From NCBI GenBank assembly GCA_015655015.1, contig JAATFV010000101.1, positions 1 to 64,000 on the forward strand: a stretch of 64,000 bases of DNA, given 5' to 3'. The position numbers and the translations under genes are program-made. The DNA is from Chitinophagales bacterium (lineage in GTDB: Bacteria; Bacteroidota; Bacteroidia; Chitinophagales; Chitinophagaceae). The stretch's first letter is position 1. Each line of letters opens with the position of its first letter. Positions 1-64,000 of this stretch are shown here, in pieces. Under the pieces are notes generated by a model, which saw only the letters and a list, made by a program, of their open reading frames with translations, did not search any database and had not been told where the DNA came from.

Positions 1-956
1 GCGGCAGTTTCGATCTCTACAGCAAACACACGAATAACCTGATCAATACCCTGCCGCTGAACCCGCTCTCCGGTTTCCTCAGCACGACAGGTAACCTGGG
101 CACCCTCACCAACAAAGGCATAGAGGTCAGCATCCGGTCGACCAACGTCCGGTCGCGAAATTTTACCTGGGCGACAGCTGTAACATTCAGCTATAATATC
201 AATAAGCTGCTGGACTACGGCAAGCCGAATCCTCTCCTGAATAGTGTCACCGGCCGAATGATCGCTACTTATGCCGCGGGTTATGCGAGGTATCCCCTCT
301 TCGCTTACCGGTATGCAGGCCTGGATAGTTTAGGCGATCCCCAGATCAGGCTGAACGACAAGACTGTGAGCAAGAGTGTGAATGCCGCCCAGGTGAAGGA
401 TATTCGTTATATGGGAACGACACAACCTCCCATTAACGGAAGTCTTTCGAATACATTTTCCTTTAAAGGCTTCTCGCTCACCGGGAACATGATTGGGAAT
501 CTGGGCGCCGTGATGCGGAGGTATTTTATCGATAACTATTTCTCCGGCCGTCTGACGATGGGCAGACAGGGAGGAGGGTATATGAACTTCCTTAATCTGC
601 CGGCAGAATTTGCCGATCGCTGGAAACAGCCGGGAGATGAGAAAAATACCAATATTCCTTCCTTCGTAGGCAATAGCACCACCAATGCCCTGCGACGAAA
701 TACCGGCTATTACACCAACGGAGACCTCAATGTAGTCAGCGCTTCCTATCTCAAGCTAAGAGACGTTACGCTCTCCTATACGGTTAAACCGGGCGTACTG
801 ACACCTATAAAGGCGCAGTCGTTGAACTTTTACCTCCAGGTTACCAATTTTATGATCTGGAAGGCCAATCATTATGATATCGATCCCGAATTTCAGAATG
901 TCAGCTACCTGCCTTTCAGGCATAGCTATACATTCGGCGCCAACCTCTCTTTTTAA
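1..956 (+). CDS. SusC/RagA-family TonB-dependent receptor, C-terminal part (5' end outside window)
   Basis: The reading frame is open from base 3 and ends in TAA at 954-956, so the first ATG at 258 is internal and the gene starts before the window. The visible part is the end of a 22-strand outer-membrane barrel: alternating aromatic and polar strands, the SusC-type segment with NKGIEVSI near base 115, a DRWKQPGDEKN loop as in the other SusC proteins here, and a terminal strand ending in NLSF. SusC forms the TonB-driven channel capped by SusD, which follows 21 bases downstream. The ligand is unknown. Any sigma and anti-sigma genes would lie to the left, outside the window. Confidence 0.93.
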   Translation, partial: GSFDLYSKHTNNLINTLPLNPLSGFLSTTGNLGTLTNKGIEVSIRSTNVRSRNFTWATAVTFSYNINKLLDYGKPNPLLNSVTGRMIATYAAGYARYPLFAYRYAGLDSLGDPQIRLNDKTVSKSVNAAQVKDIRYMGTTQPPINGSLSNTFSFKGFSLTGNMIGNLGAVMRRYFIDNYFSGRLTMGRQGGGYMNFLNLPAEFADRWKQPGDEKNTNIPSFVGNSTTNALRRNTGYYTNGDLNVVSASYLKLRDVTLSYTVKPGVLTPIKAQSLNFYLQVTNFMIWKANHYDIDPEFQNVSYLPFRHSYTFGANLSF

Positions 957-977
957 CCTATACAAACGGAATCAATC

Positions 978-2492
978 ATGAAAAAACGAATTATATATGG
1001 TCTTGTGATCCCCATGTTGGTTATGGCGTGCATATCCTGCAACAAGGACTTTCTGAATGTCGTTCCGGTCGGACGGCAAGTAGCCAAGACAGTTAGTGAC
1101 TATGACCTGCTGTTAAACAGCCAGAACTTTTATTTTTATGGCAATGGGGGCGGCTGGCAGGAGCCTGCCATCATGGGCGACGATGTGGCGGCCGAAAAAC
1201 CTTTGCTCCCCACGATCAATCCCCAGACTTTCCTGACGTTCCAATGGAAGGATTCCATCTGGCGGCAGACGGATCCGATGAGCGCCGACCTTTCGGAAGA
1301 GCTGCTCAACATCTATACCTGCAACAAGATCATCGCCGAAGTCATGGGCGCTTCGGATGGCGCCGATTCCCTGAAGGCGCAGTTCCGCGCGGAGGCAATG
1401 GCCATCCGCGGCTGGCTGAACCTGCAGTTCGTCAATTTTTATGCAAAACCCTATAATGCCTCCACCGCCGCCACGGATGCGGGTTTTCCCATTATCACGA
1501 AGGCGGATATCAATCAAACGGACTACCAGCGGGCCTCTATTCAGAACGTCTATGATGCGATGATACAAGACCTGACACAGGCCATCCCGCAGCTGCCTGT
1601 CAGACCCCTGATAAATACCCGGATGTCAAGGCCCGGTGCGGAGGCCCTGCTGGGCCGGGTCTATCTCTATATGGGAAGATATAACGACGCCCTCGCCCAG
1701 CTGAGCGCGGCCCTCACAGACGTGACGGCCACGGGAGCCGCCACCCTCTATGACTACAATGTGGAGTTTGCTCCCGGCGGGGCTTTTGTTCCCTCCAGCC
1801 CCTTTCTGCCTTATAATACACCCGGCAGCAACTACAACGATCTGCATGAATCCGTCTGGTCGGTTGGATTCTATAACGGTCCCTCTGGCTCTTCACTCAG
1901 TCTTGGCGGGTCCACCGGCATGGGCGCCGGCGGCTATTTCGGCAACGACGGCATTGTGATCACACCTGCGGCCGCAGCTTTGTATGATCCTACAGACCTG
2001 CGTCTCAAATTGTATTCCGCGAAAAATCCCAATGGTACGGCTAACCAGGGGGGGAGACTGCGGAAATCCACCGTCGTATATTCCAAATGTGGCATACAGC
2101 TGCCCGACCTTTACCTCATGCGCGCCGAATGTGAGGCCCGGCTGAATAACACCGCTGCGGCAAAGCAGGACCTGGAGACCCTTCGCATGCACCGGATGCC
2201 CGCCGCACAGGCTGCGGTGCCTCCGGATACGCTGGCCAGCCCAACGGCTCTCCTCCAGTTCGTCCTGGACGAACGCATCCGGGAATTTGCCGCCGAAGGC
2301 TATCGCTGGTTCGATATGCGCAGGCTGTCGGTCGATCCCCTTTTCCAGGGGAAGGTGTATACACATACCCTGTACAACGACGACGCCCAGGCCACTTTTA
2401 CCACCTTTACGCTGAATCAGCCCGCCAGGTTGGTGCTCAAGCTGCCGCCCGTCATGCTGCAGGCTAATCCCGGTATGACGGATAATCCTTAA
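978..2492 (+). CDS. SusD/RagB-family outer-membrane lipoprotein
   Basis: This is the surface ligand-capturing lid of the SusC channel just upstream. The N-terminus MKKRIIYGLVIPMLVMACISC is a lipoprotein signal with Cys18 or Cys21 as the lipidation site, followed by NKDFLNVVP, the usual SusD start. TPR-like helices cover the first half (RAEAMAIRGWLNLQFVNFYAKPY). The C-terminal half ends with LDERIREFAAEGYRWFDMRRL and NPGMTDNP, both typical of the family. Length 504 residues is normal. The gene lies between susC and a GldA-like ATPase with gaps of about 20 bases, which suggests one operon. The ligand cannot be read from the sequence. Confidence 0.93.
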   Translation: MKKRIIYGLVIPMLVMACISCNKDFLNVVPVGRQVAKTVSDYDLLLNSQNFYFYGNGGGWQEPAIMGDDVAAEKPLLPTINPQTFLTFQWKDSIWRQTDPMSADLSEELLNIYTCNKIIAEVMGASDGADSLKAQFRAEAMAIRGWLNLQFVNFYAKPYNASTAATDAGFPIITKADINQTDYQRASIQNVYDAMIQDLTQAIPQLPVRPLINTRMSRPGAEALLGRVYLYMGRYNDALAQLSAALTDVTATGAATLYDYNVEFAPGGAFVPSSPFLPYNTPGSNYNDLHESVWSVGFYNGPSGSSLSLGGSTGMGAGGYFGNDGIVITPAAAALYDPTDLRLKLYSAKNPNGTANQGGRLRKSTVVYSKCGIQLPDLYLMRAECEARLNNTAAAKQDLETLRMHRMPAAQAAVPPDTLASPTALLQFVLDERIREFAAEGYRWFDMRRLSVDPLFQGKVYTHTLYNDDAQATFTTFTLNQPARLVLKLPPVMLQANPGMTDNP

Positions 2493-2516
2493 TAATATCT
2501 AAAATCAGACATCTAC

Positions 2517-3443
2517 ATGGATAGTATTTTAACTGTTAACCATCTATCGCATCGCTACAGCGCTAATTGGGCGATCCGCGATATTAACCTCGAGATCGGC
2601 CGCAAGGGTATCATAGGACTGCTCGGCTCCAACGGGGCCGGAAAGTCTACGACGATGAATATTATCTGCGGAGTGCTCAACCAGACGGAGGGGAAGGTAG
2701 TGATCGACGGCATCGATATGCGAGAATCTCCTGAGGAAGCAAAGAAGAGGATCGGCTTTTTACCCCAGTCGCCGCCGTTATACATGGACCTGACCGTCGA
2801 TGAGTACCTTGAATATTGCGCTTATCTCCGCGGTATTTCCTCCGGCGACGTCAAAAAGGCCGTAGGGGCTGCCAAGGAACGGGTCGGCGTCATGCATTTC
2901 AGCAACAGGCTGATCCGGAACCTGTCCGGGGGATACCGGCAGCGCGTGGGCATTGCCCAGGCTGTGATCCATGAACCTAAGCTTGTCGTCCTCGATGAGC
3001 CGACAAATGGCCTGGACCCTAACCAGATCATCGAAGTAAGGGCGCTCATCAAGGAGATCGCTACCGAACGCGCCGTTATCTTTTCGACGCATATCCTTAC
3101 GGAAGTGCAGGTGCTTTGCAAGGAGATCAAAATGATCGAAGAAGGCCGGATCGTCTTTTCCGATACGATGGACGCCTTCAATAATTATATCGAGCCGCAC
3201 AGTATCCTGGTACGTATGGAAAATCCTCCCGAAGAGCAGGCTTTGCTGCAAATAGAGGGAGTTTCGAGAGTGGATTTCCTTACGGAGCGGCAGCTTCGGA
3301 TCTATTTCAACGGCGACCAGGAGGTCGCCGCGCGTATCATCGAAGCTTCCGTACAAAAAGGCTGGCATCTTTTGGAGATCGGCTTCGACAAGAGCTCCCT
3401 GGATGAAATTTTTGCCCAACTATCGTCAAAATCCAAAAAATAG
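2517..3443 (+). CDS. ABC transporter ATP-binding protein, GldA-like
   Basis: A 308-residue ATPase for the permease that follows 8 bases later. It shows Walker A GSNGAGKST at residues 37-45, the signature LSGGYRQRVG, Walker B LVVLDEP, and a switch histidine in STH. The C-terminal tail of about 90 residues is typical of GldA and of CcmA-type ATPases. A close paralogue lies at 32183-33112, with long identical stretches such as LDEPTNGLDPNQIIEVRALIKEIAT. In Flavobacterium GldA with GldF and GldG supports gliding, but here the gene sits directly behind susC/susD, so a role in that uptake system is at least as likely. That functional link is inference. Confidence 0.9.
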   Translation: MDSILTVNHLSHRYSANWAIRDINLEIGRKGIIGLLGSNGAGKSTTMNIICGVLNQTEGKVVIDGIDMRESPEEAKKRIGFLPQSPPLYMDLTVDEYLEYCAYLRGISSGDVKKAVGAAKERVGVMHFSNRLIRNLSGGYRQRVGIAQAVIHEPKLVVLDEPTNGLDPNQIIEVRALIKEIATERAVIFSTHILTEVQVLCKEIKMIEEGRIVFSDTMDAFNNYIEPHSILVRMENPPEEQALLQIEGVSRVDFLTERQLRIYFNGDQEVAARIIEASVQKGWHLLEIGFDKSSLDEIFAQLSSKSKK

Positions 3444-3451
3444 CAACTTCC

Positions 3452-6400
3452 ATGAAGACTTTACGTATAGCGAAAAATGAATTGAGAGCACTGTTCTATT
3501 CTCCGATCGCCTGGTTCCTGCTGGTCGTATTCCTGTTCGATTACGGCCTTGTCTATACCACCGCCATCGCCCGGTATAAACAGGCACAGGACCTGGGCGG
3601 CCCTTTTCTGAATTTCATCAACAGGAATATCACACAGGGCACCTTCGGCTCTTCCAGCGGGCTTTTTGGCGATGTGCTGAACAGGATATTCCTCTATCTT
3701 CCCTTGCTGACGATGGGATTGATGAGCCGGGAAACGAGCAGCGGGACAATAAAGCTGCTTTATTCCTCTCCCGTTAAAGTAAGGCAGATCGTATTCGGCA
3801 AGTTCGTGGCCATGATGCTCTTCAGCTTTCTCCTGGTAGCGATACTGGGGATCTTTGTGGGTTGCGGCCTTAACAATATCGTCAATGTCGACAGAGGTCC
3901 GCTTTTCTCCGGCTTGTTAGGTATTTTCCTGATGTTGTGCGTTTACTCGGCAATAGGGCTCTTTATGTCCTGTCTTACCACCTACCAGGTGGTGGCGGCC
4001 ATCTCCACCCTGGTGATGCTTGCCTTCCTGAACTATGTGGGAAAGATATGGCAGGATATCGACTTTGTACGGGACCTGACCTATTTCCTTTCTATTTCCG
4101 GCCGCGCGGCCCACATGATGCTGGGGCTTATCACGACCAAGGATATCCTTTATTTTGTGCTGATAACCGGTCTATTTCTCACTTTCAGCATTTATAAGCT
4201 AAAGGGGGAGAGGGAGACGACGCCGGTCCTCGTCAAAATAGGCCGGTATGCGGGGATCACCGTCGCCACGGTGCTGCTGGGGTATCTTTTTTCCCGTCCC
4301 GGGTTTGTCGGATATCTCGACACAACGGCAGATAAGAGCCAGACCCTGACGCCAAAGGGACAGGAGATCCTTGCTAATATGAAGGATGGACGCCTGGAAG
4401 TGACGTCCTATATCAATCTGCTGGATCAGTTTTACAGGAATGGTAAACCGGAAGACCGGAATACAGATATGCTCCGGTGGGAATCCTATCTGCGTTTTAA
4501 GCCCGATATCGATTTCCGTTATGTGTACTACTATGACTCCTCTTCCAGTAAATTTATTTTCACGACGGGTAAGACCATGAAGGAGATCGCCGAGAAATAC
4601 GCCAAAACTTTTAAGACCTCTCTCAGCCGGTTTAAATCACCGGAAGAGATCCACCAGGAGATCGATCTGGGACCGGAACAGAACCGATATGTCATGCAGC
4701 TGAAATACAAAGGACAGTCCACCTTTCTGCGCCTGTATGATGACCAGTTTGTCTTTCCATTTGAATCGGAGACACTGGCTGCCATGAAGCGGCTGACTAC
4801 TTCCGCGCCTAAAATAGGCTTTGTTACAGGCGATCTGGAAAGGAACATCGAACAGACCGGCGACCGCCAATACAAGGTGCTGACCAATGAAAAGGCCTAT
4901 AGGAAATCTTTGGTCAACCAGGGCTTTGATGTGGAGAATATTTCCCTGCACAACCAGGATATCCCGGGTGATATCACCGCCCTGGTGCTCGCTGACCCGA
5001 TGGTACGGATGGATACGGTGGTATTGCGGAAGCTGGAGAAATACATTGCGGATGGCGGCAACCTCATGATTGCCGGTGAACCGGGCAGACAGGAGGTCCT
5101 GAATCCCTTGCTGAAAGGGGTGGGTGTTCAGCTGATGGATGGTATGCTGGTACAGCAGAGCGATCAGCTGTCGCCGGACCTGGTGCAAGGTATCCTGACA
5201 CCCGCAGCGGCGGACTGGTCCAAATCCCTTAAAAGAGATGCTGCGGATAGCCAGGTGTTATCGATGCCGGGCGCGGTGGGCCTGACTTATGAGAATAATG
5301 GACCTTTTGATATCCGGCCGCTGGTTGTCACCAACAGCAAATCCAGCTGGAGCAAGAAGAGAAAATTCAATCCGAACATGATCGAAAAGATTGAAGCTCC
5401 CTTTGCAGGCAAAGGTATTGGGGCTCAGCTGACTGCCGTTGGAGACCTGATCTCCGGCGGAGGAATGGGCGAGCAAGGTAAGGTCGATCTGAAAAAGAGC
5501 ATGGCCAATGCCAGGGTGATGTCCGCATCCTCCCTCAAAGAAGAAAAGCTTCCGGATCAAATCACAGTGGACGGCAAGACCATTTCCCTCGGTAAGCATG
5601 ACAGCACGGCAACCGGGGCGGGGAAAGCCGGCGATATAAAAGCTACAGGCGGGGGTACGGCCACTTTAACCGTCGGCTCTGCGCCAGTGCATACGCTTGC
5701 GCCGGAGAAAACGGGGGATGCCAAAGCTGCCGATGGCGGCCAGGGCCCTGCAACGACATCTTTGCAGCCTGGTATGGTTAAAGTGCAGGGTTCGGCCAGC
5801 TTTCAAAAGATACTCGATTCGCTGCGCGCCCTTCGCAAAGGGCAGGTGGGTACAGCCGCCGGCACTACGGGAGCAGGTACTACGGGTGCAGGCACTGCAG
5901 GCGCCGGGACTATGGGCGCCGGCCGTCTGACCACCGGGGGCCTCTCTTCCGGTACGCCTATGACCCTGTCACCTGCTGGCGGCACCCTGTCAACAGGAGC
6001 CGGGAATCAAAAGACCTTGACTGACTCCGCGGCATCGGGCGGTGTGTCCACCTTGTCTGCCGCCAATACCGGCGCGCCGGTTGTCCCAAAATTCAGTAAT
6101 GGGAAGCTCTCCGTTACGTCTTTGGCTATTCCCCGAAAGAAAGGGGTGGGATCCTTTGCGGTCAAGCCTGCTGTAAAGTCTGCGGCTCAGCCCCTGGCTC
6201 AACCGGAAGCGGATGATAGCCGACCCGTTGACCTGGCTTATTCTGCCGCCGACGGGGACATACGGGGAACATTGCCCGTCGCCTTGGAGCTTACGCGCAA
6301 GATCAATGGCAGGCAACAGCGCATCGTTGTGGTCGGAGATGCCGATTTCCTGAGCAATTCCGAATTGAACAGGAAAAATGTACCGGCCTGCAACTTCGAT

Positions 6401-6595
6401 TTCGCCACCTCTCTTTTTGGTTGGGTCTCTGATGGGAAATTCCCCGTAGACGTAGTGCGGCCGGAGCCGAAAGACAACCGGGTCAGTGTAACCGATGAAG
6501 GCCTCAACATCATGAAGATCCTGTTCTTAGGGGTTCTGCCCGGATTGACCCTGCTGTTGGGCGCCCTGATACTGATCAGGAGAAAAAGAAAATAA
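3452..6595 (+). CDS. Fused GldF/GldG-type ABC permease and auxiliary protein with a large low-complexity insert
   Basis: Residues 1 to about 250 form an ABC-2 permease: hydrophobic segments start at SPIAWFLLVVFLFDYGLVYT, with LMSRETSSGTIKLLYSSPVK as in GldF. A further membrane segment near 265-280 (GYLFSRPGF) leads into a GldG/ABC_transp_aux periplasmic domain, and the protein closes with one C-terminal helix and RRKRK. The paralogue at 29850-32162 has the same order in 770 residues. This copy is 1047 long because about 280 residues rich in G, A, T, S and K (roughly 640-922) lie between KKRKF and VDLAYSAADG. The insert stays in frame and contains 5-residue repeats. It forms an operon with the ATPase and susCD. 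Confidence 0.88.
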   Translation: MKTLRIAKNELRALFYSPIAWFLLVVFLFDYGLVYTTAIARYKQAQDLGGPFLNFINRNITQGTFGSSSGLFGDVLNRIFLYLPLLTMGLMSRETSSGTIKLLYSSPVKVRQIVFGKFVAMMLFSFLLVAILGIFVGCGLNNIVNVDRGPLFSGLLGIFLMLCVYSAIGLFMSCLTTYQVVAAISTLVMLAFLNYVGKIWQDIDFVRDLTYFLSISGRAAHMMLGLITTKDILYFVLITGLFLTFSIYKLKGERETTPVLVKIGRYAGITVATVLLGYLFSRPGFVGYLDTTADKSQTLTPKGQEILANMKDGRLEVTSYINLLDQFYRNGKPEDRNTDMLRWESYLRFKPDIDFRYVYYYDSSSSKFIFTTGKTMKEIAEKYAKTFKTSLSRFKSPEEIHQEIDLGPEQNRYVMQLKYKGQSTFLRLYDDQFVFPFESETLAAMKRLTTSAPKIGFVTGDLERNIEQTGDRQYKVLTNEKAYRKSLVNQGFDVENISLHNQDIPGDITALVLADPMVRMDTVVLRKLEKYIADGGNLMIAGEPGRQEVLNPLLKGVGVQLMDGMLVQQSDQLSPDLVQGILTPAAADWSKSLKRDAADSQVLSMPGAVGLTYENNGPFDIRPLVVTNSKSSWSKKRKFNPNMIEKIEAPFAGKGIGAQLTAVGDLISGGGMGEQGKVDLKKSMANARVMSASSLKEEKLPDQITVDGKTISLGKHDSTATGAGKAGDIKATGGGTATLTVGSAPVHTLAPEKTGDAKAADGGQGPATTSLQPGMVKVQGSASFQKILDSLRALRKGQVGTAAGTTGAGTTGAGTAGAGTMGAGRLTTGGLSSGTPMTLSPAGGTLSTGAGNQKTLTDSAASGGVSTLSAANTGAPVVPKFSNGKLSVTSLAIPRKKGVGSFAVKPAVKSAAQPLAQPEADDSRPVDLAYSAADGDIRGTLPVALELTRKINGRQQRIVVVGDADFLSNSELNRKNVPACNFDFATSLFGWVSDGKFPVDVVRPEPKDNRVSVTDEGLNIMKILFLGVLPGLTLLLGALILIRRKRK
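5861..5920 (+). repeat. Four tandem 15-bp repeats inside the GldFG-like insert
   Basis: Four imperfect units (first unit GGCACTACGGGAGCA) encode successive five-residue blocks of the type GT(T/A/M)GA. They sit in the middle of the low-complexity insert. Units differ mainly at third positions, so they are older than a fresh slippage event. Confidence 0.85.
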
Positions 6596-6616
6596 CCGCT
6601 CATCCGGAGAAGAAGA

Positions 6617-6650
6617 GGCTGTATCAAAAGGTCGATACAGCCTTTTTTTA
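6617..6650 (+). terminator. Intrinsic terminator after the SusCD-GldA-GldFG operon
   Basis: A perfect 9-bp stem, GGCTGTATC at 6617-6625 with GATACAGCC at 6634-6642, has an 8-base loop and is followed by seven T. It begins 22 bases after the stop codon of the permease gene. Confidence 0.85.
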
Positions 6651-6812
6651 TTCGGGTCCCTGATGGAGATAATTTCCGGCCTGAAACACGATGATAGAGC
6701 AGTCTCATTATATGGTATCGTCGACATCCCGCAAAGTGTACAGATCGATCCCTCCTGTCGGATCATGTCAATAACCCGCCTCGTCTCCGCCCTCGAAAAG
6801 ACCGTCTATCCT

Positions 6813-6832
6813 GCCGCGTCATTCGACGCGGC
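6813..6832. other. GC-rich hairpin in the 6596-6919 intergenic region
   Basis: GCCGCGTC and GACGCGGC form a perfect 8-bp stem around a 4-base loop. No T-run follows on either strand, so it is not an obvious terminator. Apart from this hairpin, the terminator at 6617 and the dyad at 6887, I see nothing in this 324-base gap. Confidence 0.4.
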
Positions 6833-6875
6833 GGCTTACTCTTCAGGCATTTCCTGTTTTTCTCCGTCTTTTTCC

Positions 6876-6903
6876 TAAGTTTATGTCTTTTAACGGTTAA
6901 AAG
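6876..6903 (+). promoter_or_regulatory. Candidate sigma-gene promoter box with overlapping palindromic operator
   Basis: TAAGTTTA at 6876-6883 matches the Bacteroidota -7 box TAnnTTTG in all but the last base. Right behind it, CTTTTAAC-G-GTTAAAAG (6887-6903) is a perfect 8+8 palindrome. It covers the expected transcription start and ends 16 bases before the ATG of the ECF sigma gene. A repressor site is plausible. No clear -33 TTG was found. Confidence 0.35.
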
Positions 6904-6919
6904 GATCCGGCTGGAAAAC

Positions 6920-7510
6920 ATGAAATCAGATGACGAAAATGAGCTCCTGATCTCCATTGCTGAGGGGGATGAAGAGGCATTTGCTTCCTTCTACTCGTCG
7001 TACGCGCCCCGCCTGAAAGCCTATGCCTGGAAATTTACCAGGTCCCGGGAAGATACGGAAGAGATCATACAGGAAAGCTTTTTGCAGGTCTGGCTTCATC
7101 GGGACAAATTGCCCGGACTTGATCACGTACAGGCCTGGATCTATAAGATCACCGCCCGCTGCTGCCTGCAATGGATACGCCGGCAGACCGGTGAGAACAA
7201 CCGGGTAGCCAGATTGGCTGCATTCAACGCCGCCCTGGTCCTTCCTACCCCCGCTGACTTCGTACAATGGCAGGAGCTGAAGACCGTGGTAGAGACTGCC
7301 ATTAACAGCCTGCCTCCGATCCGCCAGGAGATCTACCGTATCAACCGCGAAGAAGGACTCAAACCTGCTGCCATTGCCATCCGGCTCGATATGCCGGTCG
7401 GCACCGTAAAAAATCATCTTAGCCAGGCTATCAGATCGATCCGCGACCAGCTGCTGGCCTTCGGCTATCCGGTTGAAACGCTGATTGTCCTTCTATTTTG
7501 GCTCCTTTAA
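6920..7510 (+). CDS. ECF-type RNA polymerase sigma factor
   Basis: 196 residues with sigma region 2 (FYSSYAPRLKAYAWKFTRSREDTEEIIQ split over residues 24-51, then ESFLQVWLHRD) and sigma region 4 (NSLPPIRQEIYRINREEG, then AAIAIRLDMPVGTVKNHLSQA, residues about 129-168). It is expected to be held inactive by the FecR protein encoded 59 bases downstream and to drive the susC operon at 9029. The C-terminus is an unusual hydrophobic tail, ETLIVLLFWLL. The start ATG is preceded by a palindrome that may be its operator. Confidence 0.93.
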   Translation: MKSDDENELLISIAEGDEEAFASFYSSYAPRLKAYAWKFTRSREDTEEIIQESFLQVWLHRDKLPGLDHVQAWIYKITARCCLQWIRRQTGENNRVARLAAFNAALVLPTPADFVQWQELKTVVETAINSLPPIRQEIYRINREEGLKPAAIAIRLDMPVGTVKNHLSQAIRSIRDQLLAFGYPVETLIVLLFWLL

Positions 7511-7569
7511 AAAAAACTCATTTTTTTTGTGACGTTTTGGATCCGGCTGCATTATACTCATTATAGGAT

Positions 7570-8832
7570 ATGGATACGCATCGAATCTCTTACTTATTGG
7601 ATCGGCAGATGGCCGGAACCTTGCTGCCTGCTGAAAGACAGGAGCTGCTCGAATTGTCGCGGCAGGCCGATACGGCGCTGTTAACGGACGCCATTGCCCG
7701 CCAGATAATGGATCACCCGGCTGCTGACCTGCAGCCGATCCTACCCGCGGAGGCCAAAGCTGCTGTTGCTTCCATTATTTCATTGGACAAACAGCTGGCT
7801 TCATCACCGGAGCAGCCGGCGCCAGCTTCGCCTCGATCCAAACACCGCGTGCCCTTTTTCAAAACAGCCTGGTTCCGCTATGCGGCGGCCGTACTGGCGA
7901 TCGTCGCCGGCATCGGCTTTCTAAGCCAGGTATACAATAAGCAACAACGGATCAATGGCCCGGCCATTGCCGTCACTTCCGCCGGCAACGACATCTCGCC
8001 GGGAGGCAATAAGGCAATCCTCACCCTCGCAGACGGCAGCCGGATCACGCTCGATAGCGCTGCTGACGGCGACCTGGCCAGCCAGGGAAATACAAAGATC
8101 CTGAAACTGCAGGCAGGATCGCTGGCCTATAAGATAGACGGGTCCTCCTCATCCGGAGCTGCAGTATTGTACAATACGATCAGCACCCCGAAAGGCGGAC
8201 AATACCAGGTCAGCCTGCCCGATGGCAGCAAGGCCTGGCTCAATGCTGCATCCAGCATTAAATTTCCTACAGCCTTCGGGAAGGATCGTACGATAGAAAT
8301 TACCGGTGAATTATTTCTTGAAATTGCGCCGGACCATAACCGGCCTTTTGTCGTCAGTACCCGTGGAACGACCATCCAGGTGCTTGGGACAAGTTTCAAT
8401 ATCAATGCCTATTCCGATGAACCTGCCGTCACCGCCACGGTATCGGAAGGCCGCGTAAAGGTGACGAGCAACCGAAAGTCCGATGCGTCAGCGATGCCCG
8501 GACCGGATGCGGCAGAGATCATTGTAACAGCCGGCGGGCAGGCTGTAGTGACCGATAGTAAAACGACCCTCAATCGCCAGGCTAACCTCGAACAGGCGAT
8601 GGCCTGGAAAAATGGACGATTTTATTTTGACCATTCGGCCCTACCCGACGTGATGCGGCAGCTACAGCGCTGGTATGACATGGACGTCGTATATGAAAAA
8701 GGAGTGCCCGAAATGTATTTTGGCGGCAAAATGTCCCGCAATGCAAACCTATCCCAAATATTGAAAGTACTGGAGACCGCCCGCGTTCATTTCCGATTGG
8801 ACGACGGCCGGAAACTGATCGTGCTTCCCTGA
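7570..8832 (+). CDS. FecR-family anti-sigma factor
   Basis: A 420-residue single-pass inner-membrane protein. Residues 1-80 are the cytoplasmic sigma-binding part, and a membrane helix lies near 103-120 (RYAAAVLAIVAGIGFLS). The periplasmic FecR domain covers about 195-300, with NTISTPKGGQYQVSLPDGSK and VLGTSFNINAYSDE. The DUF4974-type end covers about 345-420 (MAWKNGRFYFDHSALPDVM). It relays the state of the STN-domain SusC at 9029 to the sigma factor upstream. The order sigma-FecR-SusC-SusD is the standard one. Confidence 0.94.
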   Translation: MDTHRISYLLDRQMAGTLLPAERQELLELSRQADTALLTDAIARQIMDHPAADLQPILPAEAKAAVASIISLDKQLASSPEQPAPASPRSKHRVPFFKTAWFRYAAAVLAIVAGIGFLSQVYNKQQRINGPAIAVTSAGNDISPGGNKAILTLADGSRITLDSAADGDLASQGNTKILKLQAGSLAYKIDGSSSSGAAVLYNTISTPKGGQYQVSLPDGSKAWLNAASSIKFPTAFGKDRTIEITGELFLEIAPDHNRPFVVSTRGTTIQVLGTSFNINAYSDEPAVTATVSEGRVKVTSNRKSDASAMPGPDAAEIIVTAGGQAVVTDSKTTLNRQANLEQAMAWKNGRFYFDHSALPDVMRQLQRWYDMDVVYEKGVPEMYFGGKMSRNANLSQILKVLETARVHFRLDDGRKLIVLP

Positions 8833-8927
8833 GCAGCACACAGCATTGGATGCTGACCTGCCAAAAATATCACCTGTGAAATAGATCCATGAACTAACGA
8901 TTCTCAGCATGCCGGAATAACCTGAAT

Positions 8928-8958
8928 AAAAAACCGGAAGTGCTTCCGACACTTCCGG
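8928..8958 (-). terminator. Intrinsic terminator facing away from susC (antisense), copy 1
   Basis: CCGGAAGTG at 8934-8942 pairs perfectly with CACTTCCGG at 8950-8958. On the minus strand the stem is followed by six T (A-run at 8928-8933). It therefore stops transcription running antisense to the susC leader, not the fecR transcript. It lies 70 bases upstream of the susC start. The same arrangement occurs at 18694, 40586 and 55467. Confidence 0.7.
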
Positions 8959-8965
8959 CGAATAG

Positions 8966-9039
8966 TTCGGGCTGATCCAAAATTTCGCGTCGAAACGTAA
9001 TTTTTTTACAACCAAACCAATGCAATGTATGCAAAAAAC
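8966..9039 (+). promoter_or_regulatory. Conserved susC leader and start-codon element, copy 1
   Basis: TTCGGGCTGATCCAAAAT (8966-8983) recurs as TTCGGGTTGTCCAAAAT at 18734 and as TCTGGTTGATCAAAAC upstream of the minus-strand susC. ACAACCAAACCA followed by TGCAATGT and ATGCAAAAAAC at the start codon also recurs in all three. It may be the sigma-dependent promoter, a leader RNA structure or an antisense-RNA pairing region. The sequence does not decide which. Confidence 0.55.
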
Positions 9040-12000
9040 TGCTTATTGGTACAGGTCTGCCTATGCCCGGCGCCGTACCCTCAACCAAACACTTTTAGTC
9101 ATGAAATTGACTATTCTATTACTGACAGCTGCTTTACTCAACGTATCCGCTACCGGTCTCTCCCAGAATATTACGCTCTCCGGTAAAAATCTGACCCTGC
9201 GATCCGTCTTCACCGCCATCGAACGGCAAACCAATTACACCGTTTTTTTCAACGAGGACGACCTTCAGGGTACAAAACCGTTGTCCCTGAAGATAGAGAA
9301 GATGCCCCTGGCCGATTTTCTCCGGCTGGCGGAAAAAGACCAGCCTGTTCATTTCGCCATCGAAGGGAATATGATCGTGCTCTCCAGGAAAAAGAGCATA
9401 GAAACTGAATCCGCTCCTGATAAATTGCCGCCGCCCCCCGTTACGGGTATTATCCGGAACGCGGCCGGAGAGCCGGTTCCCGGAGTGAATGTGACGCTGA
9501 AAGGAGGGAAGATAGGCACTACGACTGATTCTGCGGGTAAATTCTCTCTGAATGTTGAGGCCGGTGCTACCCTGGTCATCAGTTCCGTAGGATATGGCAG
9601 GAAAGAAATTAAAGTACCTGCCGGTAAAGTAGTAAAAATCACATTGGAAGTCAGCAACTCACCGCTGGATGAAGTGCAGATCATTGCTTACGGCACATCC
9701 TCCCGACGCCTGACCACCGGCAGCGTCACTTCCGTCAAAGCAAAAGATATAGAAGAACAGCCCGTTTCCAATGTATTACAGACCCTGGCGGGAAAAGTGC
9801 CGGGCATGACGGTTGCCCAGACCGATGGCCTGCCGGGCGGATTTTTTGATATCGTTATCCGCGGCAAGAACTCCCTTTCCCAGGGATACCGTCCGCTGAT
9901 ACTGATCGATGGCATCCCCTTTTTCAATGACAAGACATCCGGATCCTTTCCCGGGGCCAACCTGTCGAATAGCCCCCTGAATGTGCTCAATCCCGCAGAT
10001 ATAGAAAGCATCGATGTATTGAAAGACGCGGACGCTACGGCCATTTATGGATCGCGCGGGTCCAACGGGGTGATCCTCATTACCACCAAAAAAGGAATAT
10101 CCGGTAAATCACGCCTCAATCTCAATGCCTATACCGGCATCAACAAGTCTACCAAAAATGTTCAGTTGATGAACACCCCGCAATACCTCGAAATGCGGAG
10201 AGAAGCATTCAAAAATGACGGCATCCAGCCAACAGCTGCCAATGCCCCCGATCTCCTCACCTGGGATACCACGAAGAACACTAATTGGAACCAACTTTAC
10301 CGGGAAGGCGATGGGGCCTCCACCAACCTGCAGCTGGATTATTCCGGCGGTACGGAATACACCAATTTCAGGATCGGCGCCAACTATCGTTATGAGACCC
10401 CGCTGAACAGCAGCGTCGCCAGAAAGGTCACTGGCAAACAGGCCCGTTATCACAAGGATGGCGTACAGCTGAATGTATCCCATATGTCTTTGGACAAAAA
10501 ATTGAAGATGACATTCAGCGCCGGTTATGACATGGACAAAAGTGATTTCACCGGCCTGGTCGGATTCATAACCCTGCCCCCCGACGCACCGAACCCCCTC
10601 GACAGCAACGGCAAGCTGGTATGGCAGGCAGGCAGCGTATCCATTACCAACCCGCTGGCGGATCTGTACAAGACCTATGCCTCCACCAACAAAATATTGA
10701 CCAGCAGCGCAGCCATCTCCTACCGGATCTTTAAGGGATTGGATTTTAAGGTCAATGGCGGGTATAATTCCATCGACTACAACGAGATCAACAGCACGCC
10801 GAAAATCGCGCTCAACCCCCTGTATAGCCCTACCTCCTCCTCTTATTTCCAGGATTCCTATGTCAGCGGCTGGCAGGTAGAACCGATCCTTACCTACAAT
10901 ACCCCGCTGGCAAAAGGCCGGCTCGGCAAGCTCGAAATACTGGCAGGGGAAAGCTGGAGCAGCAAACGCTCCGACCGGCTATCCTCCAACTTTATCAACT
11001 ACAGCAGCGATATTTATATCGGCACCAGGACAGGCGCTGCCACCACCAACTCGAATCCAGCCCTCACGGTATATAATTATCAGGGAGCATATGGAAGGAT
11101 CAACTATAACTTCGAGAACAAATATATACTCAACTTAACAGGCCGCAGGGACGGGTCCTCCCGTTTCGGCCCCGGCAGAAGATACTCCAATTTTGGAGCC
11201 GCAGGAGCCGCCTATATCTTTACCGAAGAAAAGCTGATCAAAAATACCCTGCCTTTTTTGAGTTTTGGTAAGCTGCGGGGCAACTACGGCGTCACCGGCA
11301 ATGATAATATCGGCGATTATATGTATTATAACAGCTGGGAGACCTCCGACAGCTACCACTATGATACACAGGCCAACGGCCTGCTGCCGCTACGCCTTTT
11401 CAATTCCGACTATAGCTGGGAAAAAAATGTCAAATTGGAAATGGCATTGGATCTTGGGTTTTTTGACGACAGGCTGCTGTTGACCGCCAATTACTACAAC
11501 AGCCGCTCGGGCAATCAGCTTGTCAGCTACAGGCTTCCCTCACAGACAGGCTTCACCAGCATCACGAAAAATTTCGATGCGGTAGTAGAGAACTGGGGAT
11601 GGGAATTTACCATCAACGCCAAACCTCTGGCGCATAGCCGTTTTCATTGGAATATCGATTTTAACCTGACTACGGCCAGGAACAAGCTGGCATCCTTCCC
11701 CGGACTGGCCACCTCTTCCTATGCCAATACCTATATCATCGGCAAGCCGATCACCGGCAAAAGGCTCTATCCCTTCACGGGAGTGGATCCAAAGACCGGT
11801 CTCTACACTTATAAAGGCACCACGCAGCAGGACAGGACCGTAATGAGCGACTACAATACCCCCCATTATTACGGCGGCATCACCAATAACTTCGAATACA
11901 AAGGTTTCTCGCTGGACATCTTCCTGCAATTCGTCCGGCAGGACCAGCCCGAATATATCAACCGGCTGACCGGTGCCCAGGCCGGCACGATGATCAACCA

Positions 12001-12343
12001 GCCTGTAGAAATGCTCGACCGCTGGCAAAAACAGGGTGACCATGCCAAGTACCAGCAATATACTACCGGTAAGAACCCGACCATATCGGCGGCGTTCTAT
12101 CCCCTGACCTCTTCCACCGCCTACGCCACCGATGCCTCCTTTATCCGTTTAAAGAATCTTTCTTTCGGGTATACTTTCAGGGAAGCCTGGTTGAAAAAGG
12201 CATCTCTTTCCAGTCTGCGAATTTATTTTCAGGGGCAAAACCTGGCTGTCTTAACTCCCTATAAAGGCGCCGACCCGGAAAGCGGAGGTTTGGGCAATCC
12301 CCTGATCAAAACCTATACAGGCGGAATACAAGTAACATTTTAA
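9029..12343 (+). CDS. SusC/RagA-family TonB-dependent receptor with STN signalling domain
   Basis: About 1104 residues. I chose the ATG at 9029 (MQKTAYW) over the one at 9020 because the same ATGCAAAAAAC context starts two other SusC genes here. A 24-residue N-terminal extension precedes the signal core MKLTILLLTAALLNVSATG. An STN domain lies at about 47-110 and a carboxypeptidase-like domain at 138-212. The plug begins near 213 (EVQIIAYGTSSRR) and includes DADATAIYGSRGSNGVILITT, and the barrel runs to the end (GGIQVTF). The STN domain is the part that signals to FecR. It is followed 11 bases later by susD. Confidence 0.94.
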   Translation: MQKTAYWYRSAYARRRTLNQTLLVMKLTILLLTAALLNVSATGLSQNITLSGKNLTLRSVFTAIERQTNYTVFFNEDDLQGTKPLSLKIEKMPLADFLRLAEKDQPVHFAIEGNMIVLSRKKSIETESAPDKLPPPPVTGIIRNAAGEPVPGVNVTLKGGKIGTTTDSAGKFSLNVEAGATLVISSVGYGRKEIKVPAGKVVKITLEVSNSPLDEVQIIAYGTSSRRLTTGSVTSVKAKDIEEQPVSNVLQTLAGKVPGMTVAQTDGLPGGFFDIVIRGKNSLSQGYRPLILIDGIPFFNDKTSGSFPGANLSNSPLNVLNPADIESIDVLKDADATAIYGSRGSNGVILITTKKGISGKSRLNLNAYTGINKSTKNVQLMNTPQYLEMRREAFKNDGIQPTAANAPDLLTWDTTKNTNWNQLYREGDGASTNLQLDYSGGTEYTNFRIGANYRYETPLNSSVARKVTGKQARYHKDGVQLNVSHMSLDKKLKMTFSAGYDMDKSDFTGLVGFITLPPDAPNPLDSNGKLVWQAGSVSITNPLADLYKTYASTNKILTSSAAISYRIFKGLDFKVNGGYNSIDYNEINSTPKIALNPLYSPTSSSYFQDSYVSGWQVEPILTYNTPLAKGRLGKLEILAGESWSSKRSDRLSSNFINYSSDIYIGTRTGAATTNSNPALTVYNYQGAYGRINYNFENKYILNLTGRRDGSSRFGPGRRYSNFGAAGAAYIFTEEKLIKNTLPFLSFGKLRGNYGVTGNDNIGDYMYYNSWETSDSYHYDTQANGLLPLRLFNSDYSWEKNVKLEMALDLGFFDDRLLLTANYYNSRSGNQLVSYRLPSQTGFTSITKNFDAVVENWGWEFTINAKPLAHSRFHWNIDFNLTTARNKLASFPGLATSSYANTYIIGKPITGKRLYPFTGVDPKTGLYTYKGTTQQDRTVMSDYNTPHYYGGITNNFEYKGFSLDIFLQFVRQDQPEYINRLTGAQAGTMINQPVEMLDRWQKQGDHAKYQQYTTGKNPTISAAFYPLTSSTAYATDASFIRLKNLSFGYTFREAWLKKASLSSLRIYFQGQNLAVLTPYKGADPESGGLGNPLIKTYTGGIQVTF

Positions 12344-12354
12344 TAAAAGACACC

Positions 12355-13752
12355 ATGACACTACATAATACCAACTCTGTTAAGAAATATAAATTTGCCC
12401 ACCTGGCGATAATCCTGTTATGCCTGGGATCTGTTTCCTGTGAGAAATTCCTGACAGTAACACCTCCTCCTTATCAGCCCGATACAAAGACGGTTTTCAG
12501 CAGCGATCAGACCGCCCAATCGGCGGTGGCGGCGCTATACAATACCCTCCCTTCCTATATGACCTATGATAACAATGTCTATGCCGGCTTGTATGCAGAT
12601 GACCTGGATAATCCTACATCCTTCTCCGATTACCAGGATTTCGAGAGCGGTTACCTGGCGCCCGACAACTCCATCGTAGATAACTACTGGCAACAGATCT
12701 ATAATTTTATCTATAACACCAATATCAACCTCGAAGGTATTCAGCAATCCACCACTTTATCCGAAACGGTGAAGAGCCAGCTGACGGGAGAAGTATACTT
12801 TTTACGGGCCGCCGCTTATTTCACCATGGTCAACTGTTTTGGGGCCGTTCCTCTTGTCACCACGACTGACTATACGGTGAATGCCTCCATGGCGAGGACG
12901 GATACCGGCAAGGTATATGATCAGATCATCAGCGACCTTACGAATGCGCAGCAATATCTCAAGGCTGCTTATCCTTCCGCCAACCGGGTAAGGGTCAATA
13001 AATGGGCCGCAGCGGCCCTGGAGGCACGCGTATATCTGTATAGAAAGGATTGGGACAATGCCTTCAAACAGGCTGCCATGGTAATCGATCAGGGCGGGTA
13101 TGGCGCCTTGCCGATCCCGGAGAAAGCCTTCTATTACAACAGCCCCGAGATCATTTTCCAGATCATACCCGTCAACAATGACGCCCCCTATAACAATGAC
13201 GCACTGAATTTCATCCCGGGTTCCAGCGATGTGATCCCCATGCTGACGCTTCAGCAGGGACTGGTCAATGCATTTGAGCCGGGTGACCAGCGTTTTGTAA
13301 AATGGACCGGCTACAATACGGTAGGAGGGGTCAACTATTATTATCCGGCAAAGTTCAAAAATGCTGACGGCTCGCTGACCCTGGAATACCTGGTCTTTTT
13401 ACGGCTGTCAGAAGTATACCTGATACGGGCGGAAGCGGGCGCGCATCTCAATAACCTAACCGCAGCCATCGGTGATGTCGATAAAATACGTGCACGAGCC
13501 GGCCTCCCGCTGATCAAAGACACCGATCCCACGATTGGAGCGACGGATTTGCTGGACCGCATTTATCACGAGGAACGCATCGAGCTGTTTGCGGAAATGG
13601 GCCACCGGTGGCTGGACCTGAAAAGGACCGGACAAGCCGCATCCGTATTGGGAGCGCTGAAGCCCGGATGGAAAGATGCCTTCTTACTGTGGCCAATACC
13701 CGAAACGGAATTGGAAAGCACTCCCGCGCTTACCCCCAACCCGGGCTATTAA
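12355..13752 (+). CDS. SusD/RagB-family outer-membrane lipoprotein
   Basis: 465 residues with a lipoprotein signal ending in LGSVSC, then EKFLTVTPPPY. Helical TPR-like repeats (LTGEVYFLRAAAYFTMVNCFGAVPL) and the C-terminal SusD segment (RIYHEERIELFAEMGHRWLDLKRTG, LTPNPGY) are clear. It partners the SusC encoded 11 bases upstream. The zinc protease gene begins 31 bases downstream, so the three genes are probably one operon. It resembles the SusD at 22311 closely in layout, including the shared RANKWAAEAL-type helix. Confidence 0.93.
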   Translation: MTLHNTNSVKKYKFAHLAIILLCLGSVSCEKFLTVTPPPYQPDTKTVFSSDQTAQSAVAALYNTLPSYMTYDNNVYAGLYADDLDNPTSFSDYQDFESGYLAPDNSIVDNYWQQIYNFIYNTNINLEGIQQSTTLSETVKSQLTGEVYFLRAAAYFTMVNCFGAVPLVTTTDYTVNASMARTDTGKVYDQIISDLTNAQQYLKAAYPSANRVRVNKWAAAALEARVYLYRKDWDNAFKQAAMVIDQGGYGALPIPEKAFYYNSPEIIFQIIPVNNDAPYNNDALNFIPGSSDVIPMLTLQQGLVNAFEPGDQRFVKWTGYNTVGGVNYYYPAKFKNADGSLTLEYLVFLRLSEVYLIRAEAGAHLNNLTAAIGDVDKIRARAGLPLIKDTDPTIGATDLLDRIYHEERIELFAEMGHRWLDLKRTGQAASVLGALKPGWKDAFLLWPIPETELESTPALTPNPGY

Positions 13753-13783
13753 TCAAAATGAACGTTTCAACTAAAAAAACCGA

Positions 13784-16327
13784 ATGCGAAAACTATTTTT
13801 ACTGATCGGCGCCTGTCTGAGCTTGGGTATTACTTTGAATGCACAACACAAAAAATCCCCTGATCCCGTGGTTAAGACGACCAATGCCGATACCGCCCAA
13901 AAACCGGCACAGGGCGGGGCACATCGTTCCGGCGCCGATACCCGCCCTTTTGAAGAGCTGGTCACTCCGGCAACCCTCACCCAAAAGGGATTATTCACCG
14001 TATATCGCAACGAGGATCATTATTTACTGGAGATACCGGATACCCTGCTGGGCCGGGACATCCTGGTGGTCAGCAGGATGGCGAAGGCCGCAGCCGGAGA
14101 AAATACGGAGGAGACCGGATACGCCGGCGATGAGATCAATGAGACCGTGATCCGTTTCGTGAAAGGGCCGCGTACCCGCCTTTTCCTGAAAACGATATCC
14201 TATCGGGTAATGAGTACTGATACCAGCAGCAACGGAATGTACAGATCCGTGCTCAATTCCAATCTGCAGCCGATCAGCGCCGCTTTCGACATCCGGACTT
14301 TTCACAAAGACAGCACCGGAAAGGTCCGGTCTTCGGTGATCGATATAACCGAATACCTGGCCGGCGACAATGACATATTGTTTTTCGGGGCAGCTGCCAA
14401 ACGGGAGCTTGGCCTGACGAATATTGCGGCCGACCGCTCCTATATCGATGACGTACGCAGTTTCCCGAACAACCTGGAGATCCGGACCGTGAAGACATAC
14501 ATGCGAACCGGGAATGGCAACAGGGCCATTCCCGCACCCGCTACCTATGAGTTGAACAGCTCCCTGGTATTGCTGCCGGAAATCCCCATGAAACCGCGTT
14601 ATTTTGACAGCCGCGTAGGCTATTTCAATACCGGCTATACGGACTTCGACGCCAATCCCCAGGGAGTGAAGGACATCAGCATGATCACCCGCTGGAGACT
14701 GGAGCCAAAAGAAGAAGATATAGAGAAATATAAAAATGGAGAGCTGGTAGAACCGAAGAACCCGATAATCTATTATATCGATCCTTCTACTCCTAAAAAA
14801 TGGGTGCCCTACCTCATTCGCGGGATCAACGACTGGAAAGCCGCATTCGAACAGGCGGGTTTTAAAAATGCGGTCATCGGCAAAGAGGCGCCGCAGGACG
14901 ATTCTACCTGGAGCATTGACGATGCACGGCACAATGTAATTGTATACAAGCCTTCCCCGGTTGCCAATGCCAATGGCCCGAATGTACATGACCCGCGAAG
15001 CGGTGAGATCCTGGAGACGCATATCAACTGGTACCACAATGTTATGAGCCTGATACACAACTGGTACATGGTCCAGACCGCTGCCGTGGATCCCCTTGCC
15101 CGGAAAATGCGTTTCGATGACTCTTTGATGGGACAGCTGATCCGTTTCGTTTCCTCGCATGAAGTAGGACATACCCTGGGCCTGCGTCATAATTTCGGTT
15201 CTTCTTCCACCGTTCCCGTCGAGCTGCTCCGCAACAAGGCCTGGGTGGAAGCCAATGGCCATACTCCTTCCATCATGGACTATGCACGTTTCAACTACGT
15301 GGCGCAGCCCGAAGACCATATCTCCGAAAAAGGCCTCTTTCCCCGGATCGGGGACTATGATAAATGGGCGATCGAATGGGGATACAAATGGAAACCCGAA
15401 TATGCTTCGGCAGCGGATGAACGGGCATGGTCCGATGATCTGATCGTGGAAAGACTGGGCAAAAACCCGCGTCTGTGGTTTGGCACCGAGTCCGATCCCA
15501 ACGATCCGCGCTGTCAATCCGAAGACCTGGGCGACGATGCCATGAAGGCAGGCAGCTACGGGATTAAAAACCTGCAGCGCATCCTGGCCGGTCTTCCGCA
15601 ATGGACGGCAGCCCCGCACGAAGGATATGGCGACCTGCATATGATGTATGGGGAAGTGATCAGCCAGTTCAAACGTTATATGGATCACGTGCTGCGGAAT
15701 ATCGGCGGCATGACGACAACCATTAAGTCGCAGGAACAGACCGGCCCGATCTATGATTTTACACCCAGGGCCAGGCAAAAAGAGGCCATGGCATTTTTAC
15801 AGCGGCAACTGTTTACGACACCTGCCTGGCTGATGAACTATAAGATAGCGGGTGTAACGAATACCAACCCCGGCTCTTCCATACTATCTATACAGCAGGG
15901 CGCCCTGCTCGGCCTGATAAACCCGATGTTATTGAACAAGCTCAGCTATTTTGAAGAGGTAAAAGGGGTAGCAGCGGCCTATACCCCCGTTGAAATGATG
16001 AATGATCTGAAAAGAGGAGTTTGGGCCGAGCTCACAACGCACCAGGCTATTCAAATGCAGCGCCGGCAGCTTCAGAAAGTATATGTCAGCATCCTTATCA
16101 ATATAGTGGCCCCTAAACCTGTTCCTTCCACCGCTATCCAGATGAGCACCAACATGGTTATTGCGGTCAGTAACACAGATGGTATGTCCGTTCTGAAAGG
16201 ACAGGCCCAAAGCCTGCTGGCGGAAATAAAAGCCGCCATTCCCCACGCTCCGGATAAAACTACCCGTCTGCATTTAGCCGATATGGCCGGAAGGCTGTCC
16301 GATGCCCTTGGTCATCCCTCTCCGTAA
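13784..16327 (+). CDS. Secreted zinc-dependent metalloprotease (DUF5117/DUF5118/DUF4953 type)
   Basis: 847 residues with a signal peptide (MRKLFLLIGACLSLGITLNAQ). The catalytic motif HEVGHTLGLRH at residues 459-469 gives zinc ligands His459, His463 and His469 with Glu460 as base. A metzincin-like Met-turn, SIMDY, follows with Met498. The N-terminal half (FLLEIPDTLLGRDILVVSRM-like, with RFVKGPRTRLFLK) matches the DUF5117/5118 region of this family. It closes a sigma/FecR/SusC/SusD operon, which suggests it cuts proteins or peptides before or after uptake. The substrate is unknown. No frameshift or missing catalytic residue was seen. Confidence 0.9.
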   Translation: MRKLFLLIGACLSLGITLNAQHKKSPDPVVKTTNADTAQKPAQGGAHRSGADTRPFEELVTPATLTQKGLFTVYRNEDHYLLEIPDTLLGRDILVVSRMAKAAAGENTEETGYAGDEINETVIRFVKGPRTRLFLKTISYRVMSTDTSSNGMYRSVLNSNLQPISAAFDIRTFHKDSTGKVRSSVIDITEYLAGDNDILFFGAAAKRELGLTNIAADRSYIDDVRSFPNNLEIRTVKTYMRTGNGNRAIPAPATYELNSSLVLLPEIPMKPRYFDSRVGYFNTGYTDFDANPQGVKDISMITRWRLEPKEEDIEKYKNGELVEPKNPIIYYIDPSTPKKWVPYLIRGINDWKAAFEQAGFKNAVIGKEAPQDDSTWSIDDARHNVIVYKPSPVANANGPNVHDPRSGEILETHINWYHNVMSLIHNWYMVQTAAVDPLARKMRFDDSLMGQLIRFVSSHEVGHTLGLRHNFGSSSTVPVELLRNKAWVEANGHTPSIMDYARFNYVAQPEDHISEKGLFPRIGDYDKWAIEWGYKWKPEYASAADERAWSDDLIVERLGKNPRLWFGTESDPNDPRCQSEDLGDDAMKAGSYGIKNLQRILAGLPQWTAAPHEGYGDLHMMYGEVISQFKRYMDHVLRNIGGMTTTIKSQEQTGPIYDFTPRARQKEAMAFLQRQLFTTPAWLMNYKIAGVTNTNPGSSILSIQQGALLGLINPMLLNKLSYFEEVKGVAAAYTPVEMMNDLKRGVWAELTTHQAIQMQRRQLQKVYVSILINIVAPKPVPSTAIQMSTNMVIAVSNTDGMSVLKGQAQSLLAEIKAAIPHAPDKTTRLHLADMAGRLSDALGHPSP

Positions 16328-16579
16328 TTATCGGATCTTTTTTGCAGCGGTGCATTCGATAATGACGAGCGAGTCGGTAAAGGTGAGGTAGGAGATATTC
16401 ATGTCAACAGTGTGGAGATAGCTGCGGAATTCTTCTGCATAGAGCAGGGAGAAGTAGAGTTCGAGGGCCCGGGTGGTGGTGTAGATCAAAAGGAAATCAC
16501 CAAAGGACCCGTATATGGCGGGTTCTCCCGTGTCGTAGCGACGTTGGAATTGTAAGAGAAGGCGTTGGATCTCTTCCAT
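16328..16579 (-). CDS. Small hypothetical protein, 83 residues
   Basis: I do not recognise this protein. It encodes MEEIQRLLLQFQRRYDTG at the N-terminus and ends in IIECTAAKKIR, with no signal peptide or membrane helix. The composition, with alternating helix- and strand-like segments (AIYGSFGDFLLIYTTTRA, YLTFTDSLVII), looks like a real folded protein. Its stop codon abuts that of the convergent protease gene, and its start lies 99 bases from the divergent sigma gene at 16679. It could be a small regulator or a lineage-specific protein. Confidence 0.55.
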   Translation of the reverse strand: MEEIQRLLLQFQRRYDTGEPAIYGSFGDFLLIYTTTRALELYFSLLYAEEFRSYLHTVDMNISYLTFTDSLVIIECTAAKKIR

Positions 16580-16678
16580 AAATTAATTTACGAAATTTTG
16601 GGCAATTAAACGCTAACCGGCAAAGCGGTCATTCCGGCGATCCCGGGATTCAATAAAAATTGGCGTATTTTTGAGTTC

Positions 16679-17272
16679 GTGCATACGCATCCGACTATAA
16701 CAAATTATAGCGTCCTTGAAGACGGGGAACTGGTGAGCTTGCTGAATACTGGCAACAGGGAGGCTTTCGACGAACTGTACAGGCGCTATTGGCTCCTGCT
16801 TTATGATGCGGCTTACAAACGATTGGAAGACAAACAGCAGGCGGAAGATATTGTACAGGAAGTTTTTATCCGGCTGTGGATGCGAAGGAACGAGGTGGCT
16901 ATCGGTGCGGTTGCCGCCTATCTCCACACGGCGGTACGGTATAGTGTCTTAAGTTATATTACCCGCCATAAGGTATCGCTCAGCTTTTATAATTCTTTTG
17001 AGGCGCTGCTGCTCCTTGAAAAAGATACTCCTGAGGATCAGCTTCTTACGAAAGAATTGCTGGTATCGGTGTATGCCTATGCAGAAACCCTGTCGGAGCG
17101 GAAAAAGCAGATCTTTTTGTTGCATGTCCACCATAAACTTACTACCCGGGAAATTGCCGATGCACTGGAAATTTCCCAAAAGGCCGTACAAAACCAGCTT
17201 GGTCCTACTTTAGACGGCCTGCGTTCCCATCTTGCTCCTGTGGTCCTGGCGATTATCGCCAGCCGGTTTTAA
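16679..17272 (+). CDS. ECF-type RNA polymerase sigma factor
   Basis: 197 residues starting with GTG (no in-frame ATG fits). Region 2 spans about residues 25-90 (FDELYRRYWLLLYDAAYKRL, DKQQAEDIVQEVFIRLWMRR). Region 4 lies at about 130-180 (LSERKKQIFLLHVHHKLTTR, then EIADALEISQKAVQNQL). It ends in a short hydrophobic tail, APVVLAIIASRF. The fecR gene follows after 69 bases and the susC it should control begins at 18798. Confidence 0.92.
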   Translation: MHTHPTITNYSVLEDGELVSLLNTGNREAFDELYRRYWLLLYDAAYKRLEDKQQAEDIVQEVFIRLWMRRNEVAIGAVAAYLHTAVRYSVLSYITRHKVSLSFYNSFEALLLLEKDTPEDQLLTKELLVSVYAYAETLSERKKQIFLLHVHHKLTTREIADALEISQKAVQNQLGPTLDGLRSHLAPVVLAIIASRF

Positions 17273-17341
17273 AAAAAAGTTCGTTTGGACTGGGAGTTCT
17301 TCACCGCCAATGAGACATGGTATGTATAAAAGGAAAGCGCC

Positions 17342-18646
17342 ATGCTCCATTCTGCCAAAAGAAAAAAATTGCTCCGGCTGATCAAGAGGTACCGGGATGG
17401 AACGGCTACGGCCGAAGAAGCCGCTTTTGTAGAAAGCTATTACCAGAGTTTTGACTATAAAGATCCCATCTCCGCCAGCCTTTCCCGGGAGGAGAAACAG
17501 GCCATCGAGGGTCGTCTCCTGGAAGCCATTCATGCCGGGACAAAGCGGACGGGCATGGAGCGGGGAGGAGAAGCTCCGGAAGAGGAGACAGTGGTAAGAC
17601 GCTTGTCACCGGTGAGCCGGCCGGGACGCATGTGGTGGGCGGCGGCGGCTGTCCTGGTCCTCGCGGGCGGCGGCTGGCTATGGATCAATAATAAGAAGAA
17701 CCCGCCGGCATCGATTGCCGGACGGGCTGTTACTCCTGATATCGCTCCCGGGCGGACAGGCGCTGTATTGACGCTGGGAGATGGAACACAGATGGTGCTG
17801 GATAGCCTTGGGGGCGGAGTGATCGCCAACCAGAACGGATCACAGGTAGTACTGAAAAATACGGGACTGGCTTATGCACCGGCTTATATTCCGGCAGGCA
17901 GGACTCCGTTGGAGACCATGTATAATACCCTGAGCACGCCCAAGGGCCGGCAGTTCAACGTGACGTTGCCGGATGGTACAAAAGTATGGCTCAATTCATC
18001 GTCTTCGCTTCGCTACCCTACCTTTTTCACCGGCGGGGAAAGGCGGGTAGACATCACCGGGGAAGCTTATTTTGAGGTGACAAAAGACAAGGCGAGGCCT
18101 TTTCTCGTAATAGCCGGTCAGGCGGAGGTGGACGTGCTGGGAACGGCTTTCAATATAAATGCCTATGCCGATGAAGCGAGCATCAATACGACCTTGATGG
18201 ACGGGGCCGTACGGGTGACCAGCGACAGGATGGGCGGTGCAGCCGGCGATGTGCGCAGTGGCGGTGGGCAGCAAGCATCTGCGCGAAAGAGGAACAGCGT
18301 TCTTCTACGGCCGGGCCAGCAGGCAAAGATCGGGCAGGGCGCCGGCAAAGAGACGCCGCAGGGCGCCGCCTTGTCTTTGATACAGGTCGAAAATGCCGAT
18401 ACAGAAAAAGTACTGGCCTGGAAAAACGGAGCCTTCAACTTCGATGGCGCCCCTCTGGGGGCTGTGATGCGGCAACTTTCCCGCTGGTACGATATAGAGG
18501 TGGTGTATGAGAAGGGCGTCCCGGATATCCGGTTTTTCGGGGAGATGAGCAGGAACCTGAAATTATCCGATTTGCTGAAGGCCCTGGAAGAATCGAAAGT
18601 GCATTTTAGAATAGAAGAAGGAAGAAAACTGGTCGTGCTGAAATAA
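17342..18646 (+). CDS. FecR-family anti-sigma factor
   Basis: 434 residues. The cytoplasmic part covers 1-95 and a membrane helix lies near 98-114 (MWWAAAAVLVLAGGGWLW). The FecR domain (NTLSTPKGRQFNVTLPDGTK, VLGTAFNINAYADE) and the DUF4974-type end (LAWKNGAFNFDGAPLGAVM, KVHFRIEEGRKLVVL) follow. The FecR core carries an extra G/R-rich loop of about 25 residues near 300-325. It is the anti-sigma partner of the factor encoded upstream and receives the signal from the SusC encoded downstream. Confidence 0.93.
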   Translation: MLHSAKRKKLLRLIKRYRDGTATAEEAAFVESYYQSFDYKDPISASLSREEKQAIEGRLLEAIHAGTKRTGMERGGEAPEEETVVRRLSPVSRPGRMWWAAAAVLVLAGGGWLWINNKKNPPASIAGRAVTPDIAPGRTGAVLTLGDGTQMVLDSLGGGVIANQNGSQVVLKNTGLAYAPAYIPAGRTPLETMYNTLSTPKGRQFNVTLPDGTKVWLNSSSSLRYPTFFTGGERRVDITGEAYFEVTKDKARPFLVIAGQAEVDVLGTAFNINAYADEASINTTLMDGAVRVTSDRMGGAAGDVRSGGGQQASARKRNSVLLRPGQQAKIGQGAGKETPQGAALSLIQVENADTEKVLAWKNGAFNFDGAPLGAVMRQLSRWYDIEVVYEKGVPDIRFFGEMSRNLKLSDLLKALEESKVHFRIEEGRKLVVLK

Positions 18647-18693
18647 CCATTACCGCTATATAACCATTGTAACCGTTGCCGCCGGGACAAGCG

Positions 18694-18727
18694 AAAAAAA
18701 GCCGCCACGTGTAGAAGACGTGACGGC
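18694..18727 (-). terminator. Intrinsic terminator facing away from susC (antisense), copy 2
   Basis: GCCGCCACGT (18701-18710) pairs with ACGTGACGGC (18718-18727) with one mismatch and a 7-base loop. On the minus strand seven T follow (A-run 18694-18700). It sits 70 bases before the susC start, the same distance as copy 1. Confidence 0.65.
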
Positions 18728-18733
18728 CGATCG

Positions 18734-18808
18734 TTCGGGTTGTCCAAAATAGCTGTTTTCGCACAAGTATTTTTTAACAACCAAACCACTGCAATTTATG
18801 CAAAAAAC
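18734..18808 (+). promoter_or_regulatory. Conserved susC leader and start-codon element, copy 2
   Basis: TTCGGGTTGTCCAAAAT at 18734-18750, then an AT-rich stretch, then AACAACCAAACCACTGCAAT and ATGCAAAAAAC across the start codon. It aligns base for base with the copy at 9008-9039 over most of the last 30 positions, although the coding sequences downstream diverge quickly. Confidence 0.55.
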
Positions 18809-21800
18809 CAAAACTCTGCGGGTGATGAAGTTGACTGCCTTTTTTCTCACTGCTGCTTTTTTGAGCGCCCACGCCTCCGGCGTATCACAAAGCATTACCT
18901 TTTCGGGAAAGGATGTTCCCCTGAAAAAGATCTTTTATACGGTAAAAAAACAAACGGGCTACCTGGTCTTCGGAAATGCCGACCTCTTGAAAGAAGCCTC
19001 GCCTGTAACGATCTCCGCCCGTGATATGCCGCTGGCCGATTTTATGGAAAAGGTCCTGAAAGACCAGCCTTTAAGCTTCCGGATAGCTGACAAAACGATC
19101 ATTCTTTCCGAGAAGGCGCCTTCCGTTCCCGCCCCTGCCGGGCCTCCGGAGCAGCCCGCCTCTGTTGCCGCAGATCCGGCGCCGCCTGCTACCGTTGCCG
19201 GCAGCATCCATACGACCTCTGGCGAACCCCTCGCCGCTGTTTCCATCCGGGTCAAAGGCTCCGGGCTCGGTACGACCAGCGACGGCCAGGGGCGTTTTTA
19301 TCTGCATGACCTGCCTGAAAACGCCGTACTACAACTATCCATCATCGGGTATCAGCCTCTCACGATCGGCATCCGCCGGGGCGCCAGAGGTTATACGGCG
19401 TATACCCCGGACAAGAAGCAGTCCGATTGGCTGAAAGTCAACGACGGAGAGAGTCTCAACCTGGCCATCATTTTGAAAGAGAGCTCCAGTGAGCTGGACC
19501 AGGTGCAGATCCAGGCTTATGGCACGACATCCAGACGTTACAGCACCGGCAATATCAGTAAGGTCACTTCGGAGGAGATCGCGAGCCAGCCCGTAACGAA
19601 TGTCCTGGGCGCCCTCGATGGCCGTGTGCCGGGGATGGTCGTTACGCAGACGACCGGTGTGCCGGGCGGGACCTTTAAGGTGGAGGTCCGGGGACGCACC
19701 GCCCTGGATCCCAACCTCACCGACGATCAGCCCTTATTCATCATAGACGGCATTCCCCTGGCTGCGAATAACGGGTATACCAATCTGCAAAGTTCTGCAT
19801 TGGGCTACCCGCTTAACCTCAACACGACCACCCTGGCGGGGGGCGTCAGCCCGCTGAATGGCATCAATCCGCAGGATATAGAGAGCCTGGAAGTCCTGAA
19901 GGATGGCGATGCCACGGCCATTTACGGTTCAAGAGGCGCCAACGGCGTCGTTTTGATCACTACGAAAAAAGGTCATGCCGGCAAGGCAAAGGTCGACATA
20001 AACGCGTATAAGGGCGTCAGCCTCCCGGCAAAGGGTGTTAAAATGATGGATACGAAGCAATATATGGCTATGCGAAATGCCGCCTTTGTGAACGACGGAG
20101 AGACGCCGGATGATTATAGCTGGTTCAATTATTATAATGCCTACGACCTCCGGATATGGGATACCACGCGGTACACCAATTTCTATAAGCTGCTCAATAA
20201 GAATACGGCGCAGACCGATGACGTACAGGTATCCGTGTCGGGCGGCAATAACGGAACTACCTTCCGGGTGGGAGGATCCTATCATGACGAATCGGCGGTC
20301 ATGCCGGGGAATAAAGGCTATCAGCGGGGAGGCCTTCAGTTCAATGTCAATCATATTTCCGCAGACCAGCGTTTCAAACTGGGGCTTACAGGCAACTATT
20401 CCGCTGATAAGAACAATCTCGTCGAGAATGATCCTGCGTCCAACCTCAACATGCCTCCCAATTTACAGGTATACGACAGCCTGGGGAACCTTGCCTGGAA
20501 TGAAGGAGGGGTCTACGCGGGCCTGGTAGGCGTTAAGAATCCTCTGGCTTTTCTGAATCAATCCTATAAGGCCAATACCAACAGCCTGGTAGGCAGCCTG
20601 CAGCTGAGCTATGCTGTATTAAAGAACCTGGTCATCCGGGTCAATGCAGGTTATAATACGGTGACCACCAATGAACTGACCCTGTACCCGCTTACGGCGC
20701 AGGATCCTTCATCCTCTCCCACACGTACTTCCACCACCAGCATCGACCAGTACAAGAGTTGGATTGCAGAGCCGCAAGCCGAATACACGCAGCAGATCAG
20801 CCGGGGAAAGCTGGATGTGCTCTTAGGCGGTTCCTGGCAGACAACGGACAACACCGGGCTGGTCATCAATGCTGCGGGTTATAGCAGCGATGCCCTGCTA
20901 AGATCCTTATCCGGCGCTACCAGTTATACCCCTACCAATACTGTTAGCCAATACCGTTATAATGCATTTTTCGGGCGGATCAATTATAACTGGGAAAATA
21001 AATACATCCTCAATCTTTCTGCAAGACGGGACGGGTCCAGCCGTTTTGCGGAAGAGAACCGTTTTGCCAGTTTCGGCGCGGTCGGCGCCGCCTGGATATT
21101 CACGAATGAATCGTTCGCCCGGGGCCCTGGTTTTCTCAGCTTTGGCAAGATCCGGGGCAGCTATGGGCTGACGGGCAACGACAAGATCACTAATTATCAA
21201 TACCTGGACACCTGGAACAGTACGGTCACCCTTTACAATGGGCAGGCCGGCCTCTATCCCAACAAATTGTATAATTCCAATTATCACTGGGAAAAAACAA
21301 AGAAGCTGGAGGGAGCGATCGACCTGGGATTCCTGAAGGACAGGATCCTCTTTTCGGCTGCACATTACATCGACCGCAGCTCCAACCAGCTGGTATATTA
21401 CAAGCTGCCGAATATCACCGGGTTTACCAGCATTGTGCGCAACCTGCCCGCCATGGTACAGAATTCAGGATGGGAGTTGACCCTCAACACGAGAAATATT
21501 GACCGTAAGCGTTTCAAGTGGGTGACGACTTTTAATATCACCCTTCCCAAAAATAAGCTGATCTCCTTCCCCGGTCTCGCCGGTTCCTCCTACGCGAATA
21601 CCTATGTGGAAGGCCAGTCCCTGAATGTCATTTACGGGTATAAATATACCGGGGTAGACCCGCAAACCGGCGTTTATACGTTTAAGGACGTGGATAAGAA
21701 CGGGCAACTGACGGCAGCGGATTACCAGGTCTCGGGCAACCTGGACCCGAAATTCTATGGCGGGCTTCAAAACTCCCTGACCTACGGGCATTTTCAGCTC

Positions 21801-22232
21801 GATTTCTTTTTCTCTTTCCGTAAACAGACAGGACGGAACTACCTGGCCAGCCTGGGCGGTCCTCCCGGCAATATCTCCAATCTGCCCGTCGTCATGAAAG
21901 ATTTCTGGACCACGCAGGGCCAGCACGCCAGCATACAAAAATTATCACAGGACTATGGAACAGACGCCTACAATGCATGGTATAACTTTGTCGATTATTC
22001 CAATGGTATTTATAGCGACGCCTCTTTCATACGGCTTAAAAATCTATCCTTCTCCTATAATCTGCCGGAGGGCGTTATCAAAAAGTGGCACCTGTCCTCT
22101 TTCCGGATCTATGTGCTGGGCCAGAATTTATGGACGATCACCGGATATAAGGTGGGCGATCCGGAAATGCAGACCTATACAAGAACTCCGCCGGTAAAGA
22201 CCTTTACGGGAGGGCTGCAGATAACTTTATGA
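18798..22232 (+). CDS. SusC/RagA-family TonB-dependent receptor with STN signalling domain
   Basis: 1144 residues. A 9-residue extension precedes the signal core MKLTAFFLTAAFLSAHASG. The STN domain runs to about residue 105, followed by a Pro/Ala-rich linker at about 108-130. The carboxypeptidase-like domain starts near 131 (VAGSIHTTSGEPLAAVSIRV) and the plug near 233 (QVQIQAYGTTSRR, with DGDATAIYGSRGANGVVLITT). The barrel ends in GGLQITL. It is regulated by the sigma/FecR pair upstream and pairs with the SusD at 22311. The barrel is visibly related to the SusC at 9029. Confidence 0.94.
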   Translation: MQKTKTLRVMKLTAFFLTAAFLSAHASGVSQSITFSGKDVPLKKIFYTVKKQTGYLVFGNADLLKEASPVTISARDMPLADFMEKVLKDQPLSFRIADKTIILSEKAPSVPAPAGPPEQPASVAADPAPPATVAGSIHTTSGEPLAAVSIRVKGSGLGTTSDGQGRFYLHDLPENAVLQLSIIGYQPLTIGIRRGARGYTAYTPDKKQSDWLKVNDGESLNLAIILKESSSELDQVQIQAYGTTSRRYSTGNISKVTSEEIASQPVTNVLGALDGRVPGMVVTQTTGVPGGTFKVEVRGRTALDPNLTDDQPLFIIDGIPLAANNGYTNLQSSALGYPLNLNTTTLAGGVSPLNGINPQDIESLEVLKDGDATAIYGSRGANGVVLITTKKGHAGKAKVDINAYKGVSLPAKGVKMMDTKQYMAMRNAAFVNDGETPDDYSWFNYYNAYDLRIWDTTRYTNFYKLLNKNTAQTDDVQVSVSGGNNGTTFRVGGSYHDESAVMPGNKGYQRGGLQFNVNHISADQRFKLGLTGNYSADKNNLVENDPASNLNMPPNLQVYDSLGNLAWNEGGVYAGLVGVKNPLAFLNQSYKANTNSLVGSLQLSYAVLKNLVIRVNAGYNTVTTNELTLYPLTAQDPSSSPTRTSTTSIDQYKSWIAEPQAEYTQQISRGKLDVLLGGSWQTTDNTGLVINAAGYSSDALLRSLSGATSYTPTNTVSQYRYNAFFGRINYNWENKYILNLSARRDGSSRFAEENRFASFGAVGAAWIFTNESFARGPGFLSFGKIRGSYGLTGNDKITNYQYLDTWNSTVTLYNGQAGLYPNKLYNSNYHWEKTKKLEGAIDLGFLKDRILFSAAHYIDRSSNQLVYYKLPNITGFTSIVRNLPAMVQNSGWELTLNTRNIDRKRFKWVTTFNITLPKNKLISFPGLAGSSYANTYVEGQSLNVIYGYKYTGVDPQTGVYTFKDVDKNGQLTAADYQVSGNLDPKFYGGLQNSLTYGHFQLDFFFSFRKQTGRNYLASLGGPPGNISNLPVVMKDFWTTQGQHASIQKLSQDYGTDAYNAWYNFVDYSNGIYSDASFIRLKNLSFSYNLPEGVIKKWHLSSFRIYVLGQNLWTITGYKVGDPEMQTYTRTPPVKTFTGGLQITL

Positions 22233-22310
22233 GCGCTGCGGGGGCGAACCGATGAAACGAGGCGCTGATCATTTAATTATTTATGAAAAGTAGTATGAAA
22301 GGACGATATT

Positions 22311-23717
22311 ATGAAAAGAAAAAATTATATAAAAAATAGCTTTCTGACGCTGGCCTTTTTATTTTTTTTAGGCTCCTGCAAGAAATTCGTGCAAGTGGAC
22401 AATCCCGTCAACCTGCTTACGACAGAATTTGTTTTCTCTGACTCTTCTTCCGCGGAGGCGACCATCATAGGGTTTTACAGCCAGATGTGCAGATCGTCCT
22501 CCCTGATCCTGAACGGCAATATTTCCCTGTTCCCTGCGCTTAGCGCCGATGAGCTCTATCGGACTTCCTCCTCGGCGTCTTATGACGAGATCAGCAATAA
22601 CAGTATTTCTTTGGACAACTCGCTGAACAGCGGCGACTGGAACAACGCCTATAGCCAGATCTATCAGGCCAATATCATCATAGAAGACCTGGTGAAGGCT
22701 GCCACCCTGAGCGAAGTCCAGAAAAGAAAATTGACGGGGGAAGCCAGGTTCCTTCGGGCGCTGAATTATTTTTACCTGGTCAATTATTATGGACCTGTAC
22801 CATTGACCATTACGCCGGACTACCAGGTCAATGCCACGTTGTCCCGTTCGGATACTTCGGCGGTGTATGCGCAGATCGTCAGCGATCTGAAAGATGCGAT
22901 GAGCCTGCTGGGATCCGATTATCCCGGGGGATCGAATGTCCGGGCCAATAAGTGGGCGGCGGAGGCCTTGCTTTCCAGGGTGTATCTTTATCAGAAGGAT
23001 TGGGACAATGCCGTCCGGGCGGCGACGGATGTAATCGGTCAGGGAGGATATGCGGAAAGTCCCCTGGCCAATGCCTTTTTGGCCGGGAGCGGGGAAACCA
23101 TCTTCCAATTTACGCTGCCGCTGACGGTAACTTATAATACGTCCGAAGGCAGTCAGTTCATTCCCGCATCGAAGACTGCAGTACCGAATTTTGCCCTTCG
23201 GGATCAGCTCCTCTCGGCCTTCGAGACCGGCGATCTGCGGAGAAAGAACTGGCTGGACAGCAATACGGTCAGCGGTAAAACCTATTATTATCCCTTCAAG
23301 TACAAGCTGCGGACGAATACGGCCGGCGCCGCGAAGATGGAGAACAGCATTGTGCTTCGACTCAGCGAGCAGTACCTGATCCGGGCGGAGGCGCTCGCCC
23401 GGCAGAATAAATTGAGCGAGGCCATGACCGATCTGGACCTTATCAGGACACGCGCCAACCTAATCCCCATCGCCAGTTCCAATCCATCCATCGGCCAGGA
23501 CGACCTGCTTCAGGCCATATACCGGGAGAACCAGGTCGAATTTTTTACGGAGTGGGGCCATCGTTGGTTTGACCTGAAAAGGACCGGCCGGGCCTCTGCC
23601 GTGCTGGCGTCCGTTAAAGGGGCCTACTGGCAGGATGCGGATGTGCTGTACCCGATCCCCAATGCAGAGATATTGACAGATGTACACCTGACACAGAATC
23701 CAGGGTATCCCCAGTAG
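22311..23717 (+). CDS. SusD/RagB-family outer-membrane lipoprotein
   Basis: 468 residues with a lipoprotein signal ending LFFLGSC, then KKFVQVDNPVN. The family helices (LTGEARFLRALNYFYLVNYYGPVPL) and the C-terminal segment (IYRENQVEFFTEWGHRWFDLKRTG, LTQNPGYPQ) are intact. It lies 78 bases after its susC partner and is followed 50 bases later by a thioredoxin-fold gene, probably in the same operon. Confidence 0.93.
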   Translation: MKRKNYIKNSFLTLAFLFFLGSCKKFVQVDNPVNLLTTEFVFSDSSSAEATIIGFYSQMCRSSSLILNGNISLFPALSADELYRTSSSASYDEISNNSISLDNSLNSGDWNNAYSQIYQANIIIEDLVKAATLSEVQKRKLTGEARFLRALNYFYLVNYYGPVPLTITPDYQVNATLSRSDTSAVYAQIVSDLKDAMSLLGSDYPGGSNVRANKWAAEALLSRVYLYQKDWDNAVRAATDVIGQGGYAESPLANAFLAGSGETIFQFTLPLTVTYNTSEGSQFIPASKTAVPNFALRDQLLSAFETGDLRRKNWLDSNTVSGKTYYYPFKYKLRTNTAGAAKMENSIVLRLSEQYLIRAEALARQNKLSEAMTDLDLIRTRANLIPIASSNPSIGQDDLLQAIYRENQVEFFTEWGHRWFDLKRTGRASAVLASVKGAYWQDADVLYPIPNAEILTDVHLTQNPGYPQ

Positions 23718-23767
23718 AGGCGCCGGTATACACACAACCCTATTTTTAATAATTAAAACTCAATAAG

Positions 23768-25045
23768 ATGTTACGACCAGATCGCGGGCAGTCGGCAAGG
23801 CGGAATAAGCCGGAAGGCGGCCTGAAATGGAAAATAAGAAACCTGCTTTTTTTAACGGGGTTGCTTATCGTTACCTGCGCCGGCTTCGCGCAGGACCGCG
23901 AAGCCCTTCATTTTGTGGACACCGGTTTGGCCTGGAAGGATATCTTAGCCCTGTCGGCCAAAGAAAAGAAGCCGGTATTCCTGGATTGTTATACTTCCTG
24001 GTGCGGCCCCTGCAAGGAAATGGCGCTGCATGTCTTTACCCAGCAAAAGGTAGGAGATTTCATGAATGCGCATTTCATCAATGTGAGCCGGGATATGGAA
24101 AAGGGCGAGGGGATCCAGTTGGCCAGGCAGTACAAAAACTATATTCCCGGATTCCCGACCTTTCTTTTGATCGATGCAGAAGGAAAGGTAAAGAGCCAGT
24201 CATCCGGGTCGATGCCGGCGGAGGAATTTGTGAGGACCATCCAGGATGGGCTGGACGGCAGGTCCTGGGTCGCCCTGTCATCGCGTTATGAGGCCGGGGA
24301 GAGAAACTGGTCGTTTCTGCTGGACTATTTGTCGGCGCTTGGTAAAAGTTACCAGCAGCGCAGGCAATGGAAGCTCATTGCGGAGAATAACAGCAGGCTC
24401 TCCCTGGACGAGATAGAAAAGGATTCCGCAGCTTACCGGTATTTCAAGACCTATTGGGATGATACGCAGGCGCCTCTTTTCCGAAGCTTCCTGGTACAGG
24501 ATGTAAAAATTTCCTACCAGCATAAGGATACGGAAAAGGAGCTGGAGGAATGGGAGGGCCGCGCTTTTACGGCTACCACTGATCGTTATTATGATATGCT
24601 CCGGAACAAACCGGATTCGTATAATATCAAGGGCGCCGATAGCCTGATCCGGGATCTATATATCTCCCATGCCAAAAACAGGGAAGACATGATAGCCGCC
24701 ATGCGGATCAACAATGCCGTCTTTTCAGGGGATAATGCCCTTTTATTCTCCCTGCTCGACGGGGTGCATGATTTTGGTTTGCTGCGGTACTCGGACTATC
24801 ATATCGGGGATTGGATCAAAAGGGCGATGAGCCGTACGAAGGACCCGCAGCAATTGAATGCCAGCCTGAAATACGTGGATTACCTGGTAGCCGCTCCGTA
24901 TTCGGGCACCTCGCCTTTACTGCTAAAAGCCGATATTTTATCCAGAATGGGCAGGACGGATGAAGCGAAGGCATGCAAAGACCAGGCGGCCGCTAAGGAA
25001 GCTGCGTCGAAGGCGCTGCTGGAAAAGAAAAATAACGGTTCCTGA
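23768..25045 (+). CDS. Exported thioredoxin-fold protein with CGPC active site
   Basis: 425 residues. An uncleaved or cleaved export helix lies at about 22-41 (IRNLLFLTGLLIVTCAGFA). A thioredoxin domain follows at about 50-160 with FLDCYTSWCGPCKEM (redox cysteines 79 and 82) and the cis-proline region IPGFPTFLLID. The remaining 250 residues are helical and unrecognised, perhaps TPR-like. It is the last gene of a sigma/FecR/SusC/SusD operon. A periplasmic thiol-reducing role on imported cysteine-containing peptides is plausible but is inference. Confidence 0.85.
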   Translation: MLRPDRGQSARRNKPEGGLKWKIRNLLFLTGLLIVTCAGFAQDREALHFVDTGLAWKDILALSAKEKKPVFLDCYTSWCGPCKEMALHVFTQQKVGDFMNAHFINVSRDMEKGEGIQLARQYKNYIPGFPTFLLIDAEGKVKSQSSGSMPAEEFVRTIQDGLDGRSWVALSSRYEAGERNWSFLLDYLSALGKSYQQRRQWKLIAENNSRLSLDEIEKDSAAYRYFKTYWDDTQAPLFRSFLVQDVKISYQHKDTEKELEEWEGRAFTATTDRYYDMLRNKPDSYNIKGADSLIRDLYISHAKNREDMIAAMRINNAVFSGDNALLFSLLDGVHDFGLLRYSDYHIGDWIKRAMSRTKDPQQLNASLKYVDYLVAAPYSGTSPLLLKADILSRMGRTDEAKACKDQAAAKEAASKALLEKKNNGS

Positions 25046-25079
25046 CAGGTCGGACAGGTCGGCGGGGGACGATGGAACA

Positions 25080-25118
25080 GGGAGTGAACTGAGCAGCGGA
25101 AGTTTACTCCCTCTTTGT
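25080..25118. terminator. Possible shared terminator between convergent genes
   Basis: GGGAGTGAAC (25080-25089) can pair with GTTTACTCCC (25102-25111) with one G-T pair. A T-containing stretch follows on the plus strand. It overlaps the stop codon of the minus-strand gene at 25104. The T-run is weak, so confidence is low. Confidence 0.35.
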
Positions 25119-25628
25119 GTTCCCCCTATTATAAGAGGGATAAACCGGATAGCTGCCTCTCTCTACTCCAATACTGCCGGATATGGAAAATGTTTTTGCA
25201 TCGTTGATGTACATCAGGCCCATTTCTACTCTCGAATTCAATCCAAAGCGGTAAGCGTTTGAAAAGTTATTGCCCGGATAGGATGCATTCCAGGTAGGAT
25301 CCATTAACAAACGGTTGACGCTAAAAAGAACAGGCGCTGCGGAAACACCTGCAAAAGCATACACATTATTATTCAATGAACGGCTCAGCTGCAGTCCGAC
25401 CGGGGCAGCTAAAAAGCTGGCGCCGCCATTGAAGAAAATAGCGCCTGCAGAGAGGCTGGCATATTTACTGAGATGCCATTTGTTATGGGAAGAACTACTG
25501 TCAGCCAACAGGTTATAAGCGGGGGAAGACAGCCATGGGGTATAATTCAAATTACTGACGGGCAAATGCGTCTGGGCCTTTGGGGAAAGGAAAGCTAAAG
25601 ATGCAAGTATTGCCAATAGTATACGCAT
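25104..25628 (-). CDS. Exported beta-barrel-like hypothetical protein
   Basis: 174 residues with a signal peptide (MRILLAILASLAFLSPKAQ). The rest is built of short amphipathic strands rich in S, G, N and Y (YASLSAGAIFFNGGASFLA, RFGLNSRVEMGLMYINDAKT), as in small outer-membrane or periplasmic beta proteins. The family is not recognised. It is transcribed alone, convergent with the thioredoxin gene, and I see no functional link to either neighbour. Confidence 0.7.
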   Translation of the reverse strand: MRILLAILASLAFLSPKAQTHLPVSNLNYTPWLSSPAYNLLADSSSSHNKWHLSKYASLSAGAIFFNGGASFLAAPVGLQLSRSLNNNVYAFAGVSAAPVLFSVNRLLMDPTWNASYPGNNFSNAYRFGLNSRVEMGLMYINDAKTFSISGSIGVERGSYPVYPSYNRGNTKRE

Positions 25629-25798
25629 CAGGTTAGATTATGTTATAAAGCTACTGATTTTGCCGCTAAGTGCGGTCGGATTCTTTTGGGTTAACGAGGT
25701 TTTAATCCGGTAGGATCCCGCTGCTCTAAAACTATGGCATAAGTGTTTTTTACCCTTATTTGCTTTTTTTGCTATATTTTGCTAAGCTGACAGAAACA

Positions 25799-25909
25799 CC
25801 CTTTTGTCTGTTCCTGGTGGACGGGAAGGGAAAGATCGTGGCTAAAAACCTGAGGGGAGATGCGCTGGAAGATGAATTGAAAAAATTGCTGGCAGGACGA
25901 CGGCCATGA
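25799..25909 (+). pseudogene. Relic of a thioredoxin/peroxiredoxin-family C-terminus
   Basis: The frame 25799-25909 reads PFCLFLVDGKGKI, then VAKNLRGDALEDELKKLL and stop. This is the typical end of TlpA/AhpC-type thioredoxin-fold proteins (strand 4, then the C-terminal helix). No start codon or CxxC motif lies upstream, and the bases before it are T-rich without coding character. I read it as the 3' scar of a deleted gene. The rest of the 25629-25943 gap shows nothing. Confidence 0.6.
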
Positions 25910-25943
25910 TATACTGCATTTACAACGTATCAGGTTTATTTAA

Positions 25944-26960
25944 TCAAATAGTTACAAGGTCAAAAGCATAATCCTGATAACTAATCAATTCTTTTCCGGA
26001 TTCCAGTTCTTTCCAGGCTTTTTCTTTGTGGCTGAGGTCTACAATATCCCATGTCGAAGTCTGATTAAATCGGGCAATGATCATATTGATCGTTTCCTGT
26101 TCATCCGGAGAGAATAAATTGACATCAAAATCATCATTCGTCTTGAATACTTCTCTTGCACTTCCATTAGATAACCTTATCCATTCGGAGCTGATGGTCT
26201 GTTCATTTTCCAGGTAAGAATAGATATTATCATAGTTGGCAGGTACAGGACCATATTGAATAGCCCGATATGATAGCCCGCTAATTGAACTTCCATAATT
26301 TTTGTAGTGATAAAAGTCTGTGTAAAAGAGAAGTTTGTTCAATTTTAGTTTGTCATTGAACTCCTGTTTACATTTTTGGATAAATATAGCTACAAGACCG
26401 GCGATCTTTTTTTCGCTGGGTTTTTTATATCCCGTAAAGTTATTTGCTTCTTTGTACAGGTTGAGAGATGTATATACAGGATTGAATTCTTTTTCCTGCC
26501 CGATCAGGAATTCAACTTTTTCTTTGGCCTTTTCGAATGCATTTTCGGAAAAATGGGATCTTGCATCGGTCAGAAATTCCATGAAAACTGTGGGTCTGGC
26601 TGCCGTAGCGATCAATTTTGCCAGGGCCGGCACAGGCATTTCTCCTTTTTCATAATTGCCATACCCATTTGCCCCCAGACCGAGAACTTCACTCATTTTG
26701 GCAGCGGATAATTCATATTTTTGCCTTATTGCTGCAATTTCTTCGGGGAATGGAATATTATATCTTTGCCTGTATTGATTGTGAGCCTGTACCAAACTAA
26801 TGGTATCTGCCTCTGTAGTTGTAAATTCCTCCCCGCATTTTTCGCACTTATAAAAGTGAGCTATTATATTAAACTGATCTTTTCGATAGGTCAGATCTCT
26901 TGCTTCTTTTTGCAGGTCAGCCATGCCATCACAATACGGACATTCAATTATTTTTTTCAT
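25944..26960 (-). CDS. Antitoxin-like protein: MqsA-type zinc finger, HTH and Panacea (DUF4065) domain
   Basis: 338 residues. The zinc-binding N-terminus has C8PYC and C38EKC pairs (ECPYCDG and YKCEKCGEEF). A helix-turn-helix follows at about 78-130 (IRQKYELSAAKMSEVLGLG, NGYGNYEKGEMP), and residues 185-338 form a SocA/Panacea-like domain (KLNKLLFYTDFYHYKNYG, YRAIQYGPVPANYDNIYSYL). MqsA proteins bind their toxin through the zinc domain and their own promoter through the HTH. The small gene directly upstream is a collapsed toxin, so this is now an orphan. The gene is AT-richer than its neighbours, consistent with transfer. Confidence 0.85.
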   Translation of the reverse strand: MKKIIECPYCDGMADLQKEARDLTYRKDQFNIIAHFYKCEKCGEEFTTTEADTISLVQAHNQYRQRYNIPFPEEIAAIRQKYELSAAKMSEVLGLGANGYGNYEKGEMPVPALAKLIATAARPTVFMEFLTDARSHFSENAFEKAKEKVEFLIGQEKEFNPVYTSLNLYKEANNFTGYKKPSEKKIAGLVAIFIQKCKQEFNDKLKLNKLLFYTDFYHYKNYGSSISGLSYRAIQYGPVPANYDNIYSYLENEQTISSEWIRLSNGSAREVFKTNDDFDVNLFSPDEQETINMIIARFNQTSTWDIVDLSHKEKAWKELESGKELISYQDYAFDLVTI

Positions 26961-26963
26961 AAT

Positions 26964-27112
26964 TCATTTGTTTTTTAACGGGTAATTCATAGGGACTTCA
27001 ATTCTGCCAAAGCATCGGGATTTTTGCCCCTTGGCCGGAAGGCGATATCCCTATACCTGATCTTATCAAGTAGCTCTTTTAGGAATAATTCGATCTGCTG
27101 CTTACTTGCCAT
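26964..27112 (-). pseudogene. Collapsed toxin gene upstream of the antitoxin (internal deletion)
   Basis: From ATG at 27112 the frame reads MASKQQIELFLKELLDKIRY, then RDIAFRPRGKNPDALAEL and stops at 26987 after 41 codons. That is the N-terminus of the MqsR-like toxins paired with MqsA/Panacea antitoxins in Bacteroidota, as far as I can recall the family. In another frame, MNYPLKNK and stop (26964-26990) fit the C-terminal end of the same toxins. The middle, roughly 60 residues, is missing, so no active toxin can be made. Family assignment is from memory of conserved ends, not from a search. Confidence 0.6.
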
Positions 27113-27147
27113 ATTAGTTAAAATATGTTAAATTGTATAAAAGTGGA

Positions 27148-27177
27148 CAAATATAAGAATTATCATAGAATTATCAA
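27148..27177 (-). promoter_or_regulatory. Promoter of the toxin-relic/antitoxin operon
   Basis: On the minus strand TTG (27175-27177), a 19-base spacer and TATATTTG (27148-27155) match the Bacteroidota consensus TTG-N19/20-TAnnTTTG exactly. Transcription would start near 27141. The leader then contains two GTTAA direct repeats (27117-27132), a possible antitoxin-binding site. Confidence 0.65.
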
Positions 27178-27274
27178 CTAATTAATGGGTTTTAATTCTC
27201 TTGCAGGTCACAGGTTTTCTTAAAAACCTGTTCGAGATCCGTATTTCTGCTGTTTCAATTTTCTGTAAATCAAA

Positions 27275-27325
27275 TAGTTTTGTCGTGAGACATTTCTATC
27301 GTGAAGTCTCATTAACTTTCACGAT
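27275..27325 (+). promoter_or_regulatory. Candidate promoter box and inverted repeat upstream of the GH92 gene
   Basis: TAGTTTTG at 27275-27282 fits TAnnTTTG exactly, but no good -33 TTG stands before it. Sixteen bases downstream, ATCGTGAA (27298-27305) and TTCACGAT (27318-27325) form a perfect inverted repeat with a 12-base spacer, in the expected 5' leader. Another stem, CAGGTTTT/AAAACCTG, lies at 27211-27230. Confidence 0.35.
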
Positions 27326-27359
27326 CTGTTATAATTCAATAGTAATATCCAAAATAACC

Positions 27360-29654
27360 ATGAAGAAGATCGCCTTACTGCTCTTGCCATCAATCAGTCT
27401 ATTCAATCTCTCCCAGGCCCAGGAATCAAAAAACAAACAGGAAGTCGATTATGTAAACACTATCATCGGAACTCCTTTTGCCGGTTTTGCCGAAGGATTG
27501 GAAGGAGGGGGGACAATACCCGCTGTCGGCAGGCCTTATGCCATGACAAATTTTCTGGCGCAAACCGGGGAGAGCAAGATGGGCCGAACCTCTTATGTTT
27601 ATGAGGATAAAAGCATCATGGGCTTTTTAGCCTCTCACCAGCCAACGGTATGGATGGGTGACTATGGTTATGTCTCTATCATGCCGCAGGTGGGTGACCT
27701 TAAGCTTTTACCAAAGGAACGTGCTTTGCCTTTCAATCATGCCGATGAGGTGACCAAACCATATTATTATTCCGTACTACTGAATGCCGGCGATAATCAA
27801 AAGATAAAAGCGGAGATAACTGCGGCTTCCCGAACCGCTATCTTTCGATTTACTTTTCCTGCTGCTGAAAAGGCGCATCTTATCATACAGGGCATCAATT
27901 TAAATCCCGAACTGACAGACCCTTCCAATGACTATAAAGACAGGATCAGGAAGCTGAAAGGGTATGTAAAAATAGACAAGGATAAGAACGAGGTCACCGG
28001 TTATAACCCCGATCGGGTATCTGCGCAGCTGGGTCCTGAAATGCCCGGCTTTAAAGGATATTTTGTCATTCAGTTCGATAAGCCCATAACGTCCTTTGGA
28101 ACCTGGGATAAAACGTCTGTAAGTCCTTCTTCCGTTGAACAATATGGAACAAGGATGGGCGCCTATCTTGATTTTAAAACGCAGGAAGGAGAAAAGATCA
28201 CCGTTCGCATCGCCACTTCCTTCATCAGCCTGGAGCAGGCAAGGGCCAACCTGGAGAAAGAAGTACCCGGCTGGGATTTTGATAAATTGGCCGCCTCTAC
28301 CCGCGCTGCCTGGCAGAATGATCTGAGCCGTATAAAAGTGGAAGGCGTCTCAGAAGATAAGAAAGCTATTTTTTATACGGCCATGTTTCATACGATGCAG
28401 TTTCCCCGTGAGTTTTCAGAATACGGAAAATATTACAGCGCCTTCGATGATAAGATCCATGAAGGCAGCTCTTATACGGATTATTCCCTTTGGGACACTT
28501 ACCGCGCCTTGCACCCTTTGTTGTTGTTTACCCAGCCGGACCGGGTAAACGGATTGATCACAGCTCTTCTCCAGATGTATCAACAGGGAGGACGGTTGCC
28601 CATGTGGCCCAACCCTGCTGAAACAAATATTATGATCAGCACGCATGCCGATGCCGTGATCGCAGATGCGTATATAAAGGGTTTTCGCGGTTATGATGTC
28701 AACCTCGCGTACGAGGCTTTATTAAAAGACGCCATGGTGCCTCCGGATAATGATACATCGCTCCCTTACGCTGACCGCGATAAATGGAGGGGTTATGAAT
28801 CAAGGGCCGGTTTGACCGCTTTTAACAGCATCGGTTATGTCCCTTTTGGCAAAACAGCAGAATCCGTTTCCCGAACCATTGAGTATTCTTCCGATGATTA
28901 TTCCGTAGCACAGCTGGCAAAGGCGCTGGGTAAAACAAGTGACTATGACCGCATACTGCGGTGGAGCAAGAACTATAAGAACCTGTATGATCCAAAGTCT
29001 GGTTTTTTTATTCCTAAAAAAGCGGATGGAGAATTTTTACATTTCAATCCAAAAGATAAGCTGGGCAGGCAGGATGGATTTACAGAAGGTGACCAGTGGA
29101 CCTATCTTTTTGGCGCGATGCAGGATATCCCCGGGATGATAGAGCTGATGGGCGGTAAGGAAAAGTTTGCCGCCAAGCTGGATGAAAATTTCGAAGGCAA
29201 CCATTACCACCATGATAATGAACCCGGCCATCATTATACCTACTTGTATGATTATTGCGGCCAGCCATGGAAAACACAGGAGCTGATAAGAAAACATACC
29301 ACCGAAAATTTTCGTAACCAGCCCCTGGGCATTAACGGGAATGAAGACTGCGGCCAGATGGCGGCCTGGTATATTTTTGGGGTAATGGGTTTTTATCCTG
29401 TAACTCCTGCTTCAGGAATATATGCTATCGGCGCCCCTCAATTTCCGAAGCTCACTTTGCATTACAGGGCGGGTAATCAGCCGAAGACATTGACTATTAT
29501 AGCCGAAAATATTTCTGAAGAAAACAAATATATTCAGCAGGCAACATTAGACGGGAAAGTTATTGAACATCCCTTCATAACGCACGAGGCCATTATCAGT
29601 GGTAATAAGCTGGTTTTTAAAATGGGGCCTCAGCCTGATAAAAACTGGAAGTAG
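27360..29654 (+). CDS. GH92-family alpha-mannosidase, exported
   Basis: 764 residues. The start at 27360 is chosen because it opens the signal peptide MKKIALLLLPSISLFNLSQA. The upstream in-frame codons from 27201 look non-coding and would precede the promoter box. The family N-terminal beta domain begins VDYVNTIIGTPFAGFAEG. The catalytic (alpha/alpha)6 domain has YSLWDTYRALHPLLLF, EGDQWTYLFGAMQD (the segment expected to hold the general acid) and GNEDCGQMAAWYIFGVMGFY with the conserved acidic pair. GH92 enzymes are calcium-dependent exo-alpha-mannosidases. The gene stands alone, not next to a susCD pair. Confidence 0.92.
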   Translation: MKKIALLLLPSISLFNLSQAQESKNKQEVDYVNTIIGTPFAGFAEGLEGGGTIPAVGRPYAMTNFLAQTGESKMGRTSYVYEDKSIMGFLASHQPTVWMGDYGYVSIMPQVGDLKLLPKERALPFNHADEVTKPYYYSVLLNAGDNQKIKAEITAASRTAIFRFTFPAAEKAHLIIQGINLNPELTDPSNDYKDRIRKLKGYVKIDKDKNEVTGYNPDRVSAQLGPEMPGFKGYFVIQFDKPITSFGTWDKTSVSPSSVEQYGTRMGAYLDFKTQEGEKITVRIATSFISLEQARANLEKEVPGWDFDKLAASTRAAWQNDLSRIKVEGVSEDKKAIFYTAMFHTMQFPREFSEYGKYYSAFDDKIHEGSSYTDYSLWDTYRALHPLLLFTQPDRVNGLITALLQMYQQGGRLPMWPNPAETNIMISTHADAVIADAYIKGFRGYDVNLAYEALLKDAMVPPDNDTSLPYADRDKWRGYESRAGLTAFNSIGYVPFGKTAESVSRTIEYSSDDYSVAQLAKALGKTSDYDRILRWSKNYKNLYDPKSGFFIPKKADGEFLHFNPKDKLGRQDGFTEGDQWTYLFGAMQDIPGMIELMGGKEKFAAKLDENFEGNHYHHDNEPGHHYTYLYDYCGQPWKTQELIRKHTTENFRNQPLGINGNEDCGQMAAWYIFGVMGFYPVTPASGIYAIGAPQFPKLTLHYRAGNQPKTLTIIAENISEENKYIQQATLDGKVIEHPFITHEAIISGNKLVFKMGPQPDKNWK

Positions 29655-29686
29655 ATTATTTTAAAAACTTGTTTTACAGAAGTGTA

Positions 29687-29756
29687 AAACGGCGGATGAC
29701 CAGGCTAGCTAAATTGTTATCCCGTTTGGGGAATAGGTCCGGGTCATCCGCCGTTT
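29687..29756. terminator. Long inverted repeat between convergent genes, possible bidirectional terminator
   Basis: AAACGGCGGATGACC (29687-29701) and GGTCATCCGCCGTTT (29742-29756) are a perfect 15-bp inverted repeat with a 40-base loop. It lies between the convergent GH92 and GldFG-like genes. Short T-rich stretches follow on both strands. The long loop is unusual for an intrinsic terminator. Confidence 0.45.
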
Positions 29757-29849
29757 GTTTGTCGGTATTGACGTATACCGTTATCACTCCTGATTTTAAT
29801 AATTTCATCCTGATCAGCCCCCGCTGAGGGGATTGAACAATATAGTGTT

Positions 29850-32162
29850 CTACTTTCTTTTGCGCCTGATCAACAATACGGTGGCGAATGCGACCAGCAG
29901 CGCGGGCAGTATCCATACGAAAAATATTTTTAGCCGAGCCACCTGTTCGGAAGTGACCTTTACCCGGTTGTCCTTTGCGTCCGGACGGGATGTGTCGACC
30001 GGGAATTCTCCGTTGCTGAGCCAGCTGAAGAGGGAGGTGTTGAAGAAGTAATTGGCGGTCTGGAGGGTGTTTCTCTGCAGCTCGTTATTGCTCATAAAGT
30101 CGGCATCCCCTGTGATGACGATACGTTGTTCTTTGCCGCCTATCATTCGGGTCATGGCGATGGCCGTAGGGATGGCCCCTCTTGTGTCGTCGGCAGCGGA
30201 GAAGGTGACGGCAGCGGAGTCCGTCACCAGCCTGCCTTTTTTCAGCCAGCTCTTCTTCTCATCGGTCATCAGCAGGGGCTGTATGGCAAAGCCGTTGGAG
30301 GTCTCATAGCTAAGCCCGGTAGCGCCGGGCATCGACACGACCATGCTGTCGGCCCTTTTCAGGGCTGCGGCTTTCGAGAAGGTGGCCGTCGTGGCCGTCA
30401 TATAGGCCTGCACGAGGTCGGGTGAAAGATCGGTGCTGGGCTGGACGATGGTTCCTTCCATGAGCGATACGCCGAGCGGCTGGAGGATGGGGTCGAGCAG
30501 GGCTTGCTTGCCCGGTTCACCAAGGATCATGAGGTTACCGCCCTTGCCGATATACTGCTGAACTCTTGCCAGTGTGGTCGGGGGGAGTGCCGTCCTGGGA
30601 TCGGCGATCACCAGGGTGGATATATCATCCGGGATGTCACGATTGTCGAGCGAAAGGGTGTCGACATCGAAACCTTGGTTGAGCAGGGCATAACGGAAAG
30701 TCTTGAGATTGGTAAGGGCTTTGTATTCCCTTTCGCCCATCTTGTTGATATTCCTTTCGAGGTCTCCCGTCAGGAAGGCGATCTTCGGCACCTTTGCCAG
30801 CAGCAGTCTTTTGAAGGCTGCGGATACTTCGGTCTCGCCGGGGAAGACGGCCATGTCGTCAAAAATGCGCAGGAAGGTGCTCCGGTCTTTGTATTTCAGC
30901 TGCATGACGAAGCGGTTGTTCTCGGGTTTCAGGTCGATGATCTTACGGATCTCCTGCGGTGATATGAATCCTGACAGCTTGATATTGTAGTTCTTTGCCG
31001 TCATTTCGGCGAGGCCTTTCAGGTCCTTTCCTTTTAGCTGCTGCGTGAGATACCGGCTGTTTTGTGTCCCGCTGCTGTCATAATAGTTGACGTATTTGTA
31101 ATCTATGTCGGGCTTGAACCGTGTATAGGATTCCCAGAAAGCGAGGTAGTTGTTCCGCATGTCAGGCAGCCCGTAATAGGCATGATTATCAAGGAGATTG
31201 TTGTAGACGGTGACCTCGAGCTTTTCATCTCCCATCTGACGGATGATGGCCTGGGCATTCGGGGTTAGGGTGCGTGTTTTATTGCTGGTGACGTCCCAGT
31301 AGCCGGTAAGGCTGGGCCGGGAGCTGATATAACCGACGGCCAGCGCCGAGACGACGATGAAAGCGTATCGGGCTGCCTTTACGGATACCGGCTTCGACTC
31401 CCGTCCCGCCTTGAGCTTGTAGATGCTAAGCCCCAAAAAGATATAGGCGATGATGATAAAGTACAGGACATCCTTTGTAGTGATAAGACCGGTGAGCATG
31501 CTGCCCGTACGACCCTGGAGCGATAGAAAATAGGTCAGGTCGCGTACGAAGTCGATATCCTGCCAGAGCGTTCCGATATAGCTGAGGATGCCGATCATCA
31601 CGAAGGTGGCTATGGCAGCCACTACCTGGTAAGTGGTCAGGCAGGACATGAAGAGGCCGATGGCCGAGTATGCGCAAAGGAGCAGGAAAAAGCCCAAGGC
31701 AGCGGACAGGAGCATGCCGGACTCGGGGGACTTGATGTTGAACATTCCTGCGATCATGAAGATACCGACGATGAATACCAGCAGCAGGCTATAGGCCAGC
31801 ATGGCGAGGTACTTACCGAAGATGATCTCGCGAACTTTTATTGGCGAAGAGTAGAGCAGCTTGATAGTGCCGCCGTTGATCTCGCGGCTGATAAGTCCCA
31901 TCGTAAGAAGGGGAATGTAGAGATAGAGGTTCTGCATCACGCTGCTGAATATACCGCCCCGGCCGGTGAAGATCCTGCTGGTCAGGTCGGTCATATAGTC
32001 CAGTCCTCTTCCGCCCATCTCCTGCGTCCTGGCATTGTTGTCCAGCAGGTTGGTATAAGCCAGTGCGCACTGGATGAGGAATACGATCATCAGGAACCAG
32101 GCAATGGGAGAGTAGAACAGCGATCGCAACTCTGTCCTGGCAATTTTAAATATCTTTTTCAT
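29850..32162 (-). CDS. Fused GldF/GldG-type ABC permease and auxiliary protein
   Basis: 770 residues with the same order as the protein at 3452: ABC-2 permease with about six helices in residues 1-240 (SPIAWFLMIVFLIQCALAYT, LISREINGGTIKLLYSSPIK), a helix near 262-280, a GldG-like extracytoplasmic domain, and a final helix followed by RRKRK. It lacks the 280-residue insert of the other copy: KKGRLVTDSAAVTFSAADDT runs straight through. It is the last gene of the minus-strand SusCD operon, 20 bases after its ATPase. Its role with that system, perhaps export or envelope energisation, is unknown. Confidence 0.88.
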   Translation of the reverse strand: MKKIFKIARTELRSLFYSPIAWFLMIVFLIQCALAYTNLLDNNARTQEMGGRGLDYMTDLTSRIFTGRGGIFSSVMQNLYLYIPLLTMGLISREINGGTIKLLYSSPIKVREIIFGKYLAMLAYSLLLVFIVGIFMIAGMFNIKSPESGMLLSAALGFFLLLCAYSAIGLFMSCLTTYQVVAAIATFVMIGILSYIGTLWQDIDFVRDLTYFLSLQGRTGSMLTGLITTKDVLYFIIIAYIFLGLSIYKLKAGRESKPVSVKAARYAFIVVSALAVGYISSRPSLTGYWDVTSNKTRTLTPNAQAIIRQMGDEKLEVTVYNNLLDNHAYYGLPDMRNNYLAFWESYTRFKPDIDYKYVNYYDSSGTQNSRYLTQQLKGKDLKGLAEMTAKNYNIKLSGFISPQEIRKIIDLKPENNRFVMQLKYKDRSTFLRIFDDMAVFPGETEVSAAFKRLLLAKVPKIAFLTGDLERNINKMGEREYKALTNLKTFRYALLNQGFDVDTLSLDNRDIPDDISTLVIADPRTALPPTTLARVQQYIGKGGNLMILGEPGKQALLDPILQPLGVSLMEGTIVQPSTDLSPDLVQAYMTATTATFSKAAALKRADSMVVSMPGATGLSYETSNGFAIQPLLMTDEKKSWLKKGRLVTDSAAVTFSAADDTRGAIPTAIAMTRMIGGKEQRIVITGDADFMSNNELQRNTLQTANYFFNTSLFSWLSNGEFPVDTSRPDAKDNRVKVTSEQVARLKIFFVWILPALLVAFATVLLIRRKRK

Positions 32163-32182
32163 ATATTGAAAATGTTAAAGAA

Positions 32183-33112
32183 CTACTGAATCTTTTTGGT
32201 GGATAATTGTTTGAAAATTTCGTCGAGGGCGCTTTTGTCGAGATTGATCTCCTTGAGCCGCCAGCCATTGTGTACACTGGCTTCGATCAGTCTTTCGGAG
32301 ATATCCTGGTCGCCGGTGAAATAGATGCGTACCTGTCTTTCCGTTAGAAAATCGACGCTGGTAACGCCGGCTATCTGGCGCAGCGCTGCTTCTGCGGGCG
32401 GGTTTTCCATACGCATCAGCACGCTGTGCGGAGCGACGTAGTTGTTAAAGGCGTCCATCGTGTCCGAAAAGACGATGCGGCCACCTTCGATCATCTTTAT
32501 CTCTTTGCAGAGCATCTGTACTTCCGTGAGGACATGTGAGGAGAAGATAACGGCGCGGTCGGTGGCGATCTCTTTTATCAGCGCGCGTACTTCGATGATC
32601 TGGTTTGGATCGAGACCGTTGGTGGGCTCATCCAGCACCACCAGTTTCGGGCGATGGATGATGGCCTGCGCGATGCCAACGCGCTGGCGATAACCTCCGG
32701 AGAGGTTGCCGATCAGCCGTTGGCTAAAATGGGTGATACCGCAGCGTTCTTTGGCATCCGCGAGGGCTGACTTGATCTTGTCTTTTGGCATCATCCTGAG
32801 CTCGGCGCAATAGATGAGGTATTCGTCTACTGTCAGATCCATATAAAGGGGAGGGGTTTGCGGAAGGAAGCCGATCTCCTTTTTCGCCTGTTCGGGCTGT
32901 TCTCTTATGTCGATGCCGTTGATGTATACATTACCCTCCGTCTGATTGAGCGCGCCGCACAGGATATTCATCGTGGTCGACTTACCCGCGCCGTTGGACC
33001 CGAGGAGGCCCACGATACCGGTCTGTCCGATCTCGATGTTGATGTCACGGATCGCCCAGGAGCTGCTGTATCTATGGGACAAATGATCGATCTTTACAAT
33101 TGCGTCCTGCAT
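32183..33112 (-). CDS. ABC transporter ATP-binding protein, GldA-like
   Basis: 309 residues with Walker A GSNGAGKST near 37-45, signature LSGGYRQRVG, Walker B LVVLDEP and the switch histidine in FSSHVLTEVQ. It is a close paralogue of the ATPase at 2517. It energises the permease encoded next. It follows the PKD-like lipoprotein gene after 37 bases. Confidence 0.9.
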   Translation of the reverse strand: MQDAIVKIDHLSHRYSSSWAIRDINIEIGQTGIVGLLGSNGAGKSTTMNILCGALNQTEGNVYINGIDIREQPEQAKKEIGFLPQTPPLYMDLTVDEYLIYCAELRMMPKDKIKSALADAKERCGITHFSQRLIGNLSGGYRQRVGIAQAIIHRPKLVVLDEPTNGLDPNQIIEVRALIKEIATDRAVIFSSHVLTEVQMLCKEIKMIEGGRIVFSDTMDAFNNYVAPHSVLMRMENPPAEAALRQIAGVTSVDFLTERQVRIYFTGDQDISERLIEASVHNGWRLKEINLDKSALDEIFKQLSTKKIQ

Positions 33113-33149
33113 TGTTATTGTTTGGTTATAGGTTAATAATAAAGGCTGA

Positions 33150-34667
33150 CTATCTCTCGCGATAGGAGATGCTGGTGATCTTTCCGAATCCCGTCCACGA
33201 CCGTTCGAAGATCAGGGGCTCGTTGGCGTCCACGATGCCGTATTGTTCCAGGGTGCCGTTGGATCCTTCGGTTCCCGAAGGATCGTAGGAACCCACGGAA
33301 AGCCATCTCGCCCATTGTCCATAGAGGGCGGCGTGTTGAACGTCGCTGGCGGTGAAGCGGTCGAAGTTCAGGTAGCTGATTTGGGCCGAGCCCTTATCCA
33401 GCATCAGCTTGCTGCTTTTCAGATAGAGATCGTACTCATACAATTTACCCCCGACGCTATAGAAGAGATATTCGGGATTGGCGCTGACGGCGAAGTTCGT
33501 GGCCTTGTCGATATCGGTGCCGGATATTTGCTGGCAATATACAGGTAGAGATCCGGCCTGGAATTTCGTCAGGTAGCAGGTGGACGTGTTGGGTATTTTA
33601 GTTATCGCATAGGCATACCCCCCGGCGCTCTTGTCCATATAAAGCAGGTCACCGCCTTTCGGAAAGGGGATGTCTCCCGGCGCGGTGGAATCCGGCGGGT
33701 CGGTCGCGTTGGAGGAACTTACCGTGGGCACCATAGCAAAAGAGCGGTTGTCGAGGTTGTACAATATCGTGGCATCTCCGTCGCCGTCGCCGACCACGAA
33801 TGGAGAGGCCCTGAAAGGCGCCTGCCCGACGTACTTATTCAAAGGCAGGTTGTACAGGGGGGAACCGGCGCCGGAACGTATATACAGGTTATTATCGGAT
33901 ATCATAAAGATGGTGATAAAGTAGAAGGCGGGGTCAGCGACCATATTATCTGCTTTGAAGTCTTGCGGGATGTTCCCGGTGACCTCGTAGCGGATATTGT
34001 AGGTGTGCAGCCAGTCGAAGGTTTCGGAATTGATCCGGTTGGTGCCCGATGCGGTAACGACATAGATGCCATACGTGGAGTCGGAGTAGTTGAAAGCGGT
34101 GCTTGTTCTTGTGCAAAGCACTTTATAGGGCTGGCCCTGCGGCGGCATGGAGGAGCCCATTTTTTTCAGCACATCCGTATATTGGGTGAATTTTCCCGCG
34201 ACGACATCATAGGAGAGCATGTCCAGGCGGGAATTACCGGCCACCTCGTTCAATACCAGGTAGCCTTCATATACGTCTGTTTTCACCAGCACGGTGGCCC
34301 TGGTATGAAAAAGGACTCCGGTGGTCTGGTCGGTGACCTTGTATTGCAGGCTGTAGGAGCCGGGGGGCTGAGATACTTTGTACTTCAGGTCCTTATCGGT
34401 GGAGATGACCTGATCTCCCTTTATCTGGTCGAAGAAGGACCATTCGTAGCTATATTTATGCGGGCCATCATGGTCCTGACTGCCTGTCACGACGGGAGAG
34501 ATGGATAAAGTATCGCCAAAGATGGCGGTGTATCCACTAACGGTGTCGATGGAGCTGATGGTCACCTCATTGATGTCGTGGTACTTGTAATTACCGAGTT
34601 CCTTGTCACAGGAGACAAGATAAGCGGCCGGGAGTACCATTAGTATATATATGAAGAGCTTTTTCAT
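33150..34667 (-). CDS. PKD-like family lipoprotein
   Basis: 505 residues with a lipoprotein signal (PAAYLVSC, then DKELGNYKYHDINEV). An Ig/PKD-like domain occupies about 40-120 (ISPVVTGSQDHDGPHKYSYE, QPPGSYSLQYKVTDQTTG). The remainder has repeated strand pairs that suggest a beta-propeller (GYLVLNEVAGNSRLDMLSYD, YLTKFQAGSLPVYCQQISG). In Bacteroidota such proteins are encoded after SusD and DUF4843 genes, as here. It is probably an outer-membrane surface accessory of the SusCD complex. The ligand is unknown. Confidence 0.75.
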   Translation of the reverse strand: MKKLFIYILMVLPAAYLVSCDKELGNYKYHDINEVTISSIDTVSGYTAIFGDTLSISPVVTGSQDHDGPHKYSYEWSFFDQIKGDQVISTDKDLKYKVSQPPGSYSLQYKVTDQTTGVLFHTRATVLVKTDVYEGYLVLNEVAGNSRLDMLSYDVVAGKFTQYTDVLKKMGSSMPPQGQPYKVLCTRTSTAFNYSDSTYGIYVVTASGTNRINSETFDWLHTYNIRYEVTGNIPQDFKADNMVADPAFYFITIFMISDNNLYIRSGAGSPLYNLPLNKYVGQAPFRASPFVVGDGDGDATILYNLDNRSFAMVPTVSSSNATDPPDSTAPGDIPFPKGGDLLYMDKSAGGYAYAITKIPNTSTCYLTKFQAGSLPVYCQQISGTDIDKATNFAVSANPEYLFYSVGGKLYEYDLYLKSSKLMLDKGSAQISYLNFDRFTASDVQHAALYGQWARWLSVGSYDPSGTEGSNGTLEQYGIVDANEPLIFERSWTGFGKITSISYRER

Positions 34668-34699
34668 TCGAAGAAATTTTTGTTGTTAGTCATAATTCT

Positions 34700-35503
34700 C
34701 TATTGGAAGTAGTCGCCCATGGTCATGGGCGTTACCCCATCGGCTTCGAAGATGGTGTTCCCCTGGTAGGCCTGGTCGCTGAGATATCGGTAGGTAAAGC
34801 CGCCATAGTAAAGGCTGTTGGCCTGCTGTTGCTGAGAGGAATATATGTCCACCGACCAGAAGTCCAGCGGCATGCCGGCGATCTGGTTCATCAGTCTGAC
34901 CTTTTTCTCGCTGAAGACCCCGAAATATTGGTCATATTCGTTCCAGTAGGGGCCTGCCTGCAGCATATCGGAGAGGGTGATCTTAAAGGTCTCCATCTGG
35001 ATGGTGTCTCCCGGGGGGATCACGGTCAGATCGTTGCCGACAAGAGATCTGTAAGAGAACTGTGCCTTGAATTGGGTATTGTCCTTCAGCCGCAGCGCGA
35101 GGAATACTGAACTGGTCCTGATCGCCGGGGTACGCCGGAACAGGATAGGAATGGTATCCGTCAATCTGCCGGCGTGTACGATAAAGGAGGAGGGAAGGAC
35201 ATAATCCGTGGAGGCGTCCGCGGTCGAATTGGCGTCCACCGATAGTGCGAATTCCCTGTCCGTCTTGCCGGCCACGCCCGTCACTGCAACCGGGAGCTTG
35301 AAGACCGTGTCTGTAACGGAGCTGCTGCTGAAAGCGAAGGTCACATTCGCCGTATCGGCGTATCGTATCGGGTCGGTATCGGCAATAAGATTAAAATAGA
35401 TATTGTCGGAGGCATTATAGCTGATCAGCGAGGACTTTTTACAGGCCGTGACCGAAAGGAGCGCCAGTCCTCCGATTAGCAAATAATATATGGATGTTTT
35501 CAT
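34700..35503 (-). CDS. DUF4843-like lipoprotein
   Basis: 267 residues with a lipoprotein signal (LALLSVTAC, then KKSSLISYNASDNIYFN). The body is beta-rich, with FAFSSSSVTDTVFKLPVAVTG in the first half and FKITLSDMLQAGPYWN near the end, the pattern seen in DUF4843 proteins. It sits between SusD and the PKD-like protein with gaps of 27 and 32 bases. The function is not established. A surface-exposed role in binding with SusD is likely by context only. Confidence 0.75.
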   Translation of the reverse strand: MKTSIYYLLIGGLALLSVTACKKSSLISYNASDNIYFNLIADTDPIRYADTANVTFAFSSSSVTDTVFKLPVAVTGVAGKTDREFALSVDANSTADASTDYVLPSSFIVHAGRLTDTIPILFRRTPAIRTSSVFLALRLKDNTQFKAQFSYRSLVGNDLTVIPPGDTIQMETFKITLSDMLQAGPYWNEYDQYFGVFSEKKVRLMNQIAGMPLDFWSVDIYSSQQQQANSLYYGGFTYRYLSDQAYQGNTIFEADGVTPMTMGDYFQ

Positions 35504-35530
35504 CAGTTCTTTTTTTTATGTTAACAATCA

Positions 35531-36955
35531 CTAGCGGGTGGTCGTCTCGGACAACGGCAGTGGAACGACATACGCCGGGTTGACTGTAAGAAATAGATAG
35601 GGGTTTGAGGCGTCGGGAACTCCGGTTGCGTTGATCCGTTTGTAATAGAAGAAGAGCTGGCCTTCGCCCCAGAATTCTTTCTGGAACTCTTTTCGCAGTT
35701 CCGTTGGAATATTAGCCGTCGTGGGTAAAGGCACCAATCCCCTGTTACGTCTTGCCGTATTCAAATAGCCCAACGCAGCTGCCGGGTCTGGGTCTGTCTC
35801 GGCCAGCAGGAAATAGAGCTCGCTTTTGCGGATAATTGGTTGTAGAAAACGCCATGGCAGGGTCGTCACCGTGAGATCGGCGTACTTATAAAAGGTGCGA
35901 TAGGATTTGCCGAGGATCTTCCAGCTCTGCGAATAGCGGTAGTCGTTGTCATTGCTTTCAAAGACCGTTCGCAAACGGCTGGAATCCGGCGCCAGGATGG
36001 CGTCATCGGAAAGGGCGGGGCTGAAGAAATTATTGTAGTTGGTGTACAGACCGGGGTTGTAGACGGCGAAGAGCACTTCGGATGAGAAGATCCGGTCGGG
36101 GTTCGTCGGGGCGTTGGCGGCGTCATAGCTGGTCCATGGGAACCATTTTTCGCCTTCGGTGAGCACGGACAGCGCCAGGTCATGCGCCTGTTGCCTGTTG
36201 CGGGCCCAGAGCCAGGCACGGGCCATCAGGGCTTTAACGGCGTAGCTATTCAGGCGCTGATTGCGGTAGCCGGTGTAAAAATCCGGCGTTAACTGCACTC
36301 CGGAAGTAATGACGGGGTCCGCCGCCAGCAATTGCAGGGCTGCGGTATAGTCGGCCATCACTTTCGCCATGACGGCGGAGGCCATAAGGATGGGCTGCGA
36401 CTGGCCGTCCGCTGCCGTATAATAGGGGATGGCGGGAGAGGTGCTGTCTATCGAATAGACGGGACCGAACAGACGGAGCAGGTCAAAATGGACCATGGCC
36501 CGGATGGCGAGGGCTTCTCCTTTTAGCTGGCTGCCGTGTGCCCGGGTCAGGATCTTTTCCTTAATCGCATTGTCGATCTTCGACAGAAAAACATTCGTCG
36601 CCAGGATGGTAGAATAGGCCTGTCTCCAGAGCGAGTCGAAGGTGGTCTGCGCGGTGGCTGAGGAATAGTTGTATCTGGAGAAGACACTCAGATCGATGGC
36701 ATGGGAGATCGAGATGCTCGGCTTGTACCGCTGCGCCATCATTTCGATGGTGGAGGTAGTCAGGTTGGCGCCATAACTCTGATTGTCGGCGAGGGCGATG
36801 TAGAGGCCGTTGAGCGCTTGCTGGAGGGCGTTCTCGTTGCCATAGACCTGGCTTTCCGCGTAAGAAGCCTCCGGCTGCACGTTCAGGTATTTTTTGCAGC
36901 TGCCTGCCAGGAGCGATCCGCAGAGCAGGGGAAGGAATATGTATCTGTAGTTCAT
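35531..36955 (-). CDS. SusD/RagB-family outer-membrane lipoprotein
   Basis: 474 residues. I chose ATG at 36955 (MNYRYIFLPLLCGSLLAGSC, lipidated Cys at the end) over the upstream ATG at 36982, which would overlap the end of susC and displace the signal. SusD features are KKYLNVQPEASYAESQVYGN, the helix LKGEALAIRAMVHFDLLRLFG, and a family-typical end (ELRKEFQKEFWGEGQLFFYY, TVNPAYVVPLPLSE). It pairs with the SusC that ends 14 bases upstream. Confidence 0.92.
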   Translation of the reverse strand: MNYRYIFLPLLCGSLLAGSCKKYLNVQPEASYAESQVYGNENALQQALNGLYIALADNQSYGANLTTSTIEMMAQRYKPSISISHAIDLSVFSRYNYSSATAQTTFDSLWRQAYSTILATNVFLSKIDNAIKEKILTRAHGSQLKGEALAIRAMVHFDLLRLFGPVYSIDSTSPAIPYYTAADGQSQPILMASAVMAKVMADYTAALQLLAADPVITSGVQLTPDFYTGYRNQRLNSYAVKALMARAWLWARNRQQAHDLALSVLTEGEKWFPWTSYDAANAPTNPDRIFSSEVLFAVYNPGLYTNYNNFFSPALSDDAILAPDSSRLRTVFESNDNDYRYSQSWKILGKSYRTFYKYADLTVTTLPWRFLQPIIRKSELYFLLAETDPDPAAALGYLNTARRNRGLVPLPTTANIPTELRKEFQKEFWGEGQLFFYYKRINATGVPDASNPYLFLTVNPAYVVPLPLSETTTR

Positions 36956-36968
36956 AAAAAGCGTTTTA

Positions 36969-39900
36969 TTAAAATGAGACATTCAGACTGAAAGAAGCGG
37001 TTCTCGAGAACGGATAGTCCAATCCACGTTCGCTCTTTATGCTTTCGATCCGGAAGATGTCATTCAGGTAAAAGTTGAGTCCGATGGTCTGCAAATGCAG
37101 GCTCCTGATCCAGGCTGCGCTGCTTCGCCAGCCGATGTTGAACGACTCGCCGATGAGGTGGTTGTCCTTTTCGACAAAGCGGGACGACATGGGGCTTGGG
37201 TTTCCGGTATTGATCGCAGTGAACTGGGTTACGTCACCGGGTTTCTGCCAGCGGTCGTACAGGGCGCGCCGGTCGAGATTTGCCGTCAGGGGCACCAGGA
37301 TCGCACCGGAAGGAGTTAAATTAATATTCTCTACCTTATCGTACAGTGCGGAGTTGAATACATACCCGCCGATCCTGTACCGGGCATTCGCGCCAAAATT
37401 GAAATCCTTATACGTGAAGGTGGTGGTAATGATCCCTTCTACCTTGGGCCTTGTATTTCCGACGCGAACGATGTCTGCCGGGTCATAATAATAGTTAAGC
37501 GTACCGTTCTTTTTTTGGAAGATCTCTTGCCCGGTGGCGGGATCGATGCCATGGGAGACGACGGCCCAGATATCGTCCGGGCTGTATCCATCGTAGTACC
37601 GGGAGAGCCCGTTGCTTGCCAGCTCGTCCTTGTTGAGAGCGGCCAGCCTGTCACCGAAGCCGCCATAGACGCTGCTCGTCTTGACACCGGTGATGGCTAT
37701 CGTCCAGAGGATCCTATCCTTCAGATTGTAGATAGGAGAATATCGCAAATTGAAATTCCATCCTTTTGTCGTAAGATTTCCGACGTTGATGACATAGTTG
37801 TCATTAAGCGCCACGGAAGAGGGGAGAGTGCCTTCGGCGGTGACGGCCAGGGGGTCGGTCTTCTTCTTATAATACTCGACGCTTCCGGTGATCCGGCTGT
37901 TGAGAAAGGAGAAATCGATGCCATAACTCTGCTGAAGGGTCTTTGACCATTGCAGGTTGGGGCTGCCGAGCGAGGCGAGAGAGAGGCCCTGTCCGAAATT
38001 ATTGTTGTTGCCGCCCACGAAGTTGTAGGTGGATACGGAAGTAAAGTTGCCAATATTCTGGTTGCCCGAATAGCCGAAATTACCCCTGAGCTTGAGCAGA
38101 TTCATCCATTTGTATTGCCTGAACAGGGCCTCCTGCTGGAGATTCCAGCCGAGTCCGCCGGAGACGAAGGGTTTGTATCTTTTATTACTGCCGAAAGCGC
38201 TGGTTCCGTTGAGTGTATAGACCCCGTCGAACATAAAACGGCGGTCATAGGAATAGCTCACGTTGCTGGTGAAGTCGACATTCCGGCTGGTCACGTTGCC
38301 GGACTGCGGCACGCTGTAGGGCGTAAAACCATAGGCGAAGGCGGGATTGCCGTTGGTGCCATAGGGAAAGCCGACTATGGAAAAGGAAATGGCCTCGTTC
38401 GTCGTGCTCTGGAGCTGTCCCCTGGCGATGGCGCTGATCTGGCTTTTCCCTATCAGCGTTCCGTAGATGAGGGTAACGTTCCCGGTATATGACCTGTTCT
38501 CCTGGTGATTGTTGGTATAGCTGCCTTTCTGGTGCGGGTCAACCCCGTCATAGATGGTATTGTCAGGCGGCACGAAGACGATGCCTGTTACGTTGCCTTT
38601 ACTCAGCTGAAGGCCACCTTCGATCTGGAATTCGCGTGACAGGGTGTAGATGCCTCGGATGTTGTTGGCAAAGGAAAAGGTTTTCGTCTGGTTGAGGCTA
38701 TAGAGGGTAGCGTTGTACAACGGGTTGATGACGCTGGTATCGTATATGGGATCGAGCTGTCTCGATATCGTTCCATCGGCGTTCGTCTTGCGATAATAGG
38801 GATTTGTCGCGGCGAAGGTGGCAAAGGAGCCATAGGGTGACTCGGTGGCCGTATTGCCCGAAATGATGGCCATCTCGGTGATGTTGAGCTTACCTTTCCG
38901 GTAGGTAAGGTCTATATTGCCGCCATAGTTGTTACGGCCCGAGCCTTTCATGACTCCGTTCTGATTGCTATAGGTGCCGCCGGCGTTGAAGGAGAGCTCA
39001 TTGTTCCCTCCGTTCAGCTGCAGGGAATGTTTGTTGGTGACGCCCGTGCGCACCGGTACGCGGAGCCAGTAGGTGTTGACGCCTTGTGCTACAGCGGTCT
39101 GCAGGGCGGCATTGCGTTCTTCTATACGCCAGTCAGTGGGTTGGGACCCGTTAGGCGGGTAAAAGGCCAGCTTTTCCCATTTCAGCTTTTCGGAGGCATT
39201 CATCAGGTTGTAACTGCTGAGGTCGGGGAGGTCGAAGCTATAGTCGCCGACATAACTGCCCTGTAGTTTGCCTGGAATGGGACGTTTGGTCTCCACGACA
39301 ATAACTCCATTGGCTGCCTTGGAGCCATAAAGCGCAGTGGAGGCGGCATCTTTCAGAATGGTGATATTGGCGACCCTGTTCATGTCCAGGTCATAGATGG
39401 TCTGCAGGGTGGTCTCGAAACCGTCGAGTATGAATAAGGGTTGATTGGGGTCGGCGTTGAACTGGTCGTTGAGATTGGCATTTGTCAGCGTCGTTTTTCC
39501 TCTGATCTCCAGGGTGGGCATTTTGTTAGGGTTCGATCCCTGCAGGTTGTCATCTACTTTGATGAGGGAGGGATCCAGGGTTACCAGGCTTTGCAGCACA
39601 TTTTTATTGCCGATGGTCTTCAGCTCGTCGCCGGTAAAGGTGGAGACGGCCCCCGTAAAACTTACCTTGTTACGCTTGAAGATACCATTATTGATCACTA
39701 CTTCGCCCAGCGCCGTGCGAACTGGTTTCAGCGAAATGATAAAACTGCCGTTAGACGCTTTGCGGACGATGGTAGTATTCACTGTTACGGAACTGTTTGG
39801 TAACATCCCGGTTAACCCGATAAGGGGTATTTCCAGCGAATTATATCCCACGGAAGAGATGATGAGGGTGGCATCCGCAGGCGCTCCCGGAAGAATAAAC

Positions 39901-40517
39901 CGGCCGGTGTTGTCCGAAGTGACGCCGCCCTGGTTCTTTTTGAAAGAAATAGATGCTCCGGCGACAGGCTCGCCCGTTTCTGCATTGTTAATAAACCCTG
40001 CGATCGTGACGGTGGGCTGTGCGGCTGTTTTCACCCTGTTGTCTTCCGTTGCCCGTACAATAACGGGCGGAAGTCTTTCGGATAGAATAATGGTATTGTC
40101 CGTGACTTTGTACGTGTAGGGCTGATCTTTCATGATCAATGCGAGAAAGCTGGCCAGGGGCATTTTATTGACGGATACCGTTACCGGCCGGGAATTTTCC
40201 AGGAAGTCCAGCTTCCCCCAAACCAGGAAGCCCGTCTGATGTTCGATGGACCTGAATACCTCTTTCATCCGTAAGTCTTTACCGGATAAAGAAATGGTTT
40301 GGGACGAGCTTTTGGCGGAAACGTGCAGACAAAAGATCAACAGTACGATGGAAGTCATTCTCATAATTCTCAGCATTTGAGCTGGTAGCCGGATCGGTCC
40401 TGCCTTATAGATCCTTTGCATAACCCGGGCGATCTGGTCTTTGCGACCCGGATGAAAAGGTGCCAACGGGTTGGGATCTGCATGAGAGTGCCGGCTACAA
40501 TTAGCGGTTTTTTGCAT
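36969..40517 (-). CDS. SusC/RagA-family TonB-dependent receptor with STN domain and long N-terminal extension
   Basis: 1182 residues from the conserved ATGCAAAAAAC start. About 51 residues rich in H, P and R precede a normal signal core (MRMTSIVLLIFCLHVSAKSS), so a start near 40364 is possible. The STN domain (LRMKEVFRSIEHQTGFLVWG) lies at about 80-145 and the carboxypeptidase-like domain near 170-250. The plug has LKDAASTALYGSKAANGVIV, and the barrel ends SFSLNVSF. The usual VGYGTQ segment at the plug start is replaced by INNGIFKRNKVSFTG. It is controlled by the sigma/FecR pair at 40761-42690. Confidence 0.92.
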   Translation of the reverse strand: MQKTANCSRHSHADPNPLAPFHPGRKDQIARVMQRIYKAGPIRLPAQMLRIMRMTSIVLLIFCLHVSAKSSSQTISLSGKDLRMKEVFRSIEHQTGFLVWGKLDFLENSRPVTVSVNKMPLASFLALIMKDQPYTYKVTDNTIILSERLPPVIVRATEDNRVKTAAQPTVTIAGFINNAETGEPVAGASISFKKNQGGVTSDNTGRFILPGAPADATLIISSVGYNSLEIPLIGLTGMLPNSSVTVNTTIVRKASNGSFIISLKPVRTALGEVVINNGIFKRNKVSFTGAVSTFTGDELKTIGNKNVLQSLVTLDPSLIKVDDNLQGSNPNKMPTLEIRGKTTLTNANLNDQFNADPNQPLFILDGFETTLQTIYDLDMNRVANITILKDAASTALYGSKAANGVIVVETKRPIPGKLQGSYVGDYSFDLPDLSSYNLMNASEKLKWEKLAFYPPNGSQPTDWRIEERNAALQTAVAQGVNTYWLRVPVRTGVTNKHSLQLNGGNNELSFNAGGTYSNQNGVMKGSGRNNYGGNIDLTYRKGKLNITEMAIISGNTATESPYGSFATFAATNPYYRKTNADGTISRQLDPIYDTSVINPLYNATLYSLNQTKTFSFANNIRGIYTLSREFQIEGGLQLSKGNVTGIVFVPPDNTIYDGVDPHQKGSYTNNHQENRSYTGNVTLIYGTLIGKSQISAIARGQLQSTTNEAISFSIVGFPYGTNGNPAFAYGFTPYSVPQSGNVTSRNVDFTSNVSYSYDRRFMFDGVYTLNGTSAFGSNKRYKPFVSGGLGWNLQQEALFRQYKWMNLLKLRGNFGYSGNQNIGNFTSVSTYNFVGGNNNNFGQGLSLASLGSPNLQWSKTLQQSYGIDFSFLNSRITGSVEYYKKKTDPLAVTAEGTLPSSVALNDNYVINVGNLTTKGWNFNLRYSPIYNLKDRILWTIAITGVKTSSVYGGFGDRLAALNKDELASNGLSRYYDGYSPDDIWAVVSHGIDPATGQEIFQKKNGTLNYYYDPADIVRVGNTRPKVEGIITTTFTYKDFNFGANARYRIGGYVFNSALYDKVENINLTPSGAILVPLTANLDRRALYDRWQKPGDVTQFTAINTGNPSPMSSRFVEKDNHLIGESFNIGWRSSAAWIRSLHLQTIGLNFYLNDIFRIESIKSERGLDYPFSRTASFSLNVSF

Positions 40518-40578
40518 AAATTGCAGTGTGTTTGGTTATTAAATAGCGGTGTAAGACTCTGCGTTTTGATCAACCAGA
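40507..40578 (-). promoter_or_regulatory. Conserved susC leader and start-codon element, copy 3
   Basis: On the minus strand TCTGGTTGATCAAAAC (40563-40578) resembles the motif in copies 1 and 2. ATAACCAAACACACTGCAAT and ATGCAAAAAAC cover the start codon. The spacing from the hairpin to the ATG is 69 bases, against 71 and 71 (start to start of elements) in the other copies. Confidence 0.5.
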
Positions 40579-40585
40579 TTATTTG

Positions 40586-40620
40586 CCGGATTTCGCCAGC
40601 CAGCGTGGTCCGGTTTTTTA
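40586..40620 (+). terminator. Intrinsic terminator facing away from susC (antisense), copy 3
   Basis: CCGGA (40586-40590) and TCCGG (40609-40613) close a hairpin that can gain an inner CCA/TGG pairing. Six T follow at 40614-40619. The susC gene runs on the minus strand, so this plus-strand terminator again stops antisense transcription, 69 bases from the start codon. Confidence 0.6.
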
Positions 40621-40760
40621 TTTCTGTTGATCGGTGCATACCGGGACTTCTTGCTGTAAATCCCGGGACTATGGGTTGTTATGGGTTTATTAAGGGGTAA
40701 GTGTTCCGATACTATCCGGATATTATCCGGGAAGCCGACCGTGTCTTACCGGTCAGCGCT

Positions 40761-41939
40761 TCAGGGCATGACCGTTAACTTTCTGTCCGCCTTCATTTCA
40801 TAATGAAGACCAAAGCCTTTCAATGCCTCCAGCACGGTAGTGAGGTCCACTTTCCGGCTGATCTTCCCGAAAAATTTTACGTCCTGTACGTTCGGGGCAT
40901 AGACTACTTCGATATTATACCAGCGTTCGAGCTGGCGCATCATTTCCCTCAGACCGACTCCTTCGAAGTTGAAGATTCCGTTCTTCCAGGCAAGCGCCTT
41001 GTCTACATCGGCATTTTTGATAAGGCTGATATCGGATGAGACCCGGGCCTGCTCGCCGGGCTTAACGATCATTCTTTCTTCGCCTTTTATCACCCGGATC
41101 AATCCCTCCACCAGCGTGGCGTCAATGCTGCTCTCGTCTTTGTATGCGTTGACATTAAAGCTGGTACCCAATACTTCCACTTCTGTCTGTTGATCGATGC
41201 TGACCCGGAACGGCCTGTCCGCATCTTTTGCCACTTCGAACCAGGCTTCCCCGCTGATGGAGATCCTCCGTTCCCTGCCGGCGAATACGGTCGGATAGTG
41301 GAGAGAGCTGGCTGCATTAAGGTATACTTTGGTCCCATCGGGAAGTACGATATTGAATTGGTTGCCCTTTGTCGTCGTGATGGTATTATAAACGGTCTCG
41401 CCGGCTGTCACTGTTCCGGGGGCATATACCAGCTGGCCATTCTTCAGCAATACGCGGGTGCCATTCTGTGCGGCTATCTGGCGGTTGGCTGCCGAGTCCA
41501 GCGCGACATTACTTCCGTCTGCCAGTGTCAGGATCGCGCCGTTCTTCGCCGCCCTGATAGTTGCCGGCGGTGGCTGGACAACGATGTCTTCCCTGGTCCG
41601 CTGATGGATGCGGTACCAGCCATAACCGGCGGTCCCCAGAAGAATGATCACCGCTGCTGCATAGCGGGTCCAGGCCCTTCTAAGGAAATGAACCCGGTGA
41701 AGGGGACCGGCTGTCTCTCCGGCCGGGGCCGTCGATAAGATGGTGTGCAGGATGGCATTGGCATCGGCCTCGTTCCAGCCCGCTGCTGGCGCACCTTTTT
41801 GCAGCTCCGATAAAATATCGGCCTGGACAGGCTCCCGGTATTCACCTGAAAGGACGGCTGCCCTAAGCTCCTGCCATTCGGAAAAGGTGATGTTCCCGTT
41901 CTTATATTTCAGCAATAATTCCGCGACGGTATTGTTCAT
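40761..41939 (-). CDS. FecR-family anti-sigma factor
   Basis: 392 residues with a cytoplasmic part at 1-88 and a membrane helix near 91-109 (TRYAAAVIILLGTAGYGWY). The FecR domain (NTITTTKGNQFNIVLPDGTK, VLGTSFNVNAYKDE) and the DUF4974-type end (LAWKNGIFNFEGVGLREMM, VLEALKGFGLHYEMKADRK) follow. Its sigma partner is encoded 112 bases upstream and its SusC receptor downstream. Confidence 0.93.
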   Translation of the reverse strand: MNNTVAELLLKYKNGNITFSEWQELRAAVLSGEYREPVQADILSELQKGAPAAGWNEADANAILHTILSTAPAGETAGPLHRVHFLRRAWTRYAAAVIILLGTAGYGWYRIHQRTREDIVVQPPPATIRAAKNGAILTLADGSNVALDSAANRQIAAQNGTRVLLKNGQLVYAPGTVTAGETVYNTITTTKGNQFNIVLPDGTKVYLNAASSLHYPTVFAGRERRISISGEAWFEVAKDADRPFRVSIDQQTEVEVLGTSFNVNAYKDESSIDATLVEGLIRVIKGEERMIVKPGEQARVSSDISLIKNADVDKALAWKNGIFNFEGVGLREMMRQLERWYNIEVVYAPNVQDVKFFGKISRKVDLTTVLEALKGFGLHYEMKADRKLTVMP

Positions 41940-42051
41940 AGTAGAGGTATTCGTTGGTAAAGACGACCGGGGAATAACAAAGTAGTATCAGGAAGAAAAT
42001 TTTTTTTCGATGGGCATTGCGCTCCTTGGGAAGGCGGCTCAGGGGCGCAGC

Positions 42052-42690
42052 TTAACAGTGTCCTTTCACCAGGGTGGCTATGGAATGGCTGTTGACCAGG
42101 AGAAGGGTATAGATATGGAGGTATTGGAGGATGAAATGCTGTATGAACTGTTTGGCCTGGGTCATCTGCTTTTTGGCGGTGGCCACGGAGATGTCAAATT
42201 CCCGGGCGATGGTCTCATAATTTTTTCCCTGGCTGCGGGCGAGGTAGACATTCCTGCGGGCGGGGGACAGGCGGTCTATGGCGGATTGCAGGAGTTCCTG
42301 GTACTGCCGGTCCTGTACCCTGTGGCCGGTATCGTCTACGGCAGCGCCTGAGACGTTGCGGTAAAAATGGATCAGGGCCTTTTGTTCGGTCGCTTTCTTT
42401 TTAAACCCGTCATAGATACGGTTGCGCGCCAGTATAAAAAGGTAATTCATAAAGTTATCGACGGCAGTGAGGGTGTCTCTTTTCTGCCAGATCTTCATAA
42501 ATACATCCTGTACTATTTCGTTGGCCTCGGTATCATCTTTGAGAAAGACCATGGCGACGTTGAAGATCTCCGGGGCATAGTGATGGTAAAGCTGCGTATA
42601 AGCGGACTGATCGCCGCCGGCTATGCGTACTAACAGTGTTCTCTCATTATCCGGGGGGATGATCGCCACTAAAGAGGTTTTGGTGGCCAA
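42052..42690 (-). CDS. ECF-type RNA polymerase sigma factor
   Basis: 212 residues from a TTG at 42690; no suitable ATG lies in the frame, so the exact start is uncertain. Region 2 covers about 28-95 (YTQLYHHYAPEIFNVAMVFL, EIVQDVFMKIWQKRDTL). Region 4 covers about 135-190 (RLSPARRNVYLARSQGKNYE, then ISVATAKKQMTQAKQF). The C-terminus carries a hydrophobic extension (FILQYLHIYTLLLVNSHSIA). Read divergently from the histidine kinase at 42800, it heads the minus-strand operon. Confidence 0.9.
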   Translation of the reverse strand: MATKTSLVAIIPPDNERTLLVRIAGGDQSAYTQLYHHYAPEIFNVAMVFLKDDTEANEIVQDVFMKIWQKRDTLTAVDNFMNYLFILARNRIYDGFKKKATEQKALIHFYRNVSGAAVDDTGHRVQDRQYQELLQSAIDRLSPARRNVYLARSQGKNYETIAREFDISVATAKKQMTQAKQFIQHFILQYLHIYTLLLVNSHSIATLVKGHC

Positions 42691-42799
42691 ATCTACTGAA
42701 AATACACGAAAGCGTTAATGCTTCACATTCCTGGTTGCCGGAGAGTGGTTTAGTTTCCTACGAAATAAAAGTATTATTTTGAGGGTGAATTAGCTGCAC

Positions 42800-44800
42800 A
42801 TGACGCAACGTTCCCATCTACTGTGCTACCCCGGATCACGCCTTCTGGCGATCCTGTTATTATTTCTGTACGGCCATGCCGCTGCCCAGGAAACTATTGG
42901 CCTGAACAAAGACAGCCTGAGGCGCCTTCTCTTTTCTCTGCGGGAGGATACTCCAAGGGTCCATGTCCTTATTTCGATGGGGCAGCAGTTCGATTATACC
43001 CAGCCTGATTCGGCGATCTATTTTTACAGCGAGGCGGGACGGCTGTCCCGAAAGCTCAGGTATCCGGCAGGGTTCATCAGGTATGTCGCCAACTATACGG
43101 ACATTTTGAACAACCGCGGCAAATTCGAAGAATCCCTTGCCTTGAACCTTCAGGCTATTGACACCTGTTTGAAATATGGCCTGGGGGGGCTCAGCTATAT
43201 ACGGGCGTTCATGAACACCGCGACCGTTTATCAATATAAGGGTGAATATGCGACATCGGCCGGTTATTACCTGAAAGCCCTTGCCGTGGTGGAGGCTGGT
43301 GATTATGTACAGGCAGCATCCGTTATTTATAATGATCTTTGCGGCCTTTATCGAAACCTCGAACAGCCGGATAAAGCGATTGTCTATGCCCGTAAGTCGC
43401 TGCAGCTGGCCGAAAAGGATCATGACCTGCTCGCCGCAGGCAATGCCTGTATTAATCTCGGCAACAGCCTCAAAGACAAGGGGCAGATGTCCCAGGGACT
43501 CAGCTATATTGAAAGATCCAGGGCCATTGGTCTTCAGCTCCATGACAGCAGCCTTGTGGAAACGGCCCTCATCGATATAGGAGATACCCATATAAAGACG
43601 AGCAATCCTGAAAAAGCTATTCCCGCCTTTCGGGAGGCTCTGTCACTTGCCAGGGCGCTCGGTGACGTCACGGGTGAGGCCTTCGCCTTGCAAGGCATGG
43701 CGATGGGCAATTTCTGGACGGCCCGTTATCCGGATGCCGAACGGTATCTGCTGCAATCCATTCCCCTGGCCCGGGACCACGATCAGAAAGAAGTATGGCG
43801 CAATAGCCTCATGCTCATGTCGGATGTACAGATCGCGCTTGGCCATACAAAAGCTTCCCTTCAGTATCGGCGGTTGTACGATTCTGTAAGTGACGCTCTT
43901 TTGAACCCTGCTCTTATGAAGAACATCCAGGAGCTGGAAACAAAGTACGAGGTGGAAAAGAAAAAACACGATCTGCTCCAAAAAGACTTTTTGCTGGAGG
44001 AGAAGGACCGGGAAGCCTCCCGCCAGCGTACCTGGCTGATCGCCGCAGCCGCCAGCGTGCTCATCCTGACCGTACTGTTCGTACTGAGCTGGCGTTTTAG
44101 CCGTCAGCAGCAGCTGCTGCAGCAGCGAACGATAAAGGCGCTGGAAATGGAACGGGAGAATGTTCGTCTCAAGGCTATGCTGGAAGGCCAGTATACCGAG
44201 CGGCAGCGCATCAGCCAGGAGATGCATGATGATATGGGGTCCGGGCTGACATCCCTGATCTTCCTGAGCAGGATGCTCGGATCTGATGGCGCCCCTGCTG
44301 CCCCGGCGCCCGGCGACATCGTCCTTAAAATGCGTAATACGGCCGAGCAACTGGTCCGTAAAATGAATGAGGTCATCTGGACTATGAACCATGAGCAGGA
44401 TACGCTGGACAGTCTCCTGGCCTATATCCGGGTGAATACGGCAGAAATGCTCGAGCATGCGGGTATCGACTTCCGGTTTGATATTGAGCAGCCAGTGCCT
44501 GCGGTAGCGGTAAGCCAGGAATTCCGCCGGAACATTTACCTGGCGGCGAAGGAGGCGGTACACAATGTCGTGCGGCATTCCGGAGCCGGTATGGTCGTCA
44601 TTAACATATCGGCTGGCGGCGGGCGCCTGGAGATCCGTATCCATGACGATGGGAAGGGGTTCACTATTTCTTCGGGGAACCGCTTTGGGAACGGGCTGAA
44701 GAATATGCGGCGGCGGACGGAGCAGGTGGGGGGATCCATTGAATTTGTAGCGGGACAAGGGACCCTTGCGATCATCCGGGCGCCTCTCCCGGTTGCCTGA
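42800..44800 (+). CDS. TPR-containing sensor histidine kinase, NarL/HisKA_3 type
   Basis: 666 residues. A signal peptide (LLAILLLFLYGHAAAQE) is followed by a periplasmic array of TPR repeats to about 370, such as SVIYNDLCGLYRNLEQPDKA. A coiled coil (TKYEVEKKKHDLLQKDFLLE) leads to one membrane helix near 411-433 (TWLIAAAASVLILTVLFVLS). The HisKA_3 box ISQEMHDDMGSGLTSL places the phospho-acceptor at His476. A HATPase_c domain ends the protein (HDDGKGF, GNGLKNMRRR). The response regulator encoded 129 bases downstream is its evident partner. Confidence 0.92.
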   Translation: MTQRSHLLCYPGSRLLAILLLFLYGHAAAQETIGLNKDSLRRLLFSLREDTPRVHVLISMGQQFDYTQPDSAIYFYSEAGRLSRKLRYPAGFIRYVANYTDILNNRGKFEESLALNLQAIDTCLKYGLGGLSYIRAFMNTATVYQYKGEYATSAGYYLKALAVVEAGDYVQAASVIYNDLCGLYRNLEQPDKAIVYARKSLQLAEKDHDLLAAGNACINLGNSLKDKGQMSQGLSYIERSRAIGLQLHDSSLVETALIDIGDTHIKTSNPEKAIPAFREALSLARALGDVTGEAFALQGMAMGNFWTARYPDAERYLLQSIPLARDHDQKEVWRNSLMLMSDVQIALGHTKASLQYRRLYDSVSDALLNPALMKNIQELETKYEVEKKKHDLLQKDFLLEEKDREASRQRTWLIAAAASVLILTVLFVLSWRFSRQQQLLQQRTIKALEMERENVRLKAMLEGQYTERQRISQEMHDDMGSGLTSLIFLSRMLGSDGAPAAPAPGDIVLKMRNTAEQLVRKMNEVIWTMNHEQDTLDSLLAYIRVNTAEMLEHAGIDFRFDIEQPVPAVAVSQEFRRNIYLAAKEAVHNVVRHSGAGMVVINISAGGGRLEIRIHDDGKGFTISSGNRFGNGLKNMRRRTEQVGGSIEFVAGQGTLAIIRAPLPVA

Positions 44801-44850
44801 GCTGCTGTTTGACCGGCGGGATCGTTTCCGGTTACCTGATCTGCTGTTGA
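44789..44850. repeat. Imperfect direct repeat of the kinase gene's 3' end
   Basis: CCGGTTGCCTGAGCTGCTGT (from 44789) recurs as CCGGTTACCTGATCTGCTGT (from 44828). The first copy contains the last codons and the stop of the histidine kinase. The two copies are 39 bases apart. Confidence 0.6.
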
Positions 44851-44929
44851 TGGGCGGCATTGCTCCTGATCACAGGTCTTATAACTTTTGTTACATTGAA
44901 AATTATTTTTAACGGTTCATCTTTGTACT

Positions 44930-45553
44930 ATGGATTCTATCCGGGTTAGCATTGTGGAAGACACCGCCGATATTCGGGAGGGCATGCGTTTCATTGTCAA
45001 CCAGACTTCCGGTTTCACCTGCCTGTCGGCGTATGGCAGCGCTGAGGAGGCTTTTATCGGATTGACGGAAGATGCTCCCGATCTTTGCATCATGGACATT
45101 GCCCTGCCGGGCTCTACGGGTGTGGAATGCATCCGGAAGCTTAAGGCCGCGGGCAGCACCATCCAGTTCGTCGTCTTCACTATTTACGAGGATAGCGACC
45201 AGGTATTCGAGGCGCTTGCGGCCGGGGCGAGCGGTTATCTGCTCAAAGATACTTCGCCGGACAGGATCATCGCCGCCCTGCGTGAGCTCCATGAAGGCGG
45301 TTCACCGATGAGCACCACTATCGCCCGCAAGATCGTTTCCTCCTTCCAGCGTCCTGCGGCAGTCAATGTCCTTTCGACGCGTGAAGCGGAGGTCCTCGGC
45401 CTGCTCGCCAAAGGGTATCTTTATAAAGAGATCGGGCTTCACCTTCATATCAGCACGGGTACGGTACGCCAGCATATTCATCATATTTATGAAAAGCTGC
45501 ATGTGGAGAACCGGACCGAAGCGATCAACAAGTTCTTTGGTAACAAATTGTAA
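44930..45553 (+). CDS. LuxR/NarL-family response regulator
   Basis: 207 residues. The receiver domain covers 1-120, with acidic pocket IVEDTADI, phospho-acceptor Asp56 in LCIMDIALPG, Thr in VVFTIYE and Lys in LLKD. A LuxR helix-turn-helix lies at about 143-200 (LSTREAEVLGLLAKGYLYKE, ISTGTVRQHIHHIYEKLHVE). It pairs with the HisKA_3 kinase upstream. The targets are unknown; the barrel-like gene 65 bases downstream could be one. Confidence 0.94.
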   Translation: MDSIRVSIVEDTADIREGMRFIVNQTSGFTCLSAYGSAEEAFIGLTEDAPDLCIMDIALPGSTGVECIRKLKAAGSTIQFVVFTIYEDSDQVFEALAAGASGYLLKDTSPDRIIAALRELHEGGSPMSTTIARKIVSSFQRPAAVNVLSTREAEVLGLLAKGYLYKEIGLHLHISTGTVRQHIHHIYEKLHVENRTEAINKFFGNKL

Positions 45554-45618
45554 CGTTCGTTCTATTGTCTTGCGGCTGCGGCATAACTAGCTTTGAATCC
45601 TCATTTCAAACCTGGTAT

Positions 45619-46338
45619 ATGAAACATCTATTTTTTCTGCTCTCCTTTTTGACCCTGTCTTTTTTCGGCAGGACGCAAATGACGTCTTCTGCTTCCGTAC
45701 GGGAAGGTCTCTATGGCGGTCTGTCTGTCGGGTATTTCCATTATAAGACAAGCTGGTATTATCACCGTGCAGACGGGAATCCTGCTCATGACAATTATCC
45801 CGTCCACAGTCTTAACAGGGCGGTGGTCTCCCTTAACCTGGAAAAGAAATCGCTCCGGGAGGTGCATAACATTCATTTCGACCTTGGCGGCGAGCTGCTG
45901 TTCGGTCCGACGGGGAAGGCAAAGGGTACCTGGCTGCCCGATGACGATGTCATTTCATCCGGCGGCTGGTCTGCGGGACTAAACGCATATGTGCGTGCGG
46001 TCTATGTTCCTGTAGCGGAAACGAAAGGCTTGCATTTATTCCCTTTTCTCAGCCTGGGGCCTCAGTATATGTTCCTGCACAATAATGGAAAGGGGACGGG
46101 GCCGTATGCCTCCGAAGCCGTTTATGATTATAAGGAAGGATGGAATGAGGGGGTAGTGTTGTTAGCCGGATCCGTCGGCGTGGACCTGCAGTCCGGCAGT
46201 TTCGTGCTGACGCCGGAAATCCGCTTTGGTCTTTTTGGATGGAGCTCTTCCAGCTGGGAGCCTGGCGGAGGGGGAGCCACTATGGATGGAGGACCAGGTT
46301 TTACGGCGTTCAGCGTAAGGGTTGCGAAAAAGTTCTGA
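45619..46338 (+). CDS. Exported beta-barrel-like hypothetical protein
   Basis: 239 residues from ATG 45619, chosen because it opens the signal peptide MKHLFFLLSFLTLSFFGRTQ. The upstream in-frame ATG at 45583 region lacks a signal. The body has alternating strands (GLYGGLSVGYFHYKTSWYYH, LHLFPFLSLGPQYMFLHNNG, SGSFVLTPEIRFGLFGWSSS) and ends FTAFSVRVAKKF, a C-terminal aromatic as in outer-membrane barrels. The family is not recognised. The stop codon forms the first bases of a tandem repeat. Confidence 0.75.
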   Translation: MKHLFFLLSFLTLSFFGRTQMTSSASVREGLYGGLSVGYFHYKTSWYYHRADGNPAHDNYPVHSLNRAVVSLNLEKKSLREVHNIHFDLGGELLFGPTGKAKGTWLPDDDVISSGGWSAGLNAYVRAVYVPVAETKGLHLFPFLSLGPQYMFLHNNGKGTGPYASEAVYDYKEGWNEGVVLLAGSVGVDLQSGSFVLTPEIRFGLFGWSSSSWEPGGGGATMDGGPGFTAFSVRVAKKF

Positions 46339-46407
46339 TCGTTGTGAGACACTTGATCGTTGTGAGACCCTTGATCGTTGTGAGATCCTTGATCGTTGTG
46401 AGCCCAT
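46336..46407. repeat. Four tandem 18-bp repeats starting at a stop codon
   Basis: Units begin TGATCGTTGTGAGACACT and repeat at 46336, 46354, 46372 and 46390 with changes only in the last six bases. The first TGA is the stop codon of the barrel-like gene. The array ends 35 bases before the convergent endonuclease III stop. Confidence 0.9.
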
Positions 46408-46442
46408 TTGTGTTAGGTGAGAAGATCTTAGAGAAATGCCGG

Positions 46443-47075
46443 TCAGGTTGCCTTCGCCTTTTTATAATAAGCGCAAACGCTTTTCATCGGACAGATGTCA
46501 TGTAACGGTTTGGGCCGGCAGATCTCCCTTCCCAGGAAGGACAGGGCCATACCTGCATCCCATTGACTTTCCGGCAACTTTTCCATGAGATCCTGTTCTA
46601 TCTTTTTCGGATCGGTGTTTGACGTTAAACCGAGTCTTTCAGCCACCCGCACTACGTGCAGGTCAACGATGATCCCTTCTGGCGGTTTACCGGCTTCGCG
46701 GAGAATGACATTCGCGGATTTCCGGCCGATGCCGGGCAGGTCTGTCAGCGCCTCCAATGTCAGTGGGATGTTACTGTCTTTTTTTAGTTTTTGGGCGATC
46801 TCTACCAGCCATTTTGCTTTATGGGCGAAATTCCTTATTCCTTTCAGGTAGGGATACAAGCCTTCCGGCGTGGATTTTGCCAAGACCTGCATATCCCGGA
46901 AGGTCTTAAAGAATGCCGGCGCGACTTTATTGATATAATCGTCGGTGCTCTGTGCGGATAATATTACCATTACCACCAGCTGGTATACATTTTTATATTC
47001 CAGCGGGTGTCTTTTGCCCTTATACTTTTTGAGCAGCGGGCGGATGGCGATAGTCCAATCGGTTTTGGCCGGCAT
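46443..47075 (-). CDS. nth: Endonuclease III, base-excision repair DNA glycosylase/lyase
   Basis: 210 residues. It removes oxidised pyrimidines and cuts the abasic site. The helix-hairpin-helix LTDLPGIGRKSANVIL carries the catalytic Lys in GRKSANV, and the catalytic Asp is in IVDLHVVRVAERL. The C-terminal iron-sulphur motif is atypical: ICRPKPLHDICPMKSVC has three cysteines in C-x8-C-x5-C instead of C-x6-C-x2-C-x5-C, with His at the place of the second ligand. It is transcribed alone, convergent with the barrel-like gene. Confidence 0.92.
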   Translation of the reverse strand: MPAKTDWTIAIRPLLKKYKGKRHPLEYKNVYQLVVMVILSAQSTDDYINKVAPAFFKTFRDMQVLAKSTPEGLYPYLKGIRNFAHKAKWLVEIAQKLKKDSNIPLTLEALTDLPGIGRKSANVILREAGKPPEGIIVDLHVVRVAERLGLTSNTDPKKIEQDLMEKLPESQWDAGMALSFLGREICRPKPLHDICPMKSVCAYYKKAKAT

Positions 47076-47117
47076 ACTGCAGTATTTTTACAGTAAGTTA
47101 CTAAAACAAAGGGGCAA

Positions 47118-48311
47118 TCAGGAGCGATTTTTTGACCGCAGGCGTATCGCCAGGGCGAGAAGGAACCCTATCAGCACCATAGCTGCGCTGAACGCATAGA
47201 TATAGCTCATTCCGAAGCTGCCGGCGACGAAGCCGATGAGGGGGCCTGTAATGCATAAGGAGAGGTCGATGAATAGTCCATATCCGCCGAGGGCCGCTCC
47301 TCTGTTAGAGGCGGGCACCAATTTAACGGCTTCTACGCCGAGGGCCGGAAACACCAGCGAAAATCCAAGCCCGGTAATACCGGCTCCTGCAAACGCGATA
47401 TAAGGCGTATTTGCCTGCCAGAGGATAAACAAACCCAACGCTTCGACAACAAGGCAGGCCATGGAGGTCTGCAGGCCTCCGTAAGTAGTGATAAAGCTTT
47501 CAAAAATAAGCCGGCCGATAATGAATAAGATGCTGAAGATGGAAAGGCTAAGCACAGCGCCCTGCCAGTTCAGATAAGAATAATATAATGTTATGAAAGT
47601 AGATATGGAGCCAAACCCCAGGCCGCCTAAAGCCAGGCAAATACCGTAGGGGGTGACTTTTTTAAGGACCTTGAGAAATGGCTGCCTTTCCATATTGGTA
47701 TCGCCTTTCAAGGCAGTCCTGCTGTTCGCATAAAGCAGACCCAGCAATCCTACAGCGATGATCGTTATCCCGAGACTGCCGAGCCCAAGGCTGCGCTGCA
47801 TGATAACGCCGCAGGGCGCGCCAATGGCAAGGGCGCTATAACTGGCAATGCCGTTAAAAGAAATGGCTTTGGCGGTATGTTCATCACCTGTTGCCAGCAT
47901 CGCCCAGTTAACGGGGCTCGCGCCGATCAGACCTTCTCCAAAACCGGTGACCAGGCGGGTGCAAACCAGTGCCGCCAGGCTGAGGGCGTGCTGATCTCTC
48001 AGCAAATAAGAAACAAACAATAATGCGCCGCTTAGGGCAAAACCCGACATGCCCAGCAGTACGGCAGGTTTGGGTCCCTTTTTGTCTACAATGCTGCCGG
48101 AATAACCGCGAAAGAAGAATGTGGTGATATACTGCAGGCTTATGACGATACCGGCTACCATAGCGCTATATCCCAGCTGCTGATGAATAAAGACCGGCAA
48201 TACCGCCAGTGCCAGTCCTATCGTAAAATATCCTATAAAAGTAAATGCAACGAATCCCAGGATGCTTAACCGGACTTTTGATGCATCGACCTCTACTGCT
48301 GCTCCTTTCAT
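47118..48311 (-). CDS. MFS transporter, YfcJ/YhhS-like
   Basis: About 397 residues from the ATG at 48311 (MKGAAVEVDASKVRLSIL). A longer start at 48353 exists, but adds a cysteine-rich stretch unlike the family. Twelve hydrophobic helices are visible. Between helices 2 and 3 lies GYSGSIVDKKGPKPAVLLG, the MFS motif A region. The first helix, FTFIGYFTIGLALAVLPVFI, resembles the YfcJ group. The substrate is unknown. It is divergent from the histidine kinase at 48426. Confidence 0.88.
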   Translation of the reverse strand: MKGAAVEVDASKVRLSILGFVAFTFIGYFTIGLALAVLPVFIHQQLGYSAMVAGIVISLQYITTFFFRGYSGSIVDKKGPKPAVLLGMSGFALSGALLFVSYLLRDQHALSLAALVCTRLVTGFGEGLIGASPVNWAMLATGDEHTAKAISFNGIASYSALAIGAPCGVIMQRSLGLGSLGITIIAVGLLGLLYANSRTALKGDTNMERQPFLKVLKKVTPYGICLALGGLGFGSISTFITLYYSYLNWQGAVLSLSIFSILFIIGRLIFESFITTYGGLQTSMACLVVEALGLFILWQANTPYIAFAGAGITGLGFSLVFPALGVEAVKLVPASNRGAALGGYGLFIDLSLCITGPLIGFVAGSFGMSYIYAFSAAMVLIGFLLALAIRLRSKNRS

Positions 48312-48425
48312 AAAAGCGCAATTTAGCATGTTTTCGCAATAGCTTATGTACAAATATGTTATCTTGAAGGGGAAATATCCTTAGTGAACCGCCCGGATAT
48401 ACATTATCCGGCCCAACAAAACATT

Positions 48426-50405
48426 ATGTCTGCCTTTAGATCGTATTGTGCTCTTTTCCTGCTGCTGCCGGCGGCGCCTGCTTATTCTCAATTAACTTCC
48501 GGTCATGGTCTGTCATTGGACAACAATAGCGTCTTTGCTTATCTGGAAAAGAGCAGGACTTATGAGCAGACAGAGCCCGACTCGGCAGTCCATTATTGCA
48601 GCCTTGGAATGAAGCAGGCCGAAAGCCGGAATGATCTGAAGGGACAGGCCCTGCTGTTGCTGCAGCTGGGGCGGATCAACGGTCTTCATCATCACACTGA
48701 TCTGTCCCGTAAATTCATCAATGAATCGCTGTCTATTTTGCGTATTCTCCATGACCGGGAAGGTATCGCTATGGCCTATGACGAATTGGGCATACTGGAC
48801 GGCAGGGCTAATGATATAGCTGCTGCCGCCGCCGATTTTGGCCGGTCCATGAAGTTTTATGAAGATAGCCGCGACAGTGCGGGCATAACGGCGACATACC
48901 ATAACCTGGGGGAGATGTTCGAGGCTAAAGGCGATACAGAAAAAGCGCTGACGTATTATTTACGGGCCCTGATCCAATATGAGCATCGTTCTCAAAAGCC
49001 GGAAGATTATTTCGTTCTATTAGAGCAGATCGGCAGCCTATATGCCAAAAAAGGAGACAGGATGACCGCCTTGCATTACCTGGAAGAAGGCGTCAGGAAC
49101 AGCGATACGCCTTTTCTGCGAACTATGGAAGTCGACCTGCTGGGAGATGAAGGAGAAATAGAGGAGGCGGGCGGCGAGAATACCAGGGCGTTATTTTATT
49201 ACAAAAAAGAGCTCGATGCCGCCAAAAGGTCCGGCAACTTCAAAGGGCAGGTGACGGCACTGTCGGGCATTGCGCATATCCTGAAGAAAGACAGTGCGGG
49301 CAGGAGCCTGGATTACCTGAAAGAAGCGCTGGCAATCGCGCAAAGTACGCGGTTGCCTCAATTGAAGGCAAATATTTATCAGGCGCTGGCCGACATTTAC
49401 AGTCAGCAAAAAAATTTCCGGGAAGCCCTGGCCGTGCAGGAGGAATATAGCCGTTTAGTCGACAGCCTTACGGCGGCCAATGCCCGAATCGATATAGCAG
49501 CATTCGACAGCAGTTATGCGCTGGAGGTGACGAGGGAGAACGTGGACAAGCTGCAGGAGGTAAATAAAATTGAGAAGAAGGAGCTGGAGCTGGGGGCCGT
49601 TCTTATCATGATCATTATCATAACGCTGTTCCTTTTGTGGTTATATCTTTGGAAGATCAAACGGCTGAACAGGAAGCTTCAGGAGTCGAACGAGGTGAGG
49701 AATACGCTTTTTTCCATTATAGGGCATGATCTCAAAGGACCTGCGGGTAATGCGGTCCAATTACTGGAGCTGATGGAAGGAACAGGTCTGCCGGAGGAGA
49801 TGAAGAAAAAGTTATTGACAGAACTTAAAAAACAATCCATTGCCTCGCTGGAATTGCTGACGTCTTTATTCGAGTGGGGAAGAGCACAGCTGCATGGAGT
49901 GGAGGTAAGGCCGGAGACATTCGCAACACGGCCTCTTATTCAAAAGAATATTATGCTGCTGGCGCCGATGGCTGCGCAAAAGAATATTGTCATGACCGAT
50001 GGATCGCCCGCAGATGTTCATATATACGCTGATCCTAATCAATTCGACTTTGTTGTTCGTAACCTGCTTTCCAATGCCATTAAGTTTACCCATGAGGGCG
50101 GGGCGATCGATATTCAGGCAAGGATGGTGGAAAACAAACAGGCGGAAAACAAACAGGAGATAATATTTTCAGTCAGGGATACCGGCATCGGGATAAGCCC
50201 GGAAAAACAACAGGCGTTCTTAAAAACGACGCTGCCTGTTTCTTTTGGTACAAAAGGGGAAAAAGGAAGCGGCCTGGGACTTTTACTGATCAAGGAGTTC
50301 ATGCGGGCAAACCATGGCCGTATCTGGCTGGAGAGCAAGGAAGGAGAGGGCACTACTTTTTATTTTTCGTTTCCATTCCCGATTCAGAACCAATTGATTA
50401 CGTAA
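48426..50405 (+). CDS. TPR-containing sensor histidine kinase, HisKA type
   Basis: 659 residues. The ATG at 48426 starts a good signal peptide (MSAFRSYCALFLLLPAAPAY), better than the GTG at 48384. TPR repeats fill the extracytoplasmic half (TATYHNLGEMFEAKGDTEKA). A membrane helix follows (GAVLIMIIIITLFLLWLYLW), then HisKA with His434 in FSIIGHDLKGPAGNAVQ. HATPase_c has NLLSNAIKFTHEGGAI, RDTGIGI and GSGLGLLLIKEF. No response regulator gene adjoins it, so its partner is elsewhere. Confidence 0.92.
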   Translation: MSAFRSYCALFLLLPAAPAYSQLTSGHGLSLDNNSVFAYLEKSRTYEQTEPDSAVHYCSLGMKQAESRNDLKGQALLLLQLGRINGLHHHTDLSRKFINESLSILRILHDREGIAMAYDELGILDGRANDIAAAAADFGRSMKFYEDSRDSAGITATYHNLGEMFEAKGDTEKALTYYLRALIQYEHRSQKPEDYFVLLEQIGSLYAKKGDRMTALHYLEEGVRNSDTPFLRTMEVDLLGDEGEIEEAGGENTRALFYYKKELDAAKRSGNFKGQVTALSGIAHILKKDSAGRSLDYLKEALAIAQSTRLPQLKANIYQALADIYSQQKNFREALAVQEEYSRLVDSLTAANARIDIAAFDSSYALEVTRENVDKLQEVNKIEKKELELGAVLIMIIIITLFLLWLYLWKIKRLNRKLQESNEVRNTLFSIIGHDLKGPAGNAVQLLELMEGTGLPEEMKKKLLTELKKQSIASLELLTSLFEWGRAQLHGVEVRPETFATRPLIQKNIMLLAPMAAQKNIVMTDGSPADVHIYADPNQFDFVVRNLLSNAIKFTHEGGAIDIQARMVENKQAENKQEIIFSVRDTGIGISPEKQQAFLKTTLPVSFGTKGEKGSGLGLLLIKEFMRANHGRIWLESKEGEGTTFYFSFPFPIQNQLIT

Positions 50406-50498
50406 CATGAATGTGGAATGACAGTAATCGGTGAACTATCCGGCAGATGGTTTGTTTCGATAATGGAATTATATTATTTGAAACGGATCTAGCTTAAC

Positions 50499-51146
50499 AT
50501 GACTGGCAGAATAATTTTATTTTCTATTGTCTTTTCAGCGCTTTGCTTTTTGGGGTACGGGCAGGAAAATTGGGAATTAAAGAGTAAAAAAGAAGGTATT
50601 TCCATTTTTACCCGGATCTTTCCGGATTCCAGGTTTAAAGCCGTTAAAGTCGAGTGCGAACTGGAGGCGACTCTTTCTCAGCTGGTCGCTGTCATTCTGG
50701 ATGTCAATACGGGCGCCCAATGGGTATATAGTACCAAATCCTCTGTGCTTCTCAAGCAGGTATCTCCTTCGGAGCTGTATTATTATTCCGAGGTCAATAT
50801 TCCCTGGCCGATCAGCAACCGCGATTTTATTGCCCAGCTGAAAGTGGTGCAGGATGCCCGTACCCGGGTGGTTACCGTAAACGGGCCTACGCTGCCGAAT
50901 TATCTCCCGGTTAAAAAAGATATCGTAAGGGTCGCTCAGGCCGAAGGGAAATGGGTCATTACTCCGACGGCCAAAAATCATATCAACGTGGAATATACCT
51001 TGCGGATGGATCCCGGTGGAAATATCCCGCCCTGGCTGATCAACCTGTTCGCTACCAAGGGGCCTTATGAATCTTTTAAAAATCTGAAGATCCAGATCCG
51101 GAAGCCTGCCTATGCCAATGCTCACCTTCCTTTTATTACGGATTAG
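50499..51146 (+). CDS. START-like lipid-binding domain protein, exported
   Basis: 215 residues. A signal peptide (MTGRIILFSIVFSALCFLGY) precedes a START/Bet v1-like fold: ENWELKSKKEGISIFTRIFP, FKAVKVECELEATLSQLVAV, YYYSEVNIPWPISNRDFIAQ and LRMDPGGNIPPWLINLFATK are the strands and helix usual in this group. It probably binds a hydrophobic ligand in the periplasm. It stands 93 bases behind the kinase and converges with the fucosidase gene, whose stop abuts its own. Confidence 0.85.
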   Translation: MTGRIILFSIVFSALCFLGYGQENWELKSKKEGISIFTRIFPDSRFKAVKVECELEATLSQLVAVILDVNTGAQWVYSTKSSVLLKQVSPSELYYYSEVNIPWPISNRDFIAQLKVVQDARTRVVTVNGPTLPNYLPVKKDIVRVAQAEGKWVITPTAKNHINVEYTLRMDPGGNIPPWLINLFATKGPYESFKNLKIQIRKPAYANAHLPFITD

Positions 51147-51147
51147 T

Positions 51148-53313
51148 TTATTTTACATTTACTCCCACTTCGGCAATCGTTATTCCATTTCCGCTCACTA
51201 CGTGCAGGATGGAGAATTTGAAATACCGGGCAGTTGCCGGCTGGGTGAGCGGCACTAACTGTTCGAGGGGATTGGACCGGATATTGGCGAACTCGCCTTC
51301 GGCTGCTTTTTGCCAGGTGAGACCATCCTCGCTGGTATAAAAAATATACCGGTCGGCGATGCCGCCGATTCTTTTATCCTGGCGGGGGAGATAGGTAAAT
51401 GCTTTTATGGTTTGGGGTTTGCCCATGTCGATGGCGATGTCCTGCGGGAATTGGCCGGTAAGGGATGTGTCTTTTTGCAAGGTGCTGAATAGGGTTGCGG
51501 GGTCGTCGTCGATGGTGTTGTCGTATTTGTTGCGGTCCCCGATGGGTAGCGGGATAGGCGGAGCGGCGAGGACATGCCAGCCGGATTTCGAGAGTCCTGC
51601 CGATTGGGTCGTCACTTCGCTTGCCTGGTTATCCGCTTCAAAGCTGCGGGCTTTTATGAGACCACCGTCGGGTAATGGGAAGGGAGTGTTGTAGGCGGTG
51701 GAAGCTGGGGTGGGGATGGTGCCGTCGAGAGTATAACGGATCTTTCCTACGGGAGAGCTGGTGGATAAGCTGACCAGGCCATTCCTGTCCCGGCTGATCA
51801 GGGGCGCCACCAGGTGTGCGGGCTCTTTGAATAGCCCAAAGTCACTTAATGCGATACAGGCGCCGGAGCCGGTGATGGATAATCTCAGTCTGGCGGTCAC
51901 TATGTTTTGCTGTAAGCGGATGAGCCGGTTGGCTCCGATGCTGGTGCCGGCGCCGATCTGTTGCCATTGTCCGTCATCGTACGCCTCTATGGTAAAGGAG
52001 CTGATGCGCTGTCCCAGCTTGATATTCTCCCGCAGCCTTATTACGTTGAAGGTGGCGGGTTTGTCCAGGTCGATAACCAGCTGCGGGGTGGTAACGGAGT
52101 CGTCGGTGGCCCAATAGCTGTAGCGGTCATTATCGATCAGACGGGAAGGACCATATTTCAGGGTATTCTTACCGCGGATATTGCTGGCGGTAAAAGTGGC
52201 TGCTTTGGCCAGGTTGGTCGTAAATATCTGCTGCAGCAGGTCGCCGAAACTTTTCAGGGAAGCCACATCCTGCGGATCGAGCAGTCCCTTCCTGTTGGGG
52301 GAGATGCCCAGGTCAAGAGCGGCGCCTCTGCCTACGCTCTGATAGTAAAGATCCAGCAGCTGGTAGGGGGATTTTTCCTGTCCATCCTGCGAGGAATGGT
52401 AAAACCACCCGGGCCGGAAAGGGACATCGCATTCGGCAGGCATCCAGTAGGCGCCATTGCGGGTGCCTTCGGTGGCTTCCCAGTATTTATTGTAACCATT
52501 CGCCGGTTTTTTACCGGCATCGGGCGCCTGTGGAGTATAGGTAGCCCAGCAGGTGAGACCGGCATGTCCTTCTTCATTGCCTACCCATCGGACATCGGGG
52601 CCAACATCCCCGAAAATGGCTGCGCCGGGTTGTAGCTGGCGGATCATGGCCCAGGTGGTATCCCACCCATAATAGGTGGTGCGGTCGATCTTTCTTGTCT
52701 CGCGTGTGCCGCCGTAATAACCGTCACCGCCGTTGGCTCCATCGTGCCAGGACATGAAGAGGGGGCCATAGTTCGTGTAGAGTTCTTTTATCTGCGCCCG
52801 GTATGTTTTTACATAGGCGGGTGTTCCATATTGTGCGTTGTTCCGGTCCCAGGGCGAGCAATATAATCCCATTCGCATCCCCAGCTTGTTACAGGCTAGC
52901 TGGTATTCTCTCACCATATCGCCTTTGCCATTTTTCCAGGGACTTTTGGTGATATTGTGTTCAGTGGTCTTTGTTGGCCAGATGCAAAGCCCGTCGTGAT
53001 GTTTGGCTACGATCACTACTCCTTTGAAACCTCCTGCTTTGGCGGCTCCTACGATCTGGCTGGCGTCAAAATCTACCGGGTTGATCAGGGCGGGATCTTC
53101 ATCGCCATAACCCCATTCCTTGTCTGTGTAGGTATCGACCCCGAAATGGATGATGCAGTACATTTCCGTCTCGTGCCAGGCAAGCTGAGTGGCTGTTGGA
53201 AGCGCGCCGTAGGGTTTGGGAGGAGCCTGGGAAAAGGCGGCGCTGGTAATCAGTAAGAAAAGAATACCGGCGCAGAGCCTGTTCCGGAAGCAAAATACGA
53301 TTTGTTGTATCAT
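51148..53313 (-). CDS. Alpha-L-fucosidase, GH29, with carbohydrate-binding-like C-terminal domains
   Basis: 721 residues from ATG 53313 (signal core RLCAGILFLLITSAAFSQ). The ATG at 53340 would lie about three bases from the predicted transcription start. The GH29 domain begins WHETEMYCIIHFGVDTYTDK and holds KHHDGLCIWP. The expected nucleophile Asp is in LFMSWHDGANG. An F5/8-type (discoidin) domain, a chitobiase-like domain (GKIRYTLDGTIPTPAS) and a second discoidin-like domain with SEDGLTWQKAA follow. It stands alone on the minus strand. Confidence 0.9.
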   Translation of the reverse strand: MIQQIVFCFRNRLCAGILFLLITSAAFSQAPPKPYGALPTATQLAWHETEMYCIIHFGVDTYTDKEWGYGDEDPALINPVDFDASQIVGAAKAGGFKGVVIVAKHHDGLCIWPTKTTEHNITKSPWKNGKGDMVREYQLACNKLGMRMGLYCSPWDRNNAQYGTPAYVKTYRAQIKELYTNYGPLFMSWHDGANGGDGYYGGTRETRKIDRTTYYGWDTTWAMIRQLQPGAAIFGDVGPDVRWVGNEEGHAGLTCWATYTPQAPDAGKKPANGYNKYWEATEGTRNGAYWMPAECDVPFRPGWFYHSSQDGQEKSPYQLLDLYYQSVGRGAALDLGISPNRKGLLDPQDVASLKSFGDLLQQIFTTNLAKAATFTASNIRGKNTLKYGPSRLIDNDRYSYWATDDSVTTPQLVIDLDKPATFNVIRLRENIKLGQRISSFTIEAYDDGQWQQIGAGTSIGANRLIRLQQNIVTARLRLSITGSGACIALSDFGLFKEPAHLVAPLISRDRNGLVSLSTSSPVGKIRYTLDGTIPTPASTAYNTPFPLPDGGLIKARSFEADNQASEVTTQSAGLSKSGWHVLAAPPIPLPIGDRNKYDNTIDDDPATLFSTLQKDTSLTGQFPQDIAIDMGKPQTIKAFTYLPRQDKRIGGIADRYIFYTSEDGLTWQKAAEGEFANIRSNPLEQLVPLTQPATARYFKFSILHVVSGNGITIAEVGVNVK

Positions 53314-53349
53314 GGAATGATCGCTTAATTTTTTTACCATTTGTGGGTA

Positions 53350-53357
53350 CAAACGTA
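53350..53357 (-). promoter_or_regulatory. Promoter box of the fucosidase gene
   Basis: TACGTTTG on the minus strand matches TAnnTTTG exactly. No TTG lies 19-20 bases upstream. Transcription would begin near 53343, giving a 30-base leader to the ATG at 53313. Confidence 0.45.
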
Positions 53358-53492
53358 AACAATTTTTTAGGCTGGATTGCCTACACGATCCAAAAAAGAA
53401 ATGGTATTTTTTTAATCCTAATATAGTGTAATTGTTATACTTTTATTAAGCTTAGTAGCTGCTCAAGGTCGGCCAATACATTATTTACTGCT

Positions 53493-54137
53493 TTGAAAGA
53501 TAAAAAAACTGATATTTTAAATCTTTGGAAACTCGTCAGCATTCATGATGACGGTAAGGCATTTGAATCTCTTTTTTATTTATTAAATACGCCGCTGATC
53601 AAATTTTCTATGATGTATGTTCATCAGAAAGAGGCAGCGGAGGAGATCGTTTCCGATGTATTTGTCAAATGCTGGATAAACCGGAAAAGTCTTACGGACG
53701 TATATAATATGGATACGTACCTGTTTGTGGCGGTGAAGAATCAATCGCTGAACTACATTAAAAAATATTCACACATACATCTTATTCAGATCGAGGATAC
53801 GAATGAAGTAAAGTTCATTAAAACCTTTAATCCCCAGGAAGTCCTGGAGAAAAAGGAGCTGTTATTTAAAATGGAGCAATCCATAGAGGCTCTTCCGCAG
53901 CAATGCCGTATCATTTTCAGGCTGGTCAAGGAAGACGGGATCAAATATAAAGAGGTCGCTGAGATTTTGAATATTTCGCCCCGCACGGTACAAACCCAGC
54001 TGTTCAGGGCTATGAGAAAGCTTAGCCTTGTCTTATCGGAATATCGTAATCCTGTCCGCAGCGCCAGTGGTAATGACACGCTGTTGAGCATTTTGCTTCT
54101 TTTGAGCTTTTCCAAACTATTTTTTTCAAGCTTGTAG
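53493..54137 (+). CDS. ECF-type RNA polymerase sigma factor
   Basis: 214 residues from a TTG (no in-frame ATG nearby). Region 2 covers about 28-90 (LNTPLIKFSMMYVHQKEAAE, EIVSDVFVKCWINRKSL). Region 4 covers about 125-180 (ALPQQCRIIFRLVKEDGIKY, then ISPRTVQTQLFRAMRKL). The tail DTLLSILLLLSFSKLFFSSL is strongly hydrophobic. It belongs to the fourth sigma/FecR/SusC/SusD set and differs more from the other three than they do from each other. Confidence 0.91.
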   Translation: MKDKKTDILNLWKLVSIHDDGKAFESLFYLLNTPLIKFSMMYVHQKEAAEEIVSDVFVKCWINRKSLTDVYNMDTYLFVAVKNQSLNYIKKYSHIHLIQIEDTNEVKFIKTFNPQEVLEKKELLFKMEQSIEALPQQCRIIFRLVKEDGIKYKEVAEILNISPRTVQTQLFRAMRKLSLVLSEYRNPVRSASGNDTLLSILLLLSFSKLFFSSL

Positions 54138-54189
54138 GCAAATTCGCTGTAAACGTTGTCCACTACTATAATCAGACACAATCTGCTTT

Positions 54190-55431
54190 ATGGTGAATGA
54201 CCGGTTTATCAGGCTGCTGACTAAAGAATTATGCGACGAGCTCACTGAGTCCGAGCGCGAAGAGCTGACCATCCTTCTCAGGGATCATGCTGAATACCGT
54301 GCTCAGAAAGAAATACTTAAGGATTACTGGGAAACGGGAAGGGGGGAATATGAGGCCAATGCGGCTATGTTCAAAAGGGTGACCGACAAGATAAAAGCCG
54401 AAGAGATGGGATCTGCCGGGAGAGACACCGGGGAAGGGGACTTTGGTTTGCCGGGGCCGGGGCAAAAGAATGATGACTTGCCGGGTGACGGGCAAAAGGA
54501 TGATGATCTGTCGGGGCCGGGACAAATGGTTAAAGACCTGCCGGGAGATCAGATCGCAGATGACCCTATGGACGGTGAACGTATCCGGCGTATCGGTTTC
54601 AGAAGAATCTGGTATGGCGCTGCGGCCGTTGTTTTGTTATTGATCGGTGCTCTCGTCTATTATTCTATTCTTCCGGCCGGGAGCTACAAAAAAGCAATAG
54701 CCTTTCATTGGCTGCAAAAGTCTACCCAGCTCACCAAAAAATCGGTTATAACGCTGTCTGACGGTACAGTGGTCACGTTAAATTCAGCAACTACCCTCAA
54801 ATATCCTGACAAATTCGGCGACAGTATCCGGGAAATTTACCTGGATGGAGAAGCGTATTTTGATGTGACCCGGGACCCGCTCCACCCCTTTATTATCCAT
54901 GCTAATAAAATAAATATCAGGGTGTTGGGTACTTCCTTCAATGTCAAGTCCTATCAAAATGAGCCGTTGAGCGAGGCTACGCTGATCAGGGGCTCCGTAG
55001 AAGTTACGTTGAATGATCGTCCATCGGACCGGATCATTCTCAAGCCAAAGGAAAAACTGATCGTTCAAAACAACGTAGCGATAAAAAAGCGAATAGGGGC
55101 AGAAGTAAACATGCCTGCCCCGGATAGCGCCGGCAAAGGCACCCGGTATTCCCTCACCAATCTGACCTATTTCCCGAATACTGTCAAGACGGTCGTTGAA
55201 ACTTCCTGGGTGGAGAACAAGCTCGTTTTCAGCGACAAGGATTTCGTCCAGTTATCCGGTCAGCTGGAACGGTGGTACGGCGTACATATCGAATTTGGGA
55301 ATGAGCGCGTGAAAGAATACCGGTTTACGGGCTTTTTTGAGAAGGAGTCGTTGTCACAGGCGCTGGACGTATTAAAAATGATCGAACCCTTTAATTATAA
55401 GATCTCCGACTCAATGGTATATATATATTAA
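54190..55431 (+). CDS. FecR-family anti-sigma factor with a repeat linker
   Basis: 413 residues. The cytoplasmic domain covers 1-80. A linker at 87-121 is built of three and a half 10-residue repeats (LPGPGQKNDD, LPGDGQKDDD, LSGPGQMVKD). The membrane helix lies near 142-160 (YGAAAVVLLLIGALVYYSI). The FecR domain has KKSVITLSDGTVVTLNSATT and VLGTSFNVKSYQNE, and the DUF4974-type end has FTGFFEKESLSQALDVLKMI. The helix and linker suggest the sigma-binding part is held away from the membrane on a flexible arm. Confidence 0.92.
   Translation: MVNDRFIRLLTKELCDELTESEREELTILLRDHAEYRAQKEILKDYWETGRGEYEANAAMFKRVTDKIKAEEMGSAGRDTGEGDFGLPGPGQKNDDLPGDGQKDDDLSGPGQMVKDLPGDQIADDPMDGERIRRIGFRRIWYGAAAVVLLLIGALVYYSILPAGSYKKAIAFHWLQKSTQLTKKSVITLSDGTVVTLNSATTLKYPDKFGDSIREIYLDGEAYFDVTRDPLHPFIIHANKINIRVLGTSFNVKSYQNEPLSEATLIRGSVEVTLNDRPSDRIILKPKEKLIVQNNVAIKKRIGAEVNMPAPDSAGKGTRYSLTNLTYFPNTVKTVVETSWVENKLVFSDKDFVQLSGQLERWYGVHIEFGNERVKEYRFTGFFEKESLSQALDVLKMIEPFNYKISDSMVYIY
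54448..54552 (+). repeat. Three and a half 30-bp tandem repeats in the FecR linker
   Basis: Units start at 54448, 54478, 54508 and 54538 (partial) with the core CCGGGGCCGGGGCAAAAG. All keep the frame. They encode charged, glycine- and proline-rich decapeptides just before the membrane helix. Confidence 0.88.
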
Positions 55432-55466
55432 CCAAAATAACGAATATGTAAAAGAAAAACGATTGT

Positions 55467-55503
55467 AAAAAAAGCGGGAACCACCCTGGTAAGGCATTCC
55501 CGC
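55467..55503 (-). terminator. Intrinsic terminator facing away from susC (antisense), copy 4
   Basis: GCGGGAA (55474-55480) pairs with TTCCCGC (55497-55503). On the minus strand seven T follow (A-run 55467-55473). It lies 82 bases before the susC start at 55585. Its 16-base loop is larger than in copies 1 and 2. Confidence 0.6.
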
Positions 55504-55571
55504 ACAGATAACGCTTAAAGATCAAGTAAGCCGCAATCTCTGGTACAGATGACGGCTATTATTCACCTTTA
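55467..55571 (-). ncRNA. Predicted antisense RNA over the susC leader
   Basis: A promoter-like element at 55578-55609 and the terminator at 55467-55503 would bound a transcript of about 105 bases, complementary to the susC leader up to the start codon. Layout resembles DonS, the cis-antisense RNA of a Bacteroides fragilis SusC system. Transcription itself is not shown. The end near 55571 is estimated from the promoter box. Confidence 0.35.
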
Positions 55572-55577
55572 ACTCAG

Positions 55578-55609
55578 TAAACATATGAAATTTTTTAAAC
55601 ACCCCAAAA
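55578..55609 (-). promoter_or_regulatory. Candidate antisense promoter at the susC start codon
   Basis: On the minus strand TTTTG (55605-55609), a 19-base spacer and TATGTTTA (55578-55585) match TTTG-N19-TAnnTTTG except in the last base. The box touches the A of the susC ATG. Confidence 0.4.
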
Positions 55610-58600
55610 TGGGTGTAAGGGACAGCTATTGGTTGCTTAAGTCCATCTTAATCATGAAACTAACGCTAATACTATTACTCTTTTTCAATCTCCATGTGAT
55701 TGCGGATGTCCATTCGCAAACAAAGGTGACCCTCAATCTCAAAGCGGCGGATTTCAAGAAGATCATTTCCAGCATCGAGAAGCAAAGTATTTATCACTTT
55801 ATTTATAGCTAACGCAAGATACCCTTGCTGCGGAAAATGGATATTAATGTCCGGAATGAAGAGGTATCCCGGCTGCTGGATGATCTGATGGCTAATTCCG
55901 GTTTTAAATACAGCGAGCTGGCCAATCACCTGATCGTGATCACCCAGTCAGAAAATGAGATCAAGGCCAGTAAGTTTACCGGGAAAGTGCTCGACGAAAA
56001 GGGGCAGCCTTTGGTAGGGGCATCCATTCGGATAAAAGGCACGAAGACGGGGACTACTACAGATGTCAGCGGTCAGTTCACCCTGGAGGTGCCGGACAAT
56101 ACCGTATTGGTCATTAGTTTCCTTGGATATGAAGACAAGGAGGTCACCGCTGGTGGTATGGCCTTGCAAACTATTTCCCTGACTCCTTCCAATAAGAGCA
56201 TGAATGAGGTGGTAGTGGTAGGGTATGGTACGCAGAAGAAAGTGAATTTGACCGGCGCCATTGCCACTATCGGGGCTGAAAAATTAGAAGGCCGGCCGAT
56301 GGTGAACCTGGGAGACGGATTGGAAGGGCTGATCCCCAACCTGAATGTGAATATGGCGAGCGGGCAGCCAGGGACAAAAGCCACTTTTAATATCAGGGGC
56401 CTTACCACGTTGACACCGGGGACTACCACTCCTACGACGGTCACTTCCGCGCCGCTGGTATTGGTGGATGGAGTTTCCAGGGACCCGAACCTGATCGATC
56501 CCAATGATGTGGAAAGCGTCACGGTATTAAAAGATGCTGCTTCGGCTGCTATCTATGGGAGCAGGGCCGCGAATGGCGTCATCCTGATTACCACCAGGGT
56601 GGGGAAAAAAGGCCCGCCCCGGCTGAGCTATTCAGGCTCTTACACGACATCACGTCCGACACAGTTAGTGAAACAGGTAAACTCGGACGATTATATCAGG
56701 ATGTTCAATTATGCCAACAGGTCCGGCCAGGCGAGCGGCGGTTATACGACCAGCCCTTTTACGTCGACCGACTCTGCGATGGCGGCGGCTTACCGGAAGG
56801 ATCCCAAAAATAATCCGACGGGTTATGCCGACCCGGGCAATCCAATAAAATACCGGTATGTAGGCAATACGGACTGGATGAAAGTGCTGTATCCCGGATG
56901 GGCTCCCCAACAGCAGCATAATCTATCCTTGTCGGGCGGGCAGGAAAATACGACCTATACGGCAAGCATGGGTTATTACCGGCAGGAGGGATTGGAGAAG
57001 ACCGCGAACCAGGTATTCCAACGGTATACGCCTTCTTTAAAATTGAATAGCGAGCTAACGAAATGGGCTACGGTGAATCTGAGCCTGTCGCTGACGCATG
57101 TCGATAATAATCAGCCGGCTGCCACCCGGATCGGCCAGGGCGGGCCGACGAACGGCGCCTGGCTGCTGTCGAATTTGCCACCGGTGATGCCTGTCCGCAA
57201 TCCTGACGGGCATTATGCGGGTCAGGGGAATTACACCAACCCGGTAGCTGTAAATGATTTGTCCGGAAGGGATATCGATGCTCAGAACGATTTCTGGAGT
57301 ACGGCCAGGATCATACTCAAGCCGGTGAAACATCTTAACATAACAGCCGATTATACCTGGAATTCCTTTGCGGAATTCGAGAAGGCCAATTTAATTCCTT
57401 TCAATGAGTATGGGGTCAACGGAGCATTCCTGGATATCTATCCCTGGACAAATCCCTCACAGGTAACCGAAAACAGGCAGAACAATACGTATAAGGCGCT
57501 CAATGCCTATGCTACTTATGAGAACACATTTTCCCAGGCTCATTATGTTAAGCTGCTGGTGGGTTATAACCAGGAGTATCAGCATTACCAGCTAAGCAAT
57601 TCCCTGGCGAAAAACCTGGTCGATCCTAATCTGCCGGCAATCGGCGTTAACACTGACAGTAAGCCGGCTGTCGGCGGGACAGAGACGGAATCGGCCCTTG
57701 TCGGAACCTTTACGCGGCTGAACTATATTTATAAGAACAGGTATTTACTGGAGATAGATGCGCGGTATGACGGGACTTCGCGTTTCCGGCCCGATAACCG
57801 GTATGTTACTTCTACTTCCGCCTCTGCAGGATGGAATATCGCCGAGGAATCTTTTATGACTGCCATCAGAAGTACGGTCAATCAGCTGAAGCTGAGAGTC
57901 TCTTATGGCCAGCTGCCGGATCAGCTGACACCACCCGGATTACCTTCCTCCACTTCTCAATATCCTTATTTAGCGACCCTGCCGTCAAGTACGGTGCCTT
58001 ACCTGATCAATGGTCAGCCTGGCGTTACGGCCGGGGCGCCTTTATTGATCAGTCCTTCCTTTACCTGGGAAAAGGTGCAGACCAAAAATATCGGCCTGGA
58101 TTATTCTTTTCTGAATGACAGGCTGAACGGAAGTTTTGATTACTTTATTAATGCGACCAAAGATATACTGGTCAATAGCCTTCAGCTGCCGGCGGTATTG
58201 GGTGCGGTTGCTCCACCCGCCAATTCGGCGGATCTGCGGGGGAAAGGATATGAGCTAAGCCTGAACTGGAGGGACAAGGCCCTCGACGGCAAATTATCTT
58301 ACAGCCTGACCCTGAGCTTTGCCAACAACTCCAATGTCGAGGTCACCCGTTATGGCGGCAATCCAACCAACAGTCTGAACGACCTGCGTGTGGGGGAAAA
58401 AATAGGCGATCTGTATGGTTTCGTCAATAAAGGTTTCTACCAGACGGATGCGGAAGCACAGGCCGTCGATAATTCCGCCTTGTCCGGTTATAAATGGCTG
58501 GCGGGAGATATAAAATACCAGGATCTTAATAAGGACGGCAAGATCAACTATGGCGACAAGACGACGACTAATCCGGGTGACGAAAAGCTGATCGCAAATA

Positions 58601-59076
58601 CTACTGCTCATGACAAGATCGGTCTCAGCCTTAATTTATCGTACAGCAATTTTGATTTCACTACTTTTTTCCAGGGCGTTCTAAAGCATGATTTTTATCC
58701 CAATGAATATACCTTCTATGCCTTTCGGGATGATGAATACAGTATTCCTTCGCAATACTCTACTAACTACTGGACGCCGGAACATACGAATGCTTTTTTT
58801 CCGCGTGTCCGGTTTTCCGGTGGCGGCAATGAGCAGCCGCAGGATAAATACATACTGAATGCTGCTTATTTGAGGGTAAAGCAGTTGACGCTGGGATATA
58901 GCCTGCCAAAGATGATCAGCAATAAGCTAAAGGTGCAGCGGTTGCGATTGTATTTCACAGGAGCGAATCTGTTCACCATCACTTCATTGAATAAGAATTA
59001 TGATCCTGAGGTAACTGATTTCAATACCTATCCGCTCAACAAATCCTTGTCCTTTGGTATACAGGCAACGTTTTAG
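55585..59076 (+). pseudogene. SusC/RagA-family TonB-dependent receptor interrupted by an in-frame stop
   Basis: The frame starts at ATG 55585 (signal core MKLTLILLLFFNLHVIADVH) and enters an STN domain. It meets TAA at 55810-55812 (codon 76) and continues in the same frame without further stops to 59076, 1163 codons in all. On either side of the stop the STN domain is continuous (IEKQSIYHFIYS, stop, RKIPLLRKMDINVRNEEVSR), followed by the carboxypeptidase-like domain (LDEKGQPLVGASIRIKGTK), the plug (MNEVVVVGYGTQKKVNLTGA) and a full barrel. A restart at 55825 would lack a signal peptide. It is therefore a recent nonsense mutation, a read-through case or a base-call error. Confidence 0.85.
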
Positions 59077-59106
59077 TTGTATTTCTAAATGCTAATTAAT
59101 AAGAAA

Positions 59107-60849
59107 ATGAAGAATAAACATATATTATATATAGTATGTGCCTTGATGATCGCTATGACTGCCTGTAAAAAGGATAGCTTTCTCAACAGGGCGCCGCTAA
59201 GTGATATCAGTCCGGAGACATTCTTTACCAATGAAGTGGACCTGCAATTGTATTGTAATCAATACTACAAGAATCTCCCCGTGCAGAATTTTTTGCATGC
59301 CGATGATAATTCGGACGATAAGGCTAATCAGACGATCAATCCTCTTTTAGCCGGGACCTATACCATACCCAATGCGGCGGATACGAACGATCTTCCGGGC
59401 ACCGGGGCTTTCAGCGCCGGGGCGACGACGATCAACGGGACCGGAACGAACTGGAATTTCACGATGATCAGGGCCTGTAATTTTTTCCTGGCCAATTATT
59501 CCAAAGCGGCTGTCAGCGACAGTATAAAGAATATCTATGTAGGCGAGACCCTGTTCTTCCGGGCAAACGAGTTCTGGAAAAAGGTGAAGGCCTTCGGGGA
59601 TGTCCCTTATATTAATGTTTATATAACGGATACTTCGAAGACTTATCTGTATGCTCCGAGGACTCCGCATCAGCAGGTAATGGATTCGGTATTGCAGGAC
59701 CTCAATTTTGCCATTGCTCATATCCCGGTGAAACCGCTGCTGGCGCAGACAGGACGAATTACTAAGTATGCGGCCCTTGCTTTAAAGGCCCGGGTCTGTT
59801 TATGGGAAGGTACATACCGGAAGTATTTTTCAGGCGCCGGCGATCCTACTCCTTATCTGCAGGGAGCGGTCGATGCCGCGGAGCAGATAATGGGCTCGGG
59901 CGCTTTTTACATTTATAAAACCGGGAATCCCCAGTCCGATTATTATAACCTGTTCATACAGGAAGATTTAACCGGCAATTCTGAAGCAATATTGCCTATG
60001 AGCTATCTGCCGTCTATATTGATGAATGATATTGACAGGCAGCTGGGGCAGAATGGTGACGGGTATAGCAAGGATTTTGTCCGGTCGTTCTTATGCACGG
60101 ATGGAAAGCCTACTTATCACAATAGTTTGTACCAGGGAGATGATACGCCCGATGATGAAGCTAAGAACCGTGATCCGCGTTATGCGCAGCAGATAGCTAC
60201 AAGAGGCTTCGACCTTTTGAACGGGGATACCATCGTGCTGCCCAGGATAGGGACGACCAATACTTCTACCGGTTATCAATGTATCAAGGGGCGCAGCAGC
60301 AGCCTTGCCGCCTGGGGCGCAGGGCAGTCCGCTTATGATTTCTTTATTTTCCGTTATGCCGAGACCTTGCTGATCGAAGCGGAAGCCAAGGCGGAGCAGG
60401 GACAATGCACGCAGACTGTGTTGGACAATACCATCAACCTGCTGCGCGACCGGGTCGGGATGCCCCATATGATCATTGCCAGCCTGGAGAAGGACCCCAA
60501 TTCCGATTTCCCGGATGTGCCTGTCCTGATCGATGAGATCAGGAGGGAAAGAAGGGTGGAGCTGGGTGCTGAAGGTTTTCGATTTGACGACCTGCACAGA
60601 TGGCATGCGGGGCCGGTGATCAACAATCCGGAAACGATCCTGGGGATGAAGCTGACGCCTGCCCTACGGGCGCAGTATCCCGCAGACCAGGCGGACCAGA
60701 TCGCCAGCATCGTAGTAGACGCCAATGATTATATTCGGGTATACCCTAATTTTACGACCCGTACATGGGATGATAAGATGTATCTGTATCCGGTACCCAC
60801 GGGGGAGATAACGCTCAATCCGAATCTTACGCAGAATCCTGGTTTGTGA
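59107..60849 (+). CDS. SusD/RagB-family outer-membrane lipoprotein
   Basis: 580 residues from ATG 59107, which begins the lipoprotein signal (MKNKHILYIVCALMIAMTAC, then KKDSFLNRAPLSDISPETFF). The ATG at 59089 adds six residues. SusD features are the helix YVGETLFFRANEFWKKVKAF, LLIEAEAKAEQGQCTQTVLD, the segment IRRERRVELGAEGFRFDDLH, and the end LNPNLTQNPGL. It is longer than the other SusD proteins here. It is intact although its susC partner carries a stop. Confidence 0.93.
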   Translation: MKNKHILYIVCALMIAMTACKKDSFLNRAPLSDISPETFFTNEVDLQLYCNQYYKNLPVQNFLHADDNSDDKANQTINPLLAGTYTIPNAADTNDLPGTGAFSAGATTINGTGTNWNFTMIRACNFFLANYSKAAVSDSIKNIYVGETLFFRANEFWKKVKAFGDVPYINVYITDTSKTYLYAPRTPHQQVMDSVLQDLNFAIAHIPVKPLLAQTGRITKYAALALKARVCLWEGTYRKYFSGAGDPTPYLQGAVDAAEQIMGSGAFYIYKTGNPQSDYYNLFIQEDLTGNSEAILPMSYLPSILMNDIDRQLGQNGDGYSKDFVRSFLCTDGKPTYHNSLYQGDDTPDDEAKNRDPRYAQQIATRGFDLLNGDTIVLPRIGTTNTSTGYQCIKGRSSSLAAWGAGQSAYDFFIFRYAETLLIEAEAKAEQGQCTQTVLDNTINLLRDRVGMPHMIIASLEKDPNSDFPDVPVLIDEIRRERRVELGAEGFRFDDLHRWHAGPVINNPETILGMKLTPALRAQYPADQADQIASIVVDANDYIRVYPNFTTRTWDDKMYLYPVPTGEITLNPNLTQNPGL

Positions 60850-60869
60850 TAAGATAAGTTAATTGTAAG

Positions 60870-60902
60870 AGCCGTCTCGTTCATTCGGGGCGGCTTTTTT
60901 GT
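60870..60902 (+). terminator. Intrinsic terminator after the fourth SusCD operon
   Basis: AGCCGTCTCG (60870-60879) and CGGGGCGGCT (60886-60895) form a 10-bp stem with three G-T pairs and a 6-base loop, followed by seven T. Confidence 0.8.
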
Positions 60903-60947
60903 TTTCAGGGTGTCGTAAACAACCCTCTAAAATGTCGTATTCAACCA

Positions 60948-60978
60948 TTGCGGCGGATTGACAGACTGCCTATTTTTG
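60948..60978 (+). promoter_or_regulatory. Promoter of the DoxX-like gene
   Basis: TTG (60948-60950), a 20-base spacer and TATTTTTG (60971-60978) match the Bacteroidota consensus TTG-N19/20-TAnnTTTG exactly. Transcription would start near 60985, 18 bases before the ATG. Confidence 0.7.
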
Positions 60979-61002
60979 GTTAAATATATAAACTCAGCTA
61001 AC

Positions 61003-61380
61003 ATGACAACGAAAACATCAAAAGTTATTTACTGGATCACCACCATCATCATATTTTTATTTGAGGGTGTTATGCCTGCATTTACTTCCCGGACGGAGCT
61101 TGCGAAAGAGGGTATCCGGCATTTGGGTTACCCTGACTATTTTGGGATCATGCTGACGGTCTTTAAAGTAGCGGGCGGCATTGCGATCACCATCCCCGGG
61201 ATACCTGTGCGGATAAGGGAATGGGCTTATGCGGGGTTGGGGTTGGAGCTGATCGCTGCTTTTATAAGTCATTGGGCCGTCGATGGTCTGAACGGGCAGA
61301 CGATCTTCCCGCTTGTTGTTTTTTCGATACTGGCGGTGTCTTATGTACAATATCACAAGCTGCACCGTGTATATAACTGA
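61003..61380 (+). CDS. DoxX-like membrane protein
   Basis: 125 residues from ATG 61003, which fits the promoter at 60948-60978. Four hydrophobic helices are visible (VIYWITTIIIFLFEGVMPAF, YFGIMLTVFKVAGGIAITIP, WAYAGLGLELIAAFISHWAV, IFPLVVFSILAVSYVQYHKL). The motif LGYPDYFGIMLTVFKVAGG is typical of the DoxX-like group (PF13564). The function is not established for this group. It is a single-gene unit. Confidence 0.85.
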   Translation: MTTKTSKVIYWITTIIIFLFEGVMPAFTSRTELAKEGIRHLGYPDYFGIMLTVFKVAGGIAITIPGIPVRIREWAYAGLGLELIAAFISHWAVDGLNGQTIFPLVVFSILAVSYVQYHKLHRVYN

Positions 61381-61468
61381 GGCATAGTTTTTGAGTCCTG
61401 CGTGAGGTTGATTTTTTATCTTGCAATTCCCGATTAATATTTATATTATTGCAAAATCCAATTATCGT

Positions 61469-61897
61469 ATGAAGAGACTCATTCTTAGCGTTTTATTTCT
61501 GCCTTTCGCGGGCCACGCCGGATTTAACGGTGTCTATTCCTCATCAGAAACATTAGTAGAAGTACGTTCAGGAACCTGGCCGATCAACCTGGAGCGGAAT
61601 ACTGAAAGATCGGGGACGTCTTATGCTCTTATATTCCGGGATCAGCAGGTCATGAATGCGCAGGTGTTGGATACCCTGGAATTCGCGAACCTGGAGCAAC
61701 TGAAATATTTAGAGAAGGCGTTGACGGTTCTGAAAGCAGGGCATAACGGAGATATTGCAAAATTTAAGGATTATACGATCAAAAGGGCCGACAAAAAGTA
61801 TGAAGGGGTCTGGTATATATTGCAGCCCAAATACGGCACGACTGATTTCCAACAACCGGAAGCCGACATTCTTACTAAAACCATCAGGGGATTGTGA
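61469..61897 (+). CDS. Small exported hypothetical protein, tandem paralogue 1
   Basis: 142 residues from ATG 61469, which begins the signal peptide MKRLILSVLFLPFAGHA. The mature part is not a family I recognise. It is clearly related to the protein encoded at 62012: shared blocks are RTGTWP/RSGTWP, FRDQQ, the FANLEQLKYLEKAL helix, NGD-AK-KDY-IKRAD and FQQPEADILTKTIRGL. No catalytic motif is apparent. It probably acts in the periplasm or outside the cell. Confidence 0.7.
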   Translation: MKRLILSVLFLPFAGHAGFNGVYSSSETLVEVRSGTWPINLERNTERSGTSYALIFRDQQVMNAQVLDTLEFANLEQLKYLEKALTVLKAGHNGDIAKFKDYTIKRADKKYEGVWYILQPKYGTTDFQQPEADILTKTIRGL

Positions 61898-62011
61898 ATA
61901 TCTGACCGAAAGGAGATATAATAAATCGTGTTTTTGTTCGTTATATCGGATCAAAACAGGTAGCAGCACTTAAATTTCTAAAATTCCGAATACCCAGAAA
62001 AGCATACTGAT

Positions 62012-62449
62012 ATGAAAAAGTTTATTTTTTTATTCCTGTTCATACCTTTTTTATCAAAAGCAAAGGCGCAGTTCACGATCACCAACACTTCTACTATTAG
62101 TCTTGCTGAGCCGCGGACGGGGACATGGCCTTTAGAATTGCAACGGGTAGTAAAAGAGTCGGATACTATCTATATACTTTCTTTCCGGGATCAGCAATAT
62201 CCCAACCAGGTGAATATGTCAACCCTTAAATTCGGAAACCTGTCGCAGCTGAGATATTTTCAAAAAGGTCTGGCAGCCTTAAAGAATGGATCCAACGGGG
62301 ATGAGGCAAAATATAAAGACTATTCGATCAAACGTGCGGACGTACAAAAAGAGGGGATCACTTATATTCTGACGGGTACTCTCGGAGAGATCATAAATTT
62401 CAAACAGCCTGAAGCTGATAAGCTGATGAATGCTATCAAGAGTCTGTAA
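62012..62449 (+). CDS. Small exported hypothetical protein, tandem paralogue 2
   Basis: 145 residues with signal peptide MKKFIFLFLFIPFLSKAKAQ. It shares the blocks EPRTGTWPLELQR, LSFRDQQY, FGNLSQLRYFQKGLAALKNG, KYKDYSIKRADVQKEG and FKQPEADKLMNAIKSL with the gene 114 bases upstream, so the pair arose by tandem duplication. After its stop codon, in the same frame, 62459-62515 reads AKLVNAIRDQLLSLFRNG and stop, echoing the KLMNAIKSL end. I do not recognise the function. Confidence 0.72.
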   Translation: MKKFIFLFLFIPFLSKAKAQFTITNTSTISLAEPRTGTWPLELQRVVKESDTIYILSFRDQQYPNQVNMSTLKFGNLSQLRYFQKGLAALKNGSNGDEAKYKDYSIKRADVQKEGITYILTGTLGEIINFKQPEADKLMNAIKSL

Positions 62450-62573
62450 TCTACTACCGCTAAACTGGTGAACGCTATCAGGGATCAGCTATTATCGCTG
62501 TTCCGGAATGGCTGACCGGGGAAATGATAAAATTTACGTACATTCATTTTCTTTCAAAAGTAAAATGGATCGT

Positions 62574-63551
62574 ATGAAGAGAATTTCCACTCTAATTCAA
62601 GGGGTCATCCATAATATGGTAATGACCTCTTTTGCATTTTTATCTATAGTCCCGATCACGCGGGGCAATTCTTTCCGGTCTGAGAATCCGCCGCCTTTTC
62701 CCGTTGAGGGGAGGTGGGATATCACTGTAAATCAGGGTGGAAAAGAGGCGCCTTCCTGGCTGGAGATCCAGCGTTCCGGGGAGCGCACGCTGGTGGGCCG
62801 GTTTGTGGGTGGAGGGGGCAGCGCCCGTCCTATATCAAGGGTCAGTTACAGTGATGGAAAGATAAGTTTTTCTATTCCGCCTCAATGGGAAAGGGAGGAC
62901 AGGGATCTTTCTGTCGAAGGTATTTTTCAGGGGGATAGTTTATCGGGATCGATGACGGCTCCTAATGGGAAACAGTACCAATGGGTGGGGCGTCGGGCTC
63001 CTTCTCTTTTGAGAAGCGGTGAGCCTGTATGGGCGGCTCCTGTCGCTCTTTTTGACGGTACTGACCTGAAGGGTTGGCATGCCATGGGGAACAACCAATG
63101 GCTGGCGGAAGCGGGTGTTCTCCGCAGTCCCCGGTCCGGTTCCAATATCGTTACGGATGCCAGCTTTACCGACTTTAAATTACATATCGAATTCCGGTAT
63201 CCGAAGGGGAGCAATAGCGGTGTCTATCTGAGAGGGCGGTATGAGCTGCAGATCGAGGATACGGGTGGAACGGAGCCGGTGAATAATCAGCTGGGCGCGG
63301 TCTATGGATTTTTGTCTCCCAGCGAGAAAGCGGGGAAGGAGGCGGGTGAATGGCAATCCTATGATGTTACCCTGGTGGGAAGGCTGGTCACGGTGGCGTT
63401 GAATGGTAAGACGGTGATCTGCAACCAGGAGATTCCCGGTATTACGGGCGGGGCGATTGACAGTAAGGAAGGGGAGCCGGGCCCTATTTATTTACAGGGG
63501 GACCATGGGCCGATCGAGTTTCGCAATATTGAGATCACGACGGTGAAATAG
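62574..63551 (+). CDS. DUF1080-type protein (3-keto-disaccharide hydrolase domain), exported
   Basis: 325 residues from ATG 62574 (ATG 62565 adds three). A signal or anchor lies at about 12-30 (IHNMVMTSFAFLSIVPITR). A beta-rich domain of unknown type follows at about 35-140 (GRWDITVNQGGKEAPSWLEI). The C-terminal 185 residues are a LamG-like DUF1080 domain: LFDGTDLKGWHAMGNNQWLA, HIEFRYPKGSNSGVYLRGRY, and the ending YLQGDHGPIEFRNIEI. Characterised members act on 3-keto-glycosides. The substrate here is unknown. Confidence 0.87.
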   Translation: MKRISTLIQGVIHNMVMTSFAFLSIVPITRGNSFRSENPPPFPVEGRWDITVNQGGKEAPSWLEIQRSGERTLVGRFVGGGGSARPISRVSYSDGKISFSIPPQWEREDRDLSVEGIFQGDSLSGSMTAPNGKQYQWVGRRAPSLLRSGEPVWAAPVALFDGTDLKGWHAMGNNQWLAEAGVLRSPRSGSNIVTDASFTDFKLHIEFRYPKGSNSGVYLRGRYELQIEDTGGTEPVNNQLGAVYGFLSPSEKAGKEAGEWQSYDVTLVGRLVTVALNGKTVICNQEIPGITGGAIDSKEGEPGPIYLQGDHGPIEFRNIEITTVK

Positions 63552-63553
63552 TT

Positions 63554-63593
63554 TCCGGTGTCTATCGATGTTATCCGGTGTCTATCGATGTTA
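63554..63593. repeat. Perfect 20-bp tandem repeat, two units, after the DUF1080 gene
   Basis: TCCGGTGTCTATCGATGTTA occurs at 63554-63573 and again at 63574-63593 with no change. It starts two bases after the stop codon and runs into the terminator stem. Confidence 0.92.
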
Positions 63594-63625
63594 AATAAGG
63601 GGAAGTAACACTTCCCCTTATTTAA
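63591..63625. terminator. Bidirectional intrinsic terminator between DUF1080 and glutamine synthetase genes
   Basis: TTAAATAAGGGGAAG (63591-63605) pairs perfectly with CTTCCCCTTATTTAA (63611-63625) around a 5-base loop. The A/T-rich outer part gives a T-run on either strand. It lies between two convergent genes. Confidence 0.8.
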
Positions 63626-63637
63626 TAATTTATATTA

Positions 63638-64000
63638 TCAGGCTACTCTTTCTGCTAATTCTTCTACTTCTACCATAGCTGATTTTACCGTTTTGATAAT
63701 CCGGCCTGCTACTTTATAAGGATCGGCGGCGCTGTTGGGGCGGCGATCTTCCAGCCAGCCTTTCCATCCTCTTTCTACGGTGCCGATCGGTATTCTAATG
63801 GAAGCGCCTCTGTCGGACACTCCGTATTTAAATTCGTGGATAGCGGCTGTTTCATGTTTGCCGGTGAGACGGAGGTGATTATCCGGGCCATATACTTCGA
63901 TATGTTCCCTGATCACCGGGCGGAAGGCTTCACAGACTTTCGCGTAAACCTCTTCGCTGCCGCAGGTCCGCAGGAGTGAATTAGAGAAGTTGGCATGCAT
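63638..64000 (-). CDS. Type II glutamine synthetase, C-terminal part (5' end outside window)
   Basis: The last 120 residues of a eukaryote-like glutamine synthetase. The segment HANFSNSLLRTCGS, then LRLTGKHETAAIHEFKYGVS, then the active-site strand DRGASIRIPIGTVERGWKGW and LEDRRPNSAADPYKVAGRII are diagnostic. The conserved Glu of KHETA, the Arg of ASIRIP and the Glu-Asp-Arg of LEDRRP belong to the glutamate and metal-binding site. The gene continues beyond base 64000, so the ATG at the very edge is internal. It converges on the DUF1080 gene with a shared terminator. Confidence 0.93.
   Translation of the reverse strand: MHANFSNSLLRTCGSEEVYAKVCEAFRPVIREHIEVYGPDNHLRLTGKHETAAIHEFKYGVSDRGASIRIPIGTVERGWKGWLEDRRPNSAADPYKVAGRIIKTVKSAMVEVEELAERVA

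What the first reader, a model, noticed from the sequence alone, without database searches (positions are those of the whole stretch)
8928..9039. Antisense-facing terminators precede all four sigma/FecR-controlled susC genes, predicting cis-antisense RNAs
In each FecR-SusC gap a stem-loop is flanked on its upstream side by 6-7 A, which makes it an intrinsic terminator only for transcription running opposite to susC. Positions are 8928-8958, 18694-18727, 40586-40620 and 55467-55503. The distance from stem to susC start codon is almost fixed (70, 70, 69 and 82 bases), although the hairpin sequences are unrelated. Four out of four is unlikely by chance and points to short RNAs complementary to each susC leader. 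Cis-antisense RNA over a SusC leader is known as DonS in Bacteroides fragilis. Finding it at every set in a probable Chitinophagaceae genome, on systems that do not look like polysaccharide loci, would extend that regulation.
Basis: partly seen in the sequence, partly recalled or inferred. Interest (0 to 1): 0.82.

Follow-up and report, generated by a model that had tools for sequence, protein, structure and literature searches.

The report
Antisense RNAs opposing nutrient receptor genes
Next to most sigma-factor-controlled nutrient receptor genes of this soil-type bacterium the DNA encodes what looks like a short folded RNA running backwards from the start of the gene, probably an individual brake for each receptor, of a kind so far described mainly in gut Bacteroides.

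Summary
All four FecR-SusC gaps carry a hairpin that is an intrinsic terminator only against susC. In the same genome 92 of 112 FecR-SusC gaps of 90-600 bases have one near the start codon, against 13 of 225 other upstream regions. The terminator ends a larger unit. Between it and the susC ATG lies a conserved structure that folds well only as antisense RNA (z below -2 in 61 of 72 antisense, 8 of 72 sense) and covaries. A Bacteroidetes -7 box, TAnnTTTG, lies antisense across the ATG (perfect in 52 of 96 copies, 0 of 206 control starts). An exact-pattern scan of 84,980 species found 55 stretches, mostly Chitinophagaceae, also Mucilaginibacter: 52 lie opposite an in-frame susC ATG, 51 have FecR upstream, 53 an antisense terminator. 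Best reading: a multi-copy family of roughly 95-nt cis-antisense RNAs, DonS-like in layout, at most FecR-linked susC genes with a roomy gap. Transcription and repression are inferred; no RNA data were available. The four window copies have imperfect -7 boxes, and the family model misses the fourth.

The parts
8927..9017 (-). predicted antisense RNA 1 (about 91 nt; 5' end inferred about 12 bases upstream of the susC ATG at 9029)
   Evidence: R1 match 9021-8923, 63 bits, E 8e-10, site not in the model's training set; fold of 8927-9013: z -3.5 antisense, -2.0 sense
8933..8959 (-). terminator hairpin 1, followed by T tract 8932-8927
   Evidence: -17.7 kcal/mol;
9022..9029 (-). antisense -7 box position across ATG 9029: TACATTGC, two mismatches to TAnnTTTG
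   Evidence: sequence; family statistics
18694..18786 (-). predicted antisense RNA 2 (about 93 nt)
   Evidence: R1 match 18790-18692, 51.7 bits (the same site is in the training set as L026); fold z -5.2 antisense, -2.6 sense
18700..18728 (-). terminator hairpin 2
   Evidence: -17.7 kcal/mol;
18791..18798 (-). antisense -7 box position across ATG 18798: TAAATTGC, two mismatches
   Evidence: sequence; family statistics
40529..40620 (+). predicted antisense RNA 3 (about 92 nt)
   Evidence: R1 match 40526-40623, 40.7 bits (in the training set); fold z -4.5 antisense, -1.5 sense
40585..40614 (+). terminator hairpin 3
   Evidence: -16.0 kcal/mol; the simpler scan did not list it
40517..40524 (+). 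antisense -7 box position across ATG 40517: TAAATTGC, two mismatches
   Evidence: sequence; family statistics
55467..55573 (-). predicted antisense RNA 4 (about 107 nt), similar layout but diverged; not recognised by model R1
   Evidence: fold of 55467-55577: z -3.1 antisense, -2.5 sense, outer stem with inner stem, then terminator; best overlapping R1 match 12.4 bits, E 2.1
55474..55503 (-). terminator hairpin 4
   Evidence: -15.6 kcal/mol; the simpler scan did not list it
55578..55585 (-). antisense -7 box position across ATG 55585: TATGTTTA, one mismatch to TAnnTTTG
   Evidence: sequence
6920..7510 (+). ECF sigma factor 1
   Evidence: PF04542, PF08281; TIGR02937 above cut-off
7570..8832 (+). 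FecR anti-sigma factor 1
   Evidence: PF04773, PF16344
9020..12343 (+). susC 1 (ORF from 9020; conserved start probably 9029)
   Evidence: TIGR04056 692.9 bits; STN and Plug domains
16679..17272 (+). ECF sigma factor 2
   Evidence: PF04542, PF08281
17342..18646 (+). FecR 2
   Evidence: PF04773, PF16344
18798..22232 (+). susC 2
   Evidence: TIGR04056 682.8 bits
42052..42690 (-). ECF sigma factor 3
   Evidence: PF04542, PF08281
40761..41939 (-). FecR 3
   Evidence: PF04773, PF16344
36969..40517 (-). susC 3
   Evidence: TIGR04056 458.5 bits
53493..54137 (+). ECF sigma factor 4 (region 4 only matched)
   Evidence: PF08281, PF04545
54190..55431 (+). FecR 4
   Evidence: PF16344, PF04773
55585..59076 (+). 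susC 4; reading frame from ATG 55585 has an in-frame TAA at 55810-55812
   Evidence: TIGR04056 845.9 bits on 55825-59076; stop read

Best explanation
Each unit is a gene for a small cis-antisense RNA of about 95 nt (10-90% range 83-113, with an assumed 5' end). Steps. (1) Shown as sequence, over the family: a housekeeping-type -7 box lies on the antisense strand across the susC ATG, with a weak -33 element inside the first codons of susC in a minority. (2) Inferred: RNA polymerase with the primary sigma factor starts about 12 bases upstream of the ATG and runs away from susC. (3) Shown by fold, strand asymmetry and covariation: the RNA forms an outer stem (5' arm mostly GUUUGGGUU, complementary to the susC leader) around a loop or inner stem, then a terminator. 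(4) Inferred: while no inducer is sensed this RNA, or the act of making it, keeps the cognate susC silent, by pairing with the leader next to the start codon and/or by clashing with the sigma-dependent polymerase. (5) Inferred: when FecR releases its sigma factor, strong sense transcription runs through the antisense promoter and shuts the RNA off, giving a sharp switch for each receptor. The RNA would thus be an individual brake added to sigma/FecR control, as DonS is reported to be in B. fragilis.
For: Enrichment at FecR-SusC gaps, 92/112 against 13/225 elsewhere. Strand-symmetric stem search: A tract upstream in 75/91, T tract downstream in 3/91; wobble 93 antisense, 21 sense. The stretch between terminator and -7 box folds only as antisense: mean z -2.94 against -0.63, antisense more stable in 70/72; 150 control leaders show no such asymmetry (antisense more stable in 84/150). 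Covariation: 86.2% of cells paired, 15/19 pairs with double changes, 0/500 shuffles (38 of 70 sequences); 92.7% and 17/19 on 74 distinct sequences of relatives (alignment fitted to the model). Antisense TAnnTTTG perfect in 52/96 copies with the terminator, 2/45 FecR-SusC pairs without, 0/206 controls. Scan with a pattern that holds only the -7 box and the 5' arm: 53/55 have an antisense terminator within 125 bases, 52/55 lie opposite an in-frame susC ATG, 51/55 have FecR. 31 R1 matches from relatives: 30 FecR, 28 susC start within 60 bases, 23 perfect box. Repression by DonS, and anticorrelation of some B. theta asRNAs with their susC: PMC7366714 and PMC10994844, passages read.
Against: No transcript has been seen. 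The four window copies have -7 boxes with one or two mismatches. The -33 element TTTG at spacing 19 is present in only 12 of 96. The fourth window copy is not found by the family model. 15 of 113 gaps of 90 bases or more have no antisense terminator. A few units occur without the expected neighbour: 3/9 and 3/16 SusC without FecR have an antisense terminator, one of the 16 with a perfect box, and 2 of 5 FecR-nonSusC starts have a perfect box. The 5' arm is partly a sense-strand element. The susC promoter was not located, so how far mRNA and antisense RNA overlap is unknown; if susC transcription starts close to the ATG the overlap could be short. In B. theta some asRNA-PUL pairs correlate positively (PMC10994844, passage), so repression is not a safe general rule.
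Confidence: 0.74

Rival explanations
1. The terminators are insulators only: they stop stray antisense transcription coming out of susC from invading fecR and sigma genes, and no defined small RNA is made.
For: Direction and position of the terminators fit; antisense transcription from random promoters is discussed as common in B. theta (PMC7366714, passage).
Against: Does not explain the conserved antisense-only fold between terminator and start codon, its covariation, nor the -7 box at a fixed place that goes with the terminator (52/96 against 2/45).
Confidence: 0.08
2. The conserved stretch is a sense-strand signal: the sigma-dependent promoter and the susC leader, with the hairpin as the 3' end of the sigma-fecR mRNA.
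For: A susC promoter must lie in these gaps. The AACCAAAAC-type stretch next to the ATG also occurs, by eye, in several of the 17 gaps without antisense terminator, so part of the conservation is sense-strand. A sense-facing terminator is also called in 21 of 113 gaps.
Against: Wobble pairs, flanking A tract and folding energy all favour the antisense strand. TGCTTATT with up to one mismatch occurs in 32/96 gaps with the terminator, 0/17 gaps without, 1/28 short gaps and 18/225 controls, so it goes with the antisense unit rather than with susC promoters in general. The spacing of GGTTAA-type elements to it is not fixed, though only 5 matches were scored.
Confidence: 0.1
3. The RNAs act mainly in trans, as a pool of interchangeable paralogues on many susC mRNAs, like FopS in B. 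thetaiotaomicron, rather than each on its own susC.
For: The 5' arm and loop are shared: in a random sample, 19% of 1059 non-cognate RNA-leader pairs reach -20 kcal/mol against 2% of 1080 pairs with other genes' leaders. FopS sRNAs repress SusC translation in trans near the start codon (PMC11697453, abstract and passages).
Against: Cognate pairs are far stronger (median -49 against -14 kcal/mol). Nearly all copies examined lie opposite a susC start (28 of 31, 52 of 55), which trans action does not need.
Confidence: 0.15

Closest known systems
DonS and PUL-associated cis-antisense RNAs of Bacteroides (B. fragilis; 32 annotated in B. thetaiotaomicron, PMC10994844)
   Same: Short antisense RNA encoded opposite the start of a susC homologue; 78-128 nt in the literature (PMC7366714, passage), about 95 nt predicted here; housekeeping-type promoter.
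   Different: Here a copy at most FecR-SusC gaps of 90 bases or more (96 counted in one genome), in Chitinophagaceae and Mucilaginibacter, with a shared covarying two-part fold and a -7 box that overlaps the susC ATG. Whether DonS has this fold or box was not tested: the DonS paper (PMC4999932) is not held.
FopS sRNAs and RbpB of B. thetaiotaomicron
   Same: Multi-copy paralogous small RNAs with a shared 5' part that target SusC start regions (PMC11697453, passages).
   Different: FopS has 14 members, 9 of them intergenic, about 65-70 nt, with a single-stranded 5' part and one terminator stem (same passages); those here lie opposite their own susC and have a structured 5' part. No Rfam family matched.
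FecI/FecR-type ECF sigma and anti-sigma control of TonB receptors
   Same: Sigma factor, FecR and SusC in a row; the STN domain of such receptors is matched in susC 1 and, just below its cut-off, in susC 2.
   Different: The antisense RNA is an added layer, not part of the classical scheme (recalled).

Membership tests
DonS-like PUL-associated cis-antisense RNA | encoded opposite the 5' region of a susC homologue | tested here: met
   terminator facing that way 4 of 4 in the window, 92 of 112 in the genome; 52 of 55 scan hits opposite an in-frame susC ATG
DonS-like PUL-associated cis-antisense RNA | length 78-128 nt (PMC7366714) | tested here: met
   predicted 83-113 nt for the middle 80% of 96 copies; 5' end assumed, not mapped
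DonS-like PUL-associated cis-antisense RNA | promoter of the primary sigma factor (52% of B. theta cis-antisense RNAs, PMC7366714) | tested here: met
   TAnnTTTG perfect in 52 of 96 copies, 75 of 96 with at most one mismatch; imperfect in the four window copies
DonS-like PUL-associated cis-antisense RNA | is transcribed | not testable with these tools
   no RNA data for this organism
DonS-like PUL-associated cis-antisense RNA | lowers expression of its susC | not testable with these tools
   needs mutants
DonS-like PUL-associated cis-antisense RNA | sequence or structural homology to DonS itself | not tested
   DonS sequence not at hand; paper not held; no Rfam match
DonS-like PUL-associated cis-antisense RNA | belongs to a polysaccharide utilisation locus | tested here: inconclusive
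   SusC/SusD pairs present, but the gene after SusD 1 is a Met-zincin; substrates unknown
FopS sRNA family | single-stranded 5' seed and one terminator stem (PMC11697453) | tested here: not met
   structured 5' part; no Rfam match

The most novel reading that the evidence does not exclude
A genome-wide system of about a hundred paralogous antisense RNAs, one at most FecR-controlled receptors, whose promoters are built into the first codons of the receptor genes and whose shared 5' module lets them silence non-cognate susC mRNAs as well, so that the cell expresses few of its many receptors at a time.
Probability: 0.2. Interest if true: 0.88.

Novelty: new variant of a known kind. Interest (0 to 1): 0.74.

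Why it matters
This genome carries at least 150 FecR genes, and how such cells keep unneeded receptors off is unclear. A dedicated antisense RNA at most of the FecR-SusC gaps would make RNA control a regular part of this signalling family, extend the Bacteroides mechanism to other families, and give a covariance model that predicts the RNAs from sequence. It also offers a case where an antisense promoter may constrain the N-terminal codons of a protein: receptors with the unit have a longer stretch before the signal peptide (median 25 residues against 11 and 13) and skewed Ala and Thr codons there.

Tried and rejected
Rejected: chance. Rejected: bidirectional terminator or fecR 3' end, because the T tract is on one side only. 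Rejected as sole explanation: copying of one ancestral leader, because stems change by double substitutions while keeping pairing.

Led nowhere: Rfam on the window at gathering scores and on five family loci at E up to 1; a single sense promoter motif for susC; RNAalifold on the raw MAFFT alignments, which kept only one helix each time. An inner stem AGTY..RAYT is seen in 24 of 72 copies against 3.7 expected in mononucleotide shuffles, so it is not universal. In other genera, families and orders, 51 FecR loci gave 43 FecR-SusC pairs; 26 of 43 have gaps under 90 bases; of the 17 others, 9 have an antisense terminator (7 within 150 bases of the start), 4 a sense one and 1 a perfect box, so outside the family described here the pattern is patchy. 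Model R1 found nothing in 15 genomes of other families of the order and matches in 3 of 197 other class genomes, under stricter filters. 4 of 23 same-genus genomes had no match.

Rows dropped or misplaced before counts: loci L023 and L026 (same sites as the window); FecR ORFs without a stop in the locus were skipped uncounted and 9 FecR ORFs had no SusC hit downstream. The fourth window site was given a wrong, later start by my ORF caller, so it counts as 'without the unit' (against my reading). A1 used 38 of the 70 sequences, which are themselves those of 141 pairs with a compact stem at the usual place. Own-genome loci L181 and L201 were left out. For A2, 78 of 86 relative loci were given: L293, L317, L329 and L333 repeat sites already present, L190 has Ns, L289, L295 and L301 were left out to shorten the list; 77 matched. 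Control leaders: the first 150 of 225. Own-genome R1 and FecR searches scored only 150 candidates each, searches of relatives 102 or 20 per genome, so copy numbers are lower bounds. The tool may leave out records of the window's own genome.

Full report
What is there. The window lies in an 8.1-Mb draft genome (G000). A same-genus relative (G009) has a contig of the same length (1,042,569 bases) as Puia dinghuensis NZ_BMJC01000003.1, so the window is probably from the Puia group of the Chitinophagaceae. Each of the four sets is ECF sigma factor, FecR, SusC, and a SusD follows each susC. In every FecR-SusC gap the most stable hairpin with a T tract lies on the strand opposite susC.

How common it is. 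A FecR search gave 150 scored matches in the genome (174 candidates). From 120 fetched stretches (105 chosen around FecR hits, 15 elsewhere), the 60 loci and the window I built 141 FecR-SusC pairs. With gaps of 90 bases or more, 98 of 113 have an antisense-facing terminator somewhere in the gap and 21 of 113 a sense-facing one; with shorter gaps 3 of 28 and 0 of 28. With greedy gene calling and a 135-base limit: 92 of 112 antisense and 13 of 112 sense, against 3 of 70, 4 of 88 and 6 of 67 antisense (2, 4 and 8 sense) in control regions, and 1 of 5 for FecR followed by a non-SusC gene. SusC without FecR: 3 of 9 and 3 of 16, one of these at the usual place with a perfect -7 box. The stem edge sits at a median of -72 from the ATG.

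Which strand is the RNA. A stem finder that treats both strands alike found stems in 91 of 113 gaps. 75 have five or more A in the eight bases upstream, 3 have five or more T downstream. Pairs that are G-U only if the RNA is antisense number 93, only if sense 21. Leaving the terminator out, the stretch between it and the -7 box folds with mean z -2.94 as antisense and -0.63 as sense; antisense is more stable in 70 of 72. 150 control leaders show no such difference (z below -2 in 14 antisense, 16 sense). The four window units, terminator included, have antisense z of -3.5, -5.2, -4.5 and -3.1 and sense z of -2.0, -2.6, -1.5 and -2.5.

The promoter. On the antisense strand TAnnTTTG, the -7 consensus of the primary sigma factor of Bacteroidetes (as given in PMC7366714, passage), lies across the susC ATG: perfect in 52 of 96 copies with the terminator, 2 of 45 FecR-SusC pairs without, 0 of 206 control starts; at most one mismatch in 75 of 96, 5 of 45 and 9 of 206. 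SusC without FecR: 1 of 9 perfect; FecR followed by non-SusC: 2 of 5 perfect. TTTG at spacing 19, as expected for the -33 element, occurs in 12 of 96 (0 of 206 controls) and in at most 3 of 96 at any other spacing from 13 to 29. In the window the boxes are TACATTGC, TAAATTGC, TAAATTGC and TATGTTTA, so none is perfect. Ala GCT makes up 46 of 80 Ala codons in codons 2-10 against 79 of 475 in codons 41-120, Thr ACT 28 of 46 against 63 of 509, which fits selection on the DNA there, although start regions are often AT-rich anyway (recalled).

The structure. From 38 of 70 copies a model with an outer stem of 9 pairs and a terminator stem of 10 was built. Pairs are kept in 86.2% of cells, 15 of 19 pairs show double changes, and no shuffle of 500 reaches this. 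On 77 matches from relatives (74 distinct) 92.7% of cells pair and 17 of 19 pairs show double changes; that alignment is fitted to the model. The 5' arm varies little, in part because it is the complement of a susC leader element seen by eye also in gaps without the unit, so covariation rests mostly on the terminator stem. Model R1 finds 79 places in the own genome at E up to 1. By eye four of them are not next to a listed FecR; two of these four also have FecR and SusC (L347, L349), the other two (C49, C153) were fetched but not resolved. R1 finds three of the four window copies; two of these sites were in its training set, the one at 8923-9021 was not.

Distribution. 19 of 23 same-genus genomes have R1 matches, 0 of 15 genomes from other families of the order, 3 of 197 other genomes of the class. 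Of the 31 matches from these genomes that were handed out as loci, 30 have FecR upstream, 28 a susC start within 60 bases and 23 a perfect -7 box nearby. An exact pattern scan of 84,980 species for the -7 box plus 5' arm gave 55 stretches: in Puia, Flavihumibacter, Lacibacter, Niastella, Terrimonas, Arachidicoccus, Flavitalea, Pseudobacter, Paraflavisolibacter, Mucilaginibacter, and metagenome genomes labelled Chitinophagaceae, Sphingobacteriales or only Bacteroidetes. 53 of 55 have an antisense terminator within 125 bases that the pattern did not ask for, 52 lie opposite an in-frame susC ATG, 51 have FecR within 700 bases. Some of these genomes are the same as those, so the two sets are not independent. 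In 51 FecR loci of other genera and families, 26 of 43 FecR-SusC pairs have gaps too short for the unit.

How it probably works. The sequence shows what looks like a complete small gene: promoter, structured body, terminator, with the promoter across the start codon of the gene it opposes. The antisense RNA would be made when the sense promoter is idle and disturbed when sense transcription is strong. Repression of the cognate susC in the uninduced state is the simplest use and is what is reported for DonS (PMC7366714 and PMC10994844, passages). Whether pairing or collision does it is open. Because the RNAs share their 5' part, cross-action is possible: 19% of 1059 sampled non-cognate pairs reach -20 kcal/mol against 2% of 1080 controls, but cognate pairs are much stronger.

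Novelty. Cis-antisense RNAs over susC are known in Bacteroides; 32 are annotated in B. theta (PMC10994844, passage). In Flavobacterium psychrophilum 287 antisense transcripts are reported and Bacteroides cis-antisense RNAs are cited, without a susC family in the passages I saw (PMC9723704). For Chitinophagaceae, one paper in the library holds both 'Chitinophagaceae' and 'antisense RNA', and its title concerns Antarctic soil. Of 28 papers with 'antisense', words beginning 'susC' and 'FecR', none of the 15 listed titles is on such RNAs. Broader searches were seen only as listings of their top 10-12. The library holds only open-licence PubMed Central papers, so absence from print is not established. 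No Rfam family matches. I therefore rate this a new variant of a known kind: likely the same sort of device, but in another part of the phylum, at most FecR-SusC gaps of sufficient length, with a definable fold and promoter. Common descent with DonS was not tested.

Noticed in passing
window 55585-55830: The fourth susC has an in-frame TAA at codon 76 (55810-55812), between the signal-peptide part and the SusC body; its antisense unit is still present. A SusC on contig C107 also reads with one TAA.
   Followed up: no
own genome G000: At least 150 FecR genes and 141 FecR-SusC pairs in one genome; the next highest among the genomes sampled had 43 FecR matches.
   Followed up: partly
window 9020-9110, 18798-18830, 40380-40517, 55585-55660: SusC proteins with the antisense unit carry an in-frame stretch before the signal peptide, median 25 residues to the hydrophobic core against 11 and 13 in SusC without the unit.
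   Followed up: partly
L183, L206, L288, L291, L297, L301, L327: Some relatives appear to have an extra hairpin inserted in the loop, before the terminator or at the 5' end of the antisense unit.
   Followed up: no
own genome, 28 FecR-SusC pairs with gaps under 90 bases: Pairs with short gaps mostly lack the antisense terminator (25 of 28), as if susC were read from the sigma-fecR promoter; possibly a second class of FecR-SusC operon.
   Followed up: no
window 13784-16327: The gene after the first SusD encodes a Met-zincin-type protein (PF16313), suggesting peptide rather than glycan use in that set.
   Followed up: no
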